A stretch of 64,000 nt of DNA from Sphingomonas sp. Its GTDB lineage: Bacteria > Pseudomonadota > Alphaproteobacteria > Sphingomonadales > Sphingomonadaceae. The number at the start of each line of letters is the position of its first letter. The first letter of the stretch is position 1. The translations under genes and the position numbers were made by a program. The notes below the pieces were generated by a model. The model searched no databases. It saw only the letters and a program-made list of their open reading frames with translations, and was not told where the DNA came from. The stretch spans positions 31,485-95,484 of the forward strand of contig NZ_JACCSU010000018.1 in NCBI RefSeq assembly GCF_013812825.1, in the 5' to 3' direction. Below are positions 1 through 64,000 of the stretch, piece by piece.

Positions 1-465
1 GCTCGGCAGCCTGTCCTTGCGCGTGCCCCGGAAGGGAAAGCTTCTCCCGTGGTCCGCCGTATAGCCGTGGCCGATGTCCAGCGCCTTGAGCTGGGCGAGC
101 GTCCGATCGCGGGTCTCGCCCGTGCCGTCGGTGCGGCAGTCGACCGTCCAGTCGTGAAAGACGGCGATCTTGCCGTCTGCCGTCGGAGCGATGTCGATTT
201 CGACCATGTCGGCGCCGAGCCGCGCAGCGGCCTTCATCGAGCGAATGCTGTTCTCGAGATAATCGTGGACCGGAGGCTCGATCCGGTCGGCGGTGCAGGT
301 GTCGCGGCCGATCCCTTCGTGGTCGTAGAGCTGCGAGACCCCGCGATGGGCGATGAGCTTGATCGCTCCGCGCGGCGCATCGGCCAGCCAGCTCGCGTTG
401 ATCACGGTCAGCAGCAGCAGCAGGACCGCGAGCCCGAAGGCGGTCCAGCCCAGCCAATATTTCAT
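1..465 (-). CDS. Glycerophosphodiester phosphodiesterase family protein (partial, runs off the left edge)
   Basis: Reverse-strand translation MKYWLGWTAFGLAVLLLLLTVINASWL...LIAHRGVSQLYDHEG...ENSIRSMKAAARLGADMVEIDIAPTADGKIAVFHDWTVDCRTDGTGETRD, typical GDPD motifs (HRG, EN, E.D, HD). Confidence 0.85.
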   Translation of the reverse strand, partial: MKYWLGWTAFGLAVLLLLLTVINASWLADAPRGAIKLIAHRGVSQLYDHEGIGRDTCTADRIEPPVHDYLENSIRSMKAAARLGADMVEIDIAPTADGKIAVFHDWTVDCRTDGTGETRDRTLAQLKALDIGHGYTADHGRSFPFRGTRKDRLPS

Positions 466-1394
466 TGCGGAAGCGCCAGCAGCTTGCGCGCCTCCGCCGC
501 ATCCTCCTGCATCTGGGCAGCGAGAGCGGGCAGGTCGTCGAACTTGCGTTCCGGCCGGATGTAGGCGTGCAATGCGATCTCGATCGTCCGGCCGTAAAGG
601 TCGCCGTCGAAGCCGAACAGATTGGCTTCGAGCAATTCTTCGGGAGGTTCGAAGGTCGGGCGCACTCCCAGGCTCGCGACGCCGGGATATTCGCGATCGT
701 CGTCGAGCCGCACGTGCACCGCGTAGATGCCGTAGGCGGGCCGCTGGTATTCGCCGAGCCGGACGTTGGCGGTCGGGCAGCCGAGTTCGTGGCCGCGGCC
801 GTCGCCCCGCTCGACCGTCGCTTCGACTGCAAAGGGACGGCTCAGCAGCCGCGTTGCGCATCCGGGATCGCCGGCCTCCAGCGCCTCGCGGACCCGGCCG
901 GAGGAAATGCGCTGCCCGTCGAGCAGCACGGGCGCGATCGCCTCGGCGGCGATTCCGGATCGCAATCCGAGCGACTTGAGAGTTTCGACGTTGCCGCCGC
1001 GGCCTTTGCCGAAGGTGAAATCGTCGCCGGTGACGACGGCGGCGGCGCCGATGCGATCGCCGAGCAGGCCGGCGACGAACTCCTCGGCGGTGGTCGACGC
1101 GAGCTCCTTGTCGAAGCGGAACACCAGCATGGCGTCGGCGCCGGCGTGGGCGAACAGCCGCTGACGCTGGTCGAGGCTGGTGAGCTTGAACGGCGGCACG
1201 TCGGGCTTGAACAGGCGCACCGGATGCGGGTCGAAGGTGGCGACGATGACCGGCCGGCGCTCGTGGTGGCCGCGGGCGACGGCCCGGTTGACGACCGCCT
1301 GGTGGCCGAGGTGGAAGCCGTCGAAATTGCCGAGCGCAACGACCCCGGCGCGAAGCCGCTCGGGCAGGGGTTCATCGAGGGTCAGCCGCTCCAT
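462..1394 (-). CDS. ribF: Bifunctional riboflavin kinase / FAD synthetase
   Basis: ORF 310 aa; GNFDGFHLGHQAV nucleotidyltransferase motif, FTFGKGRGGN, SSGRVREAL, C-terminal flavokinase region GCPTANVRL...YGIYAV. Confidence 0.95.
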   Translation of the reverse strand: MERLTLDEPLPERLRAGVVALGNFDGFHLGHQAVVNRAVARGHHERRPVIVATFDPHPVRLFKPDVPPFKLTSLDQRQRLFAHAGADAMLVFRFDKELASTTAEEFVAGLLGDRIGAAAVVTGDDFTFGKGRGGNVETLKSLGLRSGIAAEAIAPVLLDGQRISSGRVREALEAGDPGCATRLLSRPFAVEATVERGDGRGHELGCPTANVRLGEYQRPAYGIYAVHVRLDDDREYPGVASLGVRPTFEPPEELLEANLFGFDGDLYGRTIEIALHAYIRPERKFDDLPALAAQMQEDAAEARKLLALPQ

Positions 1395-1502
1395 CGTGCG
1401 GCGGCTCTATCCGGCTGGTCCGGCCGCCGCAATTGCCGCTCCCGCCGCGCTTGACTTGGTGTTGGTGAATTCCTATTTGCAACTCATCCCGATCAACCGG
1501 TT

Positions 1503-1537
1503 CCCGGCGGCGCATTCGTGCGCCCGTCGGGTTTTCG
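1503..1537 (+). terminator. Imperfect hairpin followed by a short T run upstream of rpsM (terminator or leader structure)
   Basis: cccggcggcgca-ttcg-tgcgcccgtcggg-tttt; one bulge in the stem. Confidence 0.4.
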
Positions 1538-1647
1538 TTTGAGGGTTCTCGTCAAAGTTCGGCTTTGATGGGCTCCCGATTGCGGGTGACTAGCGAGGAG
1601 ATGGGCGTCGGAATTCCCCCGCCCGTGGAGCTAAAAGAGGATTTGGA

Positions 1648-2016
1648 ATGGCCCGTATCGCCGGCGTGAACATACCCACCAACAAGCGCGTCGAGATCGC
1701 GCTCACCTACATCCACGGAATCGGCCGGAGCAAGGCCAGGAAGATCACCGAGAAGCTCGGGATCGGGCCGGAAAAGCGGGTCCAGGACCTGACCGACCAG
1801 GAAGTGCTCCACATCCGCGAGTCGATCGACGCCGACCACAATGTCGAGGGCGACCTTCGGCGCGAGACGGCGATGAACATCAAGCGGCTGATGGATCTGG
1901 CCTGCTACCGCGGCCTTCGCCACCGCAAGGGGCTGCCGGTCCGCGGCCAGCGCACCCACATCAACGCGCGCACCCGCAAGGGCAAGGCCAAGCCGATCGC
2001 CGGCAAGAAGAAGTAA
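1648..2016 (+). CDS. rpsM: 30S ribosomal protein S13
   Basis: [30 protein letters not shown]...[28 protein letters not shown]. Confidence 0.98.
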
Positions 2017-2083
2017 GCGAGCGGCCATCCGGGGGATGGACGCGAGACACTTCTCCTACCAACGCAACAGGATTTAGGAACCC

Positions 2084-2473
2084 ATGGCTCAAGCACCCCA
2101 GCGCATCCGTCGGCGGGAGCGCAAGAACATCACCGCCGGAGTCGCGCACGTCAACGCCAGCTTCAACAACACGATGATCACCATCACCGACGCGCAGGGC
2201 AATGCGATCGCCTGGTCGAGCGCCGGGATGATGGGCTTCAAGGGCTCGCGCAAATCGACTCCCTACGCCGCCCAGGTCGCCGCCGAGGATGCCGGCAAGA
2301 AGGCCGCCGACCATGGCGTCCGGACGCTCGAGGTCGAGGTCAAGGGGCCGGGATCGGGCCGCGAAAGCGCGCTTCGGGCGCTGCAGGCGGTCGGGTTCCA
2401 GATCACCTCGATCCGCGACGTCACCCCGATCCCGCACAACGGGGTCCGGCCGTCCAAGCGGCGGAGAGTCTAG
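2084..2473 (+). CDS. rpsK: 30S ribosomal protein S11
   Basis: [31 protein letters not shown]...[16 protein letters not shown]. Confidence 0.98.
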
Positions 2474-2483
2474 CGCCGGCTGG

Positions 2484-2503
2484 GTTCCCGCCTTCGCGGG
2501 AAC
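2484..2503. repeat. REP-like hairpin (gttcccgccttcgcgggaac) between rpsK and rpoA
   Basis: Perfect 8 bp stem with CTTC loop followed by gacgagattg; the same style as the 'tcattcccgcgnaagcgggaat' copies near 54.4 kb. Confidence 0.6.
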
Positions 2504-2559
2504 GACGAGATTGAATTGAAATCAGGGGCTTGAACGCCCCCAACTGCCAAGGGAACAAC

Positions 2560-3627
2560 ATGGCCGTCAACGCAAAGAACTGGCAGGAACTCAAGAAGCC
2601 CAACAGCCTCGAGCGCAGGATCGGCGGCGATGCCCGCCGGCGCGCCTCGTTCGTCGCCGAGCCGCTGGAGCGCGGCTTCGGCATGACTCTCGGCAACTCG
2701 CTTCGCCGGGTGCTGCTGTCGTCGCTCCAGGGCGCCGCCGTCACCGCGATCACGATCGACGGAGCGCTGCACGAATTCTCTTCGCTGACGGGAGTGCGCG
2801 AGGACGTCACCGACATCGTTTTGAACGTCAAGCAGATCGCCCTCAAGATGGAAGGCGAGGGGCCCAAGCGCCTGCACTTGTCGGCGACCGGGCCCACGGA
2901 CGTGACCGCCGGGATGATCGCCACCACCGGCGACATCGAGGTCACCAACCCCGACCAGCTGATCTGCCACCTCGACGAGGGCGCGACCCTCAACATGGAG
3001 CTGACCGCCGACGTCGGCAAAGGCTATGTGCCGAGCCAGGCCAACCGCCCGGCCGACGCTCCGATCGGCCTGATCCCGGTCGACGCTCTGTACAGCCCGG
3101 TGCGCCAGGTCGCCTACAAGGTCGAGAACACCCGGGTCGGCCAGGAGCTCGATTACGACAAGCTGACGCTCACCATCGAGACCGACGGCACGATCAGTCC
3201 CGAGGACGCGCTCGGCTATGCGGCGCGGATCCTCCAGGACCAGCTGCAATTGTTCGTCCACTTCGAGGAGGGCGCGGTCCGCGCCCCGCAGCCGGCGATG
3301 ATGGGCGGCGCGCCGATGGCGGCCGAGCAGATCGCGGCCGACACCAACCAGCTCAACCGCTACCTGCTCAAGAAGGTCGACGAGCTCGAACTCAGCGTGC
3401 GCAGCGCCAATTGCCTGAAGAACGACAACATCATCTACATCGGCGACCTCGTGCAGAAAACCGAGGCGGAGATGCTCCGAACCCCAAACTTCGGCCGCAA
3501 GTCCCTGAACGAGATCAAGGAAGTGCTGGCGAGCATGGGGCTTCGGCTGGGCATGGACATCCCCGGCTGGCCGCCGGAAAATATTGAAGAGATGGCGAAG
3601 AAGCTCGAGCAGGAAATGCTGGGCTAG
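2560..3627 (+). CDS. rpoA: DNA-directed RNA polymerase subunit alpha (start set to the internal ATG)
   Basis: [19 protein letters not shown]...[28 protein letters not shown]...; C-terminal [39 protein letters not shown]. Confidence 0.97.
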
Positions 3628-3670
3628 AGCAGGCGAAAGTGGTACTTTCGCCTGGGTTAAGCAGGAAGGA

Positions 3671-3704
3671 GGGCCGCCCGAAGGGGCGGCCCTTTCTCTT
3701 TTTG
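3671..3704 (+). terminator. Rho-independent terminator after rpoA
   Basis: gggccgccc-gaag-gggcggccc followed by tttctcttttt. Confidence 0.9.
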
Positions 3705-3778
3705 CGGCTGTTACAATGTCCGATGCGAGGGTCAGCTTTGATGATTGGCGTCCGAGAAGGTTTCTCTCGGCATAATCG

Positions 3779-5065
3779 TCATCGACTAAGGGTCGCTACG
3801 AGAAATCGCTCTAACCGAGTCCAGGAAGTTCGTAGCTCGTTTTCTAGCGGCGCGAAGTCCGGTGAGTGTATGTAGCGTTGCATGCTGGGTATAGAGATGA
3901 GAGCATCATCGCGCCTAATCCGGTTGATTTCGTCTAGATAAGCATCGTCAATGATATCTCGGTCGCGAAGATTCGTTGCGACTGCGCCCACCCTTCGTGA
4001 AAGCCCTTCGGCAACCTCAAGGTTGTGTTCTGCGACGTAACCTTCGACGGCCATTTCGACGAGCATTCTCACCAGCGCTGCAATTGCGTTCGGATGAGTG
4101 TGTAATTGTAGTGTTTGCAATTCCTCCCAGATCGCGCGCGCGCGCTGCTGTGCACCAATCCAAGGGATGTGCGGTGCGTCACGTGGAATGAACGTGGTTT
4201 GCACCGGTGCAGGGCGCGGCCGCCGTCTGCGTGGTGCACGTGGGACTCCCTCTGGCGCCTCGGGCTGCGGTAATCGCTCTTCTTCCCCCGGAAGAGCGCC
4301 TTGCTGTTCAAGTTCGTTCAAATAAACGCGCTTGCCAGCGTTATCCCAAAGATCACCAAGGGTTACATTTCGGCGTGCTAGATCGGTTGTTATTCTACTA
4401 AGCGCGTCTGTGACGGCTTGGCGGTCGTGAGTAAGCCTCAAAGTCCCTCCAGCGGTGCTGACGCCCACTCGATTTCGGAACTCCTCTGAGGAAAGCAGTC
4501 GAGTGAGTGTCGACCAGGGAATGGCCTGTTCCGGAAGCCGATCTTCCGACTGCAAGAATCGTTCTACTTCGGCGGCAACGTTCACGCCGCCTCCAGTGCC
4601 TGTGCGTTCGGCGAAATTAAGCTTGGCTCGATCGTTCCAGTCTATCTGTCCGATGCCCTGTTGCGACCCAGTGTGGCGCCGGTGAAGAATCGCGTCGACC
4701 ACGTCCGGGTCGTTCTCTACCTGACACATTAGGGAGCGCGGGAAGTTGCCTTCCCACATACCGTGCAGTCCTCTGAAAAAAGCCTGCAATTCTTGGTTGG
4801 GGGCTCGCTGCGGTTCGAGTACGAGTTTCAAACAAGTGACGCGCCGGTTGCCGTCAAATACGACGAATTCCCGATTTACAGAGCGAACCAGCGGAGGATC
4901 GTAGATCGCCCGCTGCTCTGTTATATCGATAGCCAAGTTTCTCATCCGTTGATCATACAAGCGAAAGAGCTCCGCCACGGCTGCCGTTTCGTCGATTAGT
5001 TCACCATGGCGATCATTGGCCCGGTTCACGCGCAATTGGCTGATGGGCACCTCTCGGTAAGGCAT
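3779..5065 (-). CDS. ParB/Srx-fold N-terminal domain protein (ParB-like, accessory)
   Basis: 428 aa; [18 protein letters not shown]...[27 protein letters not shown] resembles the ParB/sulfiredoxin 'DGN(R/H)R' core; visibly lower GC than its surroundings. Confidence 0.7.
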
Positions 5066-5151
5066 GCCCTCGCTCCCTCAAAAGTGATCCGGCTTCGTTG
5101 ACTCTAGACAAGCGTGCTATCGCAGCAAGCGCGAGATGATATGCTAGGACG

Positions 5152-5988
5152 ATGAGCGACGTCCGCGGCACCGTCTGGTCCGACTGGGAAGTCGATGCGA
5201 TTGTCGCGGATTACTTCAGCATGCTCGGCGACGACCTTGGTGGTCGACCGTATAGCAAGGCTCAGCACAATGAGGCGCTGCAGCAGCTGATTCCGCGTAC
5301 CCGCAAGTCTATCGAGTTCAAGCATTGCAATATCAGCGCTGTGCTAGAGCGGCTCGGAATTCCCTACGTTGGCGGCTACAGACCGCTCGCGCATTTTCAA
5401 AACGCGCTCATTGACAGCGTCGAGCGCTATCTCACGGCCAAGGGGCAGCCGATATTCCAATTCACAGAGGCGGTCCCGGGGCTAGTTGCCGACACGCCGA
5501 CGCTTTGGATTGGTCCCCCTCCAGAAGTCACTGCGAAGGAGCAAAGTGAGCCCAATCGCCTTCGCCAGCTCGTCCGGAAATTCGATCCGGCTGAGCGAGA
5601 CGCGCGCAATCGCAAGCTCGGTAGACGAGGCGAGGAGTTGGTTTATCTGCGCGAACAACACGAGCTTCGGGCAGCAGGCCGGGATGATCTGGCGCGCAAA
5701 GTCGAGTGGACGTCTGAAGTGCGGGGAGACGGCGCCGGTTACGACATCCGTTCGTTCGATTTAGGTGGCGGCGAGCGGCTGATCGAGGTGAAGACAACCA
5801 ATGGCCCCGCCAAAACACCGTTCTTCCTTTCAGAGAATGAGAGGGCATTCAGTGACGAGCAACCAGACGCCTTCAAGTTGCTGCGTCTCTACTCCTTTAT
5901 CGAGAAGCCGAGTGCGTTTGAGATGCGGCCACCGCTGAGCGAACGGCTTGCCCTGAACCCGGTGAATTACCGAGCAAGTTTGATCTGA
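5152..5988 (+). CDS. DUF3883 (NOV_C-like, PD-(D/E)XK-type) domain-containing protein
   Basis: 278 aa; LGRRGEELVYLREQHEL...EVRGDGAGYDIRSFDLGGGERLIEVKTTNGPAKTPFFLSENE, the GYDI...IEVKTT signature of DUF3883. Confidence 0.8.
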   Translation: MSDVRGTVWSDWEVDAIVADYFSMLGDDLGGRPYSKAQHNEALQQLIPRTRKSIEFKHCNISAVLERLGIPYVGGYRPLAHFQNALIDSVERYLTAKGQPIFQFTEAVPGLVADTPTLWIGPPPEVTAKEQSEPNRLRQLVRKFDPAERDARNRKLGRRGEELVYLREQHELRAAGRDDLARKVEWTSEVRGDGAGYDIRSFDLGGGERLIEVKTTNGPAKTPFFLSENERAFSDEQPDAFKLLRLYSFIEKPSAFEMRPPLSERLALNPVNYRASLI

Positions 5989-6075
5989 AGCGAAAGAAAC
6001 CGCTTTCCTACAGTGTTCCAGATAGGTTAAACACCGGCGCGATTCGAAACTGTTGGCGGTTCGTGGCGGCGCCGG

Positions 6076-6134
6076 CCCCTCCACCATTCGCTCTTTGGCG
6101 AATGGTCCCCCTCCCCTCGAATGGAGGGGCGGAG
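6076..6134 (+). repeat. Double-hairpin dispersed repeat, copy 1 (CCCCTCCACCA-hairpin-GGTCCCCCTCCCC-hairpin-GGGG)
   Basis: cccctccaccattcgctctttggcgaatggtccccctcccctcgaatggaggggcggag. Confidence 0.75.
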
Positions 6135-6153
6135 CAAAGAGGAACAACGACAC

Positions 6154-7146
6154 ATGACCAAGATACGAAAAACGCCGCGCTGGGCCGCGGTGTTTTTGCG
6201 CGCGCTGGAGCAGTGCGGGGAGGTGCGGCGGGCGGCGGACCTGGCGGGGGTGGATCATACTACCGCGTACAGCCGGCGTCGGAGTCATTCGGACTTTGCC
6301 GATGGCTGGGCGGAGGCGCTGGCGGCGTTCGGGGCAAATGGGGAGGAAGGGCGGTCCCTCGACAAGCTCGGGACGAACGTGGGTAGGGACATGCCCTCAC
6401 CCCAACCCTCAAGCTCCGCCCTGCGGTGCTCGGATGTCCCCCGGACATCCTGCGCGCCTCGCCCCGCGGGCGGGAGAGGGAGTTTTGATGCGGGGGCGGA
6501 ACTTGCGCTGCAGCCGGGCGCGGAGTCGGTGCGGGTGGCTCGCGCTGGGGCGGGGCGATGGAACGCGGCGGCGGAGAAGCGGTTCTTCGCCGCTCTGGCC
6601 GACCGGGCGAACGTTCGCGACGCGGCCGCGGCGGCGGGGTTTTCGACCAACGCCATCTACGCCCGGCGATTGCGGCGGCCCGCGTTCCGGCGCGCGTGGG
6701 AAGCGGCGGTCGAGACCGGCAAGGCGCGGCTGCAGATGCTGCTGATGGACGCGGCGGAGAAGGCGTTCGACCCCGAGCTGCTCGACGTGTCCGAGGAGGC
6801 GCCCAAGGTCAGCGTCGGCGAGGCGCTCAACATCCTGAAAGCGCGCGAAGGCAAGGAGAAGGAGCTGGGCGCGGGTGCGTCTGGCGGCCGCGGGTGGGGG
6901 GACCAGGCCGCGGAGATGAGCCAGGAAGACGAGGACGAGCTGCGCGCGCGCTTCATGGCCAAGCTCGACCGGCTGGTCGCCCAGGACGAGGAGCGCAAGA
7001 TCGCCAAGGGCTGGACCCGGCACGGCGAGACGCTGGTGCCGCCCGGCTGGGTGCCCGGCGCCGACTATGCCGCGCCGCCCGAAGAGCCGCCCAACCTGTG
7101 CGAGGCGGACCGGATCGGCTTGACTTATCGGCCGCCGTCGGCTTGA
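6154..7146 (+). CDS. Terminase-small-subunit-like / duplicated helix-turn-helix protein
   Basis: Two similar blocks: TPRWAAVFLRALEQCGEVRRAADLAGVDHTTAYSRRRSHSDFADGWAEAL and RWNAAAEKRFFAALADRANVRDAAAAAGFSTNAIYARRLRRPAFRRAWEAAV; the alternative upstream start at 6121 lies inside the repeat. Confidence 0.65.
   Translation: MTKIRKTPRWAAVFLRALEQCGEVRRAADLAGVDHTTAYSRRRSHSDFADGWAEALAAFGANGEEGRSLDKLGTNVGRDMPSPQPSSSALRCSDVPRTSCAPRPAGGRGSFDAGAELALQPGAESVRVARAGAGRWNAAAEKRFFAALADRANVRDAAAAAGFSTNAIYARRLRRPAFRRAWEAAVETGKARLQMLLMDAAEKAFDPELLDVSEEAPKVSVGEALNILKAREGKEKELGAGASGGRGWGDQAAEMSQEDEDELRARFMAKLDRLVAQDEERKIAKGWTRHGETLVPPGWVPGADYAAPPEEPPNLCEADRIGLTYRPPSA
6351..6487 (+). repeat. Intergenic-type repeat block embedded in frame in the HTH ORF
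   Basis: gcggtccctcgacaagctcgggacgaacg followed by ccctcaccccaaccctc...cgcggatgtcc-type hairpin...ccccgcgggcgggagagggag; these look like sphingomonad intergenic repeat elements but are translated here. Confidence 0.6.
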
Positions 7147-7182
7147 GACCCGCTTCGCTCGAAGCAGTACTTTGAGCAAGGA

Positions 7183-7242
7183 CCCCTCCACCATCCTGCG
7201 GATGGTCCCCCTCCCCCCGAAGCAAAGCTCCGCGGGGAGGAA
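7183..7242 (+). repeat. Double-hairpin dispersed repeat, copy 2
   Basis: cccctccaccatcctgcggatggtccccctccccccgaagcaaagctccgcggggaggaa. Confidence 0.75.
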
Positions 7243-7324
7243 TTCATGGGTTTGTGGTGGCCACCCCGAGCGCCGCCTGGCTGGGGATACCTGACACGGT
7301 CCCCCGACGAACGGAGAACAAGCC

Positions 7325-7744
7325 ATGCGGCATCGCGTCGGCCATCGTAAGCTTCAGCGCACCTCGAGCCACCGGGCGGCCCTGTTCCGCAACATGGCGG
7401 CGGCGCTGATCAAGCACGAGCAGATCACCACCACCACCGCCAAGGCCAAGGAGCTGCGGCCCTATGTCGAGAAGCTGGTGACCCTGGCCAAGAAGGGCGG
7501 GCTGTCGAACCGGCGGCTCGCGCAGGGGCGGCTGATGGACGAGGCGCAGCTGGCCAAATTGTTCGACGTCATCGGGCCGCGCTACGACGGGCGCTCCGGC
7601 GGCTATACCCGGATCATCAAGGCGGGCATCCGGATGAGCGACGCCGCGCCGATCGCGATCATCGAGTTCGTCGACCGCGATCCCGACGCCAAGGGCCAGG
7701 ATTCGGGACCGGTGATGACCGACGAGGACGAGCTCGCCGCCTGA
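7325..7744 (+). CDS. rplQ: 50S ribosomal protein L17
   Basis: [58 protein letters not shown]. Confidence 0.98.
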
Positions 7745-7747
7745 GGC

Positions 7748-8548
7748 CTAGCGGGCGACCGAGGTGCCGCCGCCGGCGAGAGCAAGCTCGGCCGGCTGGT
7801 TCAGATAGGTGATGTAGATCGGCACCGCGCGCGGCAAGGCGACGTGCTGCTCGGGCTCGGGCGACGCGACGACGGGATCGCGGCCAAGCAGCCAGCGGGC
7901 GAGTTTCGGCGCATCCTCGAGCCGCACGCAGCCGTTGCTGACCGCGCGCTCGTCGCTCGCGAACAGGTCCTTCTTTGGAGTGTCGTGCAAGAAAATCCCG
8001 TGGCCGTTGGGGAAGCCGAACTTGACCTGGCCCATCGAGTTGCCGGGGCCCGGCAGCTGGCGGACCTTGACCGTCGTGCGGCCGGCGGCGACCGCCTTCC
8101 AGTCGACGCTCTCGGGCGAGATTTCGGGAGCGTTTTCGTCGAAGCTCGCGAGCACCTGGTAATTGTGCTTGCGAAGATAATCGACGCCGTCCTTGAGGAC
8201 GCGCGGGGCGATGATCTTGCGAGCCAGGTCGGCCGGCACGTTCCAGTAGGGATTGAGGGTCGCGTAATAGATCTTGCTGGCGATGGTCGGGGTCTGCGCG
8301 TCGGCCTTGCCGACGATCACCCGCATCGTGTCGACCACCTGGCCGTCCTCGACCATGAACAATCGCGCCGAGGCGGCGTCGACCAGCAAATAGCGGCCGC
8401 GCTTGGGATAGACCGGTGAGCCGAAGTCGGCGGGCACAGCCATGGCGGCGGCCGGAGTCGCCGCTGACGCAGGCGTCACTCCGATCGCGGGCACGGCAGA
8501 AAACAGCAGCGCAGCAACAGCGCCGCGGGACAGGGTCCGCAGAAACAC
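7748..8548 (-). CDS. L,D-transpeptidase (YkuD) family protein
   Basis: Signal peptide; NGHGIFLHDTPKKDLFASDERAVSNGCVRLED catalytic motif. Confidence 0.9.
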   Translation of the reverse strand: MFLRTLSRGAVAALLFSAVPAIGVTPASAATPAAAMAVPADFGSPVYPKRGRYLLVDAASARLFMVEDGQVVDTMRVIVGKADAQTPTIASKIYYATLNPYWNVPADLARKIIAPRVLKDGVDYLRKHNYQVLASFDENAPEISPESVDWKAVAAGRTTVKVRQLPGPGNSMGQVKFGFPNGHGIFLHDTPKKDLFASDERAVSNGCVRLEDAPKLARWLLGRDPVVASPEPEQHVALPRAVPIYITYLNQPAELALAGGGTSVAR

Positions 8549-8768
8549 GGTAATTCTCTTTTCTTTAAAGCCTTTTGACGTTCCAACGCGCGTGCCGCGC
8601 GGCGGGTTGCAAAAATTCTTGACATGTTACGAATCAGGACTCGCGACTCGGCGCCGACTCGAGCTTTGCGAGTCGGATTTGCGCCCTCCGTTGCTCGGTC
8701 CAGCGCACAATCAGGGCGAGCTGGCCTGGAACAAGCGGCAACGCGGCGAGTCGCGGCCTTCGGCGCCC

Positions 8769-9311
8769 CTAACTTGAACGGTTGCCGGTTTGCCGAGGCG
8801 CCCGGTTGCGCTGACTGACGGCCGCGACGGTCGGGCCGGCTTCGGACCGGTGGGCGGCATCTTCGAGGTTGCGGTGGAGCGGCCGGTGGACGAACGGCAC
8901 GATCGCCCCGAGCGCGGCGCCCCACACGACCAGCGACAGGAACACTCCGAGGGCGGCAGTGCCGGCCGGCGCCTCCCCGCCGCTGACGATCGGCAGGACC
9001 ATCACCGCTCCGGCCGCCCAGACGACGAAGCCGAACGCCATCCCGAACAGCCAGCCGCCGCGAGGATGGTTCGCGGCGCGCCCGAACAGACGCGCGTAAA
9101 CGGCGCCGGCGAGCGCCATCAGCGGCCAGCCGGCGAGAAGCGTGGCGAGGATGCCAATGCCGAGGATCCGCGCCTCGACCTCGAGCGAGCCGAACGCGTG
9201 CAGCAGGGCGATCGCCGGAGCGGTCGCCAGCAGGCCGCTCAGTGCTCCGGCGAGCAGCGGCCGCTGAGTCGGGCCGGGATCGTAGCCGTGGGCGCCAAGG
9301 AAGCCGGCCAT
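8769..9311 (-). CDS. Hypothetical membrane protein
   Basis: MAGFLGAHGYDPGPTQRPLLAGALSGLLATAPAIALLHAF...; several hydrophobic segments; directly downstream of the GH1-like gene. Confidence 0.6.
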   Translation of the reverse strand: MAGFLGAHGYDPGPTQRPLLAGALSGLLATAPAIALLHAFGSLEVEARILGIGILATLLAGWPLMALAGAVYARLFGRAANHPRGGWLFGMAFGFVVWAAGAVMVLPIVSGGEAPAGTAALGVFLSLVVWGAALGAIVPFVHRPLHRNLEDAAHRSEAGPTVAAVSQRNRAPRQTGNRSS

Positions 9312-11068
9312 CAGTCGACCAGCTCGGCAAGCGCCGGGCACTCGCCAAAGCCCGGCTGGTCGCGGTGCATGTCGATCAAATGCTTGTACGAGAGACCCAC
9401 CGCGCGCGGGTCGCGGTTGAGGTCGAACAGCCCGACCGGATCGACTCCGCCGAGCGGCTTGCCCAGCCCGATCGCCCAGTCGATCTGGTCGGTGAGGCTG
9501 TACCAGGTGAACCCGACGAGCGGCGCGCCGGCGCCGCGCAGCAGCTGGACATTGTGCCACTGCCGCCACAGCCAGCGCGGTCCATCGGATGCGTCGAGCC
9601 GGTTGGTCTCGGTGTGCATCATCGTCCGCCGGTAGCGCTCGTGGTACTGGTTGGCGATCACGTACCAGCCGAACAGCTCGCCGAGCGCGCGGCCCCGGCC
9701 GTCATTGTCGACCAGCCGCTCGTTCCATTCGTAATAATCGAGTCCGAGGATCGTTCGCCGCGGCACCTCGCGGGCGAGGAAGCGGCGATAATCGTCCTCC
9801 ATCCCGTGCTCGCGCAGCTTGGCCAGCATCGGGTCGCAAACGGGGTGCGCGAAAATCAGGTCGAGCGGCAGGAAGCGCCGCTCGTTCTCGAAAGCGGCAA
9901 TCGCCTCGATCCGCTCGTCGGGGCAGCACGGCTGGCAGAACTCGCTGCTCTCGCTGTTGACGAAAATGGCGTCGGGCCGGTGGCGAAGGATCGCCTCGGT
10001 CATCCGGGCGCTCGATCCGGCGAGGTTGAAGGCGGCGGTGAGGAACGCCTTGTCGTCCTTGAGCTGCTCGTTCCAGACCCCGTCGAGCGCGCTCATCCGG
10101 GCGCAGACGTACATCTCGTTGACCGGCGTGTAGAAGCGCACCCACGGGTAGCGCTGCGCGAAGGCCGCCGCATATTCGCCCAGCGCCTGGGGCAAGTCGG
10201 CGTTCTGGAAGTTGCCGAGCCAGCCCGGCACTCCGAAATGGCACAAATCGACGATCGGCTCCGGGCCATGGTCGCGAAGATCGGCCATCGGCTCGTCGGC
10301 GAGATCCCAGTTGTACTGGCCGGGCGCGGTGAACATCAGGTGCAGCGGCGGACCGTAGCGCAAATGAGTGACCCCGATCTCGCGGGCGAGCTCGAAATCC
10401 TGGCTCCAGCGCTCGTAATGGCCGGTGCCGCGCATCTGGTCGCGCCGCCAGCGGCCCCCCTCGATGGTCGGATAACTACACTCGATCCCGGTCGCGAAAA
10501 TAAAGCTTCGGCTGTCGCCTCGGCGGGCGCTGCGAGGCGGGCTGGACCGGCGCGGCGGATGCATCCGGACCGGCGGCGGCCGATCGGCGGGATAGCCGAC
10601 CGGGCGAGTGTAGAGGGCGCCGATGGTGAGGCCGAAGATCGCGTGGCCGAGCAGCAACCCGCCAAGATGGCCGGCGCTCAGGTCGGGCAGCAGCAGCGAG
10701 GGCGTCAGTGTGACGATCGCCGCTTGGGAATGCATCAGCTCGAGTTGCGGGCCGACGATCAGCAGCGCCAGCGTGGCCGGGAGCAGGCTGACGGCGAGCC
10801 CTTGAAGCGGCGGCGGCCAGTCGAACCTCGCCCAGAAGAAATAGGCGTAGAATAGCGCCCAGGCGACCCCGACCGCCATGTGCGCGGCCATTCCGACCGG
10901 CCACCAGACGAGCGCCGGTCCGTCCGGGGACACCAGGGTTCCGAGGCCGCGGACGATGTCGAACAGCGGGATTCCGGCGAGGATCAGGCCGCGGACCACG
11001 GCTTCCCAGGCGAGCGCGCCCGCCGCGCCGGCGAGCGCCGCCTTGCGCAGCGCGACGACCCGGATCAA
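9311..11068 (-). CDS. N-terminal transmembrane region fused to a GH1-like glycoside hydrolase domain
   Basis: 585 aa continuous ORF; about 170 aa of membrane segments, a Pro/Arg-rich linker, then FATGIECSYPTIEGGRWRRDQM...FYTPVNEM...MMHTETNRLD...GFTWYSLTDQIDW. Confidence 0.7.
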   Translation of the reverse strand: MIRVVALRKAALAGAAGALAWEAVVRGLILAGIPLFDIVRGLGTLVSPDGPALVWWPVGMAAHMAVGVAWALFYAYFFWARFDWPPPLQGLAVSLLPATLALLIVGPQLELMHSQAAIVTLTPSLLLPDLSAGHLGGLLLGHAIFGLTIGALYTRPVGYPADRPPPVRMHPPRRSSPPRSARRGDSRSFIFATGIECSYPTIEGGRWRRDQMRGTGHYERWSQDFELAREIGVTHLRYGPPLHLMFTAPGQYNWDLADEPMADLRDHGPEPIVDLCHFGVPGWLGNFQNADLPQALGEYAAAFAQRYPWVRFYTPVNEMYVCARMSALDGVWNEQLKDDKAFLTAAFNLAGSSARMTEAILRHRPDAIFVNSESSEFCQPCCPDERIEAIAAFENERRFLPLDLIFAHPVCDPMLAKLREHGMEDDYRRFLAREVPRRTILGLDYYEWNERLVDNDGRGRALGELFGWYVIANQYHERYRRTMMHTETNRLDASDGPRWLWRQWHNVQLLRGAGAPLVGFTWYSLTDQIDWAIGLGKPLGGVDPVGLFDLNRDPRAVGLSYKHLIDMHRDQPGFGECPALAELVD

Positions 11069-11080
11069 GCGCCCGGCCCC

Positions 11081-11566
11081 TTAATGGGCGCGGTCGCGGT
11101 CGATCACGCCGACGCCGTGGCGGTAGACGAGGTCGCCGCCCCTCCAGCCGCTGAAGATCAGGATCAGAACGACCGCGCCGGACAGATAGAGTCCGAGCGA
11201 CAGGACATTGTCGTCGCCATCGAGCCGGATCGCCAGATTGACGATCGACAGGACGACCGCCGCGACGTTCGCGATCATGTGCTGGAGCGCATGGTTGAGC
11301 CGCCGGATCCGGTCGTCGCCCATGAAGTCGATCAGTCCGAAGGCCGCGGCAACCAACGCCGTGCCGATGCCAAAGCCGATCAGCCACCGCGATGCGGTCG
11401 CGAACCCCGTGTCCCCGTAAGCGAGGAACAACAGGTCGGTGACGAACGCGCCGACCAGGCAGGTAATCGGAAACGGGATCAGCATCGGATGGATCGGGTG
11501 GGTCCCGATGCGGGCCGTGCTCCGCGGGTGATCGTGAACCCCACGGTTGTCGTCGATATCGTTCAT
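11081..11566 (-). CDS. DUF2231 domain-containing membrane protein
   Basis: ARIGTHPIHPMLIPFPITCLVGAFVTDLLFLAYGD signature. Confidence 0.85.
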   Translation of the reverse strand: MNDIDDNRGVHDHPRSTARIGTHPIHPMLIPFPITCLVGAFVTDLLFLAYGDTGFATASRWLIGFGIGTALVAAAFGLIDFMGDDRIRRLNHALQHMIANVAAVVLSIVNLAIRLDGDDNVLSLGLYLSGAVVLILIFSGWRGGDLVYRHGVGVIDRDRAH

Positions 11567-12558
11567 TTGCCGTCTCCTTTGTACTTTGCGCCCAGCAGCC
11601 CGGCGCCGACGGCCATCGCCGCGCCCGCCGCCAGCCAGCCGCGGTGCTCGCTGGCCCACAACAGCGGCGAGCGGGTCTTCGCGCCCTCGCCGAAACGGCC
11701 GTGGGCGCCGTGATCGCCCGCCACCGGCTCGAACAGATTGTCCTTCCGGCCCGGCTCGAGCGGCTGCTCATCCTGCTGGCCTTCGATGCCGGTCATGGCG
11801 AGATAGCGGTCGAGCAGCGGTGAAATCAGCTTGTCGGCGAAAATCGCCTGGTAGGCGGGCGCGCCGACGATCCATTGCTTGCGGCTGGAATGGGCGGCTT
11901 TCCAGATCGCCCGGGCGGCGACTTCGGGCTGGTAGACCGCTCCGACCGGCTGCGGGCGGCCCCTGAGATGGGCCCGGACCCAGTCGAATTGCGGCGTGTT
12001 CACGCCCGGCAGCTGGACCATCGCGAGGCGCACCTTGCTGTCCATCGCGAGCAGCTCGGCGCGCAGCGAATCCTGGAAGCCCTGGAGCGCGTGCTTGGCC
12101 GCGCAATAGGCCGACTGCAGCGGAATGCCGCGGTAGGCGAGCGCCGATCCGATCAGGACGATCGAGCCGCAGTCGCGCGCAATCATGTGCCGGAGCGCCG
12201 CCCGAGTCCCGTGGATCTGCCCGTAGAAGGTGACGTCGACGACCCGGCGGAACTCCTCGAGGCTCATGTCCATGAAGCGCGAGAAAATGCCGGCGAAGGC
12301 GTTGTTGACCCAGATGTCGATGCGGCCGAACTCGTCGATAACGCGGTCGGCGGCGCGGTCGACCTGATCGGGGTCGGCGACGTCGGCCGGGATGGCCAGC
12401 GCCTGGCCGCCGAGCTGCTCGACTTCCCTGGCGGCTGCGTCGAGGCCGTCGCGGCCGCGCGCGATCAAGGCCACCGAGCAACCGCGGCGCGCAAACTCGC
12501 GCGCGGCGGCCCGGCCGATCCCGGCGGACGCGCCGGTGATGACCGCGATTTCGGTCAT
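11563..12558 (-). CDS. SDR family oxidoreductase
   Basis: MTEIAVITGASAGIGRAAAREFARRG..., WVNNAFAG, SAYCAAKHALQGF (YxxxK). Confidence 0.92.
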   Translation of the reverse strand: MTEIAVITGASAGIGRAAAREFARRGCSVALIARGRDGLDAAAREVEQLGGQALAIPADVADPDQVDRAADRVIDEFGRIDIWVNNAFAGIFSRFMDMSLEEFRRVVDVTFYGQIHGTRAALRHMIARDCGSIVLIGSALAYRGIPLQSAYCAAKHALQGFQDSLRAELLAMDSKVRLAMVQLPGVNTPQFDWVRAHLRGRPQPVGAVYQPEVAARAIWKAAHSSRKQWIVGAPAYQAIFADKLISPLLDRYLAMTGIEGQQDEQPLEPGRKDNLFEPVAGDHGAHGRFGEGAKTRSPLLWASEHRGWLAAGAAMAVGAGLLGAKYKGDGK

Positions 12559-12679
12559 TCAATTCTCCGCTGTGCTGGAATCCAAATGCCACCGCATCCC
12601 CGAAGTTCCGAAAAGGCGCCCCGCTGCCCCTTGCCGAGCCGTCGCCTCCTTGCCACTAAGGCGGGCGAGGGGGTCGGGA

Positions 12680-13456
12680 ATGGCCGAGATCAGCGCCGAG
12701 GATTACGAAAGGCATCTCAAGCCGCTCACCAAGGAGCTGAGCGCGATGGCGCGCTGGGTCGCCGAGACCGGGCAGCGGGTCGTCGTCCTGTTCGAAGGCC
12801 GCGACACCGCCGGCAAGGGCGGCTCGATCGACATGATCGCCCGAGTGCTCAACCCGCGGCAGTGCCACGTCGTCGCCTTGTCCTCCCCCAACGAGCGCGA
12901 GCGCGCGCAATGGTATTTCCAGCGCTACGCCGCGCATTTGCCGCCGAGGGGCGAAATCGCGCTGTTCGATCGCAGCTGGTACAACCGCGCCGGGGTCGAG
13001 CCGGTGATGGGCTATTGTTCGGACGCCGACACTGGCGCGTTCCTGCGCGCGGTGCCCGAGTTCGAGCGGCACCTCGTCGAGGACGGCATCCTGCTCTACA
13101 AATATTGGCTGTGCTGCGACCAGGACAAGCAGGAGCAAAGGTTCGAAAACCGCCGCCGCAACCCGCTGAAACGCTGGAAGCTGTCGCCGATCGATGTCGC
13201 CGCGCGCAGCCAATACGACGCCTACACGCAAGCGCGCGAGACGATGCTCGCCGCGACCCACACCGAATTCGCGCCCTGGACCCTGGTCGACTTCAACGAC
13301 CAGGCGCTGGGCCGGCTGACCCTGCTCCGCGACCTGCTCGACCGGATCCCGGATACCGAGCTGCCATTGAACGAGATCGACTGGCCGCCGCTGCCCGGTC
13401 CCGCCGGCAAGGAGCGGTTCGGAGTGCTCCAGCCGATCCCCAATTACCGGGCCTGA
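12680..13456 (+). CDS. ppk2: Polyphosphate kinase 2 family protein
   Basis: VLFEGRDTAGKGGSI (Walker A), FDRSWYNRAGVEPVMGYC (Walker B/lid), LYKYWLCCDQDKQEQRF. Confidence 0.93.
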   Translation: MAEISAEDYERHLKPLTKELSAMARWVAETGQRVVVLFEGRDTAGKGGSIDMIARVLNPRQCHVVALSSPNERERAQWYFQRYAAHLPPRGEIALFDRSWYNRAGVEPVMGYCSDADTGAFLRAVPEFERHLVEDGILLYKYWLCCDQDKQEQRFENRRRNPLKRWKLSPIDVAARSQYDAYTQARETMLAATHTEFAPWTLVDFNDQALGRLTLLRDLLDRIPDTELPLNEIDWPPLPGPAGKERFGVLQPIPNYRA

Positions 13457-13556
13457 TAGCGGGCCTGAACGCGGCGATTGCGGAGCGCTGCGAAAAGCGT
13501 AGCTTGAGCGGCATGACGCTTGCTCGGCAGGGGGCTCTGGTTCGGGAGGGAGAGCG

Positions 13557-14255
13557 ATGAAGGCGTGGCGGTTGTTCGCTCAGTTGAGCGCTTACTATCT
13601 GGTCATCGCGGTGCTGGTTTACGCCGCCTTGATGCTGTTCCCCTGGGTCCGCGACTACCTCCCGGTCGGCGGAGTCGAGGAGCTGATCAACCAGCCGCAG
13701 CAGGCGGGAGCGAACGGGCTCACCGGAGTCCAGGTCCAGCAGACCGAAAACGTCGCCAATCTCGGCGAGAGCCTGTTCTGGCTGTCGACCGCGATCGTCG
13801 GCGCGCTGCTGACCGCGCTGCCGGTCAGCTGGACCTACATGGCGATCCGCCACGGCGACGAATACGACCAGTCGCTGATCAGCACGATCATCATCCTGCC
13901 GCTGGTCGTCACCGGAATCGTCGTCATCGTCCAGAACTCGCTGGCGCTGGCGTTCTCGCTCGCCGGGATCGCCGGCGCGGTGCGCTTCAAGAACTCGCTC
14001 AAGAGCTCGGGCGATGCGTTGTTCATCCTGCTGTCGGTCGGCATCGGCCTGTCGGCGGGGATCGGCGCGGTCGAGCTCGCGGTGGTGATGTCTGTCGCCT
14101 TCAACTACGGCTTCCTCGCCTTGTGGTTCACCGAATATGGCGAGCGCGAGGGGATGAAGCGCTACATGAGCGACTTCGAGATCGATCAAGCGGCCGCTCC
14201 GCCGACGGCCGTTCGTCCGGCGGCTGCCCCTCCAGCCGGGACGCCGGCCGAATAG
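13557..14255 (+). CDS. DUF4956 domain-containing membrane protein
   Basis: SWTYMAIRHGDEYDQSLISTIIILPLVVTGIVVIVQNSLALAFSLAGIAGAVRFKNSLKSSGDALFILLSVGIGLSAG. Confidence 0.85.
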   Translation: MKAWRLFAQLSAYYLVIAVLVYAALMLFPWVRDYLPVGGVEELINQPQQAGANGLTGVQVQQTENVANLGESLFWLSTAIVGALLTALPVSWTYMAIRHGDEYDQSLISTIIILPLVVTGIVVIVQNSLALAFSLAGIAGAVRFKNSLKSSGDALFILLSVGIGLSAGIGAVELAVVMSVAFNYGFLALWFTEYGEREGMKRYMSDFEIDQAAAPPTAVRPAAAPPAGTPAE

Positions 14256-14258
14256 GCC

Positions 14259-15293
14259 TTAATTGAGGCAGGTGCGGAACAGCTTGGCGGCCATCCTGCG
14301 GTCGTCGGCGATGTCGGCGAAAAAGCTGTCGAGATAGGCGGTCGCGCGCCGCCGCGCCGGCTCGTCGAGCGGGACCTGGCCGAGCACCGCCAGAAGCGGG
14401 CCGCGGCGAGCTCGAAACTCGGCGGCGATGGCCAGCGCGTGCGAGTTGTGCGCGCAGAAGCCCGCGTAGCGGCGCTCGCGGACCTGGCCGATGCCGTCGG
14501 GGGTGACCGCGTAGGGCGCGTCGACCAGGCCCGAGAAATCGAAGTCGTACGGCACCGGCACCAGGCTTCCGCCGGGGCCGGGCTCGATCAGGCGGCTGTT
14601 GTGGCAGCAGCCTTCGCCCGGCGGGCCGGCGCGGATCGACCAGTCGCGGTTGCCGATCATATATTCGAACAAGGCGACCCGGGCGGAGTCGGTAGGGCTC
14701 AGCCGGCCGGTCGCGACTCGGTCGCCGGCCGCCGCCCGGCGCATCCCGTTGCGCGCCGCGACGTCCTCGATCTGCTCGATGAAAAAGCCGACCCGGCTGG
14801 TCACCGGACGATTGTCGTCATTGACATAGTCGACCGTCGCCAGCCGTGCCCGGAAGCTCGCCGGGGTCAGCAGATTGTAGAGGCGGTAGGCGGCGTATTC
14901 GAGCAGCAGATGCTGCTGGAACGAAGCGGCGGCGCGGCAGTGGGTGACCAGCTTGAGCTGGCGCTGGCCGGCGAACAGGGACGGCGGCGCGGGCTGGGCC
15001 TGGAAGCGGACCCGGAGCGGCGGGAACTGGCAGGTTTCGCGCTTCAATCGGGTGATCCCGCGCGGCGACAGCAGGATCGCGTGCGTCTCGGCCGGCGTTC
15101 CGGGCACCGCCAGCACCCCGGCTCGGGAGTCGCGCGAATGCTGGGCGGTCTGCGCGATCCTGGTGATCGGTCCGGTGATCGTGAAGCGGATCGGATGGTC
15201 GCTGGCGAACAGGGGCTTGGGCGGCGCTTGCGCCAAGGCCGCGGTTGCCAGCCCGAGGACGGCGGCGATCAGGCCGAGGCGGCGGAGCGTCAT
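14259..15293 (-). CDS. Secreted hypothetical protein, possibly CotH-kinase-like
   Basis: Signal peptide; LEYAAYRLYNLLTPASFRARLATVDYV...EYMIGNRDWS...CCHNSRLI...VPYDFDFSGLVDAPYA resembles the N.D...HN...DFD layout of CotH-type kinases. Confidence 0.5.
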   Translation of the reverse strand: MTLRRLGLIAAVLGLATAALAQAPPKPLFASDHPIRFTITGPITRIAQTAQHSRDSRAGVLAVPGTPAETHAILLSPRGITRLKRETCQFPPLRVRFQAQPAPPSLFAGQRQLKLVTHCRAAASFQQHLLLEYAAYRLYNLLTPASFRARLATVDYVNDDNRPVTSRVGFFIEQIEDVAARNGMRRAAAGDRVATGRLSPTDSARVALFEYMIGNRDWSIRAGPPGEGCCHNSRLIEPGPGGSLVPVPYDFDFSGLVDAPYAVTPDGIGQVRERRYAGFCAHNSHALAIAAEFRARRGPLLAVLGQVPLDEPARRRATAYLDSFFADIADDRRMAAKLFRTCLN

Positions 15294-16426
15294 GGCCGGC
15301 GGCCCCCGACCGAGCCGCGGTCCCAGCTGTGGGGCACCAGCCGGTCGCCGACGATCTCGAGGTAGCTGAGCTTGCCGCCGTAATAGCGCGAAATGCCGGT
15401 ATCGATCAGCGCCAGCCGGCCGCCGTGGCTAATCGCGATCCCGGCGCGGTTGGGCGTGTGGGCGATCACCATCCGCTTGGCGCCGGTCGAGCGAAGCACG
15501 GTCGCCAGCTCCGCCTCGGGCGGCGGATAGGCGGTCGCCGGGTGCGCCTGCCCGGGAGCGGCGGCGCGAGCCTCGCTGTCGCTCGCTCGGGTCGCATAGC
15601 CGCGATACCAGAGCGGCCCGAACGGGTCGTGGATGATGGCGGTCGGAGCCTCGGTCCGGCTGGCGAGCGCGGCCGCGGTCAGCCGGTTGATCTCGTCGAC
15701 CCGGACTCCGGCGTAGCGGACGCTGACGCCGCCGTGGACGAACAAATTGTCGCCGATGCGGGCGACCGCGGGGTTGGCGATCGTCCACCGCCCGAGCGCG
15801 CCGCTCGGGCTCCACGCGGCCCGGTGCTCGAGCTTGCCGGGCGGGTTGGCGGCCAGCCAGGCGGAACGGATCGCGGCATCGCTCATCGCCGGCGCGACGG
15901 CTCGGTGGGCGGCGACGATCGCCGCCTGGTTGGCTTCATAGACTCGGCGGCGCAGGCGGTCGGAACCGGCGTTGGCGAAAGCCGCGAACTCGCCCGGGTG
16001 AACGTAGCGCAGGTCGTCGGTCATGTTCATCGCTTCGTGATTGCCGACGACGACCACGACCCGGCCGCCCGACCGCCGTGCCTGGCCCTGCAGCCGCATC
16101 AGGTGACGGATGATCTTGAGCGAATCGGGGCCGCGGTCGGTAATATCGCCCAACTGGACGAGGACCGTCGAGCCGCCCCTCCAGCGGTTGCGGCCGTCGA
16201 TCAGCCGCGCCCGCAAGGCGATCTCGCGCCACGCTTCAAAATCGCCGTGGAGGTCGCCGACGGCGACGATCCGCTGCGGTGGGGCGGCGATCGTGGGCTC
16301 GGTCATCATCGACGCGGCGATCGCAAACGCAACAGCGAGCCGCCAGATCCTCCTGATCAACTGCCTGCCTCCCCCGCGCCCGCAAGGCGCCGAGCCTAGC
16401 AAAGGCGCAGCGAAGAATCCAAACAC
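15290..16426 (-). CDS. Metallophosphoesterase family protein
   Basis: VAVGDLHGDFEAW, LVQLGDITDRGPDSLKI, VVVVGNHEAMNM. Confidence 0.93.
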   Translation of the reverse strand: MFGFFAAPLLGSAPCGRGGGRQLIRRIWRLAVAFAIAASMMTEPTIAAPPQRIVAVGDLHGDFEAWREIALRARLIDGRNRWRGGSTVLVQLGDITDRGPDSLKIIRHLMRLQGQARRSGGRVVVVVGNHEAMNMTDDLRYVHPGEFAAFANAGSDRLRRRVYEANQAAIVAAHRAVAPAMSDAAIRSAWLAANPPGKLEHRAAWSPSGALGRWTIANPAVARIGDNLFVHGGVSVRYAGVRVDEINRLTAAALASRTEAPTAIIHDPFGPLWYRGYATRASDSEARAAAPGQAHPATAYPPPEAELATVLRSTGAKRMVIAHTPNRAGIAISHGGRLALIDTGISRYYGGKLSYLEIVGDRLVPHSWDRGSVGGRRP

Positions 16427-16457
16427 GCTTTCGGCGAGCGCCGGGAAGCCAGCCTGC

Positions 16458-16676
16458 TCAGGAGTTTTGCGGGGTTCCTGGCTTGGCCGGGACGGTCTTG
16501 CACACCCTTTGCGTGCCCAGCCGGGTGCCCGTCGATTCCTCTTCGAACTCCTCGCACACGCGAGTCTCCGCCTGCGGCCTGGCCGCCGGCTTGGCGGCCT
16601 CGACCGGGACGGCGGGCTGGGTCGCGCAGGCGGCGATCATGCTGCTCAACGCCAGCATGGCCAAGCACTTGTTCAT
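16458..16676 (-). CDS. Small putative lipoprotein
   Basis: MNKCLAMLALSSMIAACATQPAVP... lipobox IAAC. Confidence 0.6.
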   Translation of the reverse strand: MNKCLAMLALSSMIAACATQPAVPVEAAKPAARPQAETRVCEEFEEESTGTRLGTQRVCKTVPAKPGTPQNS

Positions 16677-16893
16677 CGGGCACTCCTCGTTCCAGGTCCG
16701 CGGCGGTGTTGAGCAGCGGCGGACGAATCCGGCCATGCCGATTTCGACCAACGGCCTGCAGGGACGCGCCAATGACCGAGCGCGGCTCGACCGCGACCGC
16801 CGCAACCCAGGCCGGGCGGACGGAACATTGACGTCAAGGGGGCTTTTTAACCCTGCCGCTGCTAGGGAAGCGCGCGTGGGGCAGGATGACGTC

Positions 16894-17247
16894 ATGAAAA
16901 TGAAGTTCGCGCTCGCGGCCGTGGCCTTGTCGGCGGCGGTTGGCCTGCCGGATGCTGCGGACGCCCGCTCCAAGCCGCCGCTGCGCAACCCGGCGCTGCT
17001 CAACATCGGCTTCGTCTGTCACTGGCAGGCCCGCTGCATCAAGCAGCAGCAGCGGTCGATGAAGCAGGCGCTCGGCTATGTGAAGAAATACCGGCCGCCC
17101 GCGTGGAAGGTGCAGGTTTGCAACCGCAACTCGTCGCGCAACGGAACCCGCAAGGACTGGATCGGCTTCGACAATTGCATCCGCAACCCGGCGGTGCGCC
17201 CGCCGCCGCCGCCGCCGCCGCGGCCGAAGAGGAAGCGGCGGCGCTAG
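16894..17247 (+). CDS. Small secreted Cys-containing protein with polyproline/poly-Arg C-terminus
   Basis: MKMKFALAAVALSAAVGLPDAADA signal; RPPPPPPPRPKRKRRR end. Confidence 0.5.
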   Translation: MKMKFALAAVALSAAVGLPDAADARSKPPLRNPALLNIGFVCHWQARCIKQQQRSMKQALGYVKKYRPPAWKVQVCNRNSSRNGTRKDWIGFDNCIRNPAVRPPPPPPPRPKRKRRR

Positions 17248-17275
17248 AACGGAACGCGGGCGGGCCTCGCGGCTT

Positions 17276-17356
17276 GTCGACCACCCGTTCCTGGTGCTGG
17301 TCCGCGACAAGCAGACCGGCGCAGTGCTGTTCCTGGGACGGATCGCGGCGCCCTGA
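17276..17356 (+). pseudogene. Serpin C-terminal remnant
   Basis: In-frame translation VDHPFLVLVRDKQTGAVLFLGRIAAP* matches the serpin C-terminal signature (DHPFLF.IRD..TG.ILFMGRV.NP); no serpin body upstream. Confidence 0.7.
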
Positions 17357-17376
17357 TTTTCGGCGAAACGGCGCCC

Positions 17377-18144
<768 letters not shown>

Positions 18145-18197
18145 TCCCCTATCCGAACCACCGCTGTTATAGCGACCCCGCTATCCGGAGCCGCACC

Positions 18198-19454
18198 ATG
18201 GATTTCAACCTGTCACCAGCCGACGTCGAGTGGCGCGACCGGGTCAAGGCCTTCATGGATTTGGAAGTTCGGCCGCGGCGCAACGAGTATGACCGTCAGC
18301 AGGAGCAGGGCGAGCGCTGGAAGGTGCTGCCGGTGGTCGAGGAGCTCAAGGGCAAGGCGCGCTCGGCGGGGCTGTGGAACCTGTTCATGCCGCCGACCCA
18401 CGGCGCGCCCCAGGTCGACGACAGCTTCGAGTTCGACGGACCGGGCCTGAGCAACCTGCAATATGCGCTGTGCGCCGAGGAGATGGGGCGAATTCTGTGG
18501 GCGAGCGAGGCGTTCAACTGTTCGGCGCCCGACACCGGCAACATGGAGGTGCTGCACCGCTACGGGACCCGCGAGCAGAAGGAGGAATGGCTAAAGCCGC
18601 TGATGGGCGGCGAGATCCGCTCGGCGTTCCTGATGACCGAGCCCGACGTCGCGTCCTCCGACGCCACCAACATCCGCTGCCGGATCGAGATGCGCGGCAA
18701 CCCCGGATCGGGGTCCGGGGCAGGCTATGTGGTCAGCGGCCGCAAATGGTGGTCGAGCGGGGCCGGCGATCCACGCTGCAAGCTGGCGATCGTGATGGGC
18801 AAGAGCGACGAGCAAGCCGCCACCCACCAGCAGCAGTCGATGATCCTCGTGCCGATGGACGCCGACGGAGTGAAGGTCGTCCGGCACCTGCCGGTGTTCG
18901 GCTACGACGACGCTCCGCACGGCCACATGGAAGTCGAGCTCGACGAGGTGCGCGTTCCGGCGTCGAACATCCTGCTCGGCGAGGGGCGCGGGTTCGAGAT
19001 CGCGCAGGGGCGGTTGGGGCCGGGGCGGATCCACCATTGCATGCGGATGATCGGGGTCGCCGAGGAAGCCCTGGAGGCGACGGCCAGGCGGCTGCTGTCG
19101 CGAACCGCGTTCGGCAAGACGCTCGCCGAGCAATCGGTGTGGGAGGAGCGGATCGCCGACGCCCGGATCGACATCGAGATGACCCGGCTGCTGTGCCTGA
19201 AGGCGGCCGACATGATGGACCGGGTCGGCAACAAGGCGGCGCAGGGCGAGATCGCGATGATCAAGGTCGCCGCTCCGCGAACCGCTCTCAAGGTGCTCGA
19301 CGACGCGATCCAGGCGCACGGCGGCGCCGGAGTGTCGTCGGACTTCCCGCTGGCGAGCGCCTGGGCGTCGGTGCGCACGCTGCGCCTCGCCGACGGGCCC
19401 GACGAGGTCCACCGCCGGGCGATCGCTCGGCTGGAGTTCAACAAGCATCGATGA
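18198..19454 (+). CDS. Acyl-CoA dehydrogenase family protein (ACAD10/11-like)
   Basis: [47 protein letters not shown]...[11 protein letters not shown]. Confidence 0.93.
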
Positions 19455-20464
19455 GCGCAGAGCCGCTCGATCAGCAGGCGCTCGGCGGGTGGCTCGAGGC
19501 GAACGTCGCGGGTTTCCTGCCGCCGTTCGAGCTGACCAAATTTCCGTCCGGCCAGTCCAACCCGACCTACCGGATCACCGCCGCGTCGGGCGATTATGTG
19601 CTTCGCCGCAAGCCGTTCGGAAAGTTGCTTGCCTCGGCGCACGCGGTCGACCGCGAATATCGCCTGCTGTCGGCGCTCCATCCGCTCGGCTTCCCGGTGC
19701 CGCGGCCACTGGCGCTGTGCAGCGAAGCGGACGTGATCGGCGCGATCTTCTACGTGATGGAGCTGGCCAGGGGCCGCCCCTATGCGAACGGCGCGCTCCC
19801 CGAGTTCGATCCGGCGACTCGGCGGGCGATGTACGACCAGCTGATCGACACGCTCGCCGACCTGCACGTCATCGACCCGAACGCCGCCGAGCTCGGCGAT
19901 TTCGGCAGACAAGGCAATTACTTCGAGCGCCAGGTGGCGCGCTGGACGCGTCAGTACCGGGACTCCGAGACCGATTATCTGCCCGAGATGGAGCGCCTGA
20001 TCTCGTTCCTGCCGCAGACCTTGCCCGAGCAGTCGCGAACCTCGATCGTCCACGGTGACTATCGGATCGACAATGTCATGTTCGACGGCGACGGGACACT
20101 GACGGCGGTGCTCGACTGGGAGCTGGCCACGTTAGGCGATCCGGTCGCGGACTTCTCCTATCTGGCGATGCAATGGGTGATGCCGGCGGACGGCGGGGCG
20201 GCGTTGGGCGGGCTCGACCTCGCGGCGCTCGGAATCCCGTCGCTCCACGAAATCGTGGAGCGATATTCCGAGCAGTCGGGAGTGACGATCGGAGCCAACC
20301 TCAACTGGTACTTCGCCTACAATCTGTTCCGCCTCGCGGGGATCGTCCAAGGCATCAAGAAACGGCTGATCGACGGCACCGCGAGCCACTCGAATGCCGC
20401 CGACATCGCGGCGAAAGTGCCGACCCTGGCAAAGGCGGCATGGAGCTTCGCGCAGAAGGCGTAG
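19451..20464 (+). CDS. Phosphotransferase (APH) family protein
   Basis: [15 protein letters not shown]...[13 protein letters not shown]...[40 protein letters not shown] overlap with the upstream ACAD. Confidence 0.93.
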
Positions 20465-20528
20465 GCCCTCTTTTCAAACGAAAGGCGCGCCTGCTAGGCC
20501 GAAGCACCTCCATCGAAGCGAGACAATC

Positions 20529-22712
20529 ATGCGTTCGAGTTTTTGCGCCGCGAGCCTGGTTCTCGCCGCCTGCACCCCGCCGCCGGACCAGCTGCCGCCG
20601 CCCCCACAAGTCGTCCAAGCGGCGCCCGAGCCGGCCCCGCAGGCACCTCGCATCGCTTACCCGGAGACACGGCGCATGGATCTGGTCGAGACGCAGTTCG
20701 GAACGGCGGTTCCGGACCCCTATCGCTGGCTCGAGAACGACGTCCGCACCGATCCGGAAGTGCGCGCCTGGGTCGAGGCGCAGAACGCGGTCACCAACGC
20801 ATTCCTCGCCACCCTGCCGGGGCGCGCGCCGTTCAAGGCGCGGATGACCGAGCTTTACGATTACGAGCGGTTCGGGATTCCCGAGAAAAAGGGTGGGCGC
20901 TACTTCTACACCCGCAACAGCGGCTTGCAGAACCAGGCCGTGCTCTATGTCCGCGACCGCCTCGACGGGGAGGGGCGGTTGCTGATCGACCCCAATATAT
21001 GGTCGGCCGACGGCGCGACCGCATTGGCCGACTGGGTGCCGAGCGAGGACGGCACGAAGCTGCTCTATTCGATCCAGGAAGGCGGCAGCGATTGGCGCAC
21101 CGTGCGGGTGCTGGACGTCGCCACCGCCAAGCCGCTCGCCGACGAGGTGAAATGGGTGAAATTCTCCGGCCTCGAATGGGCCAAGGACGGCTCGGGATTC
21201 TTTTATTCGCGTTTCCCCGAGCCGGCTGCCGGCGCCGCCTTCCAGTCGCTCAACAAGAACCAGGAAGTCTACTTCCACAAGCTGGGAACGCCGCAGTCGG
21301 CCGACCGGCGGATGTTCGCGACTCCAGCCAAGCCCGACATCGGCCATTACGCCGAGGTCAGCGACGACGGCCGATGGCTGGTGGTGACCTCGTCGACCGG
21401 CACGGACGAGCGCTACGAGGTGACGCTCGTCAACCTGCGCCGGCCGGCGGCCAGGCCGCGGGTGCTGATCCCCGGCTTCGAGCACAATTACACGTTCATC
21501 GGCAACCGCGGCCCGACCTTCTATTTCGTCACCAACGAAGGCGCCCCGCGGCAGAAGATCGTCAGCCTCGACATCGCCCGCGCGGGAGCCAAGCCGACGA
21601 CGGTGGTGGCGGAAGACGAAGCAACCCTGACCGGCGGCTCGCTGGTCGGCGGGGCGCTGGTTGCCGCTTATATGAAGGACGCGAAATCGGATGTCCGGGT
21701 GCATGGGCCGAACGGGACGTTGAGGCGCGTCATCGACCTGCCGGGCATCGGCACGGCCGGCGGTTTTTCCGGCGACTATGACGACCCGGAAACCTTCTTC
21801 GCCTTCACCAGCTTCAATCGCCCGACGACCATCTACCGCTATGACGTGGCGAGCGGAGCGGCGAGCGCCTGGGCGGCGCCCAAGGTCCAGTTCAACGCCG
21901 ACGATTATTCGGTCGAGCAGCGCTTCTACACGTCCAAAGACGGCACCCGCGTGCCGATGTTCGTGGTGATGAAGAAGGGGCTCGACCGCACCGGCGGGTC
22001 GCCGACCGTGCTCTACGGCTACGGCGGCTTCTATTCGGCGGTCACTCCGGGCTTCTCGTCGACTCGCCTCGCCTGGCTCGAGGCCGGCGGGGTTTACGCG
22101 TCGGCCAACATCCGCGGCGGCAGCGAATATGGCAAGGCATGGCACGACGCCGGACGGCTCGCCAACAAGCAGAATGTGTTCGACGATTTCATCGCCGCGG
22201 GCGAATATCTGAAAGCGCAGGGCATCGCTTCGCCCAAGGGCCTGGCGATCGACGGCGGCTCGAACGGCGGGCTTCTCGTCGGGGCGGTGATCAACCAGCG
22301 CCCGGACCTGTTCGACGCCGCGCGCCCGGCCGTCGGGGTGATGGACATGCTTCGCTTCGACCGCTTCACGGCCGGGCGCTACTGGGTCGACGATTACGGC
22401 TATCCCGACAAGGAACCCGACTTCCGGACGCTGCTCGCCTACTCGCCCTATCACAACCTGCGGCGCGGGGTGTCGTACCCGCCGGTGCTTGCGACCACCG
22501 CCGACACGGACGACCGCGTCGTTCCCGGCCACAGCTTCAAATATATCGCCGCGCTGCAAGCCGCCGATCCCAACGGAGCGCCGCATTTGATCCGGATCGA
22601 AACCCGCGCCGGCCATGGCTCGGGCAAGCCGACCACCAAGATCATCGAGGAAGCCGCCGACGTCTACGCTTTCCTCGCGCATTTCACCGGACTGCGCGTC
22701 GGCCAGCGCTGA
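20529..22712 (+). CDS. Prolyl oligopeptidase (S9) family peptidase, putative lipoprotein
   Basis: MRSSFCAASLVLAACTPPP; DPYRWLENDV; IDGGSNGGLLVGAVINQRPDLF nucleophile motif; AGHGSGKPTTK. Confidence 0.95.
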   Translation: MRSSFCAASLVLAACTPPPDQLPPPPQVVQAAPEPAPQAPRIAYPETRRMDLVETQFGTAVPDPYRWLENDVRTDPEVRAWVEAQNAVTNAFLATLPGRAPFKARMTELYDYERFGIPEKKGGRYFYTRNSGLQNQAVLYVRDRLDGEGRLLIDPNIWSADGATALADWVPSEDGTKLLYSIQEGGSDWRTVRVLDVATAKPLADEVKWVKFSGLEWAKDGSGFFYSRFPEPAAGAAFQSLNKNQEVYFHKLGTPQSADRRMFATPAKPDIGHYAEVSDDGRWLVVTSSTGTDERYEVTLVNLRRPAARPRVLIPGFEHNYTFIGNRGPTFYFVTNEGAPRQKIVSLDIARAGAKPTTVVAEDEATLTGGSLVGGALVAAYMKDAKSDVRVHGPNGTLRRVIDLPGIGTAGGFSGDYDDPETFFAFTSFNRPTTIYRYDVASGAASAWAAPKVQFNADDYSVEQRFYTSKDGTRVPMFVVMKKGLDRTGGSPTVLYGYGGFYSAVTPGFSSTRLAWLEAGGVYASANIRGGSEYGKAWHDAGRLANKQNVFDDFIAAGEYLKAQGIASPKGLAIDGGSNGGLLVGAVINQRPDLFDAARPAVGVMDMLRFDRFTAGRYWVDDYGYPDKEPDFRTLLAYSPYHNLRRGVSYPPVLATTADTDDRVVPGHSFKYIAALQAADPNGAPHLIRIETRAGHGSGKPTTKIIEEAADVYAFLAHFTGLRVGQR

Positions 22713-22888
22713 GGGTCCCACTCGGCTATTCGTCCGCGATCCTCGCTCGTCGGCGGCAATAGCTGAACGGCAGCAAACGGCGCATTCAGCCGTGGTGCAA
22801 TGCTCCTCGTCCATGAACCCCGACTGGGTCGCCGTGCGTTTAGCCGGTGAGTCGTTTTTGGATGCTTTTTGAATCAAGGAGAGTGGCC

Positions 22889-23506
22889 ATGAAGGCTGTT
22901 TCGAAAATTCTGGCAGGCGGCATCGGACTTGCCGCGCTCGCCAGTGCGGCCCCCGCGGCCGCTCAATATTATCCCGGTTACGGTCAGCCCAACATCCTCG
23001 GCCAAGTGCTGAACCAGGTGCTTGGCGGTGGCCGGAGCTACGGGATCCATCCTCAAGCGGCGGTGCAGCGTTGCGCGGCCGCGGTCGAGCAGCGCATCAA
23101 CCAGCGCTACCGGCCAGCCTACACTCCGTACGGCGGTTACGGCCAGGGCGGCTACGGCGGCTATGGCGGCTACGGCGGCCAAAATGCCTACGCTCAGGGT
23201 GGTGCGCGAGTGCTTGGAGTGACCAGCGTCGAGCGCCGTTCCAGCAACGGCCTGCGCGTGCGCGGAGTCGCCACCGCCAACGCTCAAATGAGCGGCTACG
23301 GCCAGTACGGCGGTTACGGCCAGGGCGGCTACGGCGGCTATGGCGGCTACCAGGGCGGCTACCAGGGTGGTTACCAGGGCGGTTACGGCGGCTATGCCCC
23401 GCAGCCGACGGCCGAGCTGAGCTTCAAGTGCAACGTCGATTCTCGCGGTTACATCACCGACATCGATCTCGACCGCAACACCTACGCCTACGGTCGGCGC
23501 TACTAA
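22889..23506 (+). CDS. Secreted Gly/Tyr-rich repeat protein
   Basis: Signal peptide then GGYGQGGYGGYGGYGG and GGYGGYQGGYQGGYQGGYGGY tracts. Confidence 0.75.
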   Translation: MKAVSKILAGGIGLAALASAAPAAAQYYPGYGQPNILGQVLNQVLGGGRSYGIHPQAAVQRCAAAVEQRINQRYRPAYTPYGGYGQGGYGGYGGYGGQNAYAQGGARVLGVTSVERRSSNGLRVRGVATANAQMSGYGQYGGYGQGGYGGYGGYQGGYQGGYQGGYGGYAPQPTAELSFKCNVDSRGYITDIDLDRNTYAYGRRY

Positions 23507-23532
23507 AGCGATCGCCCGTTCCGGGTGACAGG

Positions 23533-23569
23533 ATGCGCCGGGGCCCACGAGGCTCCGGCGCATTTTTTC
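23533..23569 (+). terminator. Rho-independent terminator
   Basis: atgcgccgg...tccggcgcat followed by tttttt. Confidence 0.8.
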
Positions 23570-23671
23570 ATGTGTGCTCCGCCCGCGAAGATTGCATCCG
23601 AAATGGGCGTATTGGCAGCAACCGGTTAAGCCCGCCCGACGCATCTTGCGAACCAGGTAACGGCGAGCGGA

Positions 23672-24262
23672 ATGCAGCAAAACACATCACATGGCGGAGT
23701 CGAAGCACGGTCGGCCGCCCGGACCAACCTGTTCCTGGCCGCGACCCTGCACTCGGCCGACGTCGCTCACCCGGTGATCATCCGGGACCTGTCGGCGACC
23801 GGCGCGCGGATCGAGACCTCCCTCATGACCCAAGCCGGCGACTCCGTGACCCTGGTCCGCGGGGGGCTCAGCGTCGACGCCCGGATCACTTGGCAGGCCG
23901 AGCGTTTCTGCGGGCTGAGCTTCACCTCGCCGGTGTCGATCCCGGCCTGGATGACCAATCCGGTGCTCCTGCAAGGGAAGCGTGGAAGGTCACGGGCAGC
24001 GGTCGACGGCGAGCTTGCGACGCCCGTTCATCCCGAAGCGGGGAGCGGCAGCGTCGCCGACGAGCTCGCGCGCATCTCGCGCTCGCTTGGGACCGTTGGG
24101 CAGATGCTGGCCCACGATCCGGCAGTCCTCCTAAAGCACGGCAGCCAGCTGTTCAGTCTCGGACGGGCGGCCCGAACCCTGGCGGCATTGGCCGAAACCA
24201 TGCAGGACGACGCTCCGCAAGCACCGGCGCGCACCGCCCGGCCGGATGAACTCGGCGCCTGA
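23672..24262 (+). CDS. PilZ domain-containing protein
   Basis: RDLSATGARIETSLMTQAGDSVTLVRGG...ITWQAERFCGLSFTSPV. Confidence 0.8.
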   Translation: MQQNTSHGGVEARSAARTNLFLAATLHSADVAHPVIIRDLSATGARIETSLMTQAGDSVTLVRGGLSVDARITWQAERFCGLSFTSPVSIPAWMTNPVLLQGKRGRSRAAVDGELATPVHPEAGSGSVADELARISRSLGTVGQMLAHDPAVLLKHGSQLFSLGRAARTLAALAETMQDDAPQAPARTARPDELGA

Positions 24263-24265
24263 ACA

Positions 24266-25255
24266 TCACTCGGCGAGCAGTGCGAGCAGCGCGAAGCTCG
24301 CCAGCCAGTGCTCGCCCATATAGTCCCCGGCGACATGCGGCAGCGCCGAATCGAGGTGCTCGTCGGCGGCTTGGCGCGCGAGCTCGGACGAGTCGGGCGG
24401 CAGGCGGGGCGCCAGGCTTCGCCAGCACCAGGCGCGGCTCAAGTTGAGGCCGTCGAGGTGGGCGATCTTGCCGTCGGTTCGGTCGCTGACGGTCGCTGGG
24501 TTGAACAGGGTCGCGGGCTCGTGCTCGGCGAGCCGCGGCAGGAAGGCGGCGAACCAGCGCTCGAAGTCGGCGGCCGGAAGCGACCGCGCCATGCACAGCG
24601 CTTCGGTCAGCGACGGCGAGAGGAAATCATCGCCGCTCGGCTCCCACGCCGGGCAGTCGCGATCGTTTTCGAACCAGCTGTGCGCCCGGGCCCGGATCGA
24701 CGAGCCGAGCGCGGGGTCGAACTCGTCCGCCCAGTCGATCGCCAGAACCAGCGCGAACGCGGTGTTGAAATGGGCGCCCGAACGGATCGGGTAAGTCAGC
24801 ACGGGCAGGAAAGCGCCAAGGCGATCGGCAAAGGCGCGGGCGAGCGGCTCGAGGGCGGCCGACCAGCCCCGGTCCGGATGGCGCGACGCTTCCAGGTGCA
24901 GGGACAAGAGCCAGCCCCAGCCATACGGCCGTTCGAACGTGCGCCGGATCGGCGGGTCGAGATAAGCGACTTCGGCGGCCACCTTGCCGGGCGTGAAGCT
25001 GTCGTCGGCGAGCGCAGCGATCTCCTGCGCCTCGGCAATGCCCGGGAACAGGCGCCGAAGCGTCAGCAGGGTCCACCAGCCGTGGACGCAGCTGTGCCAG
25101 TCGAAGCTGCCGAAGAAGACCGGGTGGAGGTCGCGCGGCGGCAAGACGTCGGCGTCGCCGGCGAGCACGTGCTCGGGCTTGTTGGGATATTCGCGGGCGA
25201 CATGGCTAAGCGCGATGCGCGCGAACCGCGATGCCATGGCCGCGTCGAGCTTCAT
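24266..25255 (-). CDS. DUF2891 family protein
   Basis: HPVFFGSFDWHSCVHGWWTLLTLRR...WGWLLSLHLEASRH...GAHFNTAFALVLAIDWA. Confidence 0.88.
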   Translation of the reverse strand: MKLDAAMASRFARIALSHVAREYPNKPEHVLAGDADVLPPRDLHPVFFGSFDWHSCVHGWWTLLTLRRLFPGIAEAQEIAALADDSFTPGKVAAEVAYLDPPIRRTFERPYGWGWLLSLHLEASRHPDRGWSAALEPLARAFADRLGAFLPVLTYPIRSGAHFNTAFALVLAIDWADEFDPALGSSIRARAHSWFENDRDCPAWEPSGDDFLSPSLTEALCMARSLPAADFERWFAAFLPRLAEHEPATLFNPATVSDRTDGKIAHLDGLNLSRAWCWRSLAPRLPPDSSELARQAADEHLDSALPHVAGDYMGEHWLASFALLALLAE

Positions 25256-26205
25256 CGGAACGCCGCGAAATAGATGATCAGGATGTTGACCACGAGCATC
25301 GGCAGGGCCGTTGCGATTTGCGCTCGGATGACTCCGTACTGGTCCTTGAGCTCGAGCAGCGCGGCGGGCACCAGGTTGAAGTTGGCGGCCATCGGAGTCA
25401 TCAAAGTGCCGCAAAAGCCGGCGAGCATTCCGACCGCTCCGACCACCGCCGGGTTGCCGTCATAGCCCTGGATCAGCAGCGGCACGCCGATCGCGGCGGC
25501 CATCACCGGGAAGGCGGCGAACGCATTGCCCATGATGATCGTGAACATCGCCATTCCGAGCCCGAACACGACAACGGTCAGGAACACGCTGCCTTCGGGG
25601 ATAATCGCCTGGGTGAGCTGGCCGATGATGGTCCCGACCCCGGCGGCGGCGAACAACACGCCGAGCGCCGCGAGCATCTGCGGCAGGACCGCCGCCCAGC
25701 CGATCGCGTCGATCAGCCGCCGCCCTTCCTGCAGCGGCGCGATCGCCGGCGGGCGAAGCCAAGCGAAGATGGTTGCCAGCGCGAGCAGCACCCCGAGGCC
25801 GAGCAGCATGTAGGTTTCGCGCTTTTCCTCGAACAATCCGTAATCGCCGAGCGGGGTGTAATTGTAGAGCAAGGTGCCGAAGAGCGCGGTCGCCGGGATG
25901 ACCAGCGCGGGAAGGAACAGCTTGTTGCCGAGCCGCTCGGACCAGGACTGGCGCTCCACCTCGCTGGTGGTCGGCGGGTGGCTTCGGCCGATGAACCCGA
26001 ACCCGGCGAGCCCCGCGAGGCCCAGCACCAGCAGGCCGTTGCCGAAATCGCCGATCCAGTCGCCGCCCAGCAGGCTGAGCGCCATCAGGCCCCAGAACGC
26101 CGCGTTGCCGAACCGCTTCGGGTTGCCGCCGTCGAGCGCCGACAGCAGGGCGAAGGCCGCGAACATCGACCCGGCCAGCGCGTAGAGCCAGTGGAGCGTG
26201 ATCAT
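25252..26205 (-). CDS. DUF979 family membrane protein (putative 5-oxoproline transporter subunit)
   Basis: [64 protein letters not shown]. Confidence 0.85.
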   Translation of the reverse strand: MITLHWLYALAGSMFAAFALLSALDGGNPKRFGNAAFWGLMALSLLGGDWIGDFGNGLLVLGLAGLAGFGFIGRSHPPTTSEVERQSWSERLGNKLFLPALVIPATALFGTLLYNYTPLGDYGLFEEKRETYMLLGLGVLLALATIFAWLRPPAIAPLQEGRRLIDAIGWAAVLPQMLAALGVLFAAAGVGTIIGQLTQAIIPEGSVFLTVVVFGLGMAMFTIIMGNAFAAFPVMAAAIGVPLLIQGYDGNPAVVGAVGMLAGFCGTLMTPMAANFNLVPAALLELKDQYGVIRAQIATALPMLVVNILIIYFAAFR

Positions 26206-26930
26206 GGCGTTTCACCCCGTTCAGTCCGAACGGCGTCGAGGGGCGCACCTCGACTTCGATCGGCGCGAACGGACAGGCTTCTGTCCAAAAGCAGCAGCCG
26301 GGAACCGTGGATGAAGAAGGCGAAAATCGCGGTCGGGATCGCCCACAGAGCCAGCTCGAGCGGCGCCAGATTGTAGCCGTAGGTGACCAGCGTCTGCTGG
26401 ATGAGGACGATCGAGCCGATGGCGAAGAAGATGTCCTCGCCGAAGAACAGGCCGACATTGTCGGTCGCCGCCGAATAGGCCTTGACCGTCTCGCCGGTCT
26501 CCTCGTCGAGGGTGCCGTGCTGCTTCTCGGCCGCGGCCAGCGCCATCGGCGCGACCAGCGGGCGCACCGTCTGCGGGTGGCCGGCGGTCGAGTGAAGGCC
26601 GATCGCGGCGGTGATCTGGCGGTAAAGCAGATAGAGGATCAGCAGCCGCCCGGTGGTGGCGTTCTTGAACCCGCGGATCAGGGTCGCGGCGCGCTGCTGA
26701 AGGCCGTGGCGCTCGAGCAGGCCGATCACCGGCAGCACGATCCAGACGATGGCGATGATCCGGTTGTCGTTGAACGCCTTGCCGAAGGTCGAGATGACCT
26801 CGACGAAATCCATCCCGCCGAGCAGTCCGGTGACGATCGCCGCGGCGGTGACGACCAGCATCGGGTTGAGGCGCAGAGCGAAGCCGGCGACGACCAGGGC
26901 GATCCCGAGCAGCGGCCAGTAATTGATCAT
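26202..26930 (-). CDS. DUF969 family membrane protein (putative 5-oxoproline transporter subunit)
   Basis: [60 protein letters not shown]. Confidence 0.85.
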
Positions 26931-29900
26931 CCTGCGCTCCCGTAGCCGCCGCCGCCGGGCGTTTCGATGACGAATGAGTCGCCGGGCCCTACCTCGGCCG
27001 AGCCCGTGGCTTGAAGCATCTCGATGCTGCCGTCGGAGCGCTCGACCCAGTTGCGGCCGGGCAAGGCGTCGCCGCCGCCGGCGAGGCCGCGCGGCGCAAT
27101 CCGGCGGCGGTTGGCGAGGATGTTGGCGCGCATCGGCTCCAGGAAGGTGACTCGGCGGACGACTCCGTTGCCGCCGCGGTGGGCGCCGTCACCGCCCGAG
27201 CCGCGGCGGATGGCGAACTCGTCGAGCCGAACCGGCAGCCGCGTTTCGAGGATCTCGGGGTCGGTCAGCCGGCTGTTGGTCATGTGCGTCTGCACCGCGT
27301 CGGTTCCGTCATGGTCGGGCCCGGCGCCCGAGCCGCCGGCGATGGTCTCATAATATTGGTGCGCGTCGTTGCCGAAGGTGAAATTGTTCATTGTCCCCTG
27401 GCTCGGCGCGAGCCGTCCGGTGGCGGCGAACAAGGCGTCGGTGACCGCCTGGCTGGTCTCGACATTGCCGGCGACCACCGCCGCCGGGAACTCCGGGCTG
27501 AGCATCGAGGAGTCGGGGACGACCAAGCGGATCGGCCGCAGGCAGCCGTCGTTCATCGGGATCGAATCGTCGATCAGGGTGCGCGAGACGTAGAGCGAGG
27601 CCGCCCGGACGATCGAGAAGGGGGCGTTGAAATTGTCGCTTTGCTGGGCGCTGGTGCCGGTGAAATCGAACGTCGCCGAGCGCGCCTTTCGGTCGATCGA
27701 GATCGCGACCTGGATTCGGGCGCCATTGTCCATCTCGTAATCGAATGCGCCGTCATCGAGCCGGTCGAGGAGCCGGCGCACCGATTCCTCAGCGTTGGCG
27801 AGGACATGGCCCATGTAGGCCGCGACAACGTCGGCGCCGTAATCGCGTACGGTTTCGACCAGCGCTTCGGCGCCGCGCACGCAGGCGGCGAGCTGGGCGC
27901 GAAGGTCGGACAGATTGCGGTCGGGCTTGCGCGCCGGATAGGGGCCCGAGGTCAGAAGCGCCCGCGTTTCGGCTTCGAGGAAGCGGCCCTCGTCGACCAG
28001 CAGCGCGTTGTCGATCAGCACGCCTTCCTCGCCGATGGTCCGGCTGTCGGGCGGCATCGAGCCGGGGGTGATCCCGCCGACGTCGGCGTGGTGGCCGCGC
28101 GCGGCGACGAACGCCGAAGGAGCGCTGGCGGAGTCGTCGTAGAACACCGGGACGATGACGGTGATGTCGGGCAAATGGGTGCCGCCGCGGTACGGGTCGT
28201 TGAGCACATAGGCGTCGCCGCGGCGGATTCCGCGGCCATCGCGAGCGCCTCCGTCGGCATCCGGTCCGCGGCTGTCGATGATGGTTTTGATGCTCTCGCC
28301 CATCGAGCCCAAATGGACCGGGATGTGCGGAGCGTTGGCGATCAGCGCTCCGCCGGCATCGAACAAGGCGCAGGAGAAATCGAGCCGCTCCTTGATGTTG
28401 ACCGAGGTCGCGGTCGATTGCAGCGCGACGCCCATTTCCTCGGCGATCGCCATGAACAGATTGTTGAAGATCTCGAGCCGCACCGGATCGACCGCGGTTC
28501 CGACCGCGTGGGCGCGCGTGGCGGCCGTGGTTCGGGTGAGGACCAGCGTTCCGTCATCGGCCCGAGTCGCGCTCCAGCCCGGTTCGATCACCGTGGTCGA
28601 GGTCGAGTCGAAGATCAGTGCGGGGCCGTGGAGCTCCTCCCCGGGACGGGGAGGGGAAGTGGCCGAAGGATGGGGAAGGGGGTTGTTCGCCTGGCTCGCC
28701 GCCCCCTCCACCACTGAATCTTCGTTCAGCGGTCCCCCTCCCCGTTCCGGGGAGGAGACCGCTTCGACCACCAGCGCGTCGACGATCGGCTCACTGCCTT
28801 CGACGTAGCCGAAGCGGCGGCGGTGCAGCTCGTCGAATGTCTCGCGCATCGCGGCGGGAGGGGCCAGGTCGAGCTCGAACGCGGTGTCGCTGCCGGGAGT
28901 GCGCAGCCGCGCCCGGCGGTGGAGCTCGATGCGCTCGGGATCGAGGCCCTGCTCGGTGAGCGCATCGCGCGCCGCGGCCTCGAGCGTGCTCAGCCCATTC
29001 GAAAAATCTTCGCTCAGCGGCTTCAGCCAGCTCTGCTCGCGAATCGCCTTCACCGGCGCGAGTCCGATTCCATACGCCGACAGCACTCCGGCGAGCGGGT
29101 GGATCAGGATCCGCTCCATGCCGAGCGCGTCGGCGACCCGGCACGCGTGCTGGCCGCCGGCGCCTCCGAAGCAGGCGAGCGCGTAGCGGGAAACGTCATG
29201 GCCGCGGGCGATCGAGATCTTGCGGATCGCCGCGGCCATATTGTCGACGGCGATCTCGAGGAAACCCTCGGCGATTTCTTCCAGGCTTTTGGCGTTGCCG
29301 AGCGCATCGGCGACCTCCTCGAGCCTCGCGCGCGACTCCTCGGGGTCGAGCGGTTGATCTCCGTTGGGGCCGAACACCGCCGGGAAGCGCCCGGGCACGA
29401 TCCGGCCGAGGAACAGGTTGCAGTCGGTAACGGTCAGCGGACCCCCGTTTCGGTAGCAGGCCGGGCCGGGACGGGCTCCGGCCGACTGCGGCCCGACGCG
29501 GAAGCGCATCCCGTCGAACCGGCAGATCGAGCCGCCGCCGGCAGCGACGGTATGGATCTGCATCATCGGCGCTCGGATCCGGACTCCGGCGACGACGCTC
29601 TCGTCGACCAGCTCGAAGCGGCCGGCGTAATGCGACACGTCGGTCGAGGTGCCGCCCATGTCGAAGCCGATCAGGAGCTGCTGCCCCTTGGCGCCGCCGT
29701 GGGCGGCGCTCGCCGCGACCATCCCGACCACTCCGCCGGCCGGGCCCGACAGGATCGCGTCCTTGCCGCGGAACGAGCGCGCTTCCGCGAGCCCGCCGTT
29801 CGACTGCATGAAATGGAGGCCGGCGCCGTCGCCAAGCCCGGCCGCGACGCGCTCGACATAGCGGCGCAGCACCGGCGACAGATAGGCGTCGACGACGGTC

Positions 29901-30538
29901 GTGTCGCCGCGGCCGACAAGCTTGATCAGCGGCGCGACCTCGTGGCTGACCGAGATTTGCGAAAAGTCGAGCTCGCGCGCGATGTCGGCGAGGCGCGCTT
30001 CATGGTCGGGAAACGCCCAGCCGTGCATCAGAACGATGGCGAGCGCGTCGATGCCCGAGGCTCGGAGGCGCTCGAGCTCGCGCCGGGCGCCGGCCTCGTC
30101 GAGCGCGACCAGCACTTCGCCGTCGGCGCTGACGCGCTCGTCGATCTCGATGACGATTTCGTAGAGCATCGAGGGAAGCACGATCTTGCGGGCGAAGATC
30201 TCGGGCCGCGCCTGGTAGCCGATGCGCAGCGCGTCGCCGAAGCCGCGGGTGATCGCCAGCGCCAGCCGTTCGCCCTTGCGCTCGAGCAGTGCGTTGGTGG
30301 CGACCGTGGTGCCCATCCGCACCTCGCCGAGGCTGCCGCTTTCCGCCTCGAGCACCCGGCGGATGCCCTCGACCGCAGCGTCGGCATAATGCGGGTTTTC
30401 GGACAGCAGCTTCTCGACCCGGTGGCGGCCGTCCGACGCGGTCGCGACGACGTCGGTGAAGGTCCCGCCGCGGTCGATGGCAAAGGTCCAGACTCGGTCC
30501 ACGCGCTCCTTGAAGCAAATGCGGTGCTGCGCAGCCAA
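26927..30538 (-). CDS. 5-oxoprolinase / hydantoinase A-B fusion (start may be internal)
   Basis: [26 protein letters not shown]; HydB part [45 protein letters not shown] end. Confidence 0.93.
28634..28757. repeat. MITE-like inverted pair of the double-hairpin repeat, embedded in frame in the oxoprolinase ORF
   Basis: Left end ctcctccccgg... and right end ...ccggggaggag are perfect inverted repeats; translated as [41 protein letters not shown]. Confidence 0.75.
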
Positions 30539-30582
30539 TGATCTTTTGAGTGTCCTGGGCCGGGCTTCAACCGCGGCTGCCG

Positions 30583-30714
30583 TCAGTCGTTGAACTGGCT
30601 CTTGGGAGGTATGGGCCGCTCCTTCGCGACCTTGATCGCCTGGTCAAGCTGAAGCCCGACGCTCTTGATGCGCTCGGCGAGCTCGGTTTCCTGTTCGGTT
30701 TTTCGCCGTCCCAT
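30583..30714 (-). CDS. Small hypothetical protein (43 aa)
   Basis: [43 protein letters not shown]; not in the supplied ORF list because of its length. Confidence 0.45.
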
Positions 30715-30760
30715 CCCGTCACAACGCACGATGACCAGGAAAGGGCGCCGGGGCTCTGTC

Positions 30761-30982
30761 TCAGGCGCGAAGCGCCGCCTCGACGATCCGCGAGGCTCGG
30801 CTCATGCAGGTGCTGTTCCTCACCGTCTCGGCTTTTGCGGGGACCTTCAGCAGCAACAGGCTGGCGCCGAAATCGGGGCCGGGCGGCGTGTAGGCCGGCT
30901 CGCTCCAAAAGCCCGCGATGGGCGCGGCGCACGCGGCGACACCGGCGCCGATCAGCGCTGCCAAGGCCGAGCGAACATTCAT
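30761..30982 (-). CDS. Small putative lipoprotein
   Basis: MNVRSALAALIGAGVAACAAPIAGFWSEPAYTPPGP. Confidence 0.5.
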   Translation of the reverse strand: MNVRSALAALIGAGVAACAAPIAGFWSEPAYTPPGPDFGASLLLLKVPAKAETVRNSTCMSRASRIVEAALRA

Positions 30983-31136
30983 CCCTGGATCAAATCTGTT
31001 TGCTCCCCGCAGGAGTTCCACCGTCATCGAAACGCACGCGGAACAAGCGCTCTATCTCAAGGGTTTACACCCCATGCCCTCCCCCTCCCAGCGAGATGCG
31101 GGCGAAGTCGAGGGCTCCGACTAAGGAGACTTCAAC

Positions 31137-31586
31137 ATGCGAATCTCAACTGCAGCATGTCTGCTTACATCAGCAGCGCTAATTTCCGGCTGCGCCACCG
31201 TTCAGGGAATGGCCAGCGACGTTAATTCGGTTGTGGCGGCCTTCGATCCAAGCGCCACCTACACCCCCTGCGGCACGGTCCGCGTCGACGCCAACGCCGA
31301 CGGTCGAATCTCGACCGCGGAGTGGAACAACTACCGAGCCGCCGGCTACACCTACTGGGACGCCAATCGGGACGGCCGGATCAGCCGGGCCGAATATGCG
31401 AACTGCTGGTACGGCGGCGGCTTTTACGACAGGTACAATCGCGCGACGTGGGAACCGAGCTACCGGGCCTTCGACCGAAACGGCGACGGCTGGTTGAGCA
31501 ACGACGAATATTGGAGCGCGTCGGCCTGGTCGCAATACGATCGCAACCGCGACGGCGTTATCGACAGCAGCGAATGGCCCTGGTGA
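31137..31586 (+). CDS. EF-hand domain putative lipoprotein
   Basis: ALISGCATV lipobox; four EF-like loops (DANADGRISTAE, DANRDGRISRAE, DRNGDGWLSNDE, DRNRDGVIDSSE). Confidence 0.85.
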   Translation: MRISTAACLLTSAALISGCATVQGMASDVNSVVAAFDPSATYTPCGTVRVDANADGRISTAEWNNYRAAGYTYWDANRDGRISRAEYANCWYGGGFYDRYNRATWEPSYRAFDRNGDGWLSNDEYWSASAWSQYDRNRDGVIDSSEWPW

Positions 31587-31621
31587 GCTAGACGGAGTTT
31601 ACGAACCCGCAGTCTTTGAGG

Positions 31622-31660
31622 GAGGGCATCCGCGGCATCGCGGGTGCCCTCTTTCTTTCG
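31622..31660 (+). terminator. Rho-independent terminator
   Basis: gagggcatccgcg-gcat-cgcgggtgccctctttcttt. Confidence 0.8.
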
Positions 31661-31750
31661 TCCAGTGCCCGCTTTGACCCGGGAACGGACGGGCGTCCCA
31701 ACCGGTCTCATCCAGACGGAACGATGCAGTTGGTCAACCATTCGCGTTGA

Positions 31751-32359
31751 ATGCGCGGTCTGCTGTCTTGTGCGATCCTGGCCTCGCTGTCGGTCTCTGC
31801 CTGCCAGGATCCAACGGGCCCCCCGCCCGAATACCGGCCGGAAGAGGCGGGGACGGTGGATCATGCGATGTGCCTGCTGGGCTTTGAGGCGGTTCCGCTT
31901 CGCGAGGTCGCGACCGGACATCATCTCGTTCAGGCCAAAATCAACGGCAGGAGCGGGAGCTTTGTCCTCGACACCGGGGCGAACGTCACGGTGGTCGAGA
32001 ATTCTCACCTCCGGCACTTCGACATCTCCGGCTCGCAAGGGGGTCTCGGCAGAGCGGTGGGCGGCATGGCCGGTGGGATGAGGGCCAGGCAAGTGGCAAT
32101 CGACGGTCTGAAGATCGGTTCGATCAAGACCAGGCAGGCGCGGATCGTCACCACCGACCTTGGCCAGCTCCTCTCGATGCTCGGCCAGGTGTCGGGGACG
32201 ACGGTTTACGGCCTCGTCGGCCAGGACGTGCTCAAGGAGCATCGGGCCATCGTCGACGTCGCCAAGCCGATGCTTTACCTCATCCCGCAGGATCGGGATC
32301 CAGCTCCTGTCGCCGCCGCAAAGTGCAAGCGCGAAGCCGAAGCGAAGGGCGGGGCGTGA
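31751..32359 (+). CDS. Retropepsin-like aspartic protease family protein
   Basis: INGRSGSFVLDTGANVTVVENSH...TTVYGLVGQDVLKEHRAIVDVAKPMLYL. Confidence 0.8.
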   Translation: MRGLLSCAILASLSVSACQDPTGPPPEYRPEEAGTVDHAMCLLGFEAVPLREVATGHHLVQAKINGRSGSFVLDTGANVTVVENSHLRHFDISGSQGGLGRAVGGMAGGMRARQVAIDGLKIGSIKTRQARIVTTDLGQLLSMLGQVSGTTVYGLVGQDVLKEHRAIVDVAKPMLYLIPQDRDPAPVAAAKCKREAEAKGGA

Positions 32360-32428
32360 AGCCCAGGCGGACGTAGGCTTTCCACCTATGGCCGTGGACA
32401 CCGATGAGCGTCCCCGCGTTGGTTCGCC

Positions 32429-32944
32429 ATGCTCGAAATTCCCGACCCGTTCGGACCCGTGGCACGTGGCCTGCTGCTGACGTTCGTCGCGGTGCTGTGG
32501 ACGGTGCTGCTGGTCCGGCTGGTCGGACTGCGCGCCTTTTCGAAGATGAATTCGTTCGACTTCGTCGCGACGATTGCGACCGGCTCGCTGATCGCCCAGG
32601 CGGGAACGCGCGCCCAATGGGACGAATACCTTCAGGCCATGGCGGCGATCCTGGGCGTGTTCCTGGTCCAGTGGCTGCCGTCCAAGGCGCGGCAAAGGTC
32701 GGACCGGGTCGGCAACCTCATCAGCAATGAGCCGGTGCTGCTGATGGATCGGGGCAAGTTCCTCGACGCGGCGATGGCCGAGACCCGGGTCTCGCGCTCG
32801 AACATGCTGGAGAAGCTGCGCTCGGCCGGCGTTACCGACGTGGCCGAAGTCCGCGCCGTGGTGCTCGAGACGACCGGCGACATTTCGGTCATCCGGGGCG
32901 GCGAGATCGACGAGAAGCTGATGGCGGGAGTGCGGCGGATCTAA
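32429..32944 (+). CDS. DUF421 (YetF-like) domain-containing membrane protein
   Basis: LLVRLVGLRAFSKMNSFDFVATIATGSLIA...EPVLLMDRGKFLDAAMAETRVSRSNMLEKLRSAGV. Confidence 0.88.
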   Translation: MLEIPDPFGPVARGLLLTFVAVLWTVLLVRLVGLRAFSKMNSFDFVATIATGSLIAQAGTRAQWDEYLQAMAAILGVFLVQWLPSKARQRSDRVGNLISNEPVLLMDRGKFLDAAMAETRVSRSNMLEKLRSAGVTDVAEVRAVVLETTGDISVIRGGEIDEKLMAGVRRI

Positions 32945-32959
32945 GCCGCGACCGTCGGC

Positions 32960-33916
32960 CTAGACGAACTCGACCTTGGTGCCCGGGCTCACCGCCTTGG
33001 CGAGCTCGGCGGCGTCCCAGTTGGTGAGTCGAACGCAGCCGTGGCTGCTGGTCTTGCCGATCAGCCTGGGCTCGGGCGTGCCGTGGATTCCATAGCCTTC
33101 CTTGGTGAGGTCGATCCACGTGCCGCCGACCGGGTTGTTGGGGCCGGCGGCGATCGTCAGTTTCTCGTCGGGCCCCCACGAACGGCCCTCCGGATCGAAA
33201 TGGTAGGTCGGGGCCGGGGCGACCGCGCGGACCTCCATCGCTCCGCTGGGCGACGGGAAGGTGCTGCTGCCGATGGTCGCGGGGTAGGTCGCCACCAGCG
33301 TACCCTCCGCGGTGAAAGCGCGCAGGGCCGAGGCCGCTTTGTCGACCTCGATCCGGGCGACCTTCGCCTGGAGCCCGTCCTTGCCGGGCACGACCACGGT
33401 GATTTCGGTGCCGGCGCTGGCGAAATCGACGCCCGGGTTGAGCGCCTTCAGGAACGACTGCGCCATGTGGAATTTCTCGGCGATGCCCTCGGCCGGGTTT
33501 TCGTAGCCAAGCGTTTCGAGCTTCGCCTGCTCCTCCATTCCATCGGGCACCTTGATGAAGGGTCCGGCAACATCCTCGGCGGTGATCGTGTAGCGTTGCA
33601 GCAGGTTTCCCGAATAGACGCCGCGCAGTCTCTCGAGCAGCGCCGCGCTCGTCTGCCCGTCGGTCGTCATTCCATTGGCGCGCTGGAACGCGAGGATCGC
33701 TCGGCGCGTGTTGCCGCCCATGGCGCCGTCGATCACTCCGGGCGAATGGCCGCCGTGATCGAGCATCACCTGGGCAGCCAGCACCGTCTTGCTCCTTGCA
33801 CCGGAGAACAGCCGGTCGGCAGCAATTTCCGCACCGGGGAGCGGTGGGCTGGGCTGGGCGGAAACGCCCGTCGCTGCCGCAATCATGAACATGGGTAAAA
33901 ATTTGTGAATTGGCAT
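32960..33916 (-). CDS. L,D-transpeptidase with peptidoglycan-binding-like N-terminus
   Basis: VMLDHGGHSPGVIDGAMGGNTRRAILAFQRANGM; YGIHGTPEPRLIGKTSSHGCVRLTNWD. Confidence 0.93.
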   Translation of the reverse strand: MPIHKFLPMFMIAAATGVSAQPSPPLPGAEIAADRLFSGARSKTVLAAQVMLDHGGHSPGVIDGAMGGNTRRAILAFQRANGMTTDGQTSAALLERLRGVYSGNLLQRYTITAEDVAGPFIKVPDGMEEQAKLETLGYENPAEGIAEKFHMAQSFLKALNPGVDFASAGTEITVVVPGKDGLQAKVARIEVDKAASALRAFTAEGTLVATYPATIGSSTFPSPSGAMEVRAVAPAPTYHFDPEGRSWGPDEKLTIAAGPNNPVGGTWIDLTKEGYGIHGTPEPRLIGKTSSHGCVRLTNWDAAELAKAVSPGTKVEFV

Positions 33917-33938
33917 TCTTTGCTCCGCAGGACTTTAC

Positions 33939-35324
33939 CTACCTACGGGCGCGCGCCCCTAATGTTCCTGCTTTTTCCGCGATTTGGTCGGTGGCGATGA
34001 AGCTGTGCGCGGTCTGGCGGTAGCGCTCCTGGAGCCGCTCCAGCGACGGCCCGTGCAATTCCTCCTCGGCGAGCGTCAGCAGGGACTCGGCCTGGGCGGC
34101 GAGAAGCTGGCGGCGATCGGAGAGGCGGCATCGCGCCGCAACTTGCGCCAGCGTGTCTAGCATGTGCAGCGCGGCGGTCACGTCGCGGGCCACGTACGGC
34201 CGCATGCGGCCAAATCCGCGATCGATGAATCCGGCATAGCTGTCGGGCACGGCGATCACTCGAACGGTCCCTTGCGGATCGACTCGGCGGGGCGACGGCA
34301 TGCGCCTCCGGCCCAGTTGCGCGACGGCTGCGCCGAGCCAGTCGAGGCAGGTGATCGCCGTGTAGGGATCGTTCACTCCGCTCGACAGCGCCCTTGCCGA
34401 GATCTCGACCAGTTCATCGACCAGGAACAAGATGTCCTGCGTCGGAGTGCGGTTGTTGCCGACGCTGTAGCTGCGGCGAAGCGAGCCGCCCGTCGCCTCG
34501 TCGACGCGCTCCGCCGGCCAGGCCGAAACGATCATCTCGCCGTCGAACAGATAATCGCCCGGAATATGGTGCAACCGCAATACAAGGTCCTTGTCGCAGG
34601 CGATATCCATCAGCGCCTCGTCCTCGACCGCCTGGAGATAGCCGTTGCAATGAGCGCAGACGGCCTTCGCACCGGTGCCGTCCTGCAGCGCGCGTTCGCC
34701 GGCGGAGAGTTCCTCGCTCGCCTGCTCGGCCTCGTCGATCGGATCACCGACCTGCGCCGGGAAGCGGTCGTCGACGGATCGGAGCAGCTGCTTGCCGATC
34801 CGGGCGACGACATTGTTGATGTGGATGCTGTTGGGCACGTGATGAATGAAGTAGATCAGCACCGCGATCGAGCAGATCGCCAGCACCAACCCGACCGCGA
34901 CCGCCATCTGCGGCACGAACTCGCCATCCCCGCCGCCGCGGATCGTCCGCAGGACGACCAGGCAATAGACGAAGGTCGCGATGAAGGTGCCGAGCGTCAC
35001 CTGGTTGCCGCGATCGCTCATGAAATTGGTCAGGATCCGCGGGCCGTACTGGCTGGCCGCATAGGCGATCGCGACGATGGTGATCGAGAAGACGACTCCA
35101 GCGACGGTGATCATCGAGCCGGCGATCGTCGATAGGACCTGGTGAGCGCCGTCGGGCTTGGCCTTCTGGTACCAGCCGAGACCGTCGAGCAGGCCTGTCG
35201 CGGGACCGGCGTCGAGCCACACCATCAGTGCCCCGAGCACGATGGCGAAAAAGGCCATCAGGCTGGGCACGAACCAGTAACTGGCGCGAAGCCCCTCGAT
35301 CAGCCGGAAAAAGTGAGCGCGCAT
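33939..35324 (-). CDS. DUF2254 domain-containing membrane protein
   Basis: [64 protein letters not shown]. Confidence 0.9.
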
Positions 35325-35415
35325 GAGCGCAACGACGCTTCGGCGCGTAATTGGTGCCGAACAGCCGTCCATCGGCGGAACTTTACTCGCGCGAGGGAAC
35401 GGCTATCGGCCTGCC

Positions 35416-36990
35416 ATGACCGCCCGGCCGCTTTCGATTCCAACTGGCGATTCCATTCTGATCGTCGATTTCGGCAGCCAGGTGACTCAGCTGATCGCCC
35501 GGCGAGTGCGCGAGGCGGGAGTCTATTCGGAAATCGCCCCGTTCAACGCCGCCGGCGAGGCGTTCGAGCGCCTGCAGCCGCGCGGCATCATCCTGTCGGG
35601 CGGGCCGTCGTCGGTGATGTGGGACGACAGCCCGCGCGCTCCGCAGCACTTGTTCGATTGCGGGCTTCCGATCCTCGCCATCTGCTACGGCCAGCAGACC
35701 ATGGCCCACCAGCTGGGCGGAGTCGTCGCGGCGTCCGACAACCGCGAGTTCGGGCGCGCGTTCATCGAGGTCATCGATGAATCGGCGCTGTTCGACGGGC
35801 TGTGGAAAGTCGGCGAGAAGCACCAGGTGTGGATGAGCCACGGCGACCGCGTCGAACAGCTTCCGGACGGCTTCAAGATCGTCGCGAAATCCGAAGGCGC
35901 GCCCTACGCGATCGCCACCGACGAGCAGCGCCGTTTCTATTCGATGATGTTCCACCCCGAGGTCGTCCACACGCCCGACGGCGGCAAGCTGCTGGCCAAT
36001 TTCGTCCGCCACGTATGCGGCTGCGCGGGCGACTGGACGATGGGAGCTTTCCGCGAGGCGAAGATCGCCGAAATCCGCGAGCAGGTCGGCAAGGGCCGGG
36101 TGATCTGCGGGCTGTCCGGAGGCGTCGATTCGGCGGTCGCCGCAGTGCTGATCCACGAGGCGGTCGGTGAACAACTGACCTGTGTGTTCGTCGACCACGG
36201 CTTGATGCGGCTGGGGGAGGCCGAGCAGGTCGTGTCGCTGTTTAGAAACAGCTACAACATCCCGCTGGTCCACGTCGACGCGAGCAAGGATTTCCTCGGC
36301 GGGCTGGCCGGAGTCACCGACCCCGAGGCGAAACGGAAATTCATCGGCAAGACGTTCATCGACATCTTCGAGGCCGAAGCAGCCAGGGTCGGCGGTGCCG
36401 ACTTCCTCGCCCAGGGCACGCTTTATCCGGACGTGATCGAGAGCGTCAGCTTCACTGGCGGGCCGAGCGTCACCATCAAGAGCCACCACAATGTCGGCGG
36501 CCTTCCCGACCGGATGAACATGAAGCTGGTCGAGCCGTTGCGCGAATTGTTCAAGGACGAGGTGCGCGTGCTGGGCCGCGAGCTGGGGCTGCCCGAGGGC
36601 TTCGTCGAGCGCCATCCGTTTCCCGGACCGGGCCTGGCGATCCGAATCCCCGGCGAGGTCACCGAGGAGCGCTGCGACATCCTGCGCAGGGCCGACGCGA
36701 TCTACCTCGAGGAAATTCGCAACGCCGGCCTATACGACGCGATCTGGCAGGCTTTCGCGGTGCTCCTTCCGGTGCGCACGGTCGGGGTGATGGGCGACCA
36801 TCGGACCTACGACAGCGTCTGCGGCCTGCGCGCCGTGACCAGCGTCGACGGGATGACCGCCGACATCTATCCGTTCGACGCGGCATTCCTCGCGCGGGTG
36901 GCGACGCGCATCGTCAACGAGGTGCCGGGAATCAACCGAGTCGTCTACGATTACACGTCCAAGCCCCCCGGAACGATCGAATGGGAGTGA
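35416..36990 (+). CDS. guaA: GMP synthase (glutamine-hydrolysing)
   Basis: [48 protein letters not shown]-terminal [14 protein letters not shown]. Confidence 0.98.
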
Positions 36991-37005
36991 CTCGCTGTCG
37001 GCGGT

Positions 37006-39288
37006 CTAGGTCGCTCGAACTCGGTGCTGCTGTCGCAGGAGCTGCTGGCGTTCGATGGCCATTCTGCGTTTGATACGCTCGTCAATCTCCCGATACTCGC
37101 GGGTCGAGCGAAACGGATCGAAGGCGGCCAAAAACCCCAGGCCCGTCGAATGCGAGGTCCAGAAGCCGAGCTGCAGCGCGCGGTTCATCTCCCGAAACGC
37201 CGCTTGCCCATTGCCCTCGATCGCCAGCACCTGCGCCGACATCGCAGCAAGATAATCTTCTGTATAATAGAATGAGCGGACCGGCCCTCGGGACTGCTCC
37301 GCGATCCGCTTTTTGACGCAGCCGAGCAGTAACCGAACGTCCTGGTCTCGCCCCCGTGCGTTGAGCGCCGCCGCCATCTGGATCGCTCCCAACGGGCCGA
37401 CCTGGGATTTGCAGACGTCGCGGGCTGAAGCTGGACGCGCGTCGTAAAGCGCCTCGATGGCGGACCAGTCGCGAACCATCGCCAGCGCGTCCAGCGAAAG
37501 TGCCGCGGAGGACTGGCCCCACAGGCCCTCCTCGCGCACCCTCGATGCGAGCGCGCTGTAATTGCCGGACACGAACAGGCGACGGCGAGCATCGCTGGCC
37601 GCCAGCTCGGCGGCGCGATCGAAAAACCCCAAGTCGTGGTAGAGGTACGCGAGCTGGGGGATAGAGGTCAGCAGTTCGGGCTGCGATCGAGCGACCACTT
37701 CGGCATAACGGGCCGCCTCCGAAAGATCGCCGCGCATCCACGCGATCTGGGACCGCATCAGCGCCGCGTGCGCGGGTGCGCCGCCCCGGCTTTCGAACGC
37801 CCGGACCGTGCGCTCGGCTTCTTCGTAGTTGCGGGAAGCAGCATAGACATTGGCGAGGTTGCGGACCGCAATCGCCCAGATCGGTTCCCTCTCAACGGCA
37901 GCGCGGTGCGCTTCGAGTGCCTCGCGGTTCCTTCCGACTTCGAAGTAAGCGCCCGCGAGCCACAGCGGAAGCTCGCTTCGCGAAGGATCGAGCGCGATCG
38001 CCTTCCGCATCGCGGCGATCGCCGTTTCCGGAGGAGGGCCGATCCCAAGTGCGGCATAACCTTCCGACCGGTTCGGAGCGAGCTTGATGGCGCGAAGCGC
38101 GTGACGCCGCGCGATCGGCCACACCTGCTCGAAGGGCGTCGTCCCGTAATTCCGATCCGACAGCAGCCACAGCAATTCGGCATAGATCGCGTGCCCGGGG
38201 GCATAGTTCGGATCGGCCGCAATCACCCGCCTGGCCAGCTGCATCGCCTGGGCCAGTGCCGGCCCGGTTCGCTCGCGCATCTTGGCTCGGGCGGCCAGAT
38301 ACAGGGTGTAGGTGTCGGCAGCGGTCGTTTGTTCTGGCGCCTCGCGAACCCCGCGCGACAGGCTGCCACTGAGCCGCTGCGCGACCGCCCGGCCGATCTC
38401 GGCCTGGACGGCGAAGATGTTGCTCAGCTGGCGCTGGTAGTCTTCGGCCCAGACCTGGCTTCCGTCCGAAGCGTCGATCAGCCGGACGCTCATCCGAAGC
38501 TCGTTTCCGGCGGTCCGGGCGCTCCCTTCGAGCACATGGGTAACCCCGAGGGCCTTGCGGATGCCCTGCAGGTCGGACGAGGAATCCTGGAACTGCCGCG
38601 ACGAGCTTCGGCCGATTACCTTGAGGCCGGGGTCGCGGGCGAGCACGCTGAGGATCTCCTCGGCGACGCCTTCGGCGAAATAGGCCTTGTCGCGCTGCGG
38701 CGAGAGATCGGCGAACGGCAGCACGGCGATGGTCGGGGTCTCGGCCGCGGCGTCGGAATAGCCGGTCCAGTAGAACCAGCCGCCGGCCAGAAGCACCACC
38801 GCGGCGAAGGCCGCGAGCAAGGGGCGCGTTATCCGGCTGTCCAGCAAGGCGGATCGCTTGGCATTCGCGGGCGGGGGCGGATCGGATCCCGGTCTGCCGG
38901 TGCCTCCTTTTCCAGCGATCGCGCCGAGCAGCTCATCGACGGGTTTCGGCGCTCCACGGCCGCTCCAGCCGGACAGGTCCATCGACTGGAACTGGCGAAA
39001 GCCGATCGGCGGCCGGCAGTTGTCGAGCACGACCGGGACCAGGCGCCCGCTGTCCCGGCCCTCGGCGGCCTCGTCGCGCACCCATGGCGAGGCGACCGAG
39101 GCTTTCGACCACAACACGAGGACCGCGTCCGCGCTGTTCAGCGCTTCCTCGATGGCCCCGGAATATTCCGATCCGCTTCGGATGTGGCGGTCCCACCAGA
39201 CCTGATGGCCGGCATGCTCGAGCGCCGTGGCGAGCGACTTGGCTTTCGCGGCGTCCTCGCGCGAGTAGCTGAGAAAGACGCTCGCCAT
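37006..39288 (-). CDS. TIR domain - transmembrane - TolB/CadC-like - TPR protein
   Basis: MASVFLSYSREDAAKAKSLATALEHAGHQVWWDRHI...SPWVRDEAAEG; TM LLAAFAAVVLLAGGWFYW; IAVLPFADLSPQRDKAYFAEGVAEEILSVLAR; TPR-like repeats. Confidence 0.88.
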   Translation of the reverse strand: MASVFLSYSREDAAKAKSLATALEHAGHQVWWDRHIRSGSEYSGAIEEALNSADAVLVLWSKASVASPWVRDEAAEGRDSGRLVPVVLDNCRPPIGFRQFQSMDLSGWSGRGAPKPVDELLGAIAGKGGTGRPGSDPPPPANAKRSALLDSRITRPLLAAFAAVVLLAGGWFYWTGYSDAAAETPTIAVLPFADLSPQRDKAYFAEGVAEEILSVLARDPGLKVIGRSSSRQFQDSSSDLQGIRKALGVTHVLEGSARTAGNELRMSVRLIDASDGSQVWAEDYQRQLSNIFAVQAEIGRAVAQRLSGSLSRGVREAPEQTTAADTYTLYLAARAKMRERTGPALAQAMQLARRVIAADPNYAPGHAIYAELLWLLSDRNYGTTPFEQVWPIARRHALRAIKLAPNRSEGYAALGIGPPPETAIAAMRKAIALDPSRSELPLWLAGAYFEVGRNREALEAHRAAVEREPIWAIAVRNLANVYAASRNYEEAERTVRAFESRGGAPAHAALMRSQIAWMRGDLSEAARYAEVVARSQPELLTSIPQLAYLYHDLGFFDRAAELAASDARRRLFVSGNYSALASRVREEGLWGQSSAALSLDALAMVRDWSAIEALYDARPASARDVCKSQVGPLGAIQMAAALNARGRDQDVRLLLGCVKKRIAEQSRGPVRSFYYTEDYLAAMSAQVLAIEGNGQAAFREMNRALQLGFWTSHSTGLGFLAAFDPFRSTREYREIDERIKRRMAIERQQLLRQQHRVRAT

Positions 39289-39509
39289 TGCTCCCCCACA
39301 AATGCGGAGGCGAGTGTGCGACGAAATTGCGCGGTCAAGCAAGGTCGGTCGCGGATGGCGGCCCAAAATGAACCTCGCACGACCGCGCGTCGAGTCGAGT
39401 TTTGGGCGGGTTGAAGTGCGCTTGGCGATGAGTCGAAGCGCCGCCGTTCATGTTGCAATCAGCCGATTTTCTCCAATGTGGACCGGATTCCAACAGGCAG
39501 AGTTCGATC

Positions 39510-41546
39510 ATGACCAAGACGATTCTGATCGCCACCGTGGCGGCGCTTGCGATCACCGCTCCCGTTCAGGCCAAGCCGGACGGGAAGGGCGAAGAGCGGG
39601 CACAGAAAGCCGAAGCCGCCAAGGCCGAGGCCAAGCAGGCTCGGCCCGAGCGACCCCAGCGCCAGGAGCAGGTTCGAGCAGAGCGCCCGCAACGAGTCGA
39701 GCGCGTCCGGATGGAGCGTCCCCAGCGCCAGGAGCGCGTTCGGATGGAGCGGCCGCAGCGCCAGGAGCGCGTTCGGATGGAACGGCCGCAGCGCCAGGAG
39801 CGGGTGCGTGTCGAACGTCCCCAGCGGCAGGAGCGAGTGCGTTTCGAGCGCCCGCAGCGCCAGGAGCGGGTCGTCGAGCGGCGCTCGCGCAACGTCGAGC
39901 GCGTCCGGCCCCAGCGCGTCAAGAAGCAGCGCGCCGAGAAGCAGCGGATCGAGAAGCAGCGCTTCGAGCGGCAGCGGCCCGAGCGGGTCGCCAAGCAGCG
40001 CGACCGGAACATCGAGCGGCGGAGCTTCGAGCGGCGCCCGGCGATCGAGCGCCAGGCCAAGGTGATCGAGCGGCGCGGCGACGACCGCTTCGAGACCAAG
40101 CAGCTGCGTCAGCAGCAGCGGCAGGCCGAGCGCTTCGCCCGCAGCCAGGAGCGATTCGAGCGGCGCCAGGACCGCATCGAGATGCGCAACGCCTTCCGCG
40201 AGCGAGTCGCGGACAGCCGCGAGCTGCAGCAGTTCCAGAAGCCGTCGATTTCGGTCGGTGAGCCGATCAAGGTCGCGCAGGTCGAGCGCGACTGGTACGA
40301 CGATTATGCGACGCAGCGCTACAACAGCTTCTACGGCTCGTCGCCGCAATATTTCTACGACTATAATGACGACGACGGCTACCTCTACCGGGTCGACCGC
40401 GACAGCAGCCTGGTGGCGGCGATGTTCCCGCTGCTCGGCGGTGCGTTCAGCGTCGGCAATCCGGTGCCGTTCGGCTACGACAGCTACAACGTGCCGTACG
40501 CCTATCGCAGCCTCTATTACGACACCCCCGACGATCTCTATCGCTTCGGCGACGGTGCCATCTACCGGGTCGATCCGACGACGCAGCTGATCCAGGCGGT
40601 GGTGGCGCTGGTCACCGGCCAGAATCTTGGCGTCGGCCAGATGCTGCCGATGGGTTATGACGTCTACAACGTGCCGTACGCCTATCGCGACACCTATTAC
40701 GACACGAACGACGCCTGGTACCGCTACGACGACGGCTACATCTACCAGGTCGATCCCTACAGCCGGATGATCATGGGCGTGGCCCCGGTGTCGTACGGCA
40801 GCTATGCGGTCGGCTATCCGGTTCCCAGCTACGCGAGCTACGGCGGCTATGGCGCCTATGCGGGCTATCCGAGCTATTCGGTGCCTCACGCGTACCAGAA
40901 CCTCTACTCTGGGGCTCCGGGCTACAATTACCATTATGCCAGCGGCGGGATCTACCAGGTCGACCCGACCACCCAGCTGATCTCCGCGCTGGTGGCGCTG
41001 GTGACCGGGACCAACCTGGGAGTCGGCCAGATGCTGCCGACGGGCTACGACGCCTACAACGTCCCCTACGCCTATCGCAGCACCTACTTCGACACCGACG
41101 ACAGCTGGTACCGCTACGACGACGGCACCATCTACCAGGTCGATCCGTACTCGCGGATGATCGAGACCGCGATCCCGGTGTCCTACGGCGGCTATGCGGT
41201 CGGCCACCCGGTGCCGGCGGCCTACCCGGGCTATGCGGTCCCGGCGACCTACAGCGGCCTCTACTACGAGGCCCCGGGCTACGATTACCGCTACTTCGAC
41301 GGCGGCATCTACCAGATCCAGCCGCAGACGCAGGTCGTCGTCGCGCCGGTCGCGCTGGTCACCGGGCACACGCTCGCCGTCGGCCAGGCGCTGCCGGTCG
41401 GCTACGACGTCTACAACGTGCCGTACGCCTATCGCGATCGCTACGACGACGACGACCAGTACCTGTACCGGTATGCCGACGGCCACATCTATCAGGTGGA
41501 TCCGCAGACGCGGCTGATCCAGGCGGTCATCGACGCGATCGTCTAG
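39510..41546 (+). CDS. Secreted two-module repeat protein (basic 11-mer repeats, then Tyr-rich ~57-aa repeats)
   Basis: Signal MTKTILIATVAALAITAPVQA; ERPQRQERVRM repeats; repeated YDxYNVPYAYRxxYYDTxDxxYRYxDGxIYQVDPxTxLI units. Confidence 0.8.
   Translation: MTKTILIATVAALAITAPVQAKPDGKGEERAQKAEAAKAEAKQARPERPQRQEQVRAERPQRVERVRMERPQRQERVRMERPQRQERVRMERPQRQERVRVERPQRQERVRFERPQRQERVVERRSRNVERVRPQRVKKQRAEKQRIEKQRFERQRPERVAKQRDRNIERRSFERRPAIERQAKVIERRGDDRFETKQLRQQQRQAERFARSQERFERRQDRIEMRNAFRERVADSRELQQFQKPSISVGEPIKVAQVERDWYDDYATQRYNSFYGSSPQYFYDYNDDDGYLYRVDRDSSLVAAMFPLLGGAFSVGNPVPFGYDSYNVPYAYRSLYYDTPDDLYRFGDGAIYRVDPTTQLIQAVVALVTGQNLGVGQMLPMGYDVYNVPYAYRDTYYDTNDAWYRYDDGYIYQVDPYSRMIMGVAPVSYGSYAVGYPVPSYASYGGYGAYAGYPSYSVPHAYQNLYSGAPGYNYHYASGGIYQVDPTTQLISALVALVTGTNLGVGQMLPTGYDAYNVPYAYRSTYFDTDDSWYRYDDGTIYQVDPYSRMIETAIPVSYGGYAVGHPVPAAYPGYAVPATYSGLYYEAPGYDYRYFDGGIYQIQPQTQVVVAPVALVTGHTLAVGQALPVGYDVYNVPYAYRDRYDDDDQYLYRYADGHIYQVDPQTRLIQAVIDAIV
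39645..39880 (+). repeat. 33-bp tandem coding repeats (11-aa ERPQRQERVRM)
   Basis: Repeated cagcgccaggagcgcgttcggatggagcggccg. Confidence 0.85.
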
Positions 41547-41574
41547 ACGGCGGCCGCCATTGTCGAAAATCATC

Positions 41575-41603
41575 GGGGGCGCCGACAGGCGTCCCCTTTT
41601 TTT
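41575..41603 (+). terminator. Rho-independent terminator
   Basis: gggggcgcc-gaca-ggcgtcccc-ttttttt. Confidence 0.88.
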
Positions 41604-41608
41604 GCCGG

Positions 41609-42262
41609 CTAGCCGGCGATGACGCGCGAGCCGCTCTCGGGCGCAGTCGCCAGTTTGGCGATGGCGGCGGCGATCTTGGCGCCGCCTCGCTCGGACGGCT
41701 CGATCGGGTTGGCGTAGTCGGCGCGCTCGCTGCAGATCAGCCGAAGGTCGATGAGCGGCAGACCGTGGGAAAAGGCCGAGCGGGTGATCTGGTCGTTGAA
41801 CAACGACAGAGCGGCGGCGATCATCCGTCCCTCGGGCAGCGGGAAGCTGGCGTCGTATATGGTGCAGAGCGCCGCCGGCACGCGATGCTTCAGAACCGTC
41901 TCGACCATGGCGCAATAGCGTTGCGCAAACCGCTCCTGCGCGTCGGCGAGGCGCATCACCGCTTCGCCCACCGAGGCCGCCCGTTGCTCGAGCAGCCAGG
42001 CTTCGCCAAGCGCGTCGTTGCCGCCGGCGCTGACGACCAGCAGCGACGCGTCCGCGGGCAAGGCCTTGAGCTGGCGGGCGACGCTGTCGATCACCGCGCC
42101 GTCAACCGCGAGCAAGGTCGCTCGCCAGCCGGCGGGGAGCGAGGCGCGCAGCTGCCGGACGACATCGGGCGCTCCGCCGACATAAGCGCCGTTGTCGAAG
42201 ATCGAGTCTCCGAGGAGGACGACATGGCCCGGCGCGGCCGGATCGGGTGCGGTCGGGGGCAT
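41609..42262 (-). CDS. SGNH/GDSL hydrolase family protein
   Basis: HVVLLGDSIFDNGAYVGG; VVSAGGNDALGE. Confidence 0.88.
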   Translation of the reverse strand: MPPTAPDPAAPGHVVLLGDSIFDNGAYVGGAPDVVRQLRASLPAGWRATLLAVDGAVIDSVARQLKALPADASLLVVSAGGNDALGEAWLLEQRAASVGEAVMRLADAQERFAQRYCAMVETVLKHRVPAALCTIYDASFPLPEGRMIAAALSLFNDQITRSAFSHGLPLIDLRLICSERADYANPIEPSERGGAKIAAAIAKLATAPESGSRVIAG

Positions 42263-42379
42263 CGGACCGGTTCAACCGCCCAGGCTGGCTGATGTTCATT
42301 GGGCAGGGCCCAGCGGAGAGTCGTGGGAGTTCCCGCAAGGGCGCTGGAACGATCGCACGAGCGCGGCTACGGTGAGCCG

Positions 42380-43408
42380 ATGCCGGGCGCCCTCGACGAC
42401 AGCGAATTGCTCACCTTGCGCCGCAAGCCGCGGATCAACGGCTGGTTCCAGCTTGCCTGGCGAGTGGTCGCGGTCGCCGGGCTCATCGGCATCCTGATCG
42501 GGTTCCACTGGCTCGAGCGGCACGGCCTCCAGGACAACCTCGACGGCCACGTCAGCTTCCTCGACGTGGTTTATTTCACCATGATCAGCGCCACCACGAC
42601 CGGCTACGGCGACATCGTCCCGGTGACCCAGAACACGCGCCTGTTCGATGCCCTGGTCGTCACTCCCATTCGCATTTTCTTCCTGCTTATTTTCATTGGC
42701 TCGGCTTATATGTTCGTCGCCAAGCGCTCGTGGGAAAAATTCATCATGAACCGCATCCAGCGTGATCTTTGCGATCATATCGTCGTCGTCGGCTACGGGA
42801 CCAAGAACAGCCGGGCGGTGGCGGAACTGCTCGAGCTTGGCGCCGAGCCGCAGAACATCGTCGTCGTCGACATGGACGAGGAGCGGCTCGAAAAAGCCAA
42901 AGCGCTGGGCTGCACCGTCCTCAAAGGGGACGCGACCCATGACGAGACGCTGCGCGCCTTGCGGGTCGAGCGCGCGAAACTCCTGATCATCTCGGCGGGC
43001 CGCGACGACACGTCGATCCTCGTGTGCCTGACGGCCCGTCACCTGGCCCCCAACGTGCGGATCAGCCTCGCCGTCAACCAGCAGGATAACGAGGTGCCCG
43101 CCAAGCTGGCCGGCGCCGATGTCGTCGTGAATCCGCTCGACTTTGCCGGCCTGCTCCTCGCCACGACGCATGCCGGCCAGCACATCGCCGAATATCTCGC
43201 GGACCTGGCCAAGATGAAGGGAAGGGTGCGGCTGGTCGAACGCGATGTCCGCCCGGACGAGGTCGGCAAGGCGCTCGGCGATATGAACGGGACGCTGGGC
43301 CTGCGCATTATCCGCGACGGCAAGGCTTACGGCTTCTGGCGCCCGCAGTCGCAGGAGCTGCAGCCCGGCGACATCATCATGGAAATTCAGCCGACGGTGA
43401 CTGACTGA
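42380..43408 (+). CDS. Potassium channel with TrkA-N (RCK) domain
   Basis: YFTMISATTTGYGDIVPVTQNTRLF selectivity filter; HIVVVGYGTKNSRAVAELL Rossmann motif. Confidence 0.93.
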   Translation: MPGALDDSELLTLRRKPRINGWFQLAWRVVAVAGLIGILIGFHWLERHGLQDNLDGHVSFLDVVYFTMISATTTGYGDIVPVTQNTRLFDALVVTPIRIFFLLIFIGSAYMFVAKRSWEKFIMNRIQRDLCDHIVVVGYGTKNSRAVAELLELGAEPQNIVVVDMDEERLEKAKALGCTVLKGDATHDETLRALRVERAKLLIISAGRDDTSILVCLTARHLAPNVRISLAVNQQDNEVPAKLAGADVVVNPLDFAGLLLATTHAGQHIAEYLADLAKMKGRVRLVERDVRPDEVGKALGDMNGTLGLRIIRDGKAYGFWRPQSQELQPGDIIMEIQPTVTD

Positions 43409-43992
43409 TGCCGATGAAGAATTTTGTCTGGTCCGTGATGCTTGGTGGCGCGCTGGCGCTGTCCGGTTGCTCGAGCGCGCCGGCCCCGAGGCGCTCGCCG
43501 CCGGTCGCCGTTGCGCCCGCGCCCGCGCCGCTTCCCTATCGCTGGACCCAGGGCAACGCGCCCCAGGCCCATCAGGACATGCTCGCCGCTTTTGGTCCGC
43601 TCAATCTGCGCCCGGGCCAGTTTCGCTGGCTGGCCAGCGTCCCGGCGGCGGGCGAGGCGCGGGTGGTGATCGATCTTCTGACGCAGCGCTTCTACGTCTA
43701 CCGCGGCGAGCAACTGGTGGGCGTCTCGACCATCTCGAGCGGCAAGAAAGGCAAGGAGACTCCGCTCGGGTTCTGGGCGGTGATGCTCAAGAAGAAGCAC
43801 GGCTACAGCCGCAAATATGACAATGCGCCGATGCCGTTCATGCAGATGTACGATTCGATGGGCATCGCCTTCCACGCCGGTCCCAACCCCGGCTATCCGG
43901 CGAGCCACGGCTGCGTTCGGTTGCCGTTGAAATTCGCCGAACGGCTGTTCGGGATGACCAAATTGGGCACCAAGGTGATCATCGAGGGCTAG
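43408..43992 (+). CDS. L,D-transpeptidase family protein
   Basis: Lipobox SGCSS; GIAFHAGPNPGYPASHGCVRLPLKFAERLF. Confidence 0.9.
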   Translation: MPMKNFVWSVMLGGALALSGCSSAPAPRRSPPVAVAPAPAPLPYRWTQGNAPQAHQDMLAAFGPLNLRPGQFRWLASVPAAGEARVVIDLLTQRFYVYRGEQLVGVSTISSGKKGKETPLGFWAVMLKKKHGYSRKYDNAPMPFMQMYDSMGIAFHAGPNPGYPASHGCVRLPLKFAERLFGMTKLGTKVIIEG

Positions 43993-44197
43993 CTCGGCCT
44001 ATTTTTGCCCTTCGCGGAAACGTTCCTTTGCCGTCGTTTCCCCGTCGAAGCGCCGATGACCTTGTCCTTGACAACCGACAGCGGCCACAGCGTCGCGATC
44101 GTGATCGCCGACAGGACCAGCGCGAATTGGCTTGCTGTTGCGCTGCGGCCAAAGGCGGAGCAAATCCGCGACGCAGCAGTCAGACAAAGGGATTCGG

Positions 44198-44629
44198 ATG
44201 GAAGAGGAACTCGCGCCGCGACCGGTGGCCGGTTGGTACATGCCCGCGGCGATTGCCTCGCTGCTGTTCATGGCCCTGGGGTGCTTCATGTACCTGAGCC
44301 AGGTGCTCGCCGATCCCGCCAACCTGCCGCTCGACCGGCGCGTCGCCGCCGAGGCGGAACCGCTGTGGGTGACGGCGGCCTTTGCGGTCGCCGTCTGGGT
44401 CGGGCTCGCCGGGACCGTGATGCTGGTCTTGCGCAAGCGGCTCGCCGAGTTCCTGCTGATGGTGTCGCTGGCCGCCGTGCTGGTGTGGCTCGCCGGGCTG
44501 CTGGTCGTCAGCGGCCTCCGCGAGAACATGTCGGCCAACGACCTGCTGGTAGCGCTCGTCGTCACCGCACTGACCTGGACGATCTTCTGGTTCGCTCGCC
44601 ATTCGAGGCAGCGGGGGTGGCTGCGGTAG
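44198..44629 (+). CDS. Hypothetical membrane protein
   Basis: Four hydrophobic segments; good ATG context. Confidence 0.6.
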   Translation: MEEELAPRPVAGWYMPAAIASLLFMALGCFMYLSQVLADPANLPLDRRVAAEAEPLWVTAAFAVAVWVGLAGTVMLVLRKRLAEFLLMVSLAAVLVWLAGLLVVSGLRENMSANDLLVALVVTALTWTIFWFARHSRQRGWLR

Positions 44630-44673
44630 GCCGGGGGGTGGCTGGGCCGGCAACGCCCCGCTAAAGGGCGGCG

Positions 44674-45558
44674 ATGTCGAAAGTCACCATCGACACCAGC
44701 ACCAGCCGGGCGACTCCGACGCCGGTTCCGGGCAAGCGCATGACCGTCCCGTCATTGCGTGGCCGCAAGGCCGACGGCATCACGCAAGAGCCGATCGTCA
44801 TGCTGACCGCCTACACGATGCGGATGGCGCAGCTGCTCGACCCGCACTGCGACATGCTGCTGGTCGGCGACAGCCTCGGCCAGGTGATCTACGGCCTGCC
44901 CTCGACCATCCCGGTCAGCCTCGAGATGATGTGCGCCCACGGCGCCGCCGTGGTTCGCGGCAGCTGGCACGCACTGGTCGCGGTCGACATGCCGTTCGGG
45001 TCGTACGAAGGCTCGCCAGGCCAGGCGTTCGAGTCGGCATCGCGGGTGATGAAGGAAACCGGCTGCGCGGCCGTCAAGCTCGAGGGCGGAGAGGCGATGG
45101 CCGAGACGATCGCCTTTTTGTCCAAACGCGGGGTGCCGGTCATCGGCCACGTCGGGCTGACCCCGCAGGCGGTCAACATGCTCGGCGGCTACGGCGCTCG
45201 CGGCCGCGAGACCGCCGAGGCCAAGAAGATCCTCGCCGACGCCAAGGCCGTCGATCAGGCCGGCGCCTTTTGCATGGTTGTCGAAGGCGTGCTCGAGGAG
45301 ATCGCCAGCCAAGTCACTGCAAGCGTCGCCGCGCCGGTGATCGGCATCGGCGCCTCGCCGCAGTGCGACGGCCAGGTGCTGGTCACCGAGGACATGCTCG
45401 GCCTGTTCGAGCGCACCCCGCGGTTCGTCAAACGCTACGACGACCTCGCCGCCCGGATCGGCGAGGCCGCGGCCGCCTACGCCGCCGAAGTGCGATCGCG
45501 AAGCTTCCCGACGGCCGACCAGACGTACCCGCCCAAAGGCCGGCCAAAAGGCGCATAG
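44674..45558 (+). CDS. panB: 3-methyl-2-oxobutanoate hydroxymethyltransferase
   Basis: [44 protein letters not shown]...; [27 protein letters not shown]. Confidence 0.97.
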
Positions 45559-45613
45559 ACTGGATATCCTCTCTCGCCCGGAACCTAATCGAGTTTAATC
45601 GATAGTGCTGGCA

Positions 45614-47101
45614 ATGAGCGAAACCGAACTGAAAGCGCGCACCGGAGTCGACGGTCTCGATGACATCCTCCTTGGCGGTTTGAGGCGCGGGCGAGTCTTT
45701 CTTCTCGAAGGAAGCCCGGGCACCGGCAAGACCACGATCGCGACCCAATTCCTGCTGGCCGGCGCCGCCGATGGCGAGCGCGGTCTGTACATCACCTTGT
45801 CCGAGACCGAGCAGGAGCTTCGCGAGACTGCAGTCTCGCACGGCTGGAAGCTGGAGCCGCCCAACGAGGTGTTCGAGCTGGTGCCGCCCGAGAGCCTGCT
45901 CGACGAGGACCAGCAGCAGAGCCTGCTCTATTCGTCCGATCTCGAGCTCGGCGAAACCACGAAGCGTATTTTCGGGGCCATCGAGCAAGTCCATCCGAGC
46001 CGGATCGTCCTCGACAGCCTGTCGGAAATCCGGCTGCTCGCGCAGAGCTCGCTTCGTTACCGGCGCCAGGTGCTGGCGATGAAGCATTATTTCGCCAGGA
46101 ACCAGGCGACTGTCTTGATGCTCGACGATCTGACCACCGAGACTCTCGACAAGACCGTCCACAGCGTCGCCCACGGAGTCATTCGGCTCGAGGAGACCGC
46201 GCCCGCATATGGCGCAGAGCGAAGGCGGATGCGAGTCATCAAGTACCGCGGCCAGCGGTTCCGGGGCGGCTATCACGATATGGTGATCGATACCGGCGGA
46301 GTGCGGGTCTTCCCGCGCCTGGTCTCGGCCGAGCATCGCACCGAGTTCACGCGCGAGACCATCACCAGCGAGAGCGCGGCGCTCGACAAGCTGCTCGGCG
46401 GCGGCATCGAGCGCGGGTCGAGCACCCTGGTGCTCGGGCCGGCGGGAACCGGCAAGTCGCTGCTCACCCTGACGTTCGCGGTGCAGGCGATCGAGCGCGG
46501 TGAAAAGGCCGCCTTGTTCATCTTCGACGAGGAGATCGGACTGCTGTTCGAGCGCGCCAAGGGCCTCGGCATCGACCTTGCCGGGCTCCAGGCCGAAGGC
46601 AATTTGCAGATCGAGCAGATCGACGCCGCCGAGATGAGTCCAGGCGAATTCTCCCAGCGGGTGCGTGCATGCGTTCACGAGCTGGGCGCACGGACCGTCG
46701 TCATCGACAGCCTCAATGGCTACCAGGCGGCAATGCCGGAGGAGAAGCAGCTCATCTTGCACATGCACGAGCTGCTCCAGTTCCTCAATCGCCAGGGCGC
46801 GACGACTTTCCTTACGGTCGCCCAGCACGGCCTGGTCGGCGACATGAAGACCCCGGTCGACGTCACCTATCTTGCCGATACCGTCGTCCTGTTGCGCTAT
46901 TTCGAGGCGGCCGGGCGAGTCCGCCGGGCGATCTCGATCATCAAGAAGCGGACCAGCGCGCATGAGGACACGATCCGCGAATATACGATCGGCGGGTCCG
47001 GCATTACCCTTGGCGAGCCGCTGACGAATTTCCAGGGCGTGCTTCGCGGAGTTCCCGAGATCCTCGGCGATCCGAACCTGATGCCCGTGGGCGGCGAATG
47101 A
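45614..47101 (+). CDS. KaiC-like double RecA-domain ATPase
   Basis: TGVDGLDDILLGGLRRGRVFLLEGSPGTGKTTIATQFL and LDKLLGGGIERGSSTLVLGPAGTGKSLLTLTF; two Walker A motifs. Confidence 0.93.
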   Translation: MSETELKARTGVDGLDDILLGGLRRGRVFLLEGSPGTGKTTIATQFLLAGAADGERGLYITLSETEQELRETAVSHGWKLEPPNEVFELVPPESLLDEDQQQSLLYSSDLELGETTKRIFGAIEQVHPSRIVLDSLSEIRLLAQSSLRYRRQVLAMKHYFARNQATVLMLDDLTTETLDKTVHSVAHGVIRLEETAPAYGAERRRMRVIKYRGQRFRGGYHDMVIDTGGVRVFPRLVSAEHRTEFTRETITSESAALDKLLGGGIERGSSTLVLGPAGTGKSLLTLTFAVQAIERGEKAALFIFDEEIGLLFERAKGLGIDLAGLQAEGNLQIEQIDAAEMSPGEFSQRVRACVHELGARTVVIDSLNGYQAAMPEEKQLILHMHELLQFLNRQGATTFLTVAQHGLVGDMKTPVDVTYLADTVVLLRYFEAAGRVRRAISIIKKRTSAHEDTIREYTIGGSGITLGEPLTNFQGVLRGVPEILGDPNLMPVGGE

Positions 47102-48774
47102 AAAAGCGATCCGAACGCGCGCTGATCCTGGCGCCGGTAGGACGGGACGCGGCAATTGCCGCCGAGATCCTCGCCGAATCCGGCATCAAGAGCGCGATTT
47201 GCCCGACCCTGCCGGGCCTCGCGTCCCAGCTCGACCGCGGGGTCGGCTTCGTCCTGGTGACGGAGGAGGCGTTGCTGGGGCAGGACCTTCGCGGGCTATC
47301 CACGTGGATCAACCGGCAACCCGAATGGTCCGATTTGCCGTTCGTCCTGTTGACCCGCCGCGGCGGCGGGCTCGAGCGCAACCCGGACGCCGGGCGATTC
47401 CTCGATATGCTGGGCAACGTCACCTTCCTCGAGCGGCCGTTCCATCCGACGACGCTGATCAGCCTCGCCCGGTCGGCGCTGCGGGCCCGGCGGCGGCAAT
47501 ATGACGCACGCGCCCGATTGGAGGCGCTGCAGAAGAGCGAAGAGCATCTGAGGATGGGCAACGAGACTCTGGAGGCGAGGGTCGAGGAGCGAACTCGGGA
47601 GCATGAGTTCGCGCTGGCTCAGCTGCACGAAGCGCAGAAGCTCGAGACGCTCGGCCAGCTGACGGGCGGCGTCGCCCATGACTTCAACAATCTGCTCACC
47701 CCGGTCATCGGCAATCTCGACCTGCTTCGAAGGCAGCTGCCGCCCGAAGCCAAGCAGCACCGGCTGATCGACGGCGCGCTCCAGGCGGCGAGCCGGGCGG
47801 CGACGCTGGTGCAACGCCTGCTCGCCTTCGCTCGCCGCCAGGACCTCCAGGCGCGGGCGGTCGATATCGGCGGGCTGATCGAGGGCATGAGCGATCTGCT
47901 GCGGCGGTCGATCGGCCCCTCGGTGAGCGTGGAAATTCACAGCGAGCCCGACCTTCCCGCAGCGCGCGTGGACCCGAACCAGCTCGAGCTCGCGATCCTC
48001 AACCTGGCAATCAACGGGCGCGACGCGATGCCGTCCGGCGGCACCATATCGATCGAGTGTCGAAGCCAAAGCGTCCAGCCGGGAGGGCATCTTCAGCCGG
48101 GCGACTATGTCTGCGTCTCGGTCCGCGATACCGGCGTCGGAATGGACAATCCGACCCTGCTGCGGGCGGTCGAGCCGTTTTTCTCGACCAAGGGCATGGG
48201 TCAAGGCACCGGCCTTGGATTGTCGATGATCCACGGCCTCGCGGCGCAGCTCGAAGGCATGCTCGATCTTTCCAGCACTCCGGGCGTCGGCACGACCGCG
48301 ACGATCTGGCTGCCGGTGTCGAGCGAAGAGCCGGCACCGGCCGAGGGCGAGGCGCCGAGGATCATACCGGCCGCGCGCCGCGCGACGATCCTGCTGGTCG
48401 ACGACGAGGAGCTGGTCCGAACCGGAACCGCCGACATGCTCAGCGACCTTGGCTACGACGTCGTCCAGGCGGACTCGGGCGCCGAAGCGCTGCGCCTGCT
48501 GCGCTCGGGCTGCGAACCCGATTTGCTGGTCACCGACTATCTGATGCCCGGAATGAACGGAGTCGATTTGATCGAGCACGCAAGCGCAATCGCGCCGCGC
48601 GCCAAGGCGCTCCTGATCACCGGCTATTCCGACATCGCGGAGGGCCCCGGCGCGAACCTGCCGCGGCTCCAGAAACCCTTCCGCCAGGGCGAACTGGCCC
48701 GCCGCGTCGCCGACCAGCTGTTCAAGGGCGACGGCGGCGAAGTCGTCCCGTTTCGGCGCGGGGAACGCAGTTAG
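47098..48774 (+). CDS. Hybrid sensor histidine kinase (degenerate N-terminal receiver-like region, HisKA, HATPase, REC)
   Basis: TGGVAHDFNNLLTPVIGNLDLL H-box; LNLAINGRDAMPSGG N-box; GQGTGLGLSMIHG; ILLVDDEELVRTG...DLLVTDYLMPGMNG. Confidence 0.95.
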   Translation: MKKRSERALILAPVGRDAAIAAEILAESGIKSAICPTLPGLASQLDRGVGFVLVTEEALLGQDLRGLSTWINRQPEWSDLPFVLLTRRGGGLERNPDAGRFLDMLGNVTFLERPFHPTTLISLARSALRARRRQYDARARLEALQKSEEHLRMGNETLEARVEERTREHEFALAQLHEAQKLETLGQLTGGVAHDFNNLLTPVIGNLDLLRRQLPPEAKQHRLIDGALQAASRAATLVQRLLAFARRQDLQARAVDIGGLIEGMSDLLRRSIGPSVSVEIHSEPDLPAARVDPNQLELAILNLAINGRDAMPSGGTISIECRSQSVQPGGHLQPGDYVCVSVRDTGVGMDNPTLLRAVEPFFSTKGMGQGTGLGLSMIHGLAAQLEGMLDLSSTPGVGTTATIWLPVSSEEPAPAEGEAPRIIPAARRATILLVDDEELVRTGTADMLSDLGYDVVQADSGAEALRLLRSGCEPDLLVTDYLMPGMNGVDLIEHASAIAPRAKALLITGYSDIAEGPGANLPRLQKPFRQGELARRVADQLFKGDGGEVVPFRRGERS

Positions 48775-48938
48775 CCCCGCACCGTCCATTGCTCGCGCTG
48801 CCGAATGACTTGTTCCCTTGACCCTTTGCGTTTCCGGTCCGAGCGGCTAGACGCTTGCCCTTGCCAGCTTCCGTTCATCCGTGGTGGGGAAGGAAGCCCG
48901 GCACCGAAATTTCCTGATGACATGAGTTGAGGCACGGC

Positions 48939-49649
48939 TTGGCGGTTCCAACGGACAGCGGCGAAACATTCCTTCGTGAAGTCGACGAGAATCTGCGCCG
49001 CGACCAGTTGCGCGACATGGGACGCAAATATGGCGGCTGGCTGGTTGCCGCGCTGGTCCTGTTCCTCGCCGCGGTCGGCGGCTGGCTCTACTGGCAGGAG
49101 CGGCAAAGAACGCAGGCCGCCGAGAAATCCGAAGTGCTCGCGCAGATCTACACCGACATCGGCGCGGGCCGGATGGCGACGGTTCCGCAGCGGCTCGATA
49201 CGCTCGCCGGGCAAGGCAAGGGCGCGGTGCGGGCGTCGGCCCTGTTCACCCGGGCGGCGGTCGCGATCGAGCAGAACGACCGAGCGACCGCGACCGCCAA
49301 ATTCCACGAGATCGCCGGCGACGAGGATTTGGCGGCGCCGTACCGCAACCTCGCTCTCATTCGGGCGACGAGCCTCGAGTTCGACACACTCAAGCCCGAG
49401 CAGGTGATCGCCCGGATGGAGCCTTTGGCCAAGCCCGGCAACCCGTGGTTCGGAAGCGCCGGCGAGCTGACCGCGATGGCGCTCATCAAGCAGAACAAGA
49501 GAAATGAGGCGGGCCGGCTGTTCGCGGCCATCGCCGCCGACCGGCAGGTGCCGGAGTCCATTCGCGCGCGGGCGGTTCAGATCGCCGGAACTCTGGGCGT
49601 CGACGCGACCGCGTCGATCTCGGGAATCGCCCAGGGAATCGCTCAATAG
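48939..49649 (+). CDS. TPR/YfgM-like inner membrane protein (TTG start)
   Basis: FLREVDENLRRDQLRDMGRKYGGWLVAALVLFLAAVGGWLYWQ; directly upstream of bamB and der. Confidence 0.82.
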   Translation: MAVPTDSGETFLREVDENLRRDQLRDMGRKYGGWLVAALVLFLAAVGGWLYWQERQRTQAAEKSEVLAQIYTDIGAGRMATVPQRLDTLAGQGKGAVRASALFTRAAVAIEQNDRATATAKFHEIAGDEDLAAPYRNLALIRATSLEFDTLKPEQVIARMEPLAKPGNPWFGSAGELTAMALIKQNKRNEAGRLFAAIAADRQVPESIRARAVQIAGTLGVDATASISGIAQGIAQ

Positions 49650-49693
49650 GCGCTTCGCCTTGCAGGCGTTGTCTTCAATAGGAACGAAATCGA

Positions 49694-51022
49694 ATGAAGC
49701 GGATCAAGACTAGGATTGCAGTGTTGGTGATTGCGGCGATCGCCGCGAGCGGCTGCGGAGTCTTCAAGAAGGGAGCGCCCAAGACGCCGGTGCTCGGCCA
49801 GCGCGTCGCGGTTCTGACCAGCGAGACCGACGTCACGGCCGATCCGGCGACCGCCGCGCTGCCGATGGTGCTTCCGGCGCCGGTCGCCAATAGCGAGTGG
49901 GCGCAGTCGGGCGGCAACGCAGCCAAGGCGATGGGCCATGTCGCTCTGGGAACCGCGCTTGCCCGGACGTTCTCGGTGTCGATCGGTCACGGCAGCAGCT
50001 TGACCGCGCGGCTCGCATCGCCGCCGGTGGTCGGCGGCGGCCGGGTCTATACGATCGACACCAATGCGACGGTGCGGGCGTTCGATGCCCAGACCGGCGG
50101 CCAGGCCTGGGCGAGCCAGTTCGGTTTCGAGCGGGGCAACAGCGCATCGCTGTTCGGCGGCGGAGTCGCCTTTGCCAACGGCCGGGTCTACGCGACCAAC
50201 GGCCTCGGCTTCGTCGCCGCGCTCGACGCGCGCAATGGCGGGGTCATCTGGCAGGTCCGCCCGGGCGGGCCGCTGCGCGGCGCTCCGACGGTCTCCGGCG
50301 ACACGCTCTACGTGATCAGCCAGGACAACCAGATCTATTCGCTCAAGACGTCCGACGGGACGACCAACTGGTCGAACGCCGCGGCGCTCGAGATCGCCGG
50401 AGTGTTCGGCACCGGCTCGCCGGCCGTCGCTCAAGGGACCGTGGTCGCCGGCTTCTCATCGGGTGAGCTCAACGCCTACCGCTACGAAAACGGCCGGCTG
50501 GTGTGGCAGGACGCGCTCGCCCGGACCAGCATCCGGACCAGCGTCGCCTCCTTGTCCGACATCGACGCCAACGCGGTGATCGACAGCGGCCAGGTATTCG
50601 CGATCGGCCAGGGCGGGCGGATGGTCGCGCTCGAGCTCAACAGCGGCCAGCGGATGTGGGAACTGAACATCGCCGGAATTGCGAGCCCGTGGGTCGCGGG
50701 CGACTGGCTGTTCGTCGTCACCGACGACGCCAAGCTGATCGCCGTCGCGCGCACCAGCGGCAAGGTGCGGTGGATCAACCAGCTGCCGCGGTTCGAGCGC
50801 GAGAAGAACAAGCGCGGCCAGATCACCTATCGCGGGCCGGTGCTCGCCGGCGGCCGGCTGATCCTGGTCGGCTCCAACGGGGCGCTGATCAATTTCGACC
50901 CGGTGACCGGTAATTTCCAGAGCCAGACGACGATCGGATCCCCGGTCACGCTCGGGCCGGTGGTCGCCAATTCGACGCTCTACGTGCTCGACGACGCAGG
51001 CCGGCTGCACGCGTTCCGCTGA
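49694..51022 (+). CDS. bamB: Outer membrane assembly beta-propeller (PQQ-like repeat) lipoprotein
   Basis: Lipobox AASGCG; repeated TIDTNATVRAFDAQTGGQAWA-type beta-propeller blades; neighbour of der. Confidence 0.9.
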   Translation: MKRIKTRIAVLVIAAIAASGCGVFKKGAPKTPVLGQRVAVLTSETDVTADPATAALPMVLPAPVANSEWAQSGGNAAKAMGHVALGTALARTFSVSIGHGSSLTARLASPPVVGGGRVYTIDTNATVRAFDAQTGGQAWASQFGFERGNSASLFGGGVAFANGRVYATNGLGFVAALDARNGGVIWQVRPGGPLRGAPTVSGDTLYVISQDNQIYSLKTSDGTTNWSNAAALEIAGVFGTGSPAVAQGTVVAGFSSGELNAYRYENGRLVWQDALARTSIRTSVASLSDIDANAVIDSGQVFAIGQGGRMVALELNSGQRMWELNIAGIASPWVAGDWLFVVTDDAKLIAVARTSGKVRWINQLPRFEREKNKRGQITYRGPVLAGGRLILVGSNGALINFDPVTGNFQSQTTIGSPVTLGPVVANSTLYVLDDAGRLHAFR

Positions 51023-51028
51023 GCTTTA

Positions 51029-51170
51029 CCCCTCTCCCCTTGAGGGAGAGGGAGGAGCCGCGAAGCGGTGGAGGGTGAGGGGCTCTCCGTCGCGCGACTA
51101 CCCCTCCCAACTCCGGCTAAGCTCCTTCGTCGCTAAGCCTTCGTAACCCTCTCCCTCAAGGGGAGAGGGA
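51029..51170. repeat. Inverted-pair intergenic repeat between bamB and der
   Basis: Outer arms cccctctccccttgagggagaggga ... accctctccctcaaggggagaggga. Confidence 0.75.
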
Positions 51171-51186
51171 CTGCTAGGGCATCGCC

Positions 51187-52554
51187 ATGCCGCTCCCCAC
51201 CGTCGCCATCGTCGGCCGGCCGAACGTCGGCAAATCGACCCTGTTCAACCGGCTGGTCGGCAAGAAGCTGGCGCTGGTCGACGACCGGCCGGGCGTGACC
51301 CGCGACCGGCGCGAGGGCGAGGCGACCCTGCTCGGGCTCGAGTTCAAGGTGATCGACACCGCCGGCTATGAGGACGAGGACCCGGCGACTCTGCCCGGGC
51401 GGATGCGCGTGCAGACCGAGGCCGCGGTGCGCGAGGCCGACGTCGCCTTGTTCCTGATCGACGCCCGCGAAGGGCTGACCCCGCTCGACGAAGAGATCGC
51501 GCGCTGGCTTCGCACTGGGGCGACGCCGGTGATCGTCGCCGCCAACAAGGCCGAAGGGCGCGGCGGCGAGGCGGGGCGGCTGGAAGCCTTCGCGCTCGGG
51601 CTCGGCGAACCGCTCGCGATCAGCGCCGAGCATGGCGAGGGGGTCGTCGACCTGTTCGAGGCGCTTCGGCCGATCGTCGAGCGGGACGGTCCAGAGCTAG
51701 AAGAGGAGGAGGAATCCGAGGGCGGCCCGCTGAAGCTGGCGATCGTCGGCCGGCCCAACGCGGGCAAGTCGACCCTGGTCAACCGAATGCTCGGCGAGGA
51801 GCGGATGATCACCGGGCCGGAAGCCGGGATCACTCGCGACGCCATCGCGCTGGAATGGGAATGGCAGGGGAGAAAGGTGCAGCTGGTCGACACCGCGGGC
51901 CTGCGCAAGCGCGCCAAGGTCGACGACAAGCTCGAGCGGCTGTCGGCCGCCGACGCGCGGCGGGCAATCGACCGGAGCGAGGTCGTGGTGCTGCTGCTCG
52001 ACGCGACCCGGGGGCTCGAGGTGCAGGATTTGAAGATCGCCGACGCGACCGTCGAGGAGGGGCGCGTGCTGATCATCGCGGTCAACAAATGGGACGTCGC
52101 CGACAACGCGTCCGCGCTGTTCAACGGAATCAAGGCGGCGCTCGAGGAAGGGCTGTCGCAATTGAAAGGCGTGCCGCTGCTGACCGTGTCGGCCAAGACC
52201 GGCAAGGGCATCGACCAGATTTTGAAGGTCGCGTTCGAGCTCCGGGAAGCCTGGTCGCGCCGGGTCGGCACCGGCGAGCTCAACCGGTGGTTCGAGCAGG
52301 CGCTCGAGGCCAACCCGCCGCCGGCGCCCAAGGGCCGGCGAATCAAGCTGCGCTACGTCACCCAGGTGAAGAACCGGCCGCCGAGCTTCGTCGTGTTCGG
52401 CAACCGCGTCGACGAGCTTCCCGACAGCTATCGCCGCTACCTGGTCAACGCGCTTCGCCGCGACCTCGATCTCGGGCCGGTGCCGCTGCGACTGAACTTT
52501 CGGGGATCGCGCAACCCGTTCGACGCGCCGAAGGGGAAGGTCGGCGGCCGCTAG
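51187..52554 (+). CDS. der: Ribosome biogenesis GTPase Der
   Basis: VAIVGRPNVGKSTLFNRLVGKKLALVDDRPGVTRDR and second GTPase domain IVGRPNAGKSTLVNRMLGEERMITGPEAGITRD. Confidence 0.97.
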   Translation: MPLPTVAIVGRPNVGKSTLFNRLVGKKLALVDDRPGVTRDRREGEATLLGLEFKVIDTAGYEDEDPATLPGRMRVQTEAAVREADVALFLIDAREGLTPLDEEIARWLRTGATPVIVAANKAEGRGGEAGRLEAFALGLGEPLAISAEHGEGVVDLFEALRPIVERDGPELEEEEESEGGPLKLAIVGRPNAGKSTLVNRMLGEERMITGPEAGITRDAIALEWEWQGRKVQLVDTAGLRKRAKVDDKLERLSAADARRAIDRSEVVVLLLDATRGLEVQDLKIADATVEEGRVLIIAVNKWDVADNASALFNGIKAALEEGLSQLKGVPLLTVSAKTGKGIDQILKVAFELREAWSRRVGTGELNRWFEQALEANPPPAPKGRRIKLRYVTQVKNRPPSFVVFGNRVDELPDSYRRYLVNALRRDLDLGPVPLRLNFRGSRNPFDAPKGKVGGR

Positions 52555-52658
52555 GCGATTTGGCGCTAAGCATGTCTTTACCCTTTCCGGGCTAATTCTC
52601 TCCCCGTGGGACCCAGTGCCGGCATGCCGCCGGCTGCAAAGCGTGGAGCGGCTTCAAC

Positions 52659-53111
52659 TTGAGCGACGCAACCAATTCGACCGACGGCGCTCCGGACATC
52701 GTCGACTGGGCGCATTTCGAGAAGTCCCGAGCCGAGCTTGGGCCGGGGTTCATCCGCATCCTCAGCTATTTCCGCGAGGACGGGGCCAAGTCGGTCGCGC
52801 AGATCGAGATGGCGATGCACACCGAGAACACCACCGCGCTGGTGATGCCGGCGCATACCATCAAGGGCGAGGCGCGCCAGTTCGGGGCCGAGCCGCTGGC
52901 CGCGGTCGCCGAGCTGATCGAGACCACCGCGCGGCTGTGCATCGAGACGCAGCGCTTTCCCGACGAGCTGGTCAAGGACGTGGTCGAACTGAAGCGCCTG
53001 TTCCAGGAAACCGTTCTCCAGTTCGACAAGGCGACCAACCCGCTGCTCACCCGCGCGCCGCAGGGCGCGTTCGGGCGCAAGGCCAGCAACCAGGGCTTCG
53101 GCCGGCTCTAG
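52659..53111 (+). CDS. Hpt domain-containing protein
   Basis: MPAHTIKGEARQFGAEPLAAVAELIE phosphotransfer histidine motif; TTG start inferred. Confidence 0.82.
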   Translation: MSDATNSTDGAPDIVDWAHFEKSRAELGPGFIRILSYFREDGAKSVAQIEMAMHTENTTALVMPAHTIKGEARQFGAEPLAAVAELIETTARLCIETQRFPDELVKDVVELKRLFQETVLQFDKATNPLLTRAPQGAFGRKASNQGFGRL

Positions 53112-53115
53112 GGTT

Positions 53116-53147
53116 CCCATCAAAGTAATACTTTGATGGGTTCCTTT
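53116..53147. terminator. Bidirectional terminator-like hairpin
   Basis: cccatcaaag-taata-ctttgatggg between convergent genes. Confidence 0.7.
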
Positions 53148-54414
53148 AAGCCCCGGCAGCGACCGGGGTTGCGGCGCGCCGCTTGCGGAACGGCTGCAGC
53201 TGCCGGCGCGCGAGGCTGCGCCACAACCATTCGAGCGGCCCGTAGGCGAAGCGCTCGAGCCAAGGCTTCGACCAGGCGAGCATCACGAGCCACATCGCGG
53301 CGACCACCAGCCACAGCTCGATTCGGCTGACGCTCCCGAACCAGCCGAGCCCCCAGCCGAAGAACAGCCCGGTCATCAGGATCGACGTGCCGAGATAATT
53401 GCTGAACGCCGCCCGGCCGGTGGCGGCGATCCGGTCGACCAGCCAGCCGCCGCGTCGGGTCGCGAGGATGATCAGCGCCGCGTAGGCGATGATCATCAGC
53501 GGCCGGAAGGGAACTGTCGCGGCGAACGAGTAGGTAAAGATCCCGGGTACCGAGAAGTCGTCAGCCAGCAGCAGGGCGGCAAGCAGGACATAGACGGGGA
53601 TCGCGACGGCAAGGGCGGTGATGGCGACACCGCGGTAGCGGGCATTGTCCCAGGCGCCGGTCAGGAAGCCGCATTTGAGCGCCGCCATCCCGAACAGCAT
53701 GTAGGCGAGGGTCTCCGGGCCGAACAAGAAGGTGAAGAAGAGCGGCATCAGCGCCTTTTCGGTCAGCTGATATTCGACGATCCCGGTCCAGGGGCCGAGG
53801 AACAAAGCCAGCTCCTCGCGCAGCACCGCGGCGCTCGGGATCGCCATGTCGTGGCTGAATTCGGCCCATTCCTTGAGCGTCTCCGGACCGGCGCCCGGAG
53901 CGGCCGCGGCGGCGCTGAGCGAATGCGCGTAGGCCGCGCCGCCGCCCATGATGAGCAGCTGGACCGTCACCAGCGCGATTCCCCAGCGGACCAGCGCCCG
54001 CGGCTCGAGCCCCCGGAAGAACCAGGCGACCATGCCGATCAGCGCGTAACCGATCAGAATGTCGCCGTACCAGATGAAGTAATAATGGATCATCCCGAAC
54101 AGCAGCAGCCACAGCTGGCGGGCGAAGGTCACGCGTTTGGGCGAATCGGCGGATTTCTCGGCAAGCTGGATGACCAGCATCATCGAGGCCCCGAACAGCA
54201 ACGAGAACAGGCCGCGCATCTTGCCGTCGACGAAGACGAAGCTGAACGCCCAGGAGGCGAGGTCGGCGGCGCTTTCGGTGCCGTAGGCGAGCGGGTTGAG
54301 GTAGGCCTGCGGGGGCATCGCGAAGGCGACGATGTTCATCGCCAATATGCCCATCACCGCGACTCCGCGGACGATGTCGAGAGTGAGGATCCGGGATTTG
54401 GTCGTGTCGGTCAT
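53146..54414 (-). CDS. DUF418 domain-containing membrane protein
   Basis: ILTLDIVRGVAVMGILAMNIVAFAMP; TGRAAFSNYLGTSILMTGLFFGWGLG. Confidence 0.93.
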   Translation of the reverse strand: MTDTTKSRILTLDIVRGVAVMGILAMNIVAFAMPPQAYLNPLAYGTESAADLASWAFSFVFVDGKMRGLFSLLFGASMMLVIQLAEKSADSPKRVTFARQLWLLLFGMIHYYFIWYGDILIGYALIGMVAWFFRGLEPRALVRWGIALVTVQLLIMGGGAAYAHSLSAAAAAPGAGPETLKEWAEFSHDMAIPSAAVLREELALFLGPWTGIVEYQLTEKALMPLFFTFLFGPETLAYMLFGMAALKCGFLTGAWDNARYRGVAITALAVAIPVYVLLAALLLADDFSVPGIFTYSFAATVPFRPLMIIAYAALIILATRRGGWLVDRIAATGRAAFSNYLGTSILMTGLFFGWGLGWFGSVSRIELWLVVAAMWLVMLAWSKPWLERFAYGPLEWLWRSLARRQLQPFRKRRAATPVAAGA

Positions 54415-54436
54415 GCGCGCCCCTCCGCCACCTTAT

Positions 54437-54523
54437 CGTCATTCCCGCGCAAGCGGGAATCCCGCTGACTAACCCGGCCATCCCAGAAAGGAAGCGGGAT
54501 CCCCGCGTGCGCGAGAATGACGG
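54437..54523. repeat. Inverted-pair 'tcattcccgcg' repeat
   Basis: cgtcattcccgcgcaagcgggaatcc ... gggatccccgcgtgcgcgagaatgacgg. Confidence 0.75.
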
Positions 54524-54534
54524 ATGAAAAACCG

Positions 54535-55014
54535 TCAGTCCTTGGCAGGCTCCGATTGAAGCTGGATGTAATTGGGCAGGCCCATCGCCGCGATCATTTC
54601 GAACTGCTGCTCGAGATGGTCGACATGGTCTTCCTCGTTGGAAAGAATTCTCGAGAACAGGTCGCGGCTGACGAAATCGCGGGTGCCCTCACAATGGGCG
54701 ATCGCGCCCTTGAGCTGGTCGACCGCCTCGTTCTCGAGCTCGAGGTCGGCTTTGAGGATCTCCTCGACATTCTCGCCGATCCGAAGCCGGCCGAGCATCT
54801 GGAAGTTGGGCAGTCCGTCGAGGAACAGGATGCGCTCGGCGAGCTCGTCGGCGTGCTTCATCTCGTCGATCGATTCGTGGCGCTCGAACTCGGCGAGCTT
54901 CTTGATCCCGGCGTTGTCGAGCAGCCGGTAGTGCAGCCAATATTGGTTGACCGCGGTCAGCTCGTTCTTGAGCGCCTCGTTCAAATGCTCGATGACCTTG
55001 GCGTCGCCCTTCAT
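54535..55014 (-). CDS. bfr: Bacterioferritin
   Basis: MKGDAKVIEHLNEALKNELTAVNQYWLHYRLLDNAGIKKLAEFERHESIDEMKHADELAERILFLDGLPN. Confidence 0.97.
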   Translation of the reverse strand: MKGDAKVIEHLNEALKNELTAVNQYWLHYRLLDNAGIKKLAEFERHESIDEMKHADELAERILFLDGLPNFQMLGRLRIGENVEEILKADLELENEAVDQLKGAIAHCEGTRDFVSRDLFSRILSNEEDHVDHLEQQFEMIAAMGLPNYIQLQSEPAKD

Positions 55015-55130
55015 TGCAAGCCTCCCTATTGCCGCCGGCTTTACTCTTGCGGGCGGCGCAGGGAAAGCTTTAAATTGGCGGAAATCTGCGGAAAATTTGC
55101 GATTGATTGTCAGTCGCAGTCGCAGTGCTC

Positions 55131-55325
55131 TCAGGCCGAAACCATCCGCAGCTTCGGGCGCTTGGCGCGCTCCTGGTCGATCAGCTCCTGCGCGTAAACC
55201 AGGCAACAGCCGCAATGCGGTTCGCAACCGAGGTAGGCGTAGGCCTTGTCGGGGCAGGTCGCGCCCGAGCGCGCGGCCTCGCGCACTTCGGTCTCGGTGA
55301 TGGCGTTGCACACGCAAACGATCAT
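55131..55325 (-). CDS. bfd: (2Fe-2S)-binding bacterioferritin-associated ferredoxin
   Basis: MIVCVCNAITETEVREAARSGATCPDKAYAYLGCEPHCGCCL. Confidence 0.9.
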   Translation of the reverse strand: MIVCVCNAITETEVREAARSGATCPDKAYAYLGCEPHCGCCLVYAQELIDQERAKRPKLRMVSA

Positions 55326-55372
55326 GGGCGCCCTATACTGCTAATGCGACCTATTCGCAATAGGAAGCAGCA

Positions 55373-55780
55373 TCAGCGCTCGGACTTGCGGATCACCAGC
55401 TTGAGGCCCGACCAGGTCGAGTCGACCGCGCAGACCTTGACGTCGACCAGCCCGAGCGGGAGCGCGACGTCGCGGATTACGTCCTCGCTGATGTCGGTCG
55501 CGACCTTGGCGGCTTTCCTCGGCCAGCTGACCCAGACGAAGCCGTCACGGGCGAGCAGCGGCAGCAGCAGGCGCAGCTCGCACTCGAGCACCGCGCGCCT
55601 GGTGACGAAGATGTGCGCCGCCTCGATCGGCGACTCGGGCGCATCGAGCCGGACGAGCGCCGGTGCGTCGCGCTCGATCTCGGCGCGGACGCCATCCGGC
55701 ATCCCGCACCACCAGGTGCGAAGCCCCGGCTCGAGGCTCAGCTTCCGAGCGAGCGGGGTTCCGGAGTAACCGGCGGTCAA
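55373..55780 (-). CDS. DUF3052 family protein (TTG start)
   Basis: TAGYSGTPLARKLSLEPGLRTWWCGMP...DAPESPIEAAHIFVTRRAVLE; start overlaps the DUF559 stop. Confidence 0.78.
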   Translation of the reverse strand: MTAGYSGTPLARKLSLEPGLRTWWCGMPDGVRAEIERDAPALVRLDAPESPIEAAHIFVTRRAVLECELRLLLPLLARDGFVWVSWPRKAAKVATDISEDVIRDVALPLGLVDVKVCAVDSTWSGLKLVIRKSER

Positions 55781-56196
55781 GTTGTCTCCTCCCCGGCACG
55801 GGGAGGGGGACCATCCGGCGCAGCCGGATGGTGGTGGGGATTGCTCCGTTCGATGCAAGCGGCGATGATCCATTCGATGGCTTGGTCGGCCGAGCGCGCG
55901 ATATCCGCCGCGGGGATGCGCAGCGTCGCAACTTCGCGAGCCTCTAGCCACCGATCGCGGGCTTCGCCGCGCGCCGGCCCATCGCCCATATCGTGGGAAA
56001 TGCCGTCGACCTCGATCGCGAGTCGGGCCTCGGAGCAAAAGAAATCGAGCACATATTGCCCGGCCGGATGCTGGCGGCGGAACTTGAAGCCACTGGGCTT
56101 ACGCCGAAGGCGGTGCCACAGGATCACCTCGGGCGCGGTCATCGTGCGGCGCAGCTTGCGCGCCTTTTTCACCGTCATCTTTGGGCCGCAGAGCAT
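55777..56196 (-). CDS. DUF559 domain-containing (Vsr-like) endonuclease
   Basis: RRTMTAPEVILWHRLRRKPSGFKFRRQHPAGQYVLDFFCSEARLAIEVDGISHD; C-terminal PHHHPAAPDGPPPRAGEETT is encoded by the repeat. Confidence 0.9.
   Translation of the reverse strand: MLCGPKMTVKKARKLRRTMTAPEVILWHRLRRKPSGFKFRRQHPAGQYVLDFFCSEARLAIEVDGISHDMGDGPARGEARDRWLEAREVATLRIPAADIARSADQAIEWIIAACIERSNPHHHPAAPDGPPPRAGEETT
55785..55840 (-). repeat. Double-hairpin dispersed repeat, copy 4 left arm
   Basis: Reverse complement tccccaccaccatccggctgcgccggatggtccccctccccgtgccggggaggaga. Confidence 0.8.
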
Positions 56197-56204
56197 GGAG
56201 CCAT

Positions 56205-56259
56205 CCCCTCCACCATGCTTCGCACGGTCCCCCTCCCCGAGACAAGCTCGGGGAGGAGA
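56205..56259 (+). repeat. Double-hairpin dispersed repeat, copy 4 right arm
   Basis: cccctccaccatgcttcgcacggtccccctccccgagacaagctcggggaggaga. Confidence 0.8.
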
Positions 56260-56260
56260 G

Positions 56261-58498
<2,238 letters not shown>

Positions 58499-58615
58499 GC
58501 GCGGCGCCTTAGCGGTGTCGGCGAACGGCGGCTAGCGGTCGACCAACCGGTTTGGAGCGACTCGCCCAACAGCAGTAAGGAGGCGCGTTCCGGGGGAAAT
58601 CGAGGAGAGCAGCAG

Positions 58616-59092
58616 ATGGCGAATCCTATTCCCGAGGGCTATCACAGCGTCACGCCCTACATCATCGTCGACGATGCCAAGGCGGCGATCGACTTCTACG
58701 CGCGCGCGTTCGGAGCGAGCGAGAAGTTCCGGTTGCCGATGGGCGACAAGATCGGCCATGCCGAGCTCCAGATCGGCGACAGCGTCGTCATGCTCGCCGA
58801 TGAATTTCCCGAGCGCGACATTCGCGGTCCCAAGGCGCGCGGCGGGGCGACATCGAGCCTGATGATCTATGTCGATGACGTCGATTCGGTCTTCCAGCGG
58901 GCGATCGATGCCGGCGGCCGGGCCGACGGCGAGGGAGTCAAGGATCAGTTCTACGGCGATCGCTCGGGCACTCTGGTCGATCCGTTCGGACATAAGTGGA
59001 CCATCGCGACCCACGTCGAGGACGTGCCCGACGACGAGCTGCAGCGGCGCATGCAGGAGTTCTCGACGCACAAGCAGAGCGAGCCGGCCTAG
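58616..59092 (+). CDS. VOC family protein (glyoxalase/PhnB-like)
   Basis: YHSVTPYIIVDDAKAAIDFYARAFGASEKFRLPMGDKIGHAELQIGDSVVMLADE; DPFGHKWTIATH. Confidence 0.93.
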   Translation: MANPIPEGYHSVTPYIIVDDAKAAIDFYARAFGASEKFRLPMGDKIGHAELQIGDSVVMLADEFPERDIRGPKARGGATSSLMIYVDDVDSVFQRAIDAGGRADGEGVKDQFYGDRSGTLVDPFGHKWTIATHVEDVPDDELQRRMQEFSTHKQSEPA

Positions 59093-59145
59093 GCCCAGGC
59101 CCGGCTAGCGATCGCAGCTCAATCGCTGAGCTGCGCTCGGCGTCT

Positions 59146-59514
59146 TCAGACGTGGCAGCTCTGGCTGCCCTTGCCGGGGCGGGTCAGGGTGACGCTGGAG
59201 CCCGCTCCCGTGCCGGTCAGCGAGAAGCCCTCGGCCACCATCGGCTCGCCTTCCGCCGGCGCCACCACGTGTGTCGGCGGGCCGTTCCGCTCGGTGCGGA
59301 CGTTGGCCGACTTATTGTCCGACAGCCAGTCGATGTAGACGATGCTGTTGTCCTTGCAGCGGTAGATCTTGCTGGCCGAGATCGACGGCGGGAGGACGAC
59401 GTCGTTGGTGGTGACATTGTCTTCGAGGCCGGTGTTGACGGTGACGGCTTCCTGGTCGCAGCCGGCTAGCGCGGCGGCCGCGGCCAGGCACAGTATGAGC
59501 GGGGTCCGAGTCAT
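59146..59514 (-). CDS. Putative lipoprotein
   Basis: MTRTPLILCLAAAAALAGCDQEAV lipobox. Confidence 0.65.
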   Translation of the reverse strand: MTRTPLILCLAAAAALAGCDQEAVTVNTGLEDNVTTNDVVLPPSISASKIYRCKDNSIVYIDWLSDNKSANVRTERNGPPTHVVAPAEGEPMVAEGFSLTGTGAGSSVTLTRPGKGSQSCHV

Positions 59515-59598
59515 AGTCGCGCATTGCGCATCGCCGTGGGGCCGCGTCAAGATGGCCCGCTTGCATTGTCTCGATGCGGGCCATAGCTATCGGCCGGC

Positions 59599-59835
59599 AT
59601 GGTCGACAATGCCGGCACCAGCGCGCAGCGAATCCGCATTGGCCTGACCGGCCTCGCTTTCGCTTTTTTGCTCGTCCTCCTCGGCTCGGTGATCAGCCGG
59701 TCGGGAAGCAACGAGGGCGCGGCGAACGCGGCCGAGCAGGCGGCCGCCAATGCCGCTCCCAACGAGCCGCTGGCCGAGCTCGGGGTCGCGCCGGGCGGCG
59801 ACAGCCTGGCCAACAACAGCAGCGACAAGCAGTGA
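59599..59835 (+). CDS. Small single-TM hypothetical protein
   Basis: MVDNAGTSAQRIRIGLTGLAFAFLLVLLGSVISRSG; GTGA overlap with the next ORF. Confidence 0.5.
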   Translation: MVDNAGTSAQRIRIGLTGLAFAFLLVLLGSVISRSGSNEGAANAAEQAAANAAPNEPLAELGVAPGGDSLANNSSDKQ

Positions 59836-60590
59836 CCGACGCGCCCGTTCGGCGGGCGGCAAGGGTTCGCGGCGCGGCCCGCGCGCGCGCCGCGGCGATG
59901 CTTGGCGCCGGACTGATTGCCGCGGCGGGGCTCGCCTATGTGACGGACCGCAAGGAGGCGGCGGACCCGGTCGCTGCATCGGCCAAGCCGGCGCTGATGC
60001 TGCTGACGACCTTGCCGCTGGTCTTCGGCGAGCAGTTCGGCCTCGAAGGCGGCGGTTCGCCGGCGCTGAAGGCGCTCGAGACCCGCTACACCGTGACTCC
60101 GGTCGGGGTCACCGACGCCGAGACGCTTCGGCAGGGCCGGCTTCTGCTGATGGCCCACCCGATCGCCCAGCCGGCCGAAGCCCTGGTCGACCTCGATCGC
60201 TGGGTGCGCGAGGGCGGGCGGCTGCTGCTGCTCGCCGACCCGGCGCTCGAGTGGCCCAGCGAACGGCCGCTGGGCGACCCGCTCCGCCCGCCGCCGGCGT
60301 TCGCCGACACCGGCCTGCTTCGGCATTGGGGGTTGGGGCTCGACGCTCCGGACGAGCGCGGGCCGAAGCTGCGCAAGCTTGGCGGCCAGGAAGTTCTCAC
60401 CAACTCGCCGGGCGCGCTGGCCGGCCGGTGCCCGATCAGCCGCGATGGCCTCGTCGCCCATTGCCGGATCGGCAAGGGCGAGGCGACGATCGTCGCCGAC
60501 GCGGACTTGCTCAACGTTGAGGACCTGGACGGGCCGACCGACAACAACCTGGATGCGGTCCTGGCCGAGCTGGCCGCGCTCGAACGGTGA
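59832..60590 (+). CDS. GldG/DUF4350-like hypothetical protein (GTG start)
   Basis: PALMLLTTLPLVFGEQFGLEGG...LLLMAHPIAQPAEALVDLDRWVREGGRLLLLADPALEWPS. Confidence 0.55.
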   Translation: MTDAPVRRAARVRGAARARAAAMLGAGLIAAAGLAYVTDRKEAADPVAASAKPALMLLTTLPLVFGEQFGLEGGGSPALKALETRYTVTPVGVTDAETLRQGRLLLMAHPIAQPAEALVDLDRWVREGGRLLLLADPALEWPSERPLGDPLRPPPAFADTGLLRHWGLGLDAPDERGPKLRKLGGQEVLTNSPGALAGRCPISRDGLVAHCRIGKGEATIVADADLLNVEDLDGPTDNNLDAVLAELAALER

Positions 60591-60635
60591 CAGACTCGGC
60601 ACGCCGAGTCGGGTGCGCGGGAGTGGTGCACAGAG

Positions 60636-60644
60636 TTATCCACA
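60636..60644 (+). promoter_or_regulatory. Perfect consensus DnaA box TTATCCACA
   Basis: Exact match in the intergenic region upstream of mraZ. Confidence 0.4.
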
Positions 60645-60891
60645 GAGGAGACGGCGAGAACAGTTCAAGAACATCGCCAAGAACTGCGGTCAAAATGTCG
60701 CGGTTTTCCGCTGTTTGGCACGAATTCCCCCAATTATGGCATGAAAACCCATTGTATCCCCCACATTGTTGAGTTACCAACAACGACTGTAGCGCGGGGC
60801 TGACCCATCACGATGGACCCTGACGCGGGGAGCGCCGCAAATCCGCGCGCCCGCGAACGGGACCGCTTTGCGCTGCGAACGGGGAGAGGAC

Positions 60892-61383
60892 GTGGCGCTA
60901 GAGCATCTGTTCCAGGGCAGTGCGCTGAACGCGGTCGATGCCAAGGGCCGCGTCTCCGTTCCCGCTTTCCTGCGCAGCGTCGTCGAGCGCCGCGGCGACG
61001 CCAAGAGCATCGTCCTCGCCAAGCACGAGAGCTTCCCTTGCCTGAGCGCCTACGACCCCGCCTACGCGGCGCTGAAGCATTCGAAACTCGAGCGGCTGCT
61101 CGAGAAGGAAGAGACCAGCGCCCAGGCCCAGCTCGAATATCAGCAACGCAATTTGATGGCTTTCGCCGCCACCGAGGAAGTGCCCTACGACAGCTCCGGC
61201 CGGATCGTCCTCCCGCCGATGATGCGTCGCAAGGGCTCGATCGAGGAGGTCGCCTTGTTCCTCGGCGCCGGCGAGACCTTCCAGATTTGGAACCCGGCGC
61301 TGCTCCTCAAGGATGATCGAATCCCGGAGGACATGAAGGACATCGCCCGCTACCGGCTCGAGGAAAGGGGGCTCGGCGCATGA
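60892..61383 (+). CDS. mraZ: Division/cell wall cluster transcriptional regulator MraZ (GTG start)
   Basis: [26 protein letters not shown]...[37 protein letters not shown]. Confidence 0.95.
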
Positions 61384-62357
61384 CGCGCGCTTCCTCCGGT
61401 CCCCGCCACTTGCCGGTGCTGGTCGATGAAGTCGTCCAGGCCCTCGCCATTGCCCGTGGCGAGACCCTGGTCGACGGCACTTTCGGGGCAGGCGGCTATA
61501 CGCGCGCCATGCTCGCGGCGGGGGCGGGACGAGTGATCGGTTTCGACCGCGATCCGGATGCGATCGCGCAAGGACCGACACTCGTTCCGGACGCCATCAG
61601 CACTGGGCGACTGACCCTGGTCGAGGAGCGATTCTCGCAAATGGACCGGGTGCTCGCCGAGCGGGGAATTGGTCTGGTCGACGGGATCGCGCTCGATATC
61701 GGCGTGTCGTCGATGCAGCTGGATCGGGCGGACCGCGGCTTTTCCTTCCAGGCCGACGGTCCGCTCGACATGCGCATGAGCAAATCGGGGCTGACCGCCG
61801 CCGAATTCCTCAACCAGGCCGACGAAGCCGAGATCGCCCGAATCCTCAAGGACTATGGCGAAGAGCCGCGCGCCCGCGCCGTCGCCCGAGCGATCGCCGC
61901 CGCCCGCCCGATCGAACGGACCACCGAGCTCGCCGCGATCGTCCGCCGCGCCGCCGGCTTCCGCCCGGGCCAGAGAACCGATCCCGCGACCCGCACCTTC
62001 CAGGCGATTCGAATCCATTTGAACGCCGAGCTCGACGAGCTCGAGGACGGACTCGCCGCCGCCGAGCGCTCGCTCAAACCCGGCGGCCGGCTCGCGGTGG
62101 TGACGTTCCACAGCCTCGAGGACCGAATCGTCAAGCGCTTCCTGCGGACACGCAGCGGCGCCACTCCGGCCGGCTCGCGCCACCGGCCAGTGCTCACGGA
62201 TCCCGACCAGCCGACGTTCGAGCGGGTCGCCAGGCCGGTGGTGCCCTCGGAGCGCGAGACCGCCGCCAACCCGCGCGCCCGCTCGGCCCGGCTGCGGAGC
62301 GCGGTTCGCACCTCGGCTCCAGCCTGGGCTCCTGCCTCGAAAGGGAGGGATCAATGA
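61380..62357 (+). CDS. rsmH: 16S rRNA (cytosine(1402)-N(4))-methyltransferase
   Basis: [82 protein letters not shown]. Confidence 0.98.
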
Positions 62358-63064
62358 GCGCGAGAGGCTTTCGCTCGGTGTTCATGGTCGCCAGCTGCGC
62401 CGGGGCCGCCCTCGGCTGCTATCTGGTGTCGCTGCGGGTCGCTTCCGAGCGCGCCGCGCTGGAGAAGGTCGAGACCAGGATCGTGCTTGCCCAGCGCGAC
62501 ATCAGGCTGCTCCAGACCGAGATCGGCACCCGCGGCCGGCTCGCCCAGCTCGAGCGCTGGAACGTCAAGGTGCTGGCATTGTCGGCGCCATCGGCCGAAC
62601 AGATTTTGGGCGGCGGGTTCGAGCTCGCCAGGCTGATCCGGCCGCCGCACAAGGACGAGCTCGCGGCGCCGGTAGTGCTGGCTTCGGCCCCAGCCGATGC
62701 GCCGCGCCCGCAGGTCGATGGTGCCGCCAGGCATGACGCGGAAGACGTCGGCGTGCCGACCTCGGCACTGCTCCACCAGACCAGCCTGACGCGTGATATT
62801 CCAGTTCGCGAGCGCGCAGTTGTCGTGCTGCCCAAGCCACCCGTCGCTGCGCCTCAGCCTAGGACAGCGACCTCGCCAGCAACGAAGGCTGCGGCCAAAC
62901 CGGCTGCGATCGCATCCGCCAAGTCCGTTAAGCCGCCGGTGAAGGCGAAGTCCGCTGCGGCAGATCCGCTGGCGCCGTTGGCCGGCGCGGCGAAGAAACC
63001 GAAGACGCTCGCGTCCGCGACGCCGCTCAAGGCTTCGGCCAAGGAGTCGGCCCGCACGCCATGA
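62354..63064 (+). CDS. FtsL-like division protein with long Ala/Lys/Pro-rich tail
   Basis: Position between rsmH and ftsI; N-terminal TM then a coiled-coil-like segment [43 protein letters not shown]. Confidence 0.75.
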
Positions 63065-64000
63065 ACGCGCCGACCGCCGCCCTCGTCGCCCATCGGCCCG
63101 AGCGGCTTCGCCTCGTCGGCCAGCGCCGCCAGATTTTGGCGCTGATGCACCAGCGGCTGATGTTCGGAATGCTGCTGTACGGCGGAGTCATTGCGCTGAT
63201 CGTCGTGCGCATCCTCTATCTCGCGGCGTTCGGCGACCATGCCGGGCGCAAGGTCGGGCTGATCGAGCTGGTTCCCGAGCGCGGGGACATTGTCGATCGC
63301 GACGGGAATCCGCTGGCGCGGACGATCGATGCGTGGATCATCGGCCTGCATCCCGGCAAGGTGATCGGCAGCAAGCTCGACGTGGCGCGGGCGCTGAGCC
63401 GGCTGATGCCCGAGCGGGACGAAGCGAGCTATTTCGCGATGCTGACCTCGGGCAAGCGCTTCTTCTATCTGCGCCGCCGTGCCTCGCCCGGCCTGGTCGA
63501 AGCGATCAACGCGCTTGGCGAGCCGGGGCTGGCGATCGATCGCGAGCCCGACCGGCTGTATCCGCAGACCAGCCTTGCCGCGCACGTCATCGGCTACACC
63601 GACGTCGACGGCCACGGCACCGCCGGGATGGAGCGGGCATTCAACCAACAGTTGAGCGATGCCGCGACCCGCGGCCAGCCGCTGACGCTGTCGATCTCGA
63701 GCCGGCTGCAGCAGGCGCTCGAGCACGAGTTACTCGCCGCGATGACCCATTTCTCTGCCAAGGGCGCGGCCGGGGTGGTGATGGACATTCATACCGGCGA
63801 AGTGCTGGCGATGACCTCGCTGCCGCAACTCAATCCCAACGATGCCGGCAGCGGCTCGGCCGAGGCGCGCTTCAACCGCGCGACGCTCGGCGTTTATGAG
63901 CTCGGTTCGACGTTCAAGCCGTTCACTGTCGCGATGGCGATGGATTCGGGAATCATCCGGTCGATGGGGCAGATGTACAATTGCCCGCGCGAGCTACGCG
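63061..64000 (+). CDS. ftsI: Penicillin-binding protein 2/3 (FtsI-type transpeptidase), partial at right edge
   Basis: ATG at 63061; LVPERGDIVDRDGNPLARTI; GAAGVVMDIHTGEVLAMTSLPQLNPND; YELGSTFKPFTVAMAMDSG (SxxK). Missed by the ORF track because it runs off the window. Confidence 0.95.
   Translation, partial: MNAPTAALVAHRPERLRLVGQRRQILALMHQRLMFGMLLYGGVIALIVVRILYLAAFGDHAGRKVGLIELVPERGDIVDRDGNPLARTIDAWIIGLHPGKVIGSKLDVARALSRLMPERDEASYFAMLTSGKRFFYLRRRASPGLVEAINALGEPGLAIDREPDRLYPQTSLAAHVIGYTDVDGHGTAGMERAFNQQLSDAATRGQPLTLSISSRLQQALEHELLAAMTHFSAKGAAGVVMDIHTGEVLAMTSLPQLNPNDAGSGSAEARFNRATLGVYELGSTFKPFTVAMAMDSGIIRSMGQMYNCPRELR

Follow-up and report, generated by a model that had tools for sequence, protein, structure and literature searches.

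DUF559 nuclease genes lie between inverted triplex-code repeats and may spread BoxC/PIT/triplex repeats

A DUF559 unit beside purL

In the window, the whole 64-kb stretch of Sphingomonas sp. DNA that was analysed, a 475-bp unit (55785-56259) lies between purL and its downstream neighbour. It begins with TCTCCTCCCCG, ends with CGGGGAGGAGA, and holds DUF559 as its sole ORF. The termini are perfect 11-bp inverted repeats, and the inner parts of the unit are inverted repeats as well; the 3' end of the ORF runs through the left arm, with its stop codon at 55777-55779. These features, and the related repeats found elsewhere in the window, are as follows.

55373..55780, minus strand: downstream neighbour of purL ("DUF3052" in a first-pass annotation), TTG start 5 bp from the unit
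55777..56196, minus strand: DUF559 (Vsr/EDxHD-like nuclease) ORF, 139 aa, catalytic-type residues conserved
55785..55840, plus strand: left arm, hairpin CCTCCCCG-GCA-CGGGGAGG, second hairpin ATCCGGC..GCCGGAT, inward tail GGTGGGG
56205..56259, minus strand: right arm, inverted copy, hairpin CCTCCCCGAG..CTCGGGGAGG, second hairpin, inward tail GGAGGGG
56261..58498, minus strand: purL, upstream neighbour, intact, stop codon 1 bp from the unit
6060..6130, minus strand: type-A repeat copy, GGGGAGGGGGACC core at 6104-6116
7180..7240, minus strand: type-A repeat copy, core at 7204-7216
28634..28757, no strand given: ORF-less doublet of the same repeat type in inverted orientation, MITE/REPIN-like
51030..51081, plus strand: another triplex-code repeat, CCCTCTCCC.. 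with tail GGGTGAGGG; a further CCCTCTCCC hairpin about 70 bp on

Most of this layout had been claimed by the first-pass annotation, and its claims on the length, the inverted ends, the sole ORF, the inner parts as inverted copies of one dispersed repeat, and the positions of the right end (1 bp from the purL stop codon) and the left end (inside the DUF559 3' end) all held, with coordinates in agreement. The name DUF3052 was not supported, as a Pfam search with the downstream neighbour returned no match at E ≤ 0.001; the gene is nevertheless conserved beside purL, which it abuts or overlaps in relatives that lack the unit.

Both arms of the unit are double hairpins, with z-scores of −4.6 and −4.2 for the fold. 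A strict triplex-element finder reported 4 elements in the 64-kb window versus 0 in 10 Markov shuffles, and the two arms account for 2 of the 4 (55788-55839, plus strand; 56205-56256, minus strand). The 13-nt core GGGGAGGGGGACC is present in 19 copies in this genome, against 0 for the reversed control, and an Rfam search of the unit region gave no match. Separately, two triplex-type hairpins of a type different from that of the purL unit stand together between two genes at 51020-51170.

The ORF matches DUF559 (PF04480) at E = 3e-24, with 85.3 bits against a curated cut-off of 20.6. Only DUF559 and MTES_1575 matched in a Pfam scan to E = 1; Vsr (PF03852) had no match to the ORF in that scan, nor any in this genome. 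DUF559 is under purifying selection with its catalytic residues kept: across about 237 units, the columns equivalent to E17, D45, E56, D58, and H62 are at least 98% conserved, a stop falls within the domain in 2/237, and dN/dS ranges from 0.03 to 0.26 in the 15 computable pairs (one pair was saturated). Profile searches retrieved the DUF559-like structure 3hrl (E = 3e-34) and the homing endonuclease I-Bth0305I (3r3p, E = 0.003). A DUF559 protein of Caulobacter, VsrA, is a proposed mismatch-repair nuclease; in the absence of a cytosine methyltransferase it triggers a DNA-damage response (PMC12907096), which is consistent with nuclease activity.

DUF559 genes enclosed by matching triplex-code arms

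This genome (G000, 2.45 Mb) has four DUF559 genes, and all four lie between inverted hairpin repeats. The two arms of any one gene share a type, which is that of the purL unit at two genes and other types at the remaining two. DUF559 is present in 54/61 sampled genomes of the family, 38/96 of the class, and 37/120 of the phylum. Flanking inverted repeats exceeded the 99th percentile of offset windows at 65/82 DUF559 loci, and the inverted-repeat score reached 15 at 65/77 named loci from alpha-, beta-, gamma-, and deltaproteobacteria and others (one of these 65, L229, is an N-run and is to be discounted). After merging and de-duplication, 201/237 units were enclosed, leaving about 15% without clear enclosure. 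In the controls, a score of 15 was reached by 0.4% of 451 offset windows and by 6/325 ordinary genes (1.8%; one genome only, 400 kb of G072), and none of 27 Vsr genes was enclosed. We therefore rejected enclosure as a general property of Vsr genes. The three counts come from overlapping data sets, orthologous loci within them are non-independent, and the threshold was set after the controls were seen; the collection scan used a closer protein set, a diverse 20-protein alignment being too variable. These comparisons show that the arrangement is real and general, and that it extends across several bacterial phyla.

The E. coli member of the family, ycjD, is found in 3,363/5,426 complete genomes (~62%). 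In E. coli H15 (L405, sapF-ycjD-fabI), intact and decayed copies of the triplex motif (TM) lie on the 3' side of ycjD only, and TM number 9 in the published table, placed at 29 minutes (PMC4666352), has the same sequence as the copy beside ycjD. In Neisseria gonorrhoeae (L140), triplex-type repeats around a DUF559 gene close to PDB 3hrl are direct and not inverted.

Arms are alike within a locus and unlike between loci; they vary between units of one genome yet track the DUF559 subfamily across genera. The closest DUF559 also had the closest arms in 235/396 cross-genome comparisons, versus 127 ± 12 after permutation (maximum 164, 500 permutations), and the within-genome Mantel value between DUF559 and arms was 0.42 versus 0.13 ± 0.08. 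Part of this signal may be co-inheritance, because gene and arms are physically linked. An independent line comes from the dispersed repeats: of the genomes that have a subfamily-A DUF559, 22/26 contain the type-A core, versus 9/35 of those that do not (Fisher 6e-6). Four genomes have a subfamily-A DUF559 without the type-A 13-mer, and some genomes rich in type-A repeats lack the enzyme, such as G012 with 108 core copies; there, the enzyme may have been lost, or another may serve the repeats.

Each arm consists of a C-rich/G-rich hairpin, often a second hairpin, and then an inward purine tail whose sequence is the mirror image of the 3' strand of the same hairpin: G of the strand is met by G in the tail, and A by A or T. 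Such pairing is the established antiparallel purine-motif triplex code. The tail matched its own stem perfectly in 81% of 290 arms versus 14.4 ± 1.9% when tails were swapped between units; for asymmetric stems, the mirror reading fits 202/250 and the direct reading 35/250. Among unique matches, interior tail bases opposite A were A in 220 cases, T in 146, G in 1, and C in 1. Of 233 units, 147 carry inward elements on both sides and 24 carry outward elements on both sides. On Deinococcus plasmids (L412, L413), related triplex-type elements on both sides of DUF559 have outward tails, opposite to most proteobacterial units.

Because the tails follow this code, the repeats can be identified as the known intrastrand-triplex elements BoxC, PIT, and TM. 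These motifs of the same architecture were described as abundant in >260 genomes, including 23 copies in E. coli K-12, were linked to instability, and were found without mobile-element association; the triplex was shown in vitro, for the E. coli motif only (Holder et al. 2015, PMC4666352). Hairpin and code-matching third strand place our arms in this superfamily, a membership that the first-pass annotation had overlooked together with the code; three-stranded folding of these particular arms is a prediction. The text of PMC4666352 does not mention DUF559, endonuclease, or ycjD.

Units as mobile DNA

Comparison between relatives shows that the units behave as mobile DNA, with insertion polymorphism. 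The purL site is empty in three relatives (G322, G309, and G270), where purL and the next gene overlap or abut, and G297 has a similar unit after purL. G047 carries three near-identical units in differing surroundings plus one internally deleted copy; in two relatives, one of these sites (L349) is unoccupied, although a second dispersed repeat is also part of the extra DNA there. Within the genus to which G218 belongs, a single intergenic place (L128) is vacant in five genomes, while four hold one DUF559/arm type there, three hold another type, and three hold ORF-less repeats. The full unit of G218 at L129 corresponds to an ORF-less doublet in G199, with flanks 88-95% identical (up to 97% elsewhere between the two genomes).

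Target-site duplication was not enriched over mismatched pairs (3.16 vs 3.05 ± 0.07), and a possible TGAC duplication at the purL site is a single case only; classical transposition is therefore not shown. At the right flank of L127 and L120, the start of the neighbouring reading frame is seemingly duplicated (~50 bp) beside the unit, possibly a trace of an insertion or repair event, and in G199 this DUF559 is interrupted by an internal stop. Strains of E. coli that lack ycjD (~38%) were considered as empty sites and set aside as not clean, since another operon lies upstream of fabI in the strains examined.

The first-pass annotation had proposed a mobile repeat driven by DUF559, to be refuted if DUF559 genes in relatives lacked such repeats, if repeats were unrelated between strains, or if no empty purL sites existed. 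Each test favoured it: such repeats do accompany DUF559 genes in relatives, the arms are matching and specific to each unit, and empty purL sites exist. The comparison for target duplication that it had suggested detected none. Its proposal is thus supported by comparison, cleavage by the enzyme not being among the evidence; its analogy to REP/RAYT layouts held, although the enzyme itself is not a RAYT. As to its view that a DUF559-driven version was undescribed, we found no study tying DUF559 to BoxC/PIT/triplex repeats within the open-licence literature searched.

Interpretation and likeness to known systems

Since the arrangement recurs around most DUF559 genes across several phyla, we suggest that DUF559 spreads BoxC/PIT/triplex repeats. 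The reading we consider likely is that of a system resembling RAYT/REP, in which a Vsr/EDxHD-type nuclease acts on triplex-forming ends. The purL unit would be a single copy of a mobile element, widespread and roughly 450-550 bp long, in which a DUF559 (Vsr/EDxHD-type PD-(D/E)xK) nuclease gene lies between two inverted triplex-forming BoxC/PIT/TM repeats, and ORF-less doublets and scattered single repeats would be its non-autonomous relatives, as REPINs are to RAYTs. In the likely mechanism, the nuclease would recognise arms of its own type in single-stranded or extruded form, as a hairpin with the tail folded back as third strand, and would nick or break the DNA there. Replication or recombination repair would then put a copy at a new intergenic location, either of the whole unit or of a doublet with its interior deleted, or would alternatively convert an existing doublet. 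The data show the association and its specificity, covariation by the triplex code, copies at several sites, sites that are empty, conserved catalytic residues, and purifying selection; cutting of the arms by DUF559 and the copying route are inferred, without biochemistry.

The strongest rival is of the homing type, and we lean modestly against it. Here, DUF559 would be an EDxHD homing endonuclease, free-standing, whose cuts fall in repeat doublets already present, and break repair would copy its gene into them with the arms as homology; the repeats would be targets of the enzyme and not transposon ends. In its favour, the nearest characterised relative by profile is I-Bth0305I, the L128 place holds two DUF559/arm types and doublets in related genomes, the full unit and the doublet at L129 give a comparative hint, and no target duplication is seen. 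Against it, units also occupy places that are repeat-free in relatives (purL; L349), and a doublet is equally explicable as a deletion product, as the internally deleted copy in G047 illustrates. Homing into doublets remains a possible alternative for the copying step.

It is unlikely that DUF559 is a passenger, that is, a cellular Vsr-like repair nuclease, with a different enzyme, for example a RAYT or TIRYT, moving the repeats around it. The genetic link between Caulobacter VsrA and a solitary cytosine methyltransferase (PMC12907096) speaks for this view. However, no Y1_Tnp (PF01797) gene is present in this genome, in G044 with its 85 core copies, or in G047, which has recent copies; true Vsr genes are not enclosed (0/27); and a passenger leaves unexplained the multi-copy units, the code, and the presence of several units per genome with subfamily-specific arms. 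Y1_Tnp genes occur in 13/61 genomes of the family, and those examined in relatives lack these ends, on which grounds mobilisation by Y1_Tnp/RAYT was rejected. Some sphingomonad Y1_Tnp genes (L365-L374) have different flanking repeats of the GGGGACRCAATAC type, which recall published TIRYT ends.

That the hairpins are ordinary terminators or mRNA-stability elements flanking a small gene by chance is very improbable: they are GC-rich, intergenic, and stably folding, but ordinary genes of one genome are seldom enclosed, whole units duplicate in multiple copies, and stem and tail covary according to a triplex code, while purine-motif triplexes do not form in RNA according to PMC4666352.

Returning to the preferred RAYT/REP-like reading, its bolder form holds that the units are a new class of prokaryotic mobile element, in which a Vsr/EDxHD-type nuclease recognises an intramolecular DNA triplex as the element end and so spreads the BoxC/PIT/TM superfamily across bacteria. 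We regard this form as no better than evenly balanced. If true, RAYT/REP would have a counterpart that works without an HUH enzyme, and DNA triplexes would have a natural enzyme that reads them. Although BoxC/PIT/triplex repeats have been on record since the 1990s, they have had no known origin or enzyme, and the common family DUF559 has had no known function; the link offers the repeats a candidate mobiliser and the family a candidate function, and it makes a biological role of intrastrand DNA triplexes directly testable.

Among known systems, REP/REPIN-RAYT (TnpA_REP) shares a small enzyme gene with inverted palindromic repeats on either side, further dispersed copies of these repeats, ORF-less doublets, and several repeat families per genome with one enzyme each. 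It differs in that RAYT is an HUH tyrosine transposase and not a PD-(D/E)xK Vsr/EDxHD-type nuclease, and in that REP ends are GTAG-tagged hairpins whereas the ends of DUF559 units obey the triplex code. The BoxC/PIT/TM repeats (PMC4666352) have the same architecture and consensus (CCCTCNCCC..GGGNGAGGG..GGGNGAGGG) and are likewise dispersed, intergenic, sometimes in inverted doublets, and tied to genome instability, but they were described without a mobile element or a dedicated enzyme.

I-Bth0305I (PDB 3r3p) shows weak profile similarity over the catalytic region and may share the logic of a selfish gene spread by cutting; it belongs to a mobile group I intron, whereas DUF559 units have no intron and have triplex repeats at both ends and dispersed ORF-less copies. 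Vsr and Caulobacter VsrA belong to the same broad fold family, and VsrA has a DUF559 domain and causes DNA damage in some conditions (PMC12907096), but PF03852 Vsr genes are not enclosed by these repeats (0/27). Finally, MITEs are short, ORF-less inverted-repeat elements like the doublets described here, as are the rhizobial mosaic elements (RIME); unlike either, the doublets share their ends with a DUF559 nuclease element and not with a known transposon.
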